Assembly: GCA_900314565.1 (NCBI GenBank)
Contig: OMVU01000064.1
Span: 1 to 37,308, forward strand
Reading direction: 5' to 3'
DNA: 37,308 nt
Source: an uncultured Eubacteriales bacterium
Lineage (GTDB): Bacteria > Bacillota > Clostridia > Lachnospirales > Lachnospiraceae
In this document: positions 1-37,308 of the stretch, one piece after another
Layout of the letters: every line of letters begins with the position of its first letter
Numbering within the stretch: position 1 is the first letter of the stretch
Translations under genes and position numbers: made by a program
The notes under the pieces: model-generated
The model's database searches: none
Told to the model about the DNA's origin: nothing
What the model saw: only the letters and a program-made list of their open reading frames with translations

Positions 1-163
1 ACTCAAGATGTGGAAAAGCATTCGCAAAAAACGTAAACTCGCTTCGCTCAGACAGTACGGTTTTTGCTCATTCCACATCTTTCGTTCATGAAGAAGTTCC
101 AAGGCTTGTGCAGATTGTTTGAATTGTTCAAACAATTCCATTGCGCACAGAGTTTCGCAAGCG
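1..163 (-). repeat. Family A palindromic repeat, copy A1 (cut by window edge)
   Basis: This is the reverse complement of the elements at 3208-3445 and 9850-10099. It shows the central stem (CATTCGCAAAAAACGT paired with ACGGTTTTTGCTCATTCC), the loop region near CTCGCTTCGCTCAG and one complete outer arm ending in CGCAAGCG at about 163. The other outer arm lies beyond position 1. It is the only long copy in this orientation. It lies about 550 bp before glnN, whereas the other copies touch the gene that follows them. Confidence 0.85.
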
Positions 164-182
164 AGAATTGAATTTTTTATAA

Positions 183-262
183 ATGCCTCAGCGTTCTTGA
201 AGCGCAGGGCGCGAAGCACCTTCCTCTTTGCGCGGCTGCGATCCGCCGGAGGTCATATTATA
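183..262 (+). repeat. Family B GC-rich repeat, copy B1 (degenerate head)
   Basis: The segment begins with a degenerate form of the family B core (GCCTCAGCGTTCTTG). It continues into the shared stretch GCGGCTGCGATCCGCCGGAGG also seen at about 3021 and 27743. The AAGCACCTTCCT part matches the copies at 18757-18809 and 33688-33744. The tail found in the 2961 copy is missing. No gene is seen between 163 and 717. Confidence 0.65.
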
Positions 263-327
263 TAAATCCCGCCTGCCAGACGAAGCTCAGTGAGTTGTCA
301 GTGCCGGTTGAGATGTATAGAAAAAAG

Positions 328-374
328 AAAACAGCAAGGGACACTGCCTCCGTTGGCAGCGCCCTTGCTGTTTT
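328..374. terminator. Intrinsic terminator hairpin upstream of glnN
   Basis: A 13-bp perfect stem pairs AAAACAGCAAGGG (328-340) with CCCTTGCTGTTTT (362-374). An inner 5-bp stem CTGCC/GGCAG closes a six-base loop TCCGTT. The T-rich flank is stronger on the minus strand, where the stem is followed by a C and then six Ts, than on the plus strand. It may end transcripts in either direction. It lies 340 bp before glnN. Confidence 0.7.
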
Positions 375-544
375 GGCAATTATCCCATTCGAGGAGGAGC
401 GGGTCAAGCGATTTCCCTTAAATTCCTTTATACTTTGTAGGTATGACTATGACCTCGTAAATGGTATTAGACATCTGAAATCCGGTATGTTTAAATGTTA
501 GCAGTTCAGAACAATTTCTTTTCATATGATGTGATGGTCGGGCA

Positions 545-581
545 AAGGCGCCCTGAAGATACGATTTCTTCAGGGCGCCTT
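545..581 (+). promoter_or_regulatory. Perfect 14-bp stem-loop in glnN leader, attenuator-like
   Basis: AAGGCGCCCTGAAG (545-558) pairs perfectly with CTTCAGGGCGCCTT (568-581) around a nine-base loop. The 3' flank TTGTCGCATTCTT is only moderately U-rich, so termination efficiency is uncertain. The stem lies 136 bp before the glnN start and inside its probable leader. The ANTAR regulator encoded at 23989-24549 belongs to a family that acts on such leader structures. I did not see the two-hairpin, A1/G4 hexaloop target next to it. Confidence 0.5.
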
Positions 582-716
582 GTCGCATTCTTAAGCAGCT
601 TTTCTGCTGAATAACGTGGATGCCGGAAGCAGACCGTTTGCTGAACAGCGTAAGCATTTGAAGCAGATCATCCGATGAATATCTGAACAAAATCTTATAA
701 TAAAGGAGGAGCAGCC

Positions 717-2825
717 ATGGCTGAGAAAACATCTGTCCCTGAAATGTACGGCAGTCTGGTATTTAACGATAAGGTAATGAAAGACCGCCTTCCGAAAGAT
801 ATTTACCGCGCGGTCCACAAGACGATCCAGAACGGAACGCACCTGGAGCTTGACGTTGCGAATACGGTAGCAGCGGCGATGAAGGAATGGGCAGTGGAGC
901 AGGGCGCAACGCATTTTACGCACTGGTTCCAGCCGATGACCGGCCTCACGGCGGAAAAACACGACGGTTTTATTTCTCCCGAACCGGACGGAACGATCCT
1001 CATGGAGTTCTCCGGGAAGGAGCTCGTAAAGGGCGAGCCGGATGCCTCCAGTTTCCCGTCAGGCGGACTCCGCGCGACCTTCGAGGCCCGCGGCTATACC
1101 GCATGGGACCCGTCCTCGCCGGCTTTTATCAAGGATGGCTCTCTGTATATTCCGACGGCGTTCATTTCCTACGGCGGCGAGGCGCTGGATAAGAAGACGC
1201 CGCTTCTTCGCTCCATGGAAGCGCTGAGCAAACAGGCCGTCAAAGTCCTTCATCTGATCGGCGAGAAGGATGTTACACGCGTCACGACGACGATCGGCTC
1301 CGAGCAGGAATATTTCCTCGTCGACAAGGACATGTATAAGAAGAGAAAAGACCTTCTTCTCTGCGGAAGAACGCTTCTGGGAGCGCCTGCACCGAAAGGA
1401 CAGGAGATGGAGGATCACTACTTCGGTGTCCTGAAACCGAAGGTCTCCGCGTTCATGCATGATCTGGATGAGGAGCTCTGGAAGCTCGGCATTCCGGCCA
1501 AGACAAAACACAATGAGGTCGCGCCCGCGCAGCACGAGCTGGCACCGGTCTTTGAGACAGCGAACGTCGCGGTAGACCACAACCAGCTGACCATGGAGAT
1601 AATGAAAAAGGTGGCAGACAAGCATGGTTTCGCCTGCCTGCTCCATGAGAAGCCCTTCGAGGGAATTAACGGATCCGGCAAGCATAACAACTGGTCGATC
1701 CAGACGGATACGGGCGTTAACCTCCTGAACCCCGGAAAGCATCCCGGTGACAACCTCACTTTCCTGACATTCCTGGTCGCAGTCATTGCGGCGGTCGACG
1801 AGTACGCAGAGATTCTCCGTGTTTCCGTCGCTACAGCCGGAAATGATCACAGACTGGGTGGAAATGAAGCTCCGCCTGCAATTATTTCCATTTTCCTCGG
1901 AGAGGAGCTCTCCCTTGTGCTGGATGCGCTGGAGAAAGGCGTGGCCTTCGAAGGACACGGGAAGACGCAGATGGGCACGGGAGCAGCCGTCCTGCCGCAC
2001 ATCACAAGGGATACGACGGACAGGAACAGAACGTCCCCGTTCGCATTTACCGGCAACAAATTCGAATTCCGTATGCCCGGATCGTCCCTGTCTGTTGCGA
2101 ACGCGAACATCGTTCTGAACACGGCGGTCGCAGATGTGCTGGAGACGATCAGTGACGCACTGCAGGAAGTTCCGGAGCATCACAGAAAGGACGCTCTCAT
2201 GGAGATCCTGAAGAAGATGCTGACGGATCACAAGAGGATCCTGTTCAACGGAAACGGCTACACCGACGAGTGGGTAGAGGAGGCCGCAAAGAGAGGGCTT
2301 GCGAACCTGCGGTCGCTTCCGGAGGCTATGCCGAGCTGGATCTCGGAGAAGAGCCTTTCGCTCTTCACCAGACACGGGATCCTGACACGCGACGAGATGT
2401 TCTCGAGATATGAGATCCTTCTTGAGAACTACGCCAAGACGATCCACATCGAGTCGCTCACGCTGCAGGAGATGACCCGCAAAGATTTCACGGGAGCGCT
2501 CATTTCCTACATGGACGATGTCGCAAGAGAGGGAAATGCAAAGCGTGCGCTTCTTCCGGGCGCAGCCTGCAAAGCAGAGTCAAAGGTACTGGCCGCACTC
2601 GATGAGGATGCAGGAAAGATCGTGGAGCATCTTGAGAAACTGAAGGAGGATACGGAGAAGGCGGAGCAGATTGCGGAGATCCAGGCGCAGGCTTCCTTCT
2701 ACCAGGAGGTCGTCCTCGGGGATATGAGCGAGCTTCGCGCATGCATTGATCATGCGGAGGCCCTGATCCCGGACAGCTATCTGCCGTATCCGACCTATGG
2801 GGAGGTCCTCTTCTCGCTGAGATGA
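717..2825 (+). CDS. glnN: Glutamine synthetase type III
   Basis: This cytoplasmic enzyme joins ammonia to glutamate using ATP, and the product feeds GltBD and CarAB. The 702 residues match the usual GSIII length of about 700-730. The N-terminal part carries the family stretch FPSGGLRATFEARGYTAWDP (about residues 113-132). The catalytic barrel shows IGSEQEYFLVD, NEVAPAQHE, GINGSGKHNNWS and GNDHRLGGNEAPP, followed by FEFRMPGSS and the GSIII signature SSLSVANANIVLNT. Metal-ligand glutamates and the flap glutamate are therefore present, unlike in the glnA-like gene at 24655-25923. The start is fixed by AAAGGAGG eight bases before ATG 717. It is probably the working glutamine synthetase of this region. 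The next gene, gltB, is separated by repeats and a terminator at 3153-3197. Confidence 0.97.
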   Translation: MAEKTSVPEMYGSLVFNDKVMKDRLPKDIYRAVHKTIQNGTHLELDVANTVAAAMKEWAVEQGATHFTHWFQPMTGLTAEKHDGFISPEPDGTILMEFSGKELVKGEPDASSFPSGGLRATFEARGYTAWDPSSPAFIKDGSLYIPTAFISYGGEALDKKTPLLRSMEALSKQAVKVLHLIGEKDVTRVTTTIGSEQEYFLVDKDMYKKRKDLLLCGRTLLGAPAPKGQEMEDHYFGVLKPKVSAFMHDLDEELWKLGIPAKTKHNEVAPAQHELAPVFETANVAVDHNQLTMEIMKKVADKHGFACLLHEKPFEGINGSGKHNNWSIQTDTGVNLLNPGKHPGDNLTFLTFLVAVIAAVDEYAEILRVSVATAGNDHRLGGNEAPPAIISIFLGEELSLVLDALEKGVAFEGHGKTQMGTGAAVLPHITRDTTDRNRTSPFAFTGNKFEFRMPGSSLSVANANIVLNTAVADVLETISDALQEVPEHHRKDALMEILKKMLTDHKRILFNGNGYTDEWVEEAAKRGLANLRSLPEAMPSWISEKSLSLFTRHGILTRDEMFSRYEILLENYAKTIHIESLTLQEMTRKDFTGALISYMDDVAREGNAKRALLPGAACKAESKVLAALDEDAGKIVEHLEKLKEDTEKAEQIAEIQAQASFYQEVVLGDMSELRACIDHAEALIPDSYLPYPTYGEVLFSLR

Positions 2826-2936
2826 TCCGGCTGAGGAGACTTGCTGAGATGATTTCTCTGAGGTACTCACGAAGAAATGATCCGGCTGAGAGGAACTCGC
2901 TGGGGTAATCAGCCTGAGGAATCTCACTCAAGAGAC
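2815..2936 (+). repeat. Degenerate tandem repeat of the glnN 3' end
   Basis: The last codons and stop of glnN (CGCTGAGATGATCCGGCTGAG) start a run of about four imperfect units of 27-28 bp. Each unit begins ATGATC or similar and contains CTGAG twice. Unit starts lie near 2822, 2849, 2877 and about 2905. They are diverged and non-coding. Similar post-stop duplications occur after the ANTAR gene and the phosphatase gene. Confidence 0.6.
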
Positions 2937-2960
2937 GAGAGTCAGGATCTTTTGGAATTC

Positions 2961-3116
2961 AAGAACGCCTCGGCGTTCTTGCCGCGACGTGCGCGGCGCG
3001 TAAGCGCCTTCCACTGCGCACGTCTGCGATCCGCCGGAGGCTTTATTCTTCATCGTTTCACTTTGCGCGCGTATCTCATGTCTGAAGACACGAGTATTGC
3101 GCGATGAAGAATAAAA
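2961..3116 (+). repeat. Family B repeat, copy B2 (head plus tail)
   Basis: The head starts with the core AAGAACGCCTCGGCGTTCTT, an 8-bp stem with a CTCG tetraloop, and runs to CCGCCGGAGG at about 3040. The tail, 3044-3116, is itself a long imperfect palindrome: TTTATTCTTCATCG pairs with CGATGAAGAATAAA, and inside it TATCTCATGTC pairs with GACACGAGTATT. The same head and tail occur at 27685-27963 but with another element inserted between them. Confidence 0.8.
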
Positions 3117-3152
3117 CGGGCACCGGCCTTAGGGCCTGCCGCAAAAATACGG

Positions 3153-3197
3153 AAAAAGGCACATCGCAGGGAAACTATGCCCGATGGTGCCTTTTTT
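3153..3197. terminator. Intrinsic terminator between glnN and gltB
   Basis: AAAAAGGCAC pairs with GTGCCTTTTT. The stem continues with an inner ATCG..GGG/CCCGAT pairing around AAACTATG. A run of six Ts follows on the plus strand and an A-run lies before it, so it should also work in reverse. It most likely ends glnN transcripts, which implies that gltB has its own promoter. Confidence 0.8.
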
Positions 3198-3207
3198 CCC
3201 ATATCAT

Positions 3208-3445
3208 AGGCGCTTGCGAAATTCTGTGCGAAATGAAATTGTGTGAACAATTCAAACAATCTGCACAAGCCTTAGAACTTCTTCATGAACGAAAGATGTG
3301 GAATGAGCAAAAATCGTATTGTCTGAGCGCAGCGAGTTTACGATTTTTGCGAATGCTTTTCCACATCTTGAGTGAATGTTAGAAGTTCTTGGCGCGGAAG
3401 CCGTTTGAATGTTCATACATGAAGCATAGACTTTCGCAATTGCCT
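3208..3445 (+). repeat. Family A palindromic repeat, copy A2, upstream of gltB
   Basis: The left arm starts GGCGCTTGCGAAATTCTGTG. The reverse complement of the right end reads GGCAATTGCGAAAGTCTATG, and the arms keep pairing over about 110 bases. The centre is a strong hairpin in which GAGCAAAAATCGTA pairs with TACGATTTTTGCGAATGC around a loop containing GCGCAGCGAG. The element ends 28 bp before the gltB start, so a transcript starting upstream would carry it in the 5' leader. Confidence 0.9.
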
Positions 3446-3473
3446 ATATATCAAAATGCAAGGAGAAGCGCAT

Positions 3474-6400
3474 ATGGGACAAAACAGGACTGATATGGAG
3501 GCAATCTTCAGGGAGAGAGATGCCTGCGGCATCGGTACGATCGTGAATATTGACGGCCGGCAGGATCACTCGGTCCTTGATGACGCGCTTCATATTGTTG
3601 AAAAACTGGAGCACAGGGCAGGGAAGGATGCCTCCGGCACGGTCGGCGACGGCGTCGGGATCCTTCTGCAGATCTCACATGATTTCTTTAAGAAAGCCGC
3701 GGAGAAGTGCGGCATCACCGTCGGGGCAGCGGGAGACTACGGCGTCGGCATGTTCTTCCTGCCGCAGGATACGATGAAGCGCACCTTTGCGATGCGCATG
3801 CTGGAGATCATCACGGCAAAGGAAGGTCTGCCCTTCCTCGGATGGCGCGATGTGCCGATGTGCCCGGAAATTCTCGGAAAGCCGGCGCAGGACTGCATGC
3901 CCTGCATCAGGCAGTGCTTTATCGGCAGGCCTGCTTCCCTCGCGAAGGGGATCGACTTTGACCGCCGCCTGTACGTTGTCCGGAGGGAATTTGAGCAGAG
4001 CTCCGAGGACACCTATATCTGTTCGCTGTCCTCGAGGACGGTCGTATATAAGGGCATGTTCCTCGTGAGCCAGCTGCGGAGATTTTACCCGGATCTGCAG
4101 GATCCGGACTATGGGACCGCCATCGCTGTCGTGCATTCCCGTTTTTCGACGAATACGACACCGTCCTGGAACCGCGCGCATCCGTACAGAATGATCGCCC
4201 ACAACGGGGAGATCAACACGATCCGCGGCAACATAGACCGCATGCTCGCCCGCGAGGAGACCATGCAGTCTCCGATCCTTCATAACGACATTGATAAGAT
4301 CTACCCGGTCGTCTCTGCGACGGGGTCTGATTCCGCGATGCTCGACAATACGCTGGAATTTATGTACATGAACGGCATGGATCTTCCGCTCGCCATGATG
4401 GTGACGATCCCGGAGCCGTGGAAGCACAACGGGTTCATGTCGCAGAAGAAGAAGGACTTCTACCACTATTACGCGACAATGATGGAACCGTGGGACGGTC
4501 CGGCAGCAATCATTTTCACAGACGGAGATATCGTCGGTGCGACGCTGGACCGGAACGGCCTGAGACCGTCCAGATATTATGTGACGGACGACGGGAAGCT
4601 GATCCTCTCCTCGGAGGTCGGCGTCCTCGATATCGATCCGAAGCATATTGTCAAAAAGTCGAGGCTCGAGCCCGGAAAGCTGCTCCTTGTGGATACGAAG
4701 AAGAAGCGGATCATTTCCGACGAGGAGTGCAAGGAATATTATGCGGGAAGCCATCCGTACGGCGAATGGCTGGACAGACATCTGGTCCATCTCACGGAGC
4801 TTACCATTCCGAACAAGAAGATCCCTGTCCACACGCGGAAAATGCGCGAGAAGCTTTACAAGGTCTTCGGCTACAGCTATGAGGATATAAAAGATCAGAT
4901 CCTGCCGATGGCGGAGAACGGGGTGGAGCCGACCGGTTCCATGGGCCATGACGTGCCGGTGGCCATGCTCTCTTCGGAGCATCAGCCGCTCTTCAATTAT
5001 TTCAAGCAGATGTTCGCGCAGGTGACGAATCCGCCGATCGACTCTCTGCGGGAGAAGATCGTGACGGATACGACGGTCTATCTGGGTTCGGACGGCAACC
5101 TTCTCGAGGAGAAAGGGGTCAACTGCCGCGTGCTCGAGATCAATGCGCCGATTCTCACAGGGGTAGATCTCCTGAAAATCAAAGCTCTGGATCAGGAGGG
5201 ATTCCGCGCAAAAGTCATTTCCCTCCTGTACTACAAGAACACTTCTTTGAAGAAGGCGCTTGCCCAGCTCAATATTTCCGCGGACCGGGCAGCGGCGGAA
5301 GGAGCGAATATCCTGATCCTCTCAGACCGGGGCGTGGACGAGAACCATGTGCCGATCCCGTCGCTTCTCGCAGTCTCGTCGCTGGAACAGCATCTGGTCC
5401 AGACCAAGAAGAGAACGGCGGTCTCCCTGGTCCTCGAGAGCGGGGAGCCGAGGGACGTCCATCAGATGGCAACTCTTCTCGGTTTCGGTGTCCGTGCCGT
5501 GAATCCCTATCTCGCGCATGAGTGCATTGCCGAGATGATCGATTCGGGAGTCCTGGATAAGGATTACCACACGGCCGTGGATGACTACAATAAAGCCCTT
5601 CTCGACGGCGTCGTGAAGACGGCTGCCAAGATGGGCATCTCGACGCTTCAGTCCTACCAGTCGGCAAGGATCTTTGAGGCGATCGGGCTCGGACGGGAAG
5701 TCATTGATTTTTATTTCTCGGGCGTCGTGAGCAGGATCGGCGGGATCGGCCTCAGGGAGATCAGCGAGGATGTCTCCGTGCGCCATGACCGCGCATTCGA
5801 TCCTCTCGGTCTTGCGGTGGATACGTCGCCGGATTCCTCCGGCTTCCACAGTCTGCGGAGCGGAAGGCAGAAAGAAGATCATCTCTACAGTCCGGAGACG
5901 ATCATTCTGCTCCAGCAGGCCGTGCGGACCGGTGATTACAACAAGTTCAGGGAGTACACGCGCCTGGTGGATGACGCGGGAAGACCGCATACCATCCGGT
6001 CCCTGCTCTCCTTTGTGCGGGCAGGGGATGCCGTTCCGCTGTCCGAGGTGGAGAGCGTGGAAAGCATCGTAAAGCGCTTCCAGACCGGAGCGATGTCTTA
6101 CGGCTCTCTGTCGGAGGAAGCACACAAGACGCTTGCCGTCGCCATGAATACGCTTGGCGGAAAGTCCAATACCGGTGAGGGCGGCGAGCTCACGTCCCGG
6201 TTCGGGACAGTTTATAACAGTGCGGTCAAGCAGGTGGCGTCCGGCCGTTTCGGCGTGACGAGCGCTTACCTGAACAGCGCAAAAGAGATCCAGATCAAGA
6301 TGGCGCAGGGCGCGAAGCCGGGCGAGGGAGGACATCTTCCGGGCAAGAAGGTCTACCCGTGGGTCGCTGAGACGCGTTTCTCCACACCGGGCGTGTCGCT

Positions 6401-8000
6401 GATCTCACCGCCGCCGCACCATGACATTTACTCGATCGAGGATCTGGCGCAGCTTATTTACGATCTGAAAAATGCAAACAGAGACGCAAGAATTTCCGTC
6501 AAACTCGTGTCCGAGGCGGGCGTCGGAACGATTGCCTCCGGCGTCGCAAAGGCGGGCGCGCAGGTGATCCTGATTTCCGGCTATGACGGAGGGACCGGTG
6601 CAGCGCCGCTCTCCTCGATCCACCATGCGGGTCTTCCGTGGGAGCTCGGCGTCTGCGAGACACATCAGGCGCTGATCGAGAACGGTCTCCGCAGCAAGGT
6701 GATCCTTGAGACGGACGGCAAGCTGATGAGCGGCCGGGACGTGGCGATTGCCGCGCTCCTGGGCGCGGAAGAGTTCGGATTTGCGACGGCTCCGCTCGTC
6801 TGCATGGGCTGTATGATGATGCGTGTCTGCTCGAAAGATACCTGCCCGGCAGGAATCGCGACGCAGAATAAGACGCTCAGGAAGCGCTTCCAGGGGAAAC
6901 CGGAGCATGTCATGAACTTCATGCGCTTTATTGCGCAGGAACTTCGCGAAATCATGGCTTCGCTGGGCTTCCATACACTTGAGGAAATGATCGGGCGGAC
7001 CGACTGTCTGAAAATAAAGGACGAGCTGCCCGTCACAAGGAGCCGTCTTGCGGATCTCTCGGGCATCCTGGATCAGAAATATGTCAAGAGCTCGGGAAAT
7101 CATTTCCGGAAAGAGGACGTTTACGACTTCCACCTTGAGAAAACAAAGGATGAGGAGATCCTGCTGCCCTTCCTGAAGGAATATGCGGAGGGAGACAGGA
7201 CGCAGAAGGCGGAGATCACGACAGAGGTCTCCAGCACGGACCGCGCGTTCGGGACGATCCTGGGAAGTGAGATCACGAAACAGTTCGGATCCTCCCTGCC
7301 CGAGGATTCCATCACCGTTCGTGCCTGCGGCGGAGGCGGCCAGTCTTTCGGTGCGTTCATTCCGGCAGGACTTACGATTCGCCTGAAAGGCGATGCCAAC
7401 GACGGGTTCGGCAAAGGCCTCTCCGGCGGCAAGCTCGTCATCACGCCTCCGGACGGAGCGGGATACAAAGCGCATGACAATATCATTATCGGCAATGTCG
7501 CCCTGTACGGCGCTACCGGCGGAAAAGCCTACGTATGCGGAGTTGCGGGTGAGCGGTTCTGCGTCAGGAATTCCGGTGCGGTCGCCGTCTCAGAGGGCTG
7601 CGGAGACCACGGCCTTGAATATATGACAGGCGGCAGGGCGGTCATTCTGGGCATGACCGGCAAGAACTTTGCGGCCGGCATGAGCGGAGGCATCGCCTAT
7701 GTCCTTGACCGTGAGCACACGCTGTATCTCCGGATGAACAAGGAGATGGCCTCTCTTCGCGAGGTCACGGAAAAGTACGATATCGCCGAATTAAAGGAAA
7801 TTCTTCAGGACTATTATCGTGAGACCGGATCGGAGTTCGCGGGGGAGGTCCTCGGGAATTTCGAGCAGTGGCTGCCTGACTTCAAGAAGATCGTTCCGAA
7901 CGACTATCAGAGAATGCTGACGGCGATCGGGCGTTTTGAGGAGCAGGGGATATCCCATGACAATGCGGTGCTCGAGGCATTTCGGGAGATCTGCGGGTGA
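3474..8000 (+). CDS. gltB: Glutamate synthase (NADPH), large subunit
   Basis: GltB hydrolyses glutamine and uses the released ammonia to convert 2-oxoglutarate to glutamate, with electrons from GltD. The 1508 residues are typical. A class II glutamine amidotransferase domain comes first, with the catalytic cysteine at residue 18 in RDACGIG after a short propeptide that is normally removed. The FMN-binding synthase domain carries FQTGAMSYGSLSEEAH and GEGGHLPGKK. The 3Fe-4S cluster motif is CMMMRVCSKDTC (C-x5-C-x4-C). The C-terminal GXGXG beta-helix domain shows repeated glycine-rich segments. The start is ATG 3474, preceded by AAGGAGA. The in-frame ATG at 3456 lies before that site and is less likely. 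gltD follows after repeat A3. Confidence 0.97.
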   Translation: MGQNRTDMEAIFRERDACGIGTIVNIDGRQDHSVLDDALHIVEKLEHRAGKDASGTVGDGVGILLQISHDFFKKAAEKCGITVGAAGDYGVGMFFLPQDTMKRTFAMRMLEIITAKEGLPFLGWRDVPMCPEILGKPAQDCMPCIRQCFIGRPASLAKGIDFDRRLYVVRREFEQSSEDTYICSLSSRTVVYKGMFLVSQLRRFYPDLQDPDYGTAIAVVHSRFSTNTTPSWNRAHPYRMIAHNGEINTIRGNIDRMLAREETMQSPILHNDIDKIYPVVSATGSDSAMLDNTLEFMYMNGMDLPLAMMVTIPEPWKHNGFMSQKKKDFYHYYATMMEPWDGPAAIIFTDGDIVGATLDRNGLRPSRYYVTDDGKLILSSEVGVLDIDPKHIVKKSRLEPGKLLLVDTKKKRIISDEECKEYYAGSHPYGEWLDRHLVHLTELTIPNKKIPVHTRKMREKLYKVFGYSYEDIKDQILPMAENGVEPTGSMGHDVPVAMLSSEHQPLFNYFKQMFAQVTNPPIDSLREKIVTDTTVYLGSDGNLLEEKGVNCRVLEINAPILTGVDLLKIKALDQEGFRAKVISLLYYKNTSLKKALAQLNISADRAAAEGANILILSDRGVDENHVPIPSLLAVSSLEQHLVQTKKRTAVSLVLESGEPRDVHQMATLLGFGVRAVNPYLAHECIAEMIDSGVLDKDYHTAVDDYNKALLDGVVKTAAKMGISTLQSYQSARIFEAIGLGREVIDFYFSGVVSRIGGIGLREISEDVSVRHDRAFDPLGLAVDTSPDSSGFHSLRSGRQKEDHLYSPETIILLQQAVRTGDYNKFREYTRLVDDAGRPHTIRSLLSFVRAGDAVPLSEVESVESIVKRFQTGAMSYGSLSEEAHKTLAVAMNTLGGKSNTGEGGELTSRFGTVYNSAVKQVASGRFGVTSAYLNSAKEIQIKMAQGAKPGEGGHLPGKKVYPWVAETRFSTPGVSLISPPPHHDIYSIEDLAQLIYDLKNANRDARISVKLVSEAGVGTIASGVAKAGAQVILISGYDGGTGAAPLSSIHHAGLPWELGVCETHQALIENGLRSKVILETDGKLMSGRDVAIAALLGAEEFGFATAPLVCMGCMMMRVCSKDTCPAGIATQNKTLRKRFQGKPEHVMNFMRFIAQELREIMASLGFHTLEEMIGRTDCLKIKDELPVTRSRLADLSGILDQKYVKSSGNHFRKEDVYDFHLEKTKDEEILLPFLKEYAEGDRTQKAEITTEVSSTDRAFGTILGSEITKQFGSSLPEDSITVRACGGGGQSFGAFIPAGLTIRLKGDANDGFGKGLSGGKLVITPPDGAGYKAHDNIIIGNVALYGATGGKAYVCGVAGERFCVRNSGAVAVSEGCGDHGLEYMTGGRAVILGMTGKNFAAGMSGGIAYVLDREHTLYLRMNKEMASLREVTEKYDIAELKEILQDYYRETGSEFAGEVLGNFEQWLPDFKKIVPNDYQRMLTAIGRFEEQGISHDNAVLEAFREICG

Positions 8001-8016
8001 TCTTCATGTTCAGGTA

Positions 8017-8184
8017 CGCGCTTGCGAAATATGTCCTCCATAAAATTGTATGAACATTCAAACGGCTTCCGCGCCAAGAACTTCTAACATTCACTCAAGA
8101 TGTGGAAAAACATTCGCAAAAAACGTTAACTCGCTTCGCTCTTGTTCACACAATTTTATTACGGACAATGTTTCGCAGGCGCCT
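8017..8184 (-). repeat. Family A palindromic repeat, copy A3 (internally deleted), between gltB and gltD
   Basis: This copy is in reverse orientation relative to A2. It has a full arm (GCGCTTGCGAAAT to ATTCGCAAAAAACGTTAA), the loop CTCGCTTCGCTC, and then jumps to the outer end of the second arm (TTGTTCACACAATTTTATTA to CAGGCGCC). Although the middle of one arm is lost, the two ends still pair over about 38 bases. Their sequences differ from those of the other copies, which suggests the ends stay matched to each other. It ends about 50 bp before gltD. Confidence 0.8.
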
Positions 8185-8236
8185 CGAGACTCCAGATTAT
8201 AGAAAGAGCATTATTCAGGTGAGGTGGTGAGCACAA

Positions 8237-9724
8237 ATGGGTAAAACAACAGGATTTCTGGACTACGCACGGAAGAACAATACGGACGTACCTGTCTCAG
8301 AACGGATACATACCTTTGAAGAATTTCATATACCGCTTGACGACGAGGAGAGGAAAAGACAGGCGGGCAGATGCATGAACTGCGGAGTGCCTTTCTGCCA
8401 GTCCGCCATGAAGCTTTCCGGTATGGTCACCGGCTGCCCTCTCCACAACCTGATTCCCGAATGGAATGACCAGATCTGGCTCAGGCACAGAGGACACGGG
8501 TACGCGCGTCTCAGTAAGACCAGCAACTTCCCGGAATTCACGGGGAGAGTCTGTCCGGCTCTCTGCGAGAAAGCCTGTACCTGCGGTGAGCACAGCGATC
8601 CGGTCAGCGTCCATGACAATGAGCTCTATCTCATCGAGTGGGCGTTCGCGAACGGACGCGTGGTCCCGAGAATTCCGGAGATCCGGAGCGGCAAGCGGGT
8701 GGCAGTCGTCGGCAGCGGACCCTCCGGTCTCGCTGTCGCCGATGAGCTGAACCACAGGGGGCATACCGTCCACGTGTATGAGCGGGAGGACCGGATCGGA
8801 GGGCTTCTTATGTACGGAATTCCGAATATGAAGCTCGATAAATCCGTAATTACGAGAAGGCAGAAGCTCATGGAGGAGGAAGGTGTCACCTTCCATACGA
8901 AGACGGACATAAAGGATAAAGAGTCTGCCGACGAGCTCATGCGGAACTTTGACGCAGTCGTTCTCTGCTGCGGTGCAAAGAAGGCAAGAGCCCTGCCAGG
9001 GGCCGATCCGGCAGCGATTCCCGGAATTCACTATGCCGTAGATTTCCTGAAGAGTACGACGAAGAGCCTTCTCAAGACGAACGATCACACCTCGGCAGGC
9101 CTGTTCCGTTCCGGCGGCTTCATCAGCGCGAAGAATAAGCACGTTGTCGTCGTCGGGGGCGGGGATACCGGAAATGACTGCATCGGCACGGTCATCCGCC
9201 ACGGCTGCAAGTCGGTGACGGCTCTCGAAATGATGCCGGAGCCGCCCGAAGAGAGGCTTCCGTCCAATCCGTGGCCGGAGTGGCCGAAGACGAAGAGGAC
9301 GGATTACGGCCATGAGGAGGCAATCGCCCTCTGGGGAAGCGATCCGAGAATCTATGAGACGACGGTGAAGGAATACATTACCGGGAAAAACGGAAAACTC
9401 CGGAGCATCGTGACTGTGAAAGTAAAGATGGAGGACCGAAAGCTCGTGGAGGTCCCGGGGAGCGAGCAGACACTGAAATGCGACCTGCTCCTCATCGCAG
9501 CCGGTTTTGTCGGATGCGAGCCCTACACAGCGGAGGCGTTCGGGGCGGAGCTCACGGGCAGAGGCGCTGTCATGACGGAGCCGGGCCATTACAAAACGGG
9601 TCTTCCCGGTGTCTTTACTGCGGGCGACATGCACCGTGGTCAGTCGCTGGTCGTCTGGGCGATCACGGAGGGCCGGGAGTGTGCCCGGGAGGTGGACGAG
9701 TACCTGATGGGGTATACCGTGTAA
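8237..9724 (+). CDS. gltD: Glutamate synthase (NADPH), small subunit
   Basis: GltD passes electrons from NADPH through FAD and two 4Fe-4S clusters to GltB. The 495 residues match the family. The N-terminal cluster-binding part has CMNCGVPFC (about residues 46-54), GCPLHN, and CPALCEKACTC near residue 110. The FAD Rossmann motif VVGSGPSGLAVADEL lies near residue 157. The NADPH motif VVGGGDTGNDC lies near residue 303. The C-terminal FAD contact is FTAGDMHRGQSLVVWAI. The start is ATG 8237 with GAGGTGGTG in front. Repeat A3 separates it from gltB and A4 from the next gene, so the usual tight gltBD spacing is broken up. Confidence 0.97.
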   Translation: MGKTTGFLDYARKNNTDVPVSERIHTFEEFHIPLDDEERKRQAGRCMNCGVPFCQSAMKLSGMVTGCPLHNLIPEWNDQIWLRHRGHGYARLSKTSNFPEFTGRVCPALCEKACTCGEHSDPVSVHDNELYLIEWAFANGRVVPRIPEIRSGKRVAVVGSGPSGLAVADELNHRGHTVHVYEREDRIGGLLMYGIPNMKLDKSVITRRQKLMEEEGVTFHTKTDIKDKESADELMRNFDAVVLCCGAKKARALPGADPAAIPGIHYAVDFLKSTTKSLLKTNDHTSAGLFRSGGFISAKNKHVVVVGGGDTGNDCIGTVIRHGCKSVTALEMMPEPPEERLPSNPWPEWPKTKRTDYGHEEAIALWGSDPRIYETTVKEYITGKNGKLRSIVTVKVKMEDRKLVEVPGSEQTLKCDLLLIAAGFVGCEPYTAEAFGAELTGRGAVMTEPGHYKTGLPGVFTAGDMHRGQSLVVWAITEGRECAREVDEYLMGYTV

Positions 9725-9849
9725 CGGCGGTATCTTCATCACATGGCGCGAACCGCCGGAGCAAAAGATATGTATGCGCTGATTCTGATTTGAATTCGTC
9801 ACTTTTGTCGTATAGGTGGGATTTGAACTCTGACGCAGAGATGTGATTC

Positions 9850-10099
9850 AGGCTCTTGCGAAACTCTGTGCGAAATGGAATGGTGTGAACAATTCAAACA
9901 ATCTGCACAAGCCTTAGAACTTCTTCATGAACGAAAGATGTGGAATGAGCAAAAACCGTGCTGTCTGAGCGCAGCGAGTTTTTTACGGTTTTTGCGAATG
10001 CTTTTCCACCTCTTGAGTGAATGTTAGAAGTTCTTGGCGCGGAAGCCGTTTGAATTGTTCACACATAGTCCATGAAGCACAGATTTTCGCAATTGCCTG
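9850..10099 (+). repeat. Family A palindromic repeat, copy A4 (most complete)
   Basis: This is a 250-bp near-palindrome. The left arm begins AGGCTCTTGCGAAACTCTGTG. The right arm, reverse complemented, begins AGGCAATTGCGAAAATCTGTG. Both share GTGTGAACAATTCAAAC, AGAACTTCT and GTGGAA, and the innermost stem is GCAAAAACCGT/ACGGTTTTTGC. Compared with A2 it has a 3-bp insertion (TTT) near the centre. It ends 31 bp before the ATP-grasp gene at 10131. Confidence 0.92.
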
Positions 10100-10130
10100 A
10101 GACCTGATAAGCGAAAAGGAGGCATCCGCG

Positions 10131-12701
10131 ATGGCAGCTTTTGAGAAAATAAAGTCCGGGATCCCGGAGATGGATGAGGCATTTCACCATATTCGCCTGG
10201 GAGACAACGTCGTCTGGCAGGTGTCCGATCTCAGTGAATTCAGGCTCTTCATGGAGCCGATGGTCGAACAGGCCATAAAAGACGGACGGAATCTGATCTA
10301 TGTCCGCTTTGCGGCGCATGAGCCCCTTCTGACACCGAGGGAGGGGCTTAAAATCGTGCCCATCCACCTGTCGCATCTCTTTGAGAATTTTACGGTGGAG
10401 ATCCACAATCTGATAGAAAAAGAAGGCTTTGACGCCTTCTATGTGTTCGACTGCCTGTCTGAGCTCCAGATCGCCTGGGCGACGGACCTTATGATGGGCA
10501 ATTTTTTCCATCTGACATGTCCGTTCCTCTTTCAGCTCGATACGGTCGCATACTTCCCTGTGATCCGCGGGAAGCATTCCTATGAGGCGATCAACAAGAT
10601 CAGAGAGACGACGCAGCTCTTTCTGGACGTACACTCGGTGCGGGACAGCGTCTTTGTGACCCCGGTCAAAGTGTGGAAGAGACAGTCCCAGACGATGTTC
10701 ATGCCGCATATCTATTTTCCGAAGGAGGGCACCTTCGAGCCTGCAAAAGAGGGCATGTGGCTGTCCAGATATTATCAGCAGCTGGAGAAAGAGGAGCTTT
10801 TGAGCGAGGACCAGAATGCGGACAGCTGGGAGCGCTTTTTCAGAGAGGCGCAGGCCGGGATGCAGGCGGGCGCGGATATGCAGCATTTCTGTTCGAGAAT
10901 GAGCGATATCATGCTGACGAAGGATCCTCACCTCCGCGTTCTGGTCAAGAAATATATGGCTCCCCGGGACTTTTTCCGGATCCGAAAGCGCATGATCGGG
11001 ACCGGTATGATCGGAGGAAAGGCCTGCGGCATGCTGCTGGCCCGGAAGATCGTCGAGGTGGACGATCCGGAACTCTTTTCGCACGTCGAGCCCCATGATT
11101 CCTACTACATCGGGTCGGATGTTTTTTATGCGTATGTCGTCGACAATCATTTCTGGGATCTGAAGCTCAGACAGCGGACAGACGAGGGATATTTTTCGCT
11201 GGCAGGGGAGATGCAGCGGAATTTCCTGGAGGGGAAATTCAGTGAAGCGATCCGGGAGCAGTTCCTCAGAATGCTCGATTATTACGGACCGAATCCGATC
11301 ATCGTCCGGTCCAGTTCGCTGCTGGAGGACGGCTTCGGAAATGCATTTGCCGGAAAATATGAATCCGTTTTCTGCGCGAATCAGGGGACGGAGGAGGAGA
11401 GGCTTCTCGAGTTCGAGAAGGCCGTCAAATATGTGTACGCCAGCACAATGGGCCTGTCGGCGCTTGACTACCGCCTGAGACGCGGACTTAATAAGCGGGA
11501 CGAGCAGATGGCGCTGCTGGTCCAGAGAGTGTCGGGATCCCATTACGAGGGATTCTTTATGCCGGACGCGGCAGGGGTGGGCTACTCGATCAGCCCCTAC
11601 AGCGTATCCGCCAAAGCGGATGACCGGGCGGGGATGCTCAGACTCGTCATGGGACTTGGTACCGCGGCAGTAGACCGCAAGCAGGGCTCCTATCCGAGGC
11701 TCGTCATGCTCGATAAGCCAAAGGAGAACATATCCGTCAATGACGAGGACAGGCATCGGTATTCACAGAGAATGGTCGATATCATTAACACGGAAGAAGG
11801 TGTTTTCGAGAGCAGAGATCCGGATAAGCTGAGGGCTTTTCTTCCCCGCTATCTGCAGAATGCGCTCTTTTCCCATGACCGGGACGCCGAGTACAGACTG
11901 AGGGAGCGGGGAATGCGGCGGGAGGTGCTTTTCATTTCCTGCCAGGGCCTGGTCGCAAGAGAAGAACTGATGGAGTCGATGCGTAAACTCCTGAAGCTTG
12001 TCGAGGCGGTATACGAGAATCCCGTCGACGTGGAGTTCACGGTCAATCAGGACAGGAACGGGGAATTCCTGATCAATATTCTCCAGTGCCGGCCGCTCAC
12101 GATCGGTACGGAGCACGGGAGCGTTGAGATCCCGGAGGAGCCGGACCGGGAGGTGCTTCTGGAGAGCGTCGGCACGTCCATGGGATTTTCCAGAATGATC
12201 CGACCGGATCTTATCCTGTATGTGGATCCGGTCGCCTATTACACTATGCCCTATGCCGAAAAGCGGGAGATCGCCGCAATTCTCGGCCGGGTGAACTGGC
12301 TGTTCCGGGATAAGGGAAAGGACCTGATCCTCTTTACGCCCGGACGGATCTGCACGTCGTCTCCGGAGCTTGGCGTGCCGTCGACCTTCGCCGATATCAG
12401 CGGTTTTCGCGCGATCTTTGAAGTGTCGGAGAGCAGAGCCGGTTACATGCCCGAGCTTTCCTACGGCAGCCATATTTTCCAGGATCTGGTGGAGGCGGAG
12501 ATCCTGTACTCAGCGGTGTTCGAGACGGGGACGACCCGGACATTTGCCCCGGAGATCATAAAGAAATGTCCGAACAGGATCGCGGACTTCATTCCGGCCG
12601 CGGAAAAGTACGCGGAGATCATCGGTCTTTATGAGGTGACGGAGAAGCCCTGTGAACTTTATTTTGATATGCAGACAAAGCATCTGAAGATCTACCTGTA
12701 A
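10131..12701 (+). CDS. RecA/KaiC-like domain fused to PEP/pyruvate-binding ATP-grasp domain
   Basis: I place this 856-residue protein in the group annotated as PEP/pyruvate-binding domain proteins. The first part (about residues 5-190, from KSGIPEMDEAFHHIRLGDNV) has the start of a KaiC/RecA-like domain, but no Walker A GKT is visible. From about residue 285 it resembles the nucleotide-binding half of pyruvate phosphate dikinase and PEP synthase: GTGMIGGKACGMLLARKI near 290, then PIIVRSSSLLEDGFGNAFAG near 390. It lacks the phosphohistidine swivel motif and the C-terminal PEP-binding barrel, so it cannot carry out the full dikinase reaction. Its place between gltBD and carAB suggests a role in nitrogen or energy sensing, but the function is unknown. 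The start is fixed by AAAAGGAGG before ATG 10131. Confidence 0.75.
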   Translation: MAAFEKIKSGIPEMDEAFHHIRLGDNVVWQVSDLSEFRLFMEPMVEQAIKDGRNLIYVRFAAHEPLLTPREGLKIVPIHLSHLFENFTVEIHNLIEKEGFDAFYVFDCLSELQIAWATDLMMGNFFHLTCPFLFQLDTVAYFPVIRGKHSYEAINKIRETTQLFLDVHSVRDSVFVTPVKVWKRQSQTMFMPHIYFPKEGTFEPAKEGMWLSRYYQQLEKEELLSEDQNADSWERFFREAQAGMQAGADMQHFCSRMSDIMLTKDPHLRVLVKKYMAPRDFFRIRKRMIGTGMIGGKACGMLLARKIVEVDDPELFSHVEPHDSYYIGSDVFYAYVVDNHFWDLKLRQRTDEGYFSLAGEMQRNFLEGKFSEAIREQFLRMLDYYGPNPIIVRSSSLLEDGFGNAFAGKYESVFCANQGTEEERLLEFEKAVKYVYASTMGLSALDYRLRRGLNKRDEQMALLVQRVSGSHYEGFFMPDAAGVGYSISPYSVSAKADDRAGMLRLVMGLGTAAVDRKQGSYPRLVMLDKPKENISVNDEDRHRYSQRMVDIINTEEGVFESRDPDKLRAFLPRYLQNALFSHDRDAEYRLRERGMRREVLFISCQGLVAREELMESMRKLLKLVEAVYENPVDVEFTVNQDRNGEFLINILQCRPLTIGTEHGSVEIPEEPDREVLLESVGTSMGFSRMIRPDLILYVDPVAYYTMPYAEKREIAAILGRVNWLFRDKGKDLILFTPGRICTSSPELGVPSTFADISGFRAIFEVSESRAGYMPELSYGSHIFQDLVEAEILYSAVFETGTTRTFAPEIIKKCPNRIADFIPAAEKYAEIIGLYEVTEKPCELYFDMQTKHLKIYL

Positions 12702-12709
12702 AGAGCTTT

Positions 12710-12805
12710 GGCACTTGCGAAACTGTGCCCGCAATGGAATTGTTTGAGGCGCGGAAGCCGTTTGAATGTTCATATAATTTCCATGAAGAGCAGCGTTTCG
12801 CAATT
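12710..12805 (+). repeat. Family A palindromic repeat, copy A5 (central deletion), upstream of carA
   Basis: Only the outer ends remain. The left piece is CACTTGCGAAACTGTG to GGAATTGTTTGA. It is joined directly to the right-arm piece GGCGCGGAAGCCGTTTGAAT, which runs through to TTTCGCAATTAC. About 150 bases of the centre, including the strong inner hairpin, are gone, but the ends still pair with each other. It ends 83 bp before carA. Confidence 0.8.
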
Positions 12806-12888
12806 ACATGCAGAAGATCTGTCTGTGAGGAGTGGTCTGCGGGGACCGATCCGGGCGGATCGTTATTATTGCGGAGAGGTAATGTGAC

Positions 12889-14025
12889 TTGAGAGCATTT
12901 TTGATACTGGAAGACGGTACAGTCTATGAGGGACGGTCGATCGGCAGGCAGAAAGAGATCATATCGGAGATCGTTTTCAACACGTCGATGACCGGTTATG
13001 AGGAAGTCCTGACGGATCCGTCCTACACCGGTCAGGCGGTCGTTATGACCTACCCGCTCATCGGGAACTACGGGGTCTGCGAGGCGGATATGCAGTCGGG
13101 AAAGCCGCATGCGGACGCATTTATCGTGAGAGATATCTCCCGCCTCGCGAGCAGCTGGCGGGCGGAGAACACTCTTCAGAATTTTCTTACACGCAATTCG
13201 ATCGGTGGGATCGCCGGAATCGATACGAGAGATCTGACAAGACGGCTCCGGGATCACGGGACAATGAACGGATGCATCACGACAGCGCTTTATGAGGGGG
13301 AAGCGCTGTCGGAACTGATCCGGAAAATGAAGGCCTACCGGGTCTCCGGCGCTGTCGAACGGGCTTCGGTCCGGGAGATCCGACGGTACGTCGGGGCGCG
13401 CGGGGCGGCAGAAGATAACCCGGTCAGAAAAAGAGTAGCCCTTCTGGATGCCGGGACCAAAGCCGGGATCGTACAGAGTCTTACAGCCCGTGGGTTTGAT
13501 GTCACGGTCTACCCTTCATTTTCGTCTGCTGAAGAGATCCTTGCGGATCAGCCGGACGGGATCATGATCTCGAACGGTCCGGGCGATCCGGCGGATAATA
13601 CGGATATGATCCGGGAGATCCGAAAGCTGGCGCTTTCCGGGCTTCCGATTTTTGCAATCTGTCTCGGCCATCAGCTCATGGCGCTCGCAATGGGCGGCAG
13701 CACCTACAAGCTGAAATTCGGGCACAGGGGAGCGAACCATCCGGTGAAGGATCTCCGGACGGGCAGGGTCTATATCACGTCCCAGAACCACGGGTATGCC
13801 GTGGACGAGTCGTCCATTCCGGAGGATACGGCCGTTCCGGCCTTCAGGAACCTGAATGACGGTACAAACGAAGGATTTCTTTATAAGGACAGGAACATCC
13901 TGACCGTGCAGTTTCATCCCGAGGCAAGTCCGGGACCCTGTGATTCGGGGTTCCTTTTTGACGAGTTCGCGGAAATGATGAGACGCAGACAGCGCGGCAG
14001 TGAGCATGGAGCGCAGGCGGATTGA
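12889..14025 (+). CDS. carA: Carbamoyl-phosphate synthase, small (glutaminase) subunit
   Basis: CarA releases ammonia from glutamine and channels it to CarB for carbamoyl phosphate, the precursor of pyrimidines and arginine. The 378 residues are typical (about 360-380). The N-terminal domain has LEDGTVYEGRSIG and FNTSMTGYEEVLTDPSY. The C-terminal class I amidotransferase domain has ISNGPGDP, the nucleophile cysteine in FAICLGHQLMALA (near residue 257) and the catalytic histidine in VQFHPEASPGP. It starts at TTG, with GGAGAGGT eight bases before it. An ATG immediately followed by TGA lies at 12882-12887, so the ATG cannot be the gene start. carB follows after 128 bp. Confidence 0.96.
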   Translation: MRAFLILEDGTVYEGRSIGRQKEIISEIVFNTSMTGYEEVLTDPSYTGQAVVMTYPLIGNYGVCEADMQSGKPHADAFIVRDISRLASSWRAENTLQNFLTRNSIGGIAGIDTRDLTRRLRDHGTMNGCITTALYEGEALSELIRKMKAYRVSGAVERASVREIRRYVGARGAAEDNPVRKRVALLDAGTKAGIVQSLTARGFDVTVYPSFSSAEEILADQPDGIMISNGPGDPADNTDMIREIRKLALSGLPIFAICLGHQLMALAMGGSTYKLKFGHRGANHPVKDLRTGRVYITSQNHGYAVDESSIPEDTAVPAFRNLNDGTNEGFLYKDRNILTVQFHPEASPGPCDSGFLFDEFAEMMRRRQRGSEHGAQAD

Positions 14026-14033
14026 GAATACCG

Positions 14034-14067
14034 CGACAGTGAGCAGCTGAAAGCTGCGAAACTGTCG
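14034..14067 (+). promoter_or_regulatory. Stem-loop in the carA-carB spacer
   Basis: CGACAGT (14034-14040) pairs with ACTGTCG (14061-14067). An inner GCAGCT/AGCTGC stem closes a GAA loop. No T-run follows, so it is not a terminator. A downstream GGTACCGCCGG at about 14086 resembles part of a T-box, but no specifier or stem I was found. It may stabilise or process the carAB message. Confidence 0.45.
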
Positions 14068-14153
14068 GCAAGGCTCACAGCGAATGGTACCGCCGGGTAA
14101 ATATAGATTTATTCCGGATCAAATAAATGGAACAGGATGGGTAGGGGCGAAAA

Positions 14154-17100
14154 ATGAAGGATACTTCCATAAAAAAAGTGCTTGTAATCGGTTCCGGACC
14201 GATCGTGATCGGCCAGGCCGCGGAGTTTGATTATGCGGGGACACAGGCCTGCCGGGCTCTCCGCGAGGAGGGCGTCGAGACGGTCCTCCTGAACTCCAAC
14301 CCGGCGACGATCATGACGGACAAGGACATCGCGGATCACGTGTATATCGAACCGCTGACCGTACCGGTCCTCAAGGCACTGATCGAACGGGAGAAGCCGG
14401 ACTCGATCCTGCCGACCATGGGAGGCCAGGCCGGACTCAATCTGGCGATGGCCCTCGCGGACGAGGGATTTCTTGAGGAAAAAGGCGTCCGTCTGATCGG
14501 TGCGTCGGCTGAGACGATCCGCAGGGCGGAAGACCGTCTTCTCTTCAAGGAGACGATGCAGAAAATCTCGGAGCCGGTCGCGGATTCAGAGATCGTGCAT
14601 GATCTGGAGGCCGGTCTCGCTGCAGCGGAGCGGATTGGATATCCGGTCGTCCTCCGGCCTGCCTACACCCTCGGCGGTTCGGGCGGCGGAATTGCGGAAA
14701 ATGAATATGCGTGCCGGAACCTGCTCGAGAGCGGACTCCGGCTCTCCCGTGTCCACGAGGTCCTTGTGGAGCGCTCGATTGCAGGCTGGAAAGAGATCGA
14801 GTACGAGGTCATGCGGGATATTTCCGGCAACGTGATCACGATCTGCAATATGGAGAACATGGATCCCGTTGGGATCCACACAGGCGATTCCATCGTCGTG
14901 GCACCTTCCCAGACATTATCAGACCGGGAGTACCAGATGCTGCGAAGTGCTGCTCTGAACATTATATCGGAGCTCGAGATCGTCGGCGGCTGCAACGTGC
15001 AGTTCGCCCTGGATCCGAAGAGCTTTGAGTATATCGTCATAGAGGTCAATCCGAGAGTGTCGAGATCCTCGGCCCTCGCTTCCAAGGCGACGGGGTATCC
15101 CATCGCCCGGGTCGCAGCGAAGGCCGCGCTGGGCTATCGTCTGGACGAGATCAAAAACGCAGTCACCGGCAAGACGACTGCCTGCTTTGAGCCGGCGCTC
15201 GACTACTGCGTGGTGAAAATGCCCCGCCTTCCGTTTGACAAATTCCGCACGGCGGACCATCTGCTCGGAACGCAGATGAAGGCGACAGGAGAAGTGATGG
15301 CGATCAGCGGGAGTTTCGAAGCCGGGCTTATGAAGGCGATCCGGTCACTGGAGCAGCACACAGTCAGTCTCATGTCCTACGACTATTCCGATCTTGATAA
15401 TTATGACCTGCGGGAGCATCTCAAGCTCCCGGATGACCGGAGGATCTGGCTTATTGCAGAAGCCTTCCGCCGGGGGATGAGCATGTCCGAGATCTGTGCG
15501 CTGACCGGGATCGATGCGTGGTTCCTCGATAAGGTCCTGCTGCTCGTGGAGATGGAGAGAAGGCTTTCCGACGAGCATCTGAGCACGGACCTTCTCCGGG
15601 CAGCCAAGATGCTCGAGTTTCCGGACTCTGTGATCAGCCATCTCTCGGGTGTTAAGGAGGCGGAGGTGAGAAGGCTCCGGACCGAGGCAGGGATCCTTCC
15701 GGCCTTTAAGATGGTCGATACCTGCGCGGCGGAGTTCGAGGCGGAGACCCCGTACTTTTATTCCGTTTACGGAGGGGTGGATGAGGCTGCAGAATTCCTT
15801 GAAAAGCGGCGTAATGCTGTAACGTGCGCTGAGGCGGAAATCTCCGTCATGAAGGGACAGACTGCCGAAGAGAGAGAAGACTTTGCGGGATCGGAAAGCG
15901 CGAACTTTTCAGAGAAGACAGCACAGGAAGCTGCAGATCACTGTTCCGAGAAAAAGAAGAAGATCCTCATCCTCGGCAGCGGCCCGATCCGGATCGGTCA
16001 GGGGATCGAGTTCGATTTCTGTAGTGTGCACGCGGCCTGGGCCTTCCAGAAAGAGGGATATGAGACGATCATCATAAACAACAATCCGGAGACTGTCTCG
16101 ACAGATTTTGACATCGCTGACCGGCTCTATTTTGAGCCGCTCACGGCGGAAAATGTCCGGAATGTCGTCCTTCTCGAGAAGCCGGACGGGGCGGTCGTGC
16201 AGTTCGGCGGGCAGACGGCCATCGGCCTCTCGCAGGCCCTCATGGAGATGGGCGTTCCGATCCTCGGAACAGCCGCCGAGTGGGTGGACGCTGCGGAGGA
16301 CCGGGAACGTTTTGACGAGATCCTTGAAAAGGAACACATCCGCCGTCCCGCGGGCGACACCGTCTATACCGCCGCGGAAGCTAAAAAAGCAGCGAAGAGA
16401 CTCGGCTATCCGGTCCTCGTCAGGCCATCCTACGTCCTGGGCGGACAGGGAATGCGTATCGCGGTGAGCGATACCGATATCGAGGAGTATATCGACGCGA
16501 TCAATGTGATCCGTCAGGAGCATCCGATCCTGGTCGACAAATATATCCGGGGGAAGGAGCTTGAGGTCGACGCGATCTGCGACGGGGAGGATATTCTGAT
16601 CCCCGGGATCATGGAGCATATCGAGCGCACGGGTATTCACTCCGGCGATTCAATCTCTGTCTATCCTGCCAAGTCCGTTTCGGCCGGGGTGAAGGAGACC
16701 ATTGCGCGTTACACGGAGAAGCTCGCGAGAGCGCTGCATGTAAGCGGAATGATCAATATTCAGTTCATCGCTGACGGCGAGGACGTTTATATTATCGAGG
16801 TCAATCCGAGATCCTCGAGAACGGTCCCCTATATCTCAAAGGTGACCGGGATTCCCATGATTGCGCTGGCAGTCCACGTGATCTGCGGCGGGAAGATAAA
16901 AGATACCGGATTCGTGCCGGGGCTTCAGGAGGAAAGACCGCTTTACGCGGTGAAGATGCCGGTGTTTTCATTTGAAAAAATAAAGGGCGCGGACATCTCC
17001 CTCGGACCGGAAATGAAGTCCACCGGAGAATGCCTCGGCGTATCGGAGGATTTTGAGGAGGCGCTCGGGAAAGCCTTCCGGGGGGCCGGGATCAATCTGC

Positions 17101-17585
17101 CGCATTACAGGAACATGATCATGACGGTGCGCGACGAGGACAAGGAGGAAATGATCCCGGTCGCAAAGCGCTTTGAGAAGATGGGATTCCGCATTTATGC
17201 CACGAGAGGGACTTCGCAGAGCCTTATGAGCGCGGGGATCCGCTGTTTTCAGATCCGCAAGGCGGAGCAGGAATCTCCGAATATCATGGACCTGATCCTC
17301 GGGCATGCGCTCGATCTGATCATCGATATTCCGGGGAACGGCATAAAGGGCGCGAAGGACGGTTTTTCCATCCGGCGGAGCGCGGTCGAGACGGGCGTGC
17401 ATGTCATCACTGCCGTCGATACGGCGAGGGCGCTCGCGGAAGCGCTGGAAAATGCGGGCAGGGGCGAGAGTCTCACGGATCTGGCAAAGCTGAATCAGAG
17501 TCTGATGAGCTGTGAAGAACTGCAGTCTGAAGAAATTCAAATGGAACTGCATAACTGTTTAGGGTCTGCGAAGCAGTCCCGATGA
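14154..17585 (+). CDS. carB: Carbamoyl-phosphate synthase, large subunit
   Basis: CarB makes carbamoyl phosphate from bicarbonate, two ATP and CarA-derived ammonia. It has the expected two homologous ATP-grasp halves, opening with VLVIGSGPIVIGQAAEFDYA (near residue 9) and ILILGSGPIRIGQGIEFDF (near 601). Each half contains RPSYVLGG or RPAYTLGG and EVNPR motifs. The C-terminal MGS-like allosteric domain (about 990-1125) carries ATRGTSQ and IDIPGNG. At 1143 residues it is some 70 longer than usual. Much of the excess is a charged, low-complexity linker of about 50 residues (about 545-598) between the halves. The start is ATG 14154 with TAGGGGCG in front. arcC-like follows after 111 bp. Confidence 0.96.
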   Translation: MKDTSIKKVLVIGSGPIVIGQAAEFDYAGTQACRALREEGVETVLLNSNPATIMTDKDIADHVYIEPLTVPVLKALIEREKPDSILPTMGGQAGLNLAMALADEGFLEEKGVRLIGASAETIRRAEDRLLFKETMQKISEPVADSEIVHDLEAGLAAAERIGYPVVLRPAYTLGGSGGGIAENEYACRNLLESGLRLSRVHEVLVERSIAGWKEIEYEVMRDISGNVITICNMENMDPVGIHTGDSIVVAPSQTLSDREYQMLRSAALNIISELEIVGGCNVQFALDPKSFEYIVIEVNPRVSRSSALASKATGYPIARVAAKAALGYRLDEIKNAVTGKTTACFEPALDYCVVKMPRLPFDKFRTADHLLGTQMKATGEVMAISGSFEAGLMKAIRSLEQHTVSLMSYDYSDLDNYDLREHLKLPDDRRIWLIAEAFRRGMSMSEICALTGIDAWFLDKVLLLVEMERRLSDEHLSTDLLRAAKMLEFPDSVISHLSGVKEAEVRRLRTEAGILPAFKMVDTCAAEFEAETPYFYSVYGGVDEAAEFLEKRRNAVTCAEAEISVMKGQTAEEREDFAGSESANFSEKTAQEAADHCSEKKKKILILGSGPIRIGQGIEFDFCSVHAAWAFQKEGYETIIINNNPETVSTDFDIADRLYFEPLTAENVRNVVLLEKPDGAVVQFGGQTAIGLSQALMEMGVPILGTAAEWVDAAEDRERFDEILEKEHIRRPAGDTVYTAAEAKKAAKRLGYPVLVRPSYVLGGQGMRIAVSDTDIEEYIDAINVIRQEHPILVDKYIRGKELEVDAICDGEDILIPGIMEHIERTGIHSGDSISVYPAKSVSAGVKETIARYTEKLARALHVSGMINIQFIADGEDVYIIEVNPRSSRTVPYISKVTGIPMIALAVHVICGGKIKDTGFVPGLQEERPLYAVKMPVFSFEKIKGADISLGPEMKSTGECLGVSEDFEEALGKAFRGAGINLPHYRNMIMTVRDEDKEEMIPVAKRFEKMGFRIYATRGTSQSLMSAGIRCFQIRKAEQESPNIMDLILGHALDLIIDIPGNGIKGAKDGFSIRRSAVETGVHVITAVDTARALAEALENAGRGESLTDLAKLNQSLMSCEELQSEEIQMELHNCLGSAKQSR

Positions 17586-17587
17586 TA

Positions 17588-17681
17588 ACTCTTATCGAAA
17601 GCTTCGAAAGGAAGTGGCGATAAAAGACACATTGATACATCGAATTATGATTATGAGGTTCGCGAAGCGGTTCTCATGATA
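17588..17681 (-). repeat. Family C repeat, copy C1, in front of the carbamate kinase homologue
   Basis: The reverse complement matches 27774-27862. Both share ATGAGAACCGCTTCGCGAAC, CCTCATAATCATAAT, CTTTTATCG and CGATAAG. It contains a hairpin-forming end (CTTATCG..CGATAA) and a second near-palindrome around TTCGCGAAGCGG. It fills almost the whole gap between carB and the next gene and supplies most of the leader before ATG 17697. Confidence 0.75.
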
Positions 17682-17696
17682 TGGGGAAAGCATCAT

Positions 17697-18632
17697 ATGA
17701 GCAAGAAAAGAATTATTATCGCACTGGGTCACAAGGATCTCGGAATGAATCTCCCTGAGCAGTATCAGGCCGTTCGGAAAACGGCGAAGATGATCAGTGA
17801 ATTCGTAAAAAAGGGTTATCAGATCGGCATTGTATTTTCCAATGCGCCGCAGGTGGGCATGATCCACACAGCCATGATGGATCTGGCTGCAAAGTATCCT
17901 GACCAGTATTCGCGCGTACCGCTCTCCGTGTGCTCGGCAATGAGCCAGGGAATGATCGGGTACGATCTGCAGAATGCCATCCACACAGAGCTCCTGAAGC
18001 ACGGGATCTATAAGACCTGTGCGACTGTACTCACGCAGGTGCAGGTCGATCCCTACGACGAAAGCTTTTACGATCCGGTCAAGGTGATCGGCAAGCGGAT
18101 GAGCGCTTCCGAAGCGAAGGAAGAGGAGGCTGCAGGGAACCAGGTCGTCCGGTGTGAGGACGGCACATTCCGGAGGATCGTCCCGGCTCCGAAGCCCGGC
18201 GGAATCGTCGAGATCGAAGCCATAAAGGCACTTCTGGACATGGATCAGATCGTGATCGCCTGCGGAGGAGGCGGAATTCCCGTAATGCGTCAGGGAACGG
18301 AGCTCAAAGGGGCAGCGGCCGTCATCGAGAAAGATTATGCGGCCGGGCTCCTTGCAGGTGAGACGGACGCCGACATCCTTCTGATCACTACGGCGGTGGA
18401 GTGCGTCTCTCTGAATTACGGGAAACCGGACGAGAAGAAGGTCTCCGATATGACTGTTGCAGAGGCGAAGAGATATCTGCGGGACGGGCATTTTGAATTC
18501 AAGTCCATGCAGCCGAAGGTCGAGGCGGCGGTCCGCTTCGTCGAGGGCGGACGCGGCCGGGAGGCTGTTATTACAACAATGGAGCTGGCCGGGAAGGCGC
18601 TTGACGGGCTTGCCGGGACGCATATCAGGTAG
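17697..18632 (+). CDS. Carbamate kinase homologue with altered active site
   Basis: This is a 311-residue amino-acid-kinase fold protein, colinear with carbamate kinases, which interconvert carbamoyl phosphate plus ADP and carbamate plus ATP. Family features present are VLTQVQVDP, PAPKPGGIVEIEAI, ACGGGGIPVM, EKDYAA, NYGKPDEKKV and PKVEAAVRFV. The phosphate and substrate loops are changed, however. The usual ALGGNA is ALGHKD (residues 9-14), HGNGPQVG is FSNAPQVG (about 47-54) and the GSM before PKVEA is KSM. It lies just after carAB, which make carbamoyl phosphate, so it may bind that compound or a relative. I would not assume normal carbamate kinase activity. The start is ATG 17697 after GGGGAAAG. 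An upstream in-frame ATG at 17676 lies in repeat C1. Confidence 0.8.
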   Translation: MSKKRIIIALGHKDLGMNLPEQYQAVRKTAKMISEFVKKGYQIGIVFSNAPQVGMIHTAMMDLAAKYPDQYSRVPLSVCSAMSQGMIGYDLQNAIHTELLKHGIYKTCATVLTQVQVDPYDESFYDPVKVIGKRMSASEAKEEEAAGNQVVRCEDGTFRRIVPAPKPGGIVEIEAIKALLDMDQIVIACGGGGIPVMRQGTELKGAAAVIEKDYAAGLLAGETDADILLITTAVECVSLNYGKPDEKKVSDMTVAEAKRYLRDGHFEFKSMQPKVEAAVRFVEGGRGREAVITTMELAGKALDGLAGTHIR

Positions 18633-18683
18633 GGAGTAAGAGGAGCGGAGAGAGACAGTCGGTTTGTGGAATTATATTTCGGA

Positions 18684-18890
18684 GGGGCTGTCGCAATAAG
18701 CAGAAAAAGTGCATAAATATTCATGAAGGGACATCTACAGCACCGGTACTCAAAGAGGAAGGTGCTTCGCACCTTGCGCGGCCCGGCAAGAACGCCGAGG
18801 CGTTCCTGAATAGTACCGGCGCGCGAGGACTAAACGCGAGCGGTCCCTGAATGAACTGTTTATGCATATAATGCTTAATGCGACAGCCCC
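18684..18890. mobile_element. MITE-like element with 49-bp inverted ends
   Basis: The left end GGGGCTGTCGCAATAAGCA and the right end, reverse complemented, GGGGCTGTCGCATTAAGCA differ at one base. The arms continue pairing through TGCATAAA, TTCAT and GGGAC. A second inner inverted repeat (CACCGGTACT/AGTACCGG) surrounds a family B core. There is no room for a transposase in 207 bp, and no clear target-site duplication is visible. It lies between arcC-like and the AAA-ATPase gene. Confidence 0.7.
18757..18809 (-). repeat. Family B repeat, copy B3, inside the MITE-like element
   Basis: The reverse complement reads CAGGAACGCCTCGGCGTTCT and then AAGGTGCGAAGCACCTTCCT. This is the same core and side hairpin found at 33688-33744. 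It is inverted relative to copy B4 at 20691, so the two flank the AAA-ATPase gene as an inverted pair. Confidence 0.75.
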
Positions 18891-18913
18891 AAAGTGTAAA
18901 ATGAAGGTGGAAT

Positions 18914-20671
18914 TCAGCTGTGGCTGTACAGTCCGACAATACAGCTCTTCTTGCAGAAACATATTCCAAATGACACGACTCCGGCATATCCGTCATCCAG
19001 TATACCGTCCTCATAGCGGCGGGTTTCTATCTGTTCAAATGCCTCCGCAAGTCCATCCTGCATCCGGTTGTATTTTTTGCGCACCTTTATTTCAAATATA
19101 TATGCCGGATCCCTCGGCTTTCTCGGATATAGAACGACATCCGGTCTGCCGCTCCCTTCTTCTCTGTTTGACTGTGTCCCATAGGACGGAAAACCGGTCA
19201 GCATGGACAGCAGATAACCGTGGTAAAAACTTTCCTCACTGTCGAAAGTACTGATGGAACGTTCCAGCAGGTCTGTCAGAATATTTTCAATCGTGTCGGT
19301 ATCCTTACGGGCGACTGCCGCATAGAGATCTCTGCGGTCAGCATCCTCCACGATTTTGTCGAACCACGACCGAATCTGGGTTTCATAGATGCCTGCTATT
19401 TCAAGATTCGGTATCTTCATCGTTACATAAATATACTTTCCTTCCTGTCTTTCCGAGACTTTTTTCATATAGCCCGTGAAGAACAGAAAATTCCATATAT
19501 TGTCTTCGGACTCGTAAACATCAGAATAGGTGATGTCCTCGTGGATACGCTTCTCGATTGTCCCCCCCTGAATCAGGGTATCCAGCTCTTCCCGTATGTT
19601 TTCATCCGCCCGGAGGACCAGTTCTTTTACGATCGAATTTGAAGAGGTGTTTGACCAGTAAGGCTCGGGGAAAGCCCCCGGTGTATCAAGCTGCCGGTAC
19701 ACATAATTGATCACGCTCCAGGGATTATATATCTCCTGCTTCCCGAAAAGGTATCCGTCATACCATCCTTTGACTTCATCGGCTCTGTCCATCATGTCGT
19801 AATCGGAAAGCATCTGCATGGTCTCAGATTCCGTAAATCCAAAGGCTTCGGAAAAATTGCCGGAACGGACAGAAATGACATTCAGATTGTTCATGCCTGT
19901 AAAGATACTCTCCCTGCTGATCCGGAGGCATCCCGTAATTACGGCAAATTCCAATGCGTCGTTCGTTTTCAGAGCGGACTCAAAAAGTGAGCGGATAAAT
20001 GAGACCATCTCATCATAAAAGCGACACTGCCAGGCATTTTCCAGAGGAACATCATATTCATCAATCAATATGATGGCATTTGTACCATGGTGCTTTTTCA
20101 GAAAATGGCTGAGTTCTTTCAGGGAGGCGGCATATTTTCCATACTCTTCACGGAGAGCATTTTCCCGTTCATCCCTGCCGGTAAATTTCTTTGCGCGCTC
20201 AGACCACTCAATTTCTCCCATCCAGAGTTCCCGGAAACGCGCCTTCTCTTTCTCATCGAGTCTTATGGAATCTTTCAGGTAACTGTGTCTGCTGTACTCA
20301 TCGATGATTTCTTTTTTCAGCATCAGGAAAGCCGTGGCAAAGTCGGGCTGTTTGGTTCCCTTAAGGCTCAGCTTGATGACCGGATATTTTCCCATCTTTG
20401 AGAGCACATCCTTCCCGCATGCCATTATTTTCATTCCGGAAAAATATCGGGCATTATCCTTTATATTTCCATCAGCGTCTGTTTCCATCTCAAAGAAAGT
20501 CCGGAGCATGGACAGACCCAGGGTCTTGCCAAAGCGCCTGGGTCTTGTCAGAAGAGTAACCTGTCCTCCCTTTTCCAGGATATCCCGAACCAACAGAGTT
20601 TTATCCACATAGTAAAGGCTCTGATCGATAAAATCTTTATAGTTTTCGTACCCGATTCCGATTTTCTTCAT
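18914..20671 (-). CDS. AAA-ATPase-like protein with C-terminal PD-(D/E)XK nuclease domain
   Basis: This 585-residue protein belongs to the widespread family of AAA-ATPase-like proteins with a PD-(D/E)XK nuclease-like C-terminus (Pfam AAA-ATPase_like and PDDEXK_9). The N-terminus has YVDKTLLVRDIL, then the P-loop variant RPRRFGKT (residues 43-50), and a Walker B-like ILIDEYDVPLENA near residue 205. The C-terminus has GRPDVVLYP followed by FEIKVRKK near residue 525, a PD-(D/E)XK pattern. The family is often multicopy in gut Clostridia and Bacteroidetes and its role is not established; defence or mobile-element control has been suggested. The gene is antisense to its neighbours and flanked by inverted family B repeats. 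The ribosome site is GAGGAG about 12 bases before ATG. Confidence 0.9.
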   Translation of the reverse strand: MKKIGIGYENYKDFIDQSLYYVDKTLLVRDILEKGGQVTLLTRPRRFGKTLGLSMLRTFFEMETDADGNIKDNARYFSGMKIMACGKDVLSKMGKYPVIKLSLKGTKQPDFATAFLMLKKEIIDEYSRHSYLKDSIRLDEKEKARFRELWMGEIEWSERAKKFTGRDERENALREEYGKYAASLKELSHFLKKHHGTNAIILIDEYDVPLENAWQCRFYDEMVSFIRSLFESALKTNDALEFAVITGCLRISRESIFTGMNNLNVISVRSGNFSEAFGFTESETMQMLSDYDMMDRADEVKGWYDGYLFGKQEIYNPWSVINYVYRQLDTPGAFPEPYWSNTSSNSIVKELVLRADENIREELDTLIQGGTIEKRIHEDITYSDVYESEDNIWNFLFFTGYMKKVSERQEGKYIYVTMKIPNLEIAGIYETQIRSWFDKIVEDADRRDLYAAVARKDTDTIENILTDLLERSISTFDSEESFYHGYLLSMLTGFPSYGTQSNREEGSGRPDVVLYPRKPRDPAYIFEIKVRKKYNRMQDGLAEAFEQIETRRYEDGILDDGYAGVVSFGICFCKKSCIVGLYSHS

Positions 20672-20690
20672 TACAAAAGCATCTCCTCAT

Positions 20691-20735
20691 CAAGAACGCC
20701 TCGGCGTTCTTGCCACGCCGCGCAAGTCTTCGTTG
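20691..20735 (+). repeat. Family B repeat, copy B4 (core only)
   Basis: CAAGAACGCCTCGGCGTTCT is followed by TGCCACGCCGCGCAAG. The core hairpin is perfect and lies only 20 bp before the AAA-ATPase start codon on the other strand. The rest of the 20736-20958 gap is AT-rich with no gene I can support. Confidence 0.75.
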
Positions 20736-20958
20736 GCGCTATTCCGGTTCCCTGTCTGTGGCTGATATATTTCATTTTACACTGTTCATCAGTTTTTTCC
20801 AACAGCCATTGGATGATGTCGGTCCTGCTGTATTACATTTTATGCGGACTTTTGATAAAGATAAGGATAAAATTCGTTGGAAGAATCCTTCTCCGTGGAT
20901 GCACGATGACGGGCGCAGAGATACCTCTGAGGTCTGACTGAGCCTTCGATTTATGTAT

Positions 20959-20987
20959 TTTACATATTCAGTTCCGGAGGGTACAAT
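20959..20987 (+). promoter_or_regulatory. Sigma-70 type promoter for amtB
   Basis: The -35 is TTTACA (20959-20964) and the -10 is TACAAT (20982-20987), with a 17-bp spacer. Each hexamer matches the consensus at five of six positions. The start point should be near 20994, only about 13 bases before the terminator stem at 21007. Confidence 0.65.
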
Positions 20988-21006
20988 ACGAATTGAAATT
21001 TCAAGC

Positions 21007-21040
21007 AAGGGCGCTGACAAATTCGGTCAGTGCCCTTTTT
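21007..21040 (+). terminator. Intrinsic terminator in the amtB leader (candidate attenuator)
   Basis: AAGGGCGCTGAC (21007-21018) pairs with GTCAGTGCCCTT (21026-21037) with one G-T pair and a seven-base loop, followed by a run of five Ts. It lies between the promoter and amtB, 143 bp before the start codon. Right after it, TTTTTGCATC (21036-21045) and GATGCAAAAA (21060-21069) form a second perfect inverted repeat that includes the terminator T-run. Confidence 0.75.
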
Positions 21041-21182
21041 GCATCATTTATGGGATCCCGATGCAAAAATAAAATACGCAGCCTGTTACAAAAACAAACC
21101 GTAAAAACAAACTGCAAAACACGCAATGCATTACGTGCGGTGCTTTTGCAAAGAACGGCTGCGCTATGGAGGAGGGATTATT

Positions 21183-22949
21183 ATGACAAGTGAGATTTAT
21201 GAAGCTCTGCACGCCGAGATCTACGGCGTCTGGTTCCTGATCGGAGCCGCGCTGGTATTCTGGATGCAGGCCGGATTCGCGATGGTCGAGACCGGCTTTG
21301 CACGGGCGAAGAACGCCGGCAACATTCTTATGAAAAACCTGATGGATTTCTGCATCGGAACAGTGATGTTCGTTCTGGTCGGATTTGGACTGATGTTCGG
21401 TGAGAATGCCCTGGGAGGCTTTCTTGGAATTCCGTCTTTACAGATATTTTCCGATTATGCGAATTTCGACTGGTCGACCTTCGTCTTTAACCTGGTCTTC
21501 TGCGCGACGACAGCGACGATCGTCTCCGGTGCGATGGCGGAGCGGACAAAATTCTTATCCTACTGTGTCTACTCCGCAGTCATCTCCGCGGTGATCTATC
21601 CGATCGAAGCGCACTGGACCTGGGGCGGAGGCTGGCTGGCAGGTATCGGCTTCCATGATTTTGCGGGTTCGAACTGCATCCACATGGTCGGCGGAATTTG
21701 CGCGCTGATCGGCGCAGCGATCCTGGGGCCGAGAATCGGAAAGTTCTCCAAAGACAAGGCCGGAAAGATCGTCAAGGTCAATGCATTTCCGGGTCACAAC
21801 ATTCCGCTTGGCGCGCTCGGTGTTTTCATTTTATGGCTCGGCTGGTACGGCTTCAACGGCGCGGCGGCGACAAGTATTCCGCAACTCGGAAGCATTTTCC
21901 TGACGACGACGGTCGCACCTTCCGTCGCGACAGTTGTCTGCATGATCTTTACCTGGATCCGTTACGGCAAGCCCGACGTCTCCATGTGTCTGAACGCTTC
22001 CCTGGCAGGTCTGGTCGCGATCACAGCGCCCTGTGATTCGGTCGACTGCTTCGGTTCGATCGTGATCGGACTGGTCGCCGGACTTTTGGTCGTATTCGGC
22101 GTGTGGTTCCTGGACAATGTCCTCCGGGTCGACGATCCGGTCGGTGCGGTCGCGGTCCACTGTATAAACGGGATATGGGGAACGATCGCGGTCGGTCTCT
22201 TCTCGACGAACAGCGTGCCGGGATATGCCATTGCCGACGCGCAGGGAAATGAAATGCTCGGTCTCTTCTACGGCGGCGGTTTCAAGCTTCTCGGCATACA
22301 GCTCCTGGGAATGTTCTGTACCGCAGCATTTACGGCAGTCACCGCATTCCTGGCGATCAGAGCAATCTTCGGCCTGCGCGCCTCTGCGGAGGAGGAGATT
22401 ACCGGTCTCGACAGTACAGAGCACGGTCTGACAAGCGCTTATGCCGGATTCTCCATCATGCATATCACAGGCAACGCGATGGAGGAAAATGAAAACACGG
22501 ATCTCGGCGTAGACGCCTATGAGGAGGCGTCGGAGGCCATGAAGGACGCTTCCGTCAAGGTCGTCGGGGAGCCGATGCCGGCGAAGATCGATACGGGAAT
22601 GCATAAGGTCGTCATCATCGCAAGGCTGGCAAGATATGACAAGCTCACCAAGGCGCTGAACGATCTGGGCGTGACAGGAATGACCGCTACACAGGTCATG
22701 GGCTGTGGAATTCAGAAGGGCGGCGGCGAGAGATACAGGGGCGTTGAGATCGACGCGACCCTGATCCCGAAGGTCAAGGTAGAGGTCGTCGTCAGCAAGA
22801 TCCCGGTCCGCTCTGTCATAGAGGCAGTCAAGAAAGCCCTGTACACCGGGCATATCGGAGACGGCAAGATCTTTGTATACGGCGTGGAGAAGGTCGTCAA
22901 GGTCAGGACAGGAGAGGAAGACCTCAGGGCGCTGCAGGATGTGGAATGA
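21183..22949 (+). CDS. amtB: Ammonium channel fused to a C-terminal PII (GlnK) domain
   Basis: Residues 1 to about 415 form an Amt/Mep channel that passes ammonium across the membrane. It shows WMQAGFAMVETGFARAKNAG near the N-terminus and both members of the pore twin histidine, HMVGG (near residue 167) and HCINGIWGT. A linker of about 55 residues leads to a PII domain (about 473-588, from MHKVVIIARLARYDKLTKAL) with QKGGGERYRG, LIPKVKVEVVV, GDGKIFVYGVE and RTGEED. In free PII proteins the T-loop plugs the channel when 2-oxoglutarate is low; here the plug is tethered. The position of the uridylylated Tyr51 is Ile (VEIDAT), so uridylylation is unlikely. ATG 21183 follows GGAGGAGGG. An in-frame ATG at 21126 has no ribosome site. 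Confidence 0.95.
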   Translation: MTSEIYEALHAEIYGVWFLIGAALVFWMQAGFAMVETGFARAKNAGNILMKNLMDFCIGTVMFVLVGFGLMFGENALGGFLGIPSLQIFSDYANFDWSTFVFNLVFCATTATIVSGAMAERTKFLSYCVYSAVISAVIYPIEAHWTWGGGWLAGIGFHDFAGSNCIHMVGGICALIGAAILGPRIGKFSKDKAGKIVKVNAFPGHNIPLGALGVFILWLGWYGFNGAAATSIPQLGSIFLTTTVAPSVATVVCMIFTWIRYGKPDVSMCLNASLAGLVAITAPCDSVDCFGSIVIGLVAGLLVVFGVWFLDNVLRVDDPVGAVAVHCINGIWGTIAVGLFSTNSVPGYAIADAQGNEMLGLFYGGGFKLLGIQLLGMFCTAAFTAVTAFLAIRAIFGLRASAEEEITGLDSTEHGLTSAYAGFSIMHITGNAMEENENTDLGVDAYEEASEAMKDASVKVVGEPMPAKIDTGMHKVVIIARLARYDKLTKALNDLGVTGMTATQVMGCGIQKGGGERYRGVEIDATLIPKVKVEVVVSKIPVRSVIEAVKKALYTGHIGDGKIFVYGVEKVVKVRTGEEDLRALQDVE

Positions 22950-22960
22950 TCTGTGGGAGA

Positions 22961-22988
22961 AAAAATTCCGGGAGAATACTCTCCCGGA
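22961..22988 (-). terminator. Intrinsic terminator after the LysR gene
   Basis: TCCGGGAGA (22967-22975) pairs perfectly with TCTCCCGGA (22980-22988) around an ATAC loop. On the minus strand it is followed by A-rich DNA read as Ts at 22961-22966. It lies 11 bp past the LysR stop and also separates that gene from the convergent amtB. Confidence 0.8.
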
Positions 22989-22998
22989 GAGATATCTG

Positions 22999-23901
22999 TC
23001 AATGCCCGGGGAAGGGAACACCCGCCGCGGAGCAGATGCTCCTGACAAAGTTCTCCGCGGCATGTGTCAGATGATGCGTGCGGTCCCACACGAGAATGTA
23101 GGATGCGGTGACTGCGGGATCGACAAGTTTTTTGATCGTCACCTCGGGGTCCCCTGAGAAATGGCTGTCGGACGCCGGATAAATCGCGATTCCGACGCCC
23201 TGCCGGGCCAGCTCGTAGGCATTCAGCATATGCGCTACCCGGCAGCAGACATGAAGCTCGATATTTTTATCCGGGAACCAGTTCTTTATTTCCATAAGTC
23301 TGGACTCGCGGGAGGGAATGATCAGATCCCGGTCGGCGAGGTCGGAGACGGAAACGCTATCCCCCTCCGCTTTCGCAAGAGGGTCGGAGGACGGGATGAG
23401 CGCAGTCCAGGGCTCGGTGTAGACCGGTACGGAAAAAAGACCCTCCGCATTGTGGGGTTCTGTGATAACGCCGAGCTCTGAGAGACCGTTCGTTACCCAG
23501 TAGATCACGTCATCCGTGCTGCCGTTGCGCAGCGAATAGTCTACATGCGGATGTTCCGTCTTATAGTCTGCGATCCATTTTGCGAGAAGTCTCGGAGCGT
23601 GCCCTTCCACGGAAGCGATATAGAGCGTTCCCTGAAGGCCTCTGGACATCTCCGCGATATGTTCCCTGGATTTTTTGACAAGGTCCATGATCCGGAGGGC
23701 GTACTCTAAGAAAGCCTCCCCCTCCGGCGTTATGTGAAGGCCGTGCGGCGAGCGATCGAAGAGCACAGCGCCCAGTTCATCCTCCAGATCTTTTATTTGA
23801 CGGCTCAGAGGAGGCTGCGCGATCATCAGCTGCTGCGCAGCCTTCGTGAAGCTTAAGTTTTCGGCGACAGCGATAAAGTAATGAATGTGTCGTATTTCCA
23901 T
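22999..23901 (-). CDS. LysR-family transcription regulator
   Basis: This is a DNA-binding regulator of 300 residues. The winged helix-turn-helix is at residues 1-60 (MEIRHIHYFIAVAENLSFTK, then AAQQLMIAQPPLSRQIKDLE). A periplasmic-binding-protein-like effector domain runs from about residue 90 to the end. The effector cannot be told from sequence. Members near nitrogen genes include GltC-type activators, but there is no direct evidence here. The chosen start is ATG 23901 after GGAAGGAAAC. An upstream in-frame start would add 13 residues encoded by a duplicated copy of the preceding gene's tail. It is the last gene of the leftward series and has its own terminator. Confidence 0.93.
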   Translation of the reverse strand: MEIRHIHYFIAVAENLSFTKAAQQLMIAQPPLSRQIKDLEDELGAVLFDRSPHGLHITPEGEAFLEYALRIMDLVKKSREHIAEMSRGLQGTLYIASVEGHAPRLLAKWIADYKTEHPHVDYSLRNGSTDDVIYWVTNGLSELGVITEPHNAEGLFSVPVYTEPWTALIPSSDPLAKAEGDSVSVSDLADRDLIIPSRESRLMEIKNWFPDKNIELHVCCRVAHMLNAYELARQGVGIAIYPASDSHFSGDPEVTIKKLVDPAVTASYILVWDRTHHLTHAAENFVRSICSAAGVPFPGH

Positions 23902-23911
23902 GGTCAGTTTC

Positions 23912-24015
23912 CTTCCGGCCTCATCAGGGATCCGGGTCAAAAAGAAGAATTTACGTTTGCTGTTTTGATTATAAGCCTGTCGGCCTCATCAGGAATCTCT
24001 TTCAAAGAGAAGAAT
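23912..24015 (-). repeat. Duplicated 3' end of the ANTAR gene
   Basis: Two diverged copies of about 39 bp lie at 23912-23950 and 23976-24015. Read on the minus strand, each has ATTCTTCT, then CCTGATGAGGCCG. The second contains the last codons and TGA of the ANTAR gene. The first is non-coding and supplies the ribosome-binding region of the LysR gene. Confidence 0.6.
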
Positions 24016-24549
24016 CATCTGCGCTGTTTCCAGCATGGTCCTGCCGGTATCCATGCTCGTCTTCTGGATGAACCGGTAAGCCTCGGGCTCCGTCATGTGA
24101 TTACGGTCCATCAGAAGGAGCTTTGCTGCATTTACGGTCTTTTTGTCCTCCTCCGCGCGCTGCCTTTTCTTCTGGCGCAGCTTGTTCTTCAGCTTCTGAT
24201 CAGCCGCCTCATCCAGCATACGAACTGTATTGATGAGGTCATGTGTTCTGATCGGGACGGTCAGCGAGACGACGTCGGATTCGCGTAAAGTACCGACATT
24301 GAACTCGGTGTCCAGAAGCAGAAGACTGAAGCATTCCGGCAGGCAGTCAATCAGCTCCCGGTAGTACATATCGGGCAGCTGAACGCAGGAAATAAGGACT
24401 CCGTTCTGCCTCAGATCGATTTCCTGCAGCGCTTCGGAGGCAGTCGTAACGATCGTTATATCGGAAAAACCCCGGGAAGACAGCGCGTCCCTGATCTTAT
24501 GGCTGAATTTACTGCGGCCGACAGGAAATGCAATAATAATACTGCTCAA
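23989..24549 (-). CDS. ANTAR-domain RNA-binding response regulator (NasT/GlnR type)
   Basis: This is a cytoplasmic antiterminator-type regulator of 186 residues. The N-terminal part (about 1-110) resembles a receiver domain, but no clear acceptor aspartate with the usual surrounding motif is visible. A basic coiled stretch (LKNKLRQKKRQRAEEDKKTV) leads into the C-terminal ANTAR domain (about 130-180, AAKLLLMDRNHMTEPEAYRF and onward). ANTAR domains bind paired hairpins in mRNA leaders and prevent termination. Start choice: AGGAGGG lies six bases before TTG 24549 but directly abuts the alternative TTG 24555, so 24549 is preferred. It follows the glnA-like gene, as in the known clostridial glnA-glnR pair, and that partner is the best guess for its signal input. 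Confidence 0.92.
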   Translation of the reverse strand: MSSIIIAFPVGRSKFSHKIRDALSSRGFSDITIVTTASEALQEIDLRQNGVLISCVQLPDMYYRELIDCLPECFSLLLLDTEFNVGTLRESDVVSLTVPIRTHDLINTVRMLDEAADQKLKNKLRQKKRQRAEEDKKTVNAAKLLLMDRNHMTEPEAYRFIQKTSMDTGRTMLETAQMILLFERDS

Positions 24550-24609
24550 GGTCAACCCTCCTGTCTTTTACGTAAAGTTGGCGGTTTTTCAGAGACAAGT
24601 TCCTATTTG

Positions 24610-24647
24610 CACATTCATCCCACGACGGAAATCATGAGATGAATGTG
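24610..24647 (-). promoter_or_regulatory. 16-bp stem with six-base loop between glnA-like and ANTAR genes
   Basis: On the minus strand CACATTCATCTCATGA pairs with TCGTGGGATGAATGTG, including G-T pairs, around the loop TTTCCG. There is no U-run after it, so it is not an intrinsic terminator. The loop does not have A at position 1 and G at position 4 as ANTAR targets do. It may be a processing or stability element. Confidence 0.5.
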
Positions 24648-24654
24648 TCAGAGA

Positions 24655-25923
24655 TTAAATTCGTCTCAGATATTCCTTGAGCTCCCAGTCCGTGACTTCT
24701 CTGGAGTAGCGCTCCCACTCTTTTTTCTTTTCCTTCACATAAACATCTGCATAGGATTCCCCGCAGACATTCCGCAGAAAAGCATCGTTCTCCAGGCTGT
24801 TCAGGGCTTCGAGGAGCGTTGCAGGAAGAGCCTTCCGATCTGTATCCTCCACAGGCGGCAGCGCGCCTTTTCTGATTCCGTCGAGGCCCGCTCCGATCGC
24901 GCAGGCAAGCGTCAGATACGGATTCGCGGCTCCGTCCGGCAGGGTCCACTGAATGCACGGGCAGCCGTCTTCATTCAGGGCAAGCCGAAGCGGGGCGTAG
25001 TGGTCATGTCTTGACCAGTAGAGCCTGGAAGGTGCCTGCGTTCCGCCGAGAAGTCTCTTGTAGGAGTTGACGAGCGGATTGGAAAATGCCGAGATCGCGG
25101 GCTGATGCTCAAGAATTCCCGCAATAAAATGAAGAGCAGCCTGCTCATCCTGCCGGAACAGATTTCTTCCGTCCTTATAGACAGAGATAGATAAGCGCAT
25201 CGCGGATCCGGGAAGATCTGTCCTTGGCTTCGGCATGAAGGTCGCGTGCAGGCCGTAGCGCTCGGCGACCGTGCGGATCGTTGTCCGGAAAGTCATGATC
25301 TGATCGGCGAGACGGACGCCGTCCATCTGCTTGAAGATGACGGAGTGCTGGCCCGGCGCGAGTTCATGGCGCGAGGATTCGATCTCAAAGCCCATTTCTT
25401 CGAGGGAAAGGATCAGCTCACGCCTTGCATTTTCCCCCTTGTCGAGCGGGGAGACGTCCAGATAGCCGGCCATCTCGCCGGTGTGAGTCGTCACATGACC
25501 GTTCTCATCCTTTGCGAACAGGAAGAATTCACAGTCGGGATCAATGTCAAAGGTGTAGCCGTCATTTTCGGCATCACGGACGATCTTTCGGAGGATCTTC
25601 CTCGGGTTCTCCGCGATTTCGTTTCCTTCAGCATCGGTGATGTCGCAGAGAAAACGTGCGACTTTGCCGTGCTGCGGACGCCACGGAAGGATGGCGAACG
25701 TCCTGATATCCGGCCTGAAATAGATGCGGTCGCAGCCGATTTCGTGCATGCCGTGGAGATGGAAACTGTCTACCGAGTATTTCCCGTTCAGAGCCTTTTC
25801 AATCTGCCCTGACGTGATGGAAATGTTCTTCAGTTCTCCGAGAAGGTCCACGAATTGCAGCTTGATGAATTTGATATCATTTTCTTCAATCTTGTCGATA
25901 ATCTGATCTTTATTCTGTATCAT
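24655..25923 (-). CDS. Glutamine synthetase I-like protein, probably inactive
   Basis: The 422 residues align along their length with GSI-alpha enzymes such as Bacillus GlnA (for example GKVARFLCDI, LEEMGFEIESSRHELAPGQH, GLHATFMPKP, NSYKRLL, AANPYLTLACAIGAGLDGI). By eye, using E. coli numbering, many catalytic residues are replaced: E129 to D (residue 130), E220 to S (194), H269 to R (243), the flap E327 to Q (296), R339 to H (308), E357 to Q (325) and R359 to T (327). DGSS is DSFH. E131, H211 and E212 remain. Catalysis is therefore unlikely, while the fold and possibly ligand binding persist. It lies just before the ANTAR gene, so a sensor role is plausible, with GlnN (717-2825) as the real enzyme. 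GGAG lies eight bases before ATG. Confidence 0.88.
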   Translation of the reverse strand: MIQNKDQIIDKIEENDIKFIKLQFVDLLGELKNISITSGQIEKALNGKYSVDSFHLHGMHEIGCDRIYFRPDIRTFAILPWRPQHGKVARFLCDITDAEGNEIAENPRKILRKIVRDAENDGYTFDIDPDCEFFLFAKDENGHVTTHTGEMAGYLDVSPLDKGENARRELILSLEEMGFEIESSRHELAPGQHSVIFKQMDGVRLADQIMTFRTTIRTVAERYGLHATFMPKPRTDLPGSAMRLSISVYKDGRNLFRQDEQAALHFIAGILEHQPAISAFSNPLVNSYKRLLGGTQAPSRLYWSRHDHYAPLRLALNEDGCPCIQWTLPDGAANPYLTLACAIGAGLDGIRKGALPPVEDTDRKALPATLLEALNSLENDAFLRNVCGESYADVYVKEKKKEWERYSREVTDWELKEYLRRI

Positions 25924-26058
25924 CTCAGTGCTCCGTTCTTTTGTTTCTGTTCTATTGTTCTGTTCTATTGATTTATACTGCTGTTCTTTTTTGCGCTGCT
26001 CTTTTCATCGGATCTTTTTCATTGGATTTTTTGCGCTGATCTTTTGTCCGGATGGGAG
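25924..26058 (-). repeat. Purine-rich gap with short direct repeats before the glnA-like gene
   Basis: On the minus strand this 135-bp gap is A/G-rich. CAGCGCAAAAAA occurs twice, at about 26035 and 26000. Nearer the gene, AATAGAACAGAA is repeated with small changes. No hairpin or terminator is visible, so pyrG and the glnA-like gene could share a transcript. Confidence 0.5.
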
Positions 26059-27663
26059 TTATTCTTCCTGCTTCTTCCTGATAGCAGCCTCGATGAGTCC
26101 CCGGAACAGCGGATGCGCCCTGTTCGGTCTCGACTTGAACTCCGGATGTGCCTGTGTGGCCACAAAGAACGGGTGGTCCCGAAGCTCGACCATCTCGACG
26201 ATCCTGTCGTCGGGAGAGATGCCGGAGAGGGTCATCCCTGCATTTTCCAGTTCGATGCGGTAGTCGTTGTTGACCTCATAGCGGTGTCTGTGACGTTCGG
26301 AGATGTTCCGTTCTCCGTAAAGTCGGAAAGCGTTCGTATTCTCCCGCAGGATGCAGGGATAAGCTCCGAGACGCATGGTCCCGCCGAGGTCGGTGACGTC
26401 CTTCTGCTCGGGCATGAGGTCGATGACCGGATGCGCGGTTGAATAATCGAATTCGGTGCTGTTCGCATCCTGAAAATGAAGGACATTCCGCGCAAAGTCC
26501 ACGATCGCCATCTGCATTCCGAGGCAGATTCCGAGATAAGGGACCTTATGCTCGCGGGCGTATGTCGCGGCGTAAATGATGCCCTCGATGCCTCTGCCGC
26601 CGAATCCGCCTGGGACGATGATGGCATCAGCCTGACCAAGGAGCCCGTCTGCGGTCTGTTCATTCAGATCCTCCGATTCGATCCACCTGATCGTGACTTC
26701 CGCGTGGTTGGCGATGCCGCCGTGCTTCAGGGCTTCTACGACGGAGAGATATGCATCGTGCAGGGCGGTGTATTTTCCGACGAGCGCAACGGTGACGGAG
26801 GTCTTCGGATTCCGGAGGGCGCTGACCATATTTTCCCATTCACGAAGGTCAGGAGCCGGAGAGTCGAGATGCAGGCAGTCGAGGACCCGGTCAGCCAGAT
26901 GCTCTTCCTCCATGACGAGGGGCACTTCATACAGGTATTCCACATCCCTGTTCTCCAGGACATTTTCGGGAGGAACATTGCAGAAGAGGGCAATTTTATC
27001 CCGAACGCCCGAGGGGACGGGATATTCTGAGCGGCAGACGAGGATATCGGGCTGGATACCGAGCTGCTGGAGCTGTTTGACGCTCATCTGGGTCGGTTTT
27101 GTCTTGAGTTCGCCGGACGCTCTGAGATAGGGAATCAGGGTCACGTGAATGATGATGACGTTCGATTTCCCTTTTTCCCACTGGAACTGACGGATTGCCT
27201 CCAGAAACGGCTGACTCTCGATATCGCCTACCGTTCCGCCGACCTCGATGATGGAAATGATATCCTTATCGGGGTCGTCGGAGCTGAAAAAGCGCGATTT
27301 GATTTCATTTGTGATGTGCGGGATCACCTGAACGGTACCGCCGCCGTAATCGCCGTGCCGCTCCTTGTTGAGGACAGCCCAGTAGACTTTTCCGGACGTC
27401 ACGTTCGCGTGGAAGTCCAGGCTTTCATCGATGAACCGCTCGTAATGTCCGAGGTCGAGGTCGGTCTCTGTTCCGTCGTCCGTCACAAAGACTTCGCCGT
27501 GCTGGATCGGGTTCATGGTCCCGGGGTCGATGTTGATATACGGATCGAATTTCTGCATGGTCACCCGGAAGCCCCTCGCTTTGAGAAGTCTTCCGAGGGA
27601 AGCTGCGGTGATGCCTTTGCCGAGGCCGGAGACAACGCCGCCGGTAACGAAAACATACTTCAT
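26059..27663 (-). CDS. pyrG: CTP synthase
   Basis: PyrG converts UTP to CTP with ATP and glutamine nitrogen in the cytoplasm. The 534 residues are typical. The N-terminal synthetase domain starts [19 protein letters not shown] (P-loop) and includes [15 protein letters not shown] and the CTP/UTP-binding [11 protein letters not shown]. The C-terminal class I amidotransferase domain has VPGGFGGRG, the nucleophile cysteine in [10 protein letters not shown] and the histidine in [11 protein letters not shown]. The start is ATG 27663, preceded by GAGGAGG. Longer in-frame starts run into repeat B5. Its leader of about 355 bases contains an intrinsic terminator (27959-28013) and the composite repeat. 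The glnA-like gene follows after 135 bp. Confidence 0.97.
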
Positions 27664-27684
27664 GTTGTGCCTCCTCGTTATTTC

Positions 27685-27963
27685 AGGAACGCCTCGGCGT
27701 TCTTGCCGCGACGTGCGCGGCGCGTAAGCGCCTTCCACTGCGCACGGCTGCGATCCGCCGGAGGCTTTTATTATGAGAACCGCTTCGCGAACCTCATAAT
27801 CATAATGCGGGCGATTTCATCGCCCTTTTATCGTCAGTTCCTTGCGGAACTTCCGATAAGATCTATTCTTCATCGCGAGATTGTACTCACAATGAAGGCA
27901 AGTTTCACTTTGCGCGCGTATCTCATGTCTAAAGACACGAGTATTGCGCGATGAAGAATAAAA
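27685..27963 (+). repeat. Family B repeat (B5) with a nested family C copy, in the pyrG leader
   Basis: The head (27685-27771) matches B2 from AGGAACGCCTCGGCGTTCTT to CCGCCGGAGGCTTTTA. Then comes a complete family C copy (about 27774-27862, ATGAGAACCGCTTCGCGAAC to CGATAAG), and then the B2 tail (TATTCTTCATCG to CGATGAAGAATAAA), which has a further insertion of about 30 bp. B2 lacks both insertions. Family C forms internal hairpins GGGCGAT/ATCGCCC and GTTCC/GGAAC. Confidence 0.8.
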
Positions 27964-28013
27964 AGGGTGACAAAGGCACCGGGTACATTTATACCGGACG
28001 CCTTTGTCACCCT
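27959..28013 (-). terminator. Intrinsic terminator in the pyrG leader (candidate attenuator)
   Basis: AGGGTGACAAAGGC (27964-27977) pairs perfectly with GCCTTTGTCACCCT (28000-28013), and an inner GGTA/TACC extends the stem. On the minus strand five Ts follow directly; on the plus strand there is no T-run. It therefore terminates leftward RNA, between the pyrG promoter and pyrG. The stem begins only a few bases after the predicted start point. Confidence 0.8.
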
Positions 28014-28034
28014 ATAAATATATTAAAGTATAAT
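28004..28034 (+). promoter_or_regulatory. Possible proA promoter
   Basis: A perfect TATAAT lies at 28029-28034, with TTGTCA at 28004-28009 and a 19-bp spacer that is longer than ideal. It overlaps the leftward pyrG promoter, and TTAAAG/CTTTAA flank the -10 symmetrically. The proA leader would be about 170 bases with no recognised riboswitch. Confidence 0.4.
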
Positions 28035-28055
28035 CTTTAAGCCTGGAAAAGTAAA
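28027..28055 (-). promoter_or_regulatory. Sigma-70 type promoter for pyrG
   Basis: On the minus strand TTTACT (28055-28050) and TATACT (28032-28027) are separated by 17 bp. Transcription should start near 28020. The terminator stem at 28013 then starts within about ten bases of the RNA 5' end, similar in layout to the CTP-sensing pyrG leader of Bacillus subtilis. Confidence 0.6.
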
Positions 28056-28211
28056 GAGAAAATGACAGCAATGCAGCCTGTGACCCGCCTTTTTGAACGC
28101 TTGTATTCCGGTGTTGCGGACAACGGAAAGCTACGGTATATTAGATTAATAAATATTTTTGCGACAGCCGGTCCTCCGGTCAGCCGCATTGATTACGAGG
28201 TAGGTTCTATG

Positions 28212-29492
28212 ATGAATATTCGGGAAGAAGCTCATAAGATGAAACTCAGCTCGCCTGTTCTGGCGGCTACATCCGCAGACGTACGCAACGGTGCGCTCCT
28301 CGCTGCCGCAAAGGCCCTCGAGGAGAACAAGGAGGAGATTTTCGCGGCCAACAGGCTCGATCTTGAAAACGCGGAAAAGAACGGTATCTCCGGCGCCGTG
28401 ATCAAGCGCCTCAAATTCGACGAAGGGAAACTTGTGTCAGTCATCGAAGGCCTCCATCAGCTGGCCGCCCTGCCGGACCCGATTGGGAAAGTCCAGATCA
28501 TGCGGGAGATGGATTCGGATCTTGTCATGAAGCGCGTGAGCTGCCCGATCGGTGTCATCGGCGTCATCTTCGAGGCGAGACCGGATGCCCTGGTCCAGAT
28601 TTCTTCCCTCTGTATCAAGAGCGGGAACTGCGCGATCCTGAAGGGCGGAAAGGAGACCGCCGAGACCAACCGGAAGCTTTTCTCCGTCATTCATAAGAGC
28701 GTGACGGAAGCCGGTCTGCCGGAGAGCTGCCTGCTTCAGGCTGAGCTCCACAATGAGATCGATGAGCTTCTGCGCTGCGACAGGGATGTGGACCTTCTGA
28801 TCCCGCGCGGGTCGAACCGCTTTGTCCGCTATATCATGGACAATACGAAGATTCCGGTCATGGGACATGCTGACGGGATCTGCCATATTTATGTGGATAA
28901 GGACTGTGATTTTGAGAAGGCGATCCCTGTGATTATCGACGCAAAATGCCAGTACACGGCTGCCTGCAACGCAGTCGAGACACTGCTTGTCAACAGAGAG
29001 ATCGCCGGTGAATTCCTTCCGAAGGTGAAGGCCGCGCTGGATGCCGCGGGCGTTAAGATCCGCGGAACGGAGGAGGTCTCGAAATTTATTCCCTGTGAGA
29101 TCATGGGGGAGGATGATTTTGCGACCGAGTATCTGGAGCTTGTTATTTCCATTAAGCTGGTCGCGGATGTGAAGGAAGCCTGTGAGCATATCAACCGCTT
29201 CGGCTCGCATCACACGGATTCGATCCTGACAGAAAATGATGAAACTGCGGCATATTTTATGCAGATGGTGGATTCTGCAGGCGTATACAGGAATATTTCG
29301 ACCCGCTTCGCGGACGGCTTCCGCTACGGATTCGGCGCTGAGGTCGGCATTTCGACCGGAAAGATCCATGCGCGCGGACCGGTCGGTCTGGAAGGACTGA
29401 TGACCTATAAATATCTGATCAGCGGCGACGGGCATATCGTTGGTGATTATGCGGAGGGACGACGGGCATTTCATTTTAAAGACCTCATGTGA
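28212..29492 (+). CDS. proA: Gamma-glutamyl phosphate reductase
   Basis: ProA reduces gamma-glutamyl phosphate with NADPH to glutamate semialdehyde, the second step of proline synthesis. The 426 residues are typical. The aldehyde-dehydrogenase fold shows CPIGVIGVIFEARPDA (near residue 115), GNCAILKGGKE, LIPRGSNRFVRYIM, GHADGICHIYVD, the catalytic cysteine in AACNAVETLLV, and RFADGFRYGFGAEVGIST. The start is ATG 28212 after GAGGTAGG; ATG 28209 is also possible. An open stretch reaching back to 28062 is outside the family alignment and is probably leader. The usual partner proB is not in this window. Confidence 0.95.
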   Translation: MNIREEAHKMKLSSPVLAATSADVRNGALLAAAKALEENKEEIFAANRLDLENAEKNGISGAVIKRLKFDEGKLVSVIEGLHQLAALPDPIGKVQIMREMDSDLVMKRVSCPIGVIGVIFEARPDALVQISSLCIKSGNCAILKGGKETAETNRKLFSVIHKSVTEAGLPESCLLQAELHNEIDELLRCDRDVDLLIPRGSNRFVRYIMDNTKIPVMGHADGICHIYVDKDCDFEKAIPVIIDAKCQYTAACNAVETLLVNREIAGEFLPKVKAALDAAGVKIRGTEEVSKFIPCEIMGEDDFATEYLELVISIKLVADVKEACEHINRFGSHHTDSILTENDETAAYFMQMVDSAGVYRNISTRFADGFRYGFGAEVGISTGKIHARGPVGLEGLMTYKYLISGDGHIVGDYAEGRRAFHFKDLM

Positions 29493-29707
29493 GTGAACCT
29501 GATTCATGGAGACATATTTTGCCTGCGAATGCCTGAAGGCAGAAGGTACGTGAGGCTGCAAAATAGTCATCCGAGGCCATTAAGGCAGACTTCAACACTT
29601 TATTTTGAGAGACGGATATCGCCCGCGAATGCGAAGTATGAGGGAAACGCGGAATCGGCATCCGTATGGATTTAGATAATAACTGTCGTTATTAGAGGAG
29701 ACTGTAT

Positions 29708-29995
29708 ATGTTTTATGATGAAAATGATGTGATCATCTTAAATGGCGAGGACGGAACGGATGTCCTCTTCAGCCTGCTGGATTCAATCGACTATGAGGGA
29801 TACGAGTATGTATTTCTTATGCCGCTGCCCGACCAGGGAGAGGTCGAGGATGAAGTCTATATCTTCCGGGTGATCGAGGGCGATACGATGGCGGATGAGG
29901 ATTTCGAGATCGTTGAGGATGAGAATCTTGCGGAGGAACTCTATGATATTTTCACGGAGAGAAACAAGGACAGGTTTACTGTGGAAAAGGGCTGA
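29708..29995 (+). CDS. DUF1292 family protein
   Basis: This is a 95-residue, very acidic cytoplasmic protein. DVIILNGEDGTDVLFSLLDS, YEYVFLMPL and EVYIFRVIEGD fit the DUF1292 family common in Firmicutes, whose role is unknown. AGAGGAG lies nine bases before ATG 29708. AATAAC/GTTATT form a small inverted repeat just upstream. The 215-bp gap after proA holds nothing else I recognise. Confidence 0.88.
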   Translation: MFYDENDVIILNGEDGTDVLFSLLDSIDYEGYEYVFLMPLPDQGEVEDEVYIFRVIEGDTMADEDFEIVEDENLAEELYDIFTERNKDRFTVEKG

Positions 29996-30229
29996 TCTGA
30001 TCAGGCCGGAATCCGCGTAAAGAGGGCAGGGTACTTAAGTGACGGGGCCGGCAACGGCAACATAAATCATTTATGAAGATGAGAAAAATGAATAGAAAGG
30101 TCATATAATTCTTTTTTAAAGAATACATTTTGAGTGGAAAAATGCTATTACTAATCTATATATGAACTTTAAAGATTCCATACGAAATGAAAAGTACGTA
30201 AAACATCATTAAAAAGAGGTAGACATCCA

Positions 30230-30361
30230 ATGACGAATCTGCATCATGGTTTGACAGACAGACATATTCTCTGTATTCCTTCATTGGAGAAACATTGTTC
30301 GCAATATAAAAAAGCGTATCCCGCAGGAAAAGATCCTCCGGGATGCGCTTTTAGTGTGTAA
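30230..30361 (+). CDS. Possible 43-residue small protein or leader peptide
   Basis: ATG 30230 is preceded by AGAGGT at nine bases and opens a 43-codon frame (MTNLHHGLTDRHILC and onward) ending at TAA 30361. The last third is encoded by the terminator hairpin at 30308-30353, which is suspicious for a real protein and equally compatible with a leader peptide. No homologue is recognised. The rest of the 29996-30456 gap is AT-rich without clear signals. Confidence 0.25.
   Translation: MTNLHHGLTDRHILCIPSLEKHCSQYKKAYPAGKDPPGCAFSV
30308..30353. terminator. Intrinsic terminator before the lipoprotein gene
   Basis: AAAAGCG.ATCCCG pairs with CGGGAT.CGCTTTT around GCAGGAAAAGATCCTC, in which AGG/CCT can extend the stem. 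There are six As before it and four Ts after it, so it can act in both directions. It lies 104 bp before the lipoprotein start. Confidence 0.7.
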
Positions 30362-30456
30362 AGACAGGAATAAACGCAATGAGAGAAATATAAAAGAACT
30401 GTTCAAAAATGATATATTATTGTTCTTTGAAGTGATTTTTATATAAGGAGGAAAAG

Positions 30457-31650
30457 ATGAAAAAGAAAGTTCTGATTGTCATGACAGTCATTATGGCATT
30501 GATAGCAGGTTGCGGCGGCAAGGGTACTTCTGTACAGGGAACAGATAAGCCCGCACAGGAATCTGTCGGGTCTGCTCAGGAAAAGGCTGAAACAACGGCG
30601 AAGGGAACTGAGACTAACTCCAAACAGAAAAAAGAAGAAGCGACTCAGGATGCCAAAGATACATCTCATGTAAGACACTGGCGGATCAAAGAAGCAAAAC
30701 TTGAGGGACAAACCGGCCCGGACACTTTTGAAGAGTTTTTTGCTTTTGATGCAAAAAGTGGCATCAATGATAATGGCTCTATTGTAAGTGTTGACGATGA
30801 AAATGGTCTGTTTCTGATTAAACAGGAGGCTGCCTTCTATACATATAACCTTAAGACAAATGAGGTTAAACTTATTACGGAGGGTGCCCTTGATTCAAAA
30901 TATGAATACGATGGATGCATTTATTACTATGATACTAACTATTCAGAATTTGTTATATCAGACTGGCACAATCCGGAACCTGTTGAAACCGGCGAAAAGG
31001 TGACCAGATATCTGCGTTATGAGACGAATCTGGATGTCAACGGTTTTTCGGAGTTCGCAGCCATTCAGGAATCTGCAAAGAATGGTGATACCAATTCTAT
31101 TTATGAACAGGGTATCATTGTTGATGAACAGGGTGATTTATATGACTTCCATGGAAATTATATTACCAATGTTCACCTTCCCAAGCCGATAGTAGGGAAC
31201 ACTTACACCATGGGAAATGCGATAGTCCTCATTGATGAGAATAAGTTGAACGTTTATCGATATGGGGAGTCAATTTTTAACCTTGATCTCCCGGAAGGAC
31301 ACTGGAAATGTGTTGATATTGTCGCCCAAATCACTGAAGCATCTGAAGTAAGTGTATTCAAGGCTCTTCTTTATAATTTTGATAATAAAGAAATCTGGGA
31401 GATGGATTCCCATGGAATAAACATTCCAACCTGCGAAGATGTTATGGACTTTGCAGTTTTTGAAGAAATGCTCTATTGGGTAGATTCTACCGGCAAAGGA
31501 TATGTTAATGGCTGGAATATTGCTAACACTAACATGAGTACGACCGATCATGCTGTTGGTGTATCCCGTTACTCTGAATTTAAGGGCTTTGTTATGCCTG
31601 ATAAAGGTGGCATAGAACATAATGGACTCCAAATTTTTGTTGTTAATTGA
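30457..31650 (+). CDS. Predicted lipoprotein of unknown function
   Basis: This is a 397-residue secreted lipoprotein. The signal peptide MKKKVLIVMTVIMALIAGC ends in a lipobox with the lipidated cysteine at residue 19. A low-complexity, Lys/Glu/Thr/Gln-rich spacer follows to about residue 70. The remainder is a soluble domain with several Tyr- and Asp-rich strands (for example EYDGCIYYYDTNYSEFVISD). It could be a beta-propeller-like sensor, but I do not recognise the family. AAGGAGG lies seven bases before ATG. The gene is much more AT-rich than its neighbours and directly precedes the broken pflB, so it probably arrived with the rearrangement that removed the start of pflB. Confidence 0.8.
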   Translation: MKKKVLIVMTVIMALIAGCGGKGTSVQGTDKPAQESVGSAQEKAETTAKGTETNSKQKKEEATQDAKDTSHVRHWRIKEAKLEGQTGPDTFEEFFAFDAKSGINDNGSIVSVDDENGLFLIKQEAAFYTYNLKTNEVKLITEGALDSKYEYDGCIYYYDTNYSEFVISDWHNPEPVETGEKVTRYLRYETNLDVNGFSEFAAIQESAKNGDTNSIYEQGIIVDEQGDLYDFHGNYITNVHLPKPIVGNTYTMGNAIVLIDENKLNVYRYGESIFNLDLPEGHWKCVDIVAQITEASEVSVFKALLYNFDNKEIWEMDSHGINIPTCEDVMDFAVFEEMLYWVDSTGKGYVNGWNIANTNMSTTDHAVGVSRYSEFKGFVMPDKGGIEHNGLQIFVVN

Positions 31651-31670
31651 TTATGAAAGTTTTTCTGTAA

Positions 31671-32870
31671 ATATGGATTATTAGAGTTCAGTCAGATGTC
31701 AAGGAAGCGGTACAGTGGCTGTATTTCGGCTATCTTTCCGCGATCAAGACACAGAACGGCGCGGTGAAGATATCCATCAACACCAGCTCTGTCCAGTATG
31801 AGAATGACGACGTCATGAAACCTGTCTGGGGAGATGACTACAGTATTTGCTGCTGTGTCTCTGCAACACAGACCGGCAAGGAAATGCAGTTCTTCGGAGC
31901 GCGAGCAAATCTCGCAAAGTGCCTTCTGTACGCAATTAACGGCGGGTTTGATGAGAAGCACAGAATGCAGTGCGGTCCGGAGATCGCCCGGATTACTTCC
32001 GAGTATCTGGACTATGATGAAGTCGTTCATAAATTCGATATCATGCTGGACTGGCTGGCAGGGCTTTATGTCAATATTCTGAACCTGATCCAGTACATGC
32101 ATGATAAATATTACTACGAAGCGGCGGAGATGGCCCTCATCGACACGGATGTGCGCAGGACTTTTGCGACGGGTATCGCAGGTTTTTCACACGTTGTCGA
32201 TTCCCTGAGCGCGATCAGGTATGCGGAGGTCAGGGTGATCCGTGATGAAGAAGGCATTGCGATGGACTTTGAGACGGAGGGAGACTTCCCGCGTTACGGC
32301 AACGATGATGACAGAGCGGATGATATCGCGGTATGGCTCCTCAAGACTTTCCTGAACAAGATCAAAAAATATCACACATACCGCAATTCCGAGCCGACGA
32401 CATCGATCCTTACCATCACATCCAATGTCGTCTATGGCAAGGCGACCGGCGCTACTCCGGACGGAAGAGAGGCCTATAAGCCGTTCGCACCCGGCGGAAA
32501 TCCCTCCTACGGTGCAGAGAAGGAAGGCCTTCTGGCATCCCTCAACTCCGTCGCGAAGGTACCGTATGAATACGCGCTGGATGGAATTTCCAACACGCAG
32601 ACCATCAGCCCGGAGGCACTTGGTCATACGCTCGAGGAGAGGAAGAATACTCTGGTCAGTGTCATGGACGGTTATTTCGACCGCGGTGCGCATCACCTCA
32701 ACGTCAATGTATTCGGAACAGAGAAGCTGATCGACTGCATGGAGCATCCCGAGAAGCCCGAGTACGCGAATTTCACCATCCGTGTTTCAGGCTATGCCGT
32801 GAAGTTCATAGATCTGACAAAGGAGCAGCAGCTTGATGTTATCGCAAGGACCTGCCATAAGTTCCTGTAA
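31671..32870 (+). pseudogene. pflB: Pyruvate formate-lyase remnant, 5' truncated with internal deletion
   Basis: The open frame runs from 31671 (no credible start) to TAA 32870. It begins with the PFL stretch [20 protein letters not shown], then NGA, then jumps to [16 protein letters not shown]. Compared with E. coli PflB about 105 residues are missing at that joint and some 220-240 are missing before it. The rest is intact, with the active-site cysteine pair in SICCCVSA and the glycyl-radical site in RVSGYAVKF near the C-terminus. Full PFL, about 750 residues, splits pyruvate with CoA into formate and acetyl-CoA. A GTG at 31764 could start a 368-residue fragment, but there is no good ribosome site. 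The intact activase follows 22 bp later. Confidence 0.85.
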
Positions 32871-32892
32871 TGAAAATGACTGCAGTCTGACG

Positions 32893-33621
32893 ATGGAAGG
32901 GATCATCCACAGCACGGAATCTTTCGGTGCCGTGGATGGCCCCGGCGTCCGTTTTCTGATCTTTCTGCAGGGGTGCAGGATGCGGTGCCGCTACTGCCAT
33001 AATCCGGATACCTGGGCGAGGGACGGCGGAGAAAGGAAAACTGTCGGACAGCTTCTGGATAAGGCGGAGCGCTATCGCTCTTACTGGCGCGATAAGGGAG
33101 GAATCACGGTGTCCGGCGGAGAGGCCATGCTTCAGCCGGCATTTGTCACAGCATTATTTGAGGAGGCACACAGAAGAGGCATCCATACCGCACTCGATAC
33201 GGCCGGGGAGCCGTTCTGCAGAAGTGAGCCGTTATTTTCCGCTTTCCAAAGGCTGATCGGCAGCACGGATCTGGTGCTCCTGGATATCAAACACATCGAT
33301 CCGGACCCACACAGGAGCCTGACAGGACAGGATAATCGGAACATTCTGGATTTTGCCCGGTATCTCTCCGAACAGAAGGTTCCCGTGTGGATCCGCTATG
33401 TGCTCGTGCCCGGCATCAATGACGACCGGGAAACACTGGTCAGGACAAGAGCGTTCCTGGATACCCTTACGAATGTGGAGCAGGTGGATATCCTTCCGTA
33501 TCATACGCTTGGCATCTACAAGTGGGAGGAACTGGGGTACAAGTGTACGCTGGGGGATGTGGCGTCGCCGGATGAGGAGACGGTTGAAAAGGCGAAAGAG
33601 ATTCTCTGCCGTCAGATATGA
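32893..33621 (+). CDS. pflA: Pyruvate formate-lyase activating enzyme (radical SAM)
   Basis: This 242-residue radical SAM enzyme installs the glycyl radical on pyruvate formate-lyase. The cluster motif CRMRCRYC (C-x3-C-x2-C) sits near residue 30 after STESFGAVDGPGVRFLIFLQ. GGITVSGGEAMLQ (the SAM-binding GGE) and VWIRYVLVPGINDD follow, with the C-terminal LPYHTLGIYKWEELG. ATG 32893 fits the family N-terminus, but no strong ribosome site is seen, so translation may be coupled to the upstream frame. Its normal partner here is truncated; it may serve another PFL elsewhere. A terminator follows directly. Confidence 0.95.
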   Translation: MEGIIHSTESFGAVDGPGVRFLIFLQGCRMRCRYCHNPDTWARDGGERKTVGQLLDKAERYRSYWRDKGGITVSGGEAMLQPAFVTALFEEAHRRGIHTALDTAGEPFCRSEPLFSAFQRLIGSTDLVLLDIKHIDPDPHRSLTGQDNRNILDFARYLSEQKVPVWIRYVLVPGINDDRETLVRTRAFLDTLTNVEQVDILPYHTLGIYKWEELGYKCTLGDVASPDEETVEKAKEILCRQI

Positions 33622-33622
33622 G

Positions 33623-33680
33623 AAAAAAAGACCCTGAGGACCGGTAAAATGAACGTTTTACCGAACTCAGGGCCTTTTTC
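33623..33680. terminator. Bidirectional terminator between pflA and nhaC-type gene
   Basis: CCCTGAG pairs with CTCAGGG, and CGGTAAAA pairs with TTTTACCG inside it. The stem is flanked by seven As on the left and five Ts on the right. It sits between convergent genes and should serve both. Confidence 0.85.
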
Positions 33681-33687
33681 ATACTTA

Positions 33688-33744
33688 ATCAGGAACGTCT
33701 TGCCGTTCCTGCTGCGCCTCGCGAGGTGCGAAGCACCTTCCTGA
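33688..33744. repeat. Family B repeat, copy B6
   Basis: A variant core, CAGGAACGTCTTGCCGTTCCTG, is followed by a second hairpin AGGTGCGAAGCACCT. The ends TCAGGAA and TTCCTGA also pair, so the whole 57 bp is palindromic. It ends at the stop codon of the nhaC-type gene. Confidence 0.7.
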
Positions 33745-33745
33745 C

Positions 33746-35059
33746 TCAGAAATCAGCCGCTTTTCTGTCAATAATGATCGAAATGACGACGAACACCGCC
33801 AGAAGGTACGGATAGTACAGGAACGGGATGATCTTCATGGAAGAGATTCCCGCAAGGCTTGCTGCGACGAGGAGCTGCGCGCCGTAGGGGATGATTCCCT
33901 GTGCAATGCAGGAGCAGGTATCAAGGAGCGATGCAGTCTTGATGGGAGAGATCTTGTACTCCTCACTGATCTGCTTTGCGATCGGAGCCGCAAGCACGAT
34001 CGCGACTGTGTTGTTCGCAGTCGCGATATCGACGAGGATGGTCAGCAGGCCGATCCCGACCATGCCGCCCCGCTTGCCGCCGAAGTGAATTTTGATAAAG
34101 TCGAGGATAGCCTCGAATCCGCCGTGCTCATCCATGAGCGCACCGATGGACGCGACGAGGATCGTGACGATGATCGTCTCGAACATACCGGAACTGCCGG
34201 CCCCCATAGAGGTGAAAGCCGTCATAAAGGAGAGGCTGTGCGTCAGGGCGCCGACGATCATGAAGAGCACAATACCGGTTCCGAGAACGACGAATACGTT
34301 GATCCCGACGAGTGCCATCGCAAGAACGATGAAATAGGGGAGCGCCTGCGGAATGCTGTACTCGAAGGTGCCGATCCGTGCTTCCCGGCCTACGACCGCA
34401 TAGACGATCAGGATGATAAATGTGATAACGGCTGCCGGCAGGGCAATTCTGAAATTGGCACGGAATTTGTCTTTCATTTCCACGCCCTGAGTCTTGGTCG
34501 CGGCGATCGTCGTATCGGAAATGAACGACAGATTATCGCCGAACATCGCTCCTCCGACGACTGTTCCGATGCAGAAAGGCAGGTTGAAACCGCCGTTCTG
34601 CGCTACGGTGACTGCGATCGGAGCGAGCACGGAGATCGTGCCGACGCTGGTTCCCATGGACATGGAGATCAGGCAGGCGATGAGGAACAGGCCCGGGATC
34701 GCGAATTTGCCGGGTATGATGCTGAGAAGCAGATTCGCGGTGCTTGCGGCGCCGCCCGCTTCTTTCGCGATGCCGCTGAAGCATCCGGCGATCAGGAAAA
34801 TGAAGATCATGATCGTGATATTCTCATCGCCGATTCCTTTCGCGCAGATCTTCATTTTATCGTCGAAGCTGACTTTCCCGTTCTGCAGAAAAGCGACGAC
34901 GAGCGCGATCATGAAAGCCACGACGACGGACATGACGTAGAAGCCCATCTGGCCTTCGACCGGGTGAATGTACTCGAAGTAGATTCCGACGCCCAGGTAA
35001 AGGACAAGGAAGACGACGATCGGCAGCAGAGCGATCGGATTTGGTTTTTTCTTTTTCAT
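33746..35059 (-). CDS. NhaC-family Na+/H+ antiporter-type membrane transporter
   Basis: This 437-residue integral membrane protein has about 10-12 hydrophobic segments. The first follows KKKKPNPIALLPIVVFLVLY. Features of the NhaC/ion-transporter superfamily are ISMSMGTSVGTISVLAPIAV, GGAMFGDNLSFISDTTIAAT and, near the C-terminus, DTCSCIAQGIIPYGAQLLVA. Members exchange Na+ for H+, malate/lactate or amino acids, and the substrate cannot be fixed from sequence. ATG 35059 follows GAAGGGGG. It is leftward and downstream of the phosphatase gene, from which a 167-bp gap with a duplicated tail separates it. Confidence 0.9.
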   Translation of the reverse strand: MKKKKPNPIALLPIVVFLVLYLGVGIYFEYIHPVEGQMGFYVMSVVVAFMIALVVAFLQNGKVSFDDKMKICAKGIGDENITIMIFIFLIAGCFSGIAKEAGGAASTANLLLSIIPGKFAIPGLFLIACLISMSMGTSVGTISVLAPIAVTVAQNGGFNLPFCIGTVVGGAMFGDNLSFISDTTIAATKTQGVEMKDKFRANFRIALPAAVITFIILIVYAVVGREARIGTFEYSIPQALPYFIVLAMALVGINVFVVLGTGIVLFMIVGALTHSLSFMTAFTSMGAGSSGMFETIIVTILVASIGALMDEHGGFEAILDFIKIHFGGKRGGMVGIGLLTILVDIATANNTVAIVLAAPIAKQISEEYKISPIKTASLLDTCSCIAQGIIPYGAQLLVAASLAGISSMKIIPFLYYPYLLAVFVVISIIIDRKAADF

Positions 35060-35156
35060 AATGGTTTCCCCCTTCTAATAATGAACTTACAGGATGGTGC
35101 AGTGGGCAGTCACGAACGCTGAAAGTGCGGCGGACTGCTTCGGCCTTACAAATGTT

Positions 35157-35265
35157 CCCTGACCTTAGGCTCCGGTCAGTTTTCGCCGGAGCGTTGCGCA
35201 TTCAGTATCTGTGCTGCACCCTGACCTTATGCTCCGGTCAGTTTTCGCCGGAGCAACGCGCATTC
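35157..35265 (-). repeat. Duplicated 3' end of the phosphatase gene
   Basis: Two 47-bp copies (35157-35203 and 35219-35265) differ at four positions. The right copy encodes the last residues (ECALLRRKLTGA) and stop of the phosphatase. The left copy, beyond the stop, would still read ECATLRRKLTGA and stop. They are separated by 15 bp. Confidence 0.85.
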
Positions 35266-36669
35266 GGCATCCGAAAGCCCGAGCCCGCGGATATAGTTCT
35301 CTGCCTCCCAGACCATATCAAGCCCTTCATAGTCTGAAAGATTGTCCGAATCGAGTCCCGTAATGACCTTCAGGTCAATGACCGGGAAGAAATTCAGAAT
35401 CGCGTTGTACTGGTCGCTCCCCGGTTCGATCGTGAAGATATTGGTGTAGGTGAGCATATAATCGTTCAGCGCCTGACTGAGCGGGACGCCCATGTAGAAG
35501 GAGAGCAGCATGGCCATGAAGCCTGTTCTGTCCTTCCCGACGACACAGTGAAGATAATAAGGACCTTCGTGATCGATCATGAACCGGAGCGCAGCTGCGA
35601 TCTGTGCCCTTTCTTCCTCTGTCGTGTAAACTGCACGGAGCGGATAAGCACCGACAGAACCTTCGGCGTAAAGACCTGCGTAATTCGGGGAGACGAAGTC
35701 CGGAGCTGTGATCCTTGCCTCGATCTCTTCATTGGTATTTGCGAGATTGATCACAGTCCGAATGCCGTACTTTGCAAGCATTTCGTCCGCTGTCTGCGTC
35801 CGCCCGTAATACTCTTCGATCGGTGTGCAGCCCCGGTAGAGCATTCCGTCGGGAAATGCACCCCCGCGGACCTCCCTGAAATTCGCATAGATCTCATCGC
35901 TGAGATAATCCGCCCGGTCTGACGAGAAGACCAGATGCCGTGTGTAATAAGCGGTCAGAAATCCGCCTTTGGCGGACATCGTGATCGTGACAGGAATCGC
36001 GTCCGGTGTGCGTCCGTCCGGCATGGACCAGACGAGGGATCCGTCTTCCGCTGCAGTCTTCTGCGCGAGCCCGCTGGTCTCGGCAAAGGAGCTGTCGGAA
36101 TTCATGGCGATCCAGACGGGGCCGGAGGCATCCACGAGGGCGGGCTGTCCGTCATCAGCTTCGGTCGCGAAGGAGACAACGGGTGCGGTATAGTCTTTTC
36201 CGTCGACATTAATGTTTATGATATCTCCGAATGCGTAGCCTGACTGGCGGAAAGTGTCCGCGTCGACGGCAAGGACAAGATCGCCGTCGTCCGAGAAGGA
36301 TTCTCCGCTCGTCTGGATCTCAACGGAGTTATCGGGGATATCAAAACCCTGCGCGGCAGGAATCGGGGTCGCCTCGATGCCCGGATTTATACCGTCTCCG
36401 GCTTCTTCGGTTCCCTCCGGTGCGGATTCCTGCGCGGCTGCGAAGGACTCCGCGGAAGAGAGATCGGAGGATACTGTTTCTGCTTCCGCTGGTGCTTTCT
36501 TCCCGCATGCACTGAGGGGGAGAGAGATTGCCATCAGAATGGACAGGAGCCATACGGCGCCTTTTTTTCGTGAAGGGCTCAGGGATCCGGCAGCCGGGTT
36601 CCGGTGCGGCGCAGGCGTATGTACCGGTGACTGCGGATCGGTTTTATGATCAGAGACAGGATTATTCAT
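35227..36669 (-). CDS. Lipoprotein tyrosine phosphatase
   Basis: This 480-residue, probably surface-anchored protein starts with a cytoplasmic stretch and a hydrophobic segment ending in the lipobox LPLSAC (cysteine near residue 55). An acidic low-complexity spacer runs to about residue 100. A domain of unknown type (about 110-235) comes next. A tyrosine/dual-specificity phosphatase domain of the kind that opens with FREVRGG (about 265) has the catalytic loop HCVVGKDRTG at about residues 373-382. LADT-like upstream residues (YGIRTVINLANTNEE) also fit. ATG 36669 is chosen because GAGGT lies just upstream; the in-frame ATG 36681 sits inside the tandem repeat. It may remove phosphate from host or own surface targets. 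Leftward, upstream of the antiporter gene. Confidence 0.9.
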   Translation of the reverse strand: MNNPVSDHKTDPQSPVHTPAPHRNPAAGSLSPSRKKGAVWLLSILMAISLPLSACGKKAPAEAETVSSDLSSAESFAAAQESAPEGTEEAGDGINPGIEATPIPAAQGFDIPDNSVEIQTSGESFSDDGDLVLAVDADTFRQSGYAFGDIININVDGKDYTAPVVSFATEADDGQPALVDASGPVWIAMNSDSSFAETSGLAQKTAAEDGSLVWSMPDGRTPDAIPVTITMSAKGGFLTAYYTRHLVFSSDRADYLSDEIYANFREVRGGAFPDGMLYRGCTPIEEYYGRTQTADEMLAKYGIRTVINLANTNEEIEARITAPDFVSPNYAGLYAEGSVGAYPLRAVYTTEEERAQIAAALRFMIDHEGPYYLHCVVGKDRTGFMAMLLSFYMGVPLSQALNDYMLTYTNIFTIEPGSDQYNAILNFFPVIDLKVITGLDSDNLSDYEGLDMVWEAENYIRGLGLSDAECALLRRKLTGA

Positions 36670-36671
36670 AG

Positions 36672-36816
36672 AGTACCTCATAAAGTATCTCTTAAGTATT
36701 TCGTAGAGTATCTCTTAAGTATCTCTTAAGTATCTCATAGAGAATCTGTTAAGTATCTCATAGAGAATCTGTTAAGTATCTCATAGAGAATCTCTTAAAG
36801 TATCTTCTAAAGTATG
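36672..36816 (-). repeat. Tandem 11-12 bp repeats in the phosphatase leader
   Basis: About 12 degenerate units of AGTATCTCTTA (plus-strand reading) are arranged without gaps. Part of the array also forms a higher-order 23-bp unit (GTATCTCATAGAGAATCTGT plus TAA) present two to three times. On the gene strand several units contain ATGAGATAC. The array ends three bases before the chosen start codon of the phosphatase, and its terminal unit supplies the GAGGT ribosome site. Confidence 0.85.
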
Positions 36817-36922
36817 TATACGGTTCCAATTTTGGGTTTCTGCATCCTCCATACTGATCGGACCTCTGCGATATATGGCCTCCGGGATAAGACGACCGGC
36901 AGGAGAGACGCTTTTCCACGCT

Positions 36923-36931
36923 ATTGTACCA
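36923..36931 (-). promoter_or_regulatory. Extended -10 promoter for the phosphatase gene
   Basis: On the minus strand TGGTACAAT carries a TACAAT -10 with the upstream TG of extended -10 promoters. No good -35 is found at 17 bp. A start near 36916 would give a leader of about 250 bases that contains the tandem repeats. Between 36940 and 37186 there is AT-rich DNA with a small hairpin (AGGATCAG/CTGATATCC, about 37094-37118) followed by T-runs, possibly a short RNA, but no gene I can support. Confidence 0.4.
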
Positions 36932-37186
36932 CATTTTTTACAAAGGTTATCTGTAATTATTCAGTACGTCCCGAAATATGTGAATAAGAATAAATAGTAA
37001 ATCAAAATTTCACCCTGTTCCGGAAAAGCTTTCGAATAGATAGGAAGGGAGAAGTCTGATCATCGGACAGTGAAGGTTCATAATTTGAATAGGATCAGGT
37101 CTTCCTCTGATATCCTCCAAGGATTTTTTGATTTTTGAAAAACAACCGGCGCATTCTCGTGTTTTCAGAAATGAGCTTCACCAACT

Positions 37187-37234
37187 AGCGCAGGATGCTC
37201 GTGACTTGTGTCATGAGAGGAATGCGCTTTTTTT
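37187..37234 (+). terminator. Intrinsic terminator near the right edge
   Basis: AGCGCA pairs with TGCGCT, and inside it CTCGTGAC pairs with GTCATGAG. Seven Ts follow. A competing partner, GCGCATTC at 37150-37157, can pair with GAATGCGC. No rightward gene precedes it closely, so it may end a short unannotated RNA. Confidence 0.7.
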
Positions 37235-37267
37235 GTTCTGCTGATGTATAATTCGTTCGTCAATTCT

Positions 37268-37286
37268 CGAACATATGTGCTATAAT
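37268..37286 (+). promoter_or_regulatory. Promoter with LexA-like operator at the window end
   Basis: A perfect TATAAT lies at 37281-37286. Just upstream, CGAACATATGTGCT (37268-37281) matches the Gram-positive SOS box CGAAC-N4-GTTCG at eight of ten defined positions and overlaps the -35/-10 spacer. The regulated gene lies beyond the window. Confidence 0.45.
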
Positions 37287-37308
37287 ATAATCAAAAAAGG
37301 ACGTATCC

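Follow-up and report, generated by a model that had tools for sequence, protein, structure and literature searches.

What does a glutamine synthetase do for a cell once its active site is no longer that of an enzyme? The question is raised by a gene on a 37.3 kb contig of an uncultured Lachnospiraceae bacterium; the whole of this contig, referred to below as the window, was analysed here. The gene occupies positions 24655 to 25923 on the minus strand and encodes, from ATG to stop, a protein of 422 amino acids with similarity to type I glutamine synthetases (GSI), which we call the pseudo-GS. The assembly comprises 4.22 Mb in 191 contigs (completeness 100, contamination 3.84), and a 187-residue piece of the pseudo-GS is found with 100% identity in the MAG 'uncultured Lachnospiraceae bacterium RUG13128', in which 'RUG' presumably stands for rumen. 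On the same strand, pyrG, coding for CTP synthase (26059 to 27738), lies 135 bases upstream of the pseudo-GS gene; downstream follow a gene for an ANTAR antiterminator-like protein (23989 to 24555) and, at the end of the gene row, one for a LysR-family regulator (22999 to 23940). An ammonium transporter fused to a PII domain (amt-PII) is encoded on the plus strand at 21126 to 22949. These genes are part of a nitrogen and glutamine island that extends on this one contig from 717 to 29492 and includes glnN, gltB, gltD, carA, carB, amt-PII, the pseudo-GS gene, pyrG and proA, with a PPDK_N-domain gene located between gltD and carA. A palindromic repeat (around GAACGCC..GGCGTTCTTG) was seen by eye between the nitrogen genes, at about 195-260, 2960-3045 and 20688-20740. 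An Rfam search of the window at E<=1 returned one chance miRNA match and otherwise nothing.

A preliminary description of the sequence had stated that the fold is conserved end to end, and this is borne out by several results. Pfam recognises both GSI domains (Gln-synt_C, 294 bits; Gln-synt_N, 58 bits), residues 4-419, or nearly so, align in phmmer searches with GS chains of the Gram-positive type (best five 344-356 bits), and the AlphaFold2 model has a mean pLDDT of 85.4 and a pTM of 0.88, with values below 50 for residues 286-296, the flap. To locate the active site, positions were mapped on the sequence of 4lnf (B. subtilis GlnA), with E. coli numbering and residue roles that we take to apply to the pseudo-GS. 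4lnf falls into the same sequence group as 4lnn, which is given as B. subtilis GS (PMC11957540). Nine of the 15 mapped positions are changed: the seven substitutions already named (E129D, E220S, H269R, E327Q, R339H, E357Q and R359T) are real, and S53H and N264P were added to them, while D50, E131, E212, G265, R321 and R344 are kept. The earlier wording that most catalytic residues are lost is therefore fair but tight, at 7 of 13 core positions or 9 of 15 with S53 and N264. Among the six metal ligands E129, E131, E212, E220, H269 and E357, four are altered, so that glutamine synthesis by the pseudo-GS is very unlikely; judged from its residues, the protein can probably no longer work as an enzyme. 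The window protein was the one scored against the NCBIfam GlnA equivalog (type I glutamate-ammonia ligase) and, with 320.6 bits, stays under the cut-off of 429.15.

Glutamine is presumably made in this genome by a type III enzyme. The intact GlnN noted previously at a distance of 22 kb is indeed a type III GS (717 to 2825, plus strand), whose catalytic blocks SEQEYF, HNEVAP, NGSGKH, GNDHRLG and FEFR are kept and align with 3o6x. A family search found three GS genes in the genome, the pseudo-GS gene and two for type III enzymes, the second of which lies on another contig. As type III GS is encoded in 148 of 150 genomes of the family, synthesis by GSI is probably dispensable.

If catalysis is gone, is the gene still maintained? 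Compared with its 91% identical sister in the genome G190, the pseudo-GS gene has a dN/dS of 0.084, which argues that it is not decaying; the values for its neighbours are 0.076 (pyrG), 0.082 (LysR), 0.044 (amt-PII) and 0.118 (ANTAR gene). Together with four further proteins, the pseudo-GS and its G190 sister form a clade of six full-length members (G000, G190, G178, G010, G081 and G032; SH-aLRT 100), in each of which the reading frame is open and 4-7 of the 13 core positions are changed. The low dN/dS and the changes in all six members argue against a chance loss of residues. The replacements themselves vary between sisters: E327 is represented by Q, Q, F, F, H and H, and the G190 protein carries R344Q and keeps E357 and R359. 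Invariant columns within the clade make up 4 of the 15 active-site positions, as compared to 41% of all columns. Where intact relatives are conserved, the six proteins retain 6-9 of the 13 core columns of the active site, as compared to 80-88% of the remaining columns. As claimed earlier, the loss is heaviest in the active site, although some conserved non-catalytic columns have also been lost.

The loss of catalytic residues is not confined to this clade. A GS1 gene (E<=1e-68) is present in 129 of the 150 family genomes; 17 of the other 21 gave no match and four a distant one. Among 128 genomes, all 13 core positions are kept in 52, one or two are changed in 48 and three or more in 28, and at least one metal ligand is lost in 20. 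Many of these changes are mild as far as the residues tell: E327D by itself accounts for 20 of the 128 genomes, and such copies may remain active enzymes. E131, G265 and R321, which hold the amino-acid backbone in GS, are kept in all 128. In a tree of 161 rows calculated after removal of the active-site columns, six changes, five of them forced by starred branches, are needed to account for 69 intact rows and 36 with heavy change; this count ignores rows with one or two changes and gives no direction of change, and the tree, which includes rows of the same genus and second copies, was built by a quick method with SH-aLRT as its sole support measure. The second copies G053b, G059b, G075b and G112b are in the tree and outside the 128, the partial GS of G183 and G137 were excluded from both, and G054b has no GS above the threshold. 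Related gut bacteria seem, on this sequence comparison, to have lost GS catalysis several times and in the same way. With at least three core changes in 28 of 128 genomes, a share of the glnA-like genes in this family may not make glutamine.

Could such genes nevertheless be redundant copies on their way to being lost, or enzymes with a different reaction? A decaying gene beside type III GS would fit the presence of the latter in nearly all family genomes, the absence of GS1 from 21 of the 150 and the differences in active-site residues between close sisters such as the G190 protein. Against this stand a dN/dS like that of the adjoining pyrG, the end-to-end conservation of the six clade members and the retention of the ANTAR partner. 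The preliminary description had proposed that intact orthologues in relatives would mark this copy as simply decaying; intact copies do occur, in the 52 genomes mentioned above, and decay is contradicted by the selection on the gene. We rejected decay on the strength of the dN/dS and give it very little credence. The idea of a ligase with a changed substrate, which would join an amine other than ammonium to the gamma-carboxyl group of glutamate, draws on the GSI-fold glutamate-methylamine ligase 9qur, which is among the PDB matches, and on the retention of E131, G265 and R321 throughout the family. However, the window protein has other residues in place of the metal ligands E129, E220, H269 and E357 and of R339 and R359, and the differing replacements in its sisters do not look like a new conserved site, which makes such an activity very improbable. 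With high confidence, we instead favour a non-enzymatic role under selection, as suggested before; the low dN/dS, the open frames of the clade, the concentration of the loss in catalytic columns and the repeated loss across the family with the ANTAR gene kept all point in this direction.

What this role might be is indicated by the neighbouring gene. The ANTAR gene starts 99 bases after the pseudo-GS gene, and its product of 188 amino acids is predicted by AlphaFold2 (pLDDT 95) to consist of a receiver fold, a long helix and the ANTAR helices. A Foldseek search with this model returned the EutV-RNA structure 6ww6 first (E 7e-10), then Rv1626 and EutV, and then AmiR of the AmiC-AmiR complex 1qo0. 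Judged by the receiver landmarks that we take to apply here, the acidic pocket and the phospho-acceptor position, the receiver fold lacks the phospho-acceptor Asp. In the corresponding column of 157 aligned partners, the eight commonest letters (G, N, S, A, C, P, V and M) account for 154, with no Asp among them, and the protein should for this reason not be the target of a kinase. A kinase-driven receiver was rejected because both the acidic pocket and the phospho-acceptor Asp are missing. Without a phospho-acceptor, the ANTAR protein would most likely be switched by a protein partner, for which the pseudo-GS would be the obvious candidate.

The two genes also occur together. A two-domain ANTAR partner is encoded in 128 of the 129 GS-bearing genomes and in none of the other 21; in the sole exception, G137, the GS gene is cut off by the end of its contig. 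In G126 the partner is split across two contigs, and in G057 partner and GS lie on different contigs. The ANTAR gene adjoins the GS gene in 75 of the 80 best named loci, one of the five exceptions being located at a contig end, and three GS copies have room beside them and no neighbouring ANTAR gene (G053 at C16, G112b and G075b). The order pyrG-GS-ANTAR-LysR is common to the window, G190 and G178, whereas pyrG follows the ANTAR gene in G081 and lies about 6 kb off in G032. In solvent clostridia, the nitR gene is found beside a GS gene, a system in whose literature Stutz 2007 and Fierro-Monti 1992 are cited. By its gene arrangement, the pair of pseudo-GS and ANTAR protein is this known glnA-nitR layout. 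According to PMC6316151, NitR acts by antitermination on GS/GOGAT genes, and in C. thermocellum the ANTAR gene Clo1313_2030 is listed next to the annotated GS Clo1313_2031 (PMC4676874). As the pseudo-GS is under selection though probably without enzymatic activity, and shares one gene row with a regulator, we consider it likely that it acts as a sensor for the ANTAR antiterminator, the product of the next gene. The preliminary description could not name a role, as the ANTAR partner and the RNA elements in the leaders of nearby genes had been missed.

Two such elements were found in the window. The amt-PII leader (20997 to 21044, plus strand) contains the hairpin AGC[AAGGGC]GCT (loop 21007-21012), which overlaps the 5' arm of an intrinsic terminator, and promoter-like hexamers, a consensus match only, precede it (TTTACA-17-TACAAT, 20959 to 20987, plus strand). 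In the glnN leader (534 to 589, plus strand), the hairpin GGGC[AAAGGC]GCCC (loop 544-549) overlaps a strong stem-loop, behind which the U-run is weak (TTGTCGCATT). Both leaders therefore combine a hexaloop with A at position 1 and G at position 4 with an overlapping terminator, which are features of EutV-type targets, and we presume amt-PII and glnN to be targets. A second hairpin close by, as in the EutV pair, is absent: the amt-PII leader has one hexaloop, and the glnN leader has no other within 60 bases, the next ones lying 83 and 244 bases upstream. A scan of the window for dual hairpins according to the EutV rule gave five pairs, none of them in these two leaders. The possibility that an EutV dimer contacts one hairpin at a time has been raised in the structure paper (PMC8934654). 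In front of the window's own pyrG-GS-ANTAR row, no hairpin-terminator leader of this kind was found. At 325-375 on the minus strand, a further hexaloop hairpin-terminator, CAGC[AAGGGC]GCTG, points off the left end of the contig, so that another target gene may lie beyond it; this element is not among the covariance-model matches at E<=1 described below.

Are these hairpins more than chance? Hairpin-terminators with an A..G.. hexaloop are as a class no commoner than those with A..T.. (651 each), but two loops stand out among them, AAAGGC with 49 and AAGGGC with 32 occurrences, as compared to 21 for the top loop in nine control classes. The 99 matches to AARGGY precede GS1 (45), amt-PII (14), glnN (9), pyrG (6), gltB (4), carA (1) and other genes (20), some of which start like PurF, AsnB or PurA by eye; this tally is not an unbiased regulon, since most of the sequences searched came from the surroundings of GS1, amt-PII and glnN, with 18 loci coming from the pattern GCAARGGCGC, and at least one match (L174, index 1864) falls within the amt-PII gene. 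On 73 leaders, hairpin and terminator both covary (0.616 and 0.547, against maxima of 0.282 and 0.234 for slid positions; none of 500 shuffles each), although two of the five count measures, the pairs with changes on both sides, are not clearly above the shuffles (391 and 80 of 500). The alignment, A1, holds 73 of 77 chosen leaders, four long ones having been removed by hand, and because leaders were chosen with a stem of at least three pairs and a closing C-G, the covariation tests lean towards structure. A permutation test was run free of any stem filter: a stem of at least four pairs is present at 84 of 291 AARGGY sites, as compared to 17.4 sites on average, and never more than 32, in 1000 permutations of the left flank. 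Two tandem hairpin-terminators were seen by eye before one amt-PII gene, in L206 (the amt-PII leader of G151).

In a search of the bacterium's own genome, the covariance model R1 was applied, with a rough calibration, to 150 of the 715 candidates from a first look. At E<=1 it gave five matches, before amt-PII, purF, a LysR-like gene, glnN and a putrescine aminotransferase gene, with modest E-values of 0.005 to 0.17, the amt-PII leader being the best (E 0.0046) and the glnN leader reaching E 0.14. The purF and LysR-like matches are both on contig 81, where the LysR-like gene (assigned by eye; L345:3354-4307, minus strand) lies beside purF. Among nine other genomes with degenerate GS, matches precede glnN (G032, G190, G178, G080), amt-PII (G190, G108), gltB (G108), pyrG (G139, G023), carA (G080) and genes with asnB-like and purA-like starts (by eye); G010 has one match (E 0.59) to which no gene was assigned, and the matches of G081 at E<=1 do not include its amt-PII leader. 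The pattern GCAARGGCGC alone is not specific, as it occurs 18 times in the window's genome and its reversed control 28 times.

Taken together, we propose the following mechanism. The pseudo-GS would keep the GSI fold without synthesis, glutamine being made by GlnN. Under nitrogen shortage, when 2-oxoglutarate is high, the pseudo-GS might change its shape or assembly at the subunit interface, and the changed protein could release or activate the ANTAR protein through direct contact. In the leaders of its targets (amt-PII, glnN and genes that use glutamine, for example purF), the latter would then stabilise the hexaloop hairpin, and the overlapping terminator could in consequence not form, resulting in antitermination.

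The choice of 2-oxoglutarate as the putative signal rests on a comparison with M. mazei GlnA1, in which this ligand is bound between protomers via F24, R26, S38, R87, R172, R173 and S189 (PMC11957540). The equivalent residues of the pseudo-GS are F19, K21, N33, R82, R167, R168 and S184, as read from ungapped stretches of the alignments with 8s59_O and 8tfb_A; 8tfb is the M. mazei protein (PMC11957540), and 8s59 was taken as such from its matching coordinates. Five of the seven residues are identical, the other two being R26K and S38N. Across 128 genomes, each of the seven columns has the same letter in 124-128 (N at S38), and in the 28 degenerate genomes six are invariant, while the seventh varies between R (26 genomes) and K (two). 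The catalytic columns of the same 28 genomes, in contrast, have eroded: 4 genomes keep E327, 6 keep R339 and 11 keep D50. The site columns are, however, equally invariant in intact copies and partly shared by B. subtilis GS, which has Y for F24 and T for R87, and for these reasons they may be kept for structure. One might tentatively regard 2-oxoglutarate, perhaps with an amino acid, as the leading ligand candidate.

Two other readings of the pairing need to be weighed against this. The pseudo-GS could report glutamine to the ANTAR protein, in the manner of the feedback-inhibited B. subtilis GS, for which binding to the regulators TnrA and GlnR provides a precedent, and in which glutamine is held for these regulators via R62 and E304 (PMC9249791). 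E131, G265 and R321, kept in every one of the 128 genomes, would suit an amino-acid ligand. In the pseudo-GS, R62 and E304 are E and Q (clade letters EDDDTE and QQFFHH), and R62 is kept in only two of the 28 degenerate genomes; a glutamine-locked state of the B. subtilis kind is therefore unlikely, and we regard glutamine sensing as possible, if rather doubtful. Alternatively, the protein might be a passive, ligand-free scaffold or chaperone of the ANTAR protein, the signal coming from the PII domain of the amt fusion or from the LysR protein, whose genes adjoin the operon. That the equivalents of the 2-oxoglutarate site stay invariant while the catalytic site erodes speaks against a purely passive role, and we consider it unlikely.

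GS folds without synthetase function have been met elsewhere: 2j9i, a weak phmmer match of the pseudo-GS, is presumably lengsin, a GS-like protein of the animal lens without a synthetase role, which differs from the pseudo-GS in not being paired with an RNA-binding regulator. The AmiC and NasS sensors, for their part, are binding proteins of another fold, not dead biosynthetic enzymes. What AmiC-AmiR and NasS-NasT share with the pair studied here is a sensor encoded with an ANTAR protein, and AmiR likewise has a pseudo-receiver (PMC3369936, PMC3795266). The glnA-nitR system of solvent clostridia also has an ANTAR regulator of ammonium-assimilation genes encoded beside GS, but the GS there is taken as an enzyme, whereas the window GS has lost its catalytic residues in the presence of type III GS; in addition, covariation was used here to define the leader element and the candidate regulon. 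B. subtilis GS resembles the pseudo-GS as a nitrogen sensor for a regulator, but is active, acts on DNA-binding proteins and signals glutamine through R62 and E304, which the pseudo-GS has both lost (PMC9249791). The 2-oxoglutarate-activated GS of M. mazei, with which the five site residues are shared, is active and the description consulted mentions no ANTAR partner, whereas the pseudo-GS is catalytically degenerate and has one (PMC11957540). As far as the sequences allow such a classification, the window system is a pseudoenzyme variant of the known theme of NitR-type ANTAR antiterminators. The family has the look of a natural experiment on an enzyme with a second, regulatory function: in several lineages the chemistry would be lost and the regulation retained. 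Since the two genes, their candidate RNA targets and a probable site for the signal are now named in gut bacteria, nitrogen sensing by NitR-type ANTAR proteins becomes testable.

What becomes of the regulator where the GS gene is missing altogether? Among 397 genomes searched, six from five genera (G019, G382, G063, G309, G323 and G268; L341:3625-5382 on the minus strand, L354, L355, L356, L357 and L358) encode the C-terminus of CTP synthase and an ANTAR domain in one frame. A GS-like gene is absent from all six, in searches with the query that matches 133 of the 150 family genomes. For G019 the whole protein of 584 amino acids was scored, and both the CTP synthase and the ANTAR part are above the cut-offs; the G063 fusion runs off its contig end, and a separate G063 contig has a PyrG end without ANTAR domain. 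Since pyrG in the window lies directly upstream of the pseudo-GS gene, we infer that the fusion may stem from the loss of the intervening GS and receiver part. Among the matches listed in searches of open-licence PMC papers, which do not imply absence from print, there was neither a GS pseudoenzyme with an ANTAR protein nor a CTP synthase-ANTAR protein. With some hesitation, the findings could be combined into the view that dead GS became a dedicated 2-oxoglutarate sensor for antitermination, that this arose several times in one family after type III GS had taken over synthesis, and that the ANTAR domain moved onto CTP synthase in GS-less relatives. In G019, the hairpin-terminator is kept before glnN (E 4.5e-5), and there is a weak match before the fusion itself (E 0.23). 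From these gene contents, the RNA-binding output seems to persist where the GS and its receiver have been lost. In G121, which has no GS-like gene, an open frame of 74 codons with an ANTAR domain only is located at about 3935-4134 of L343 (minus strand).
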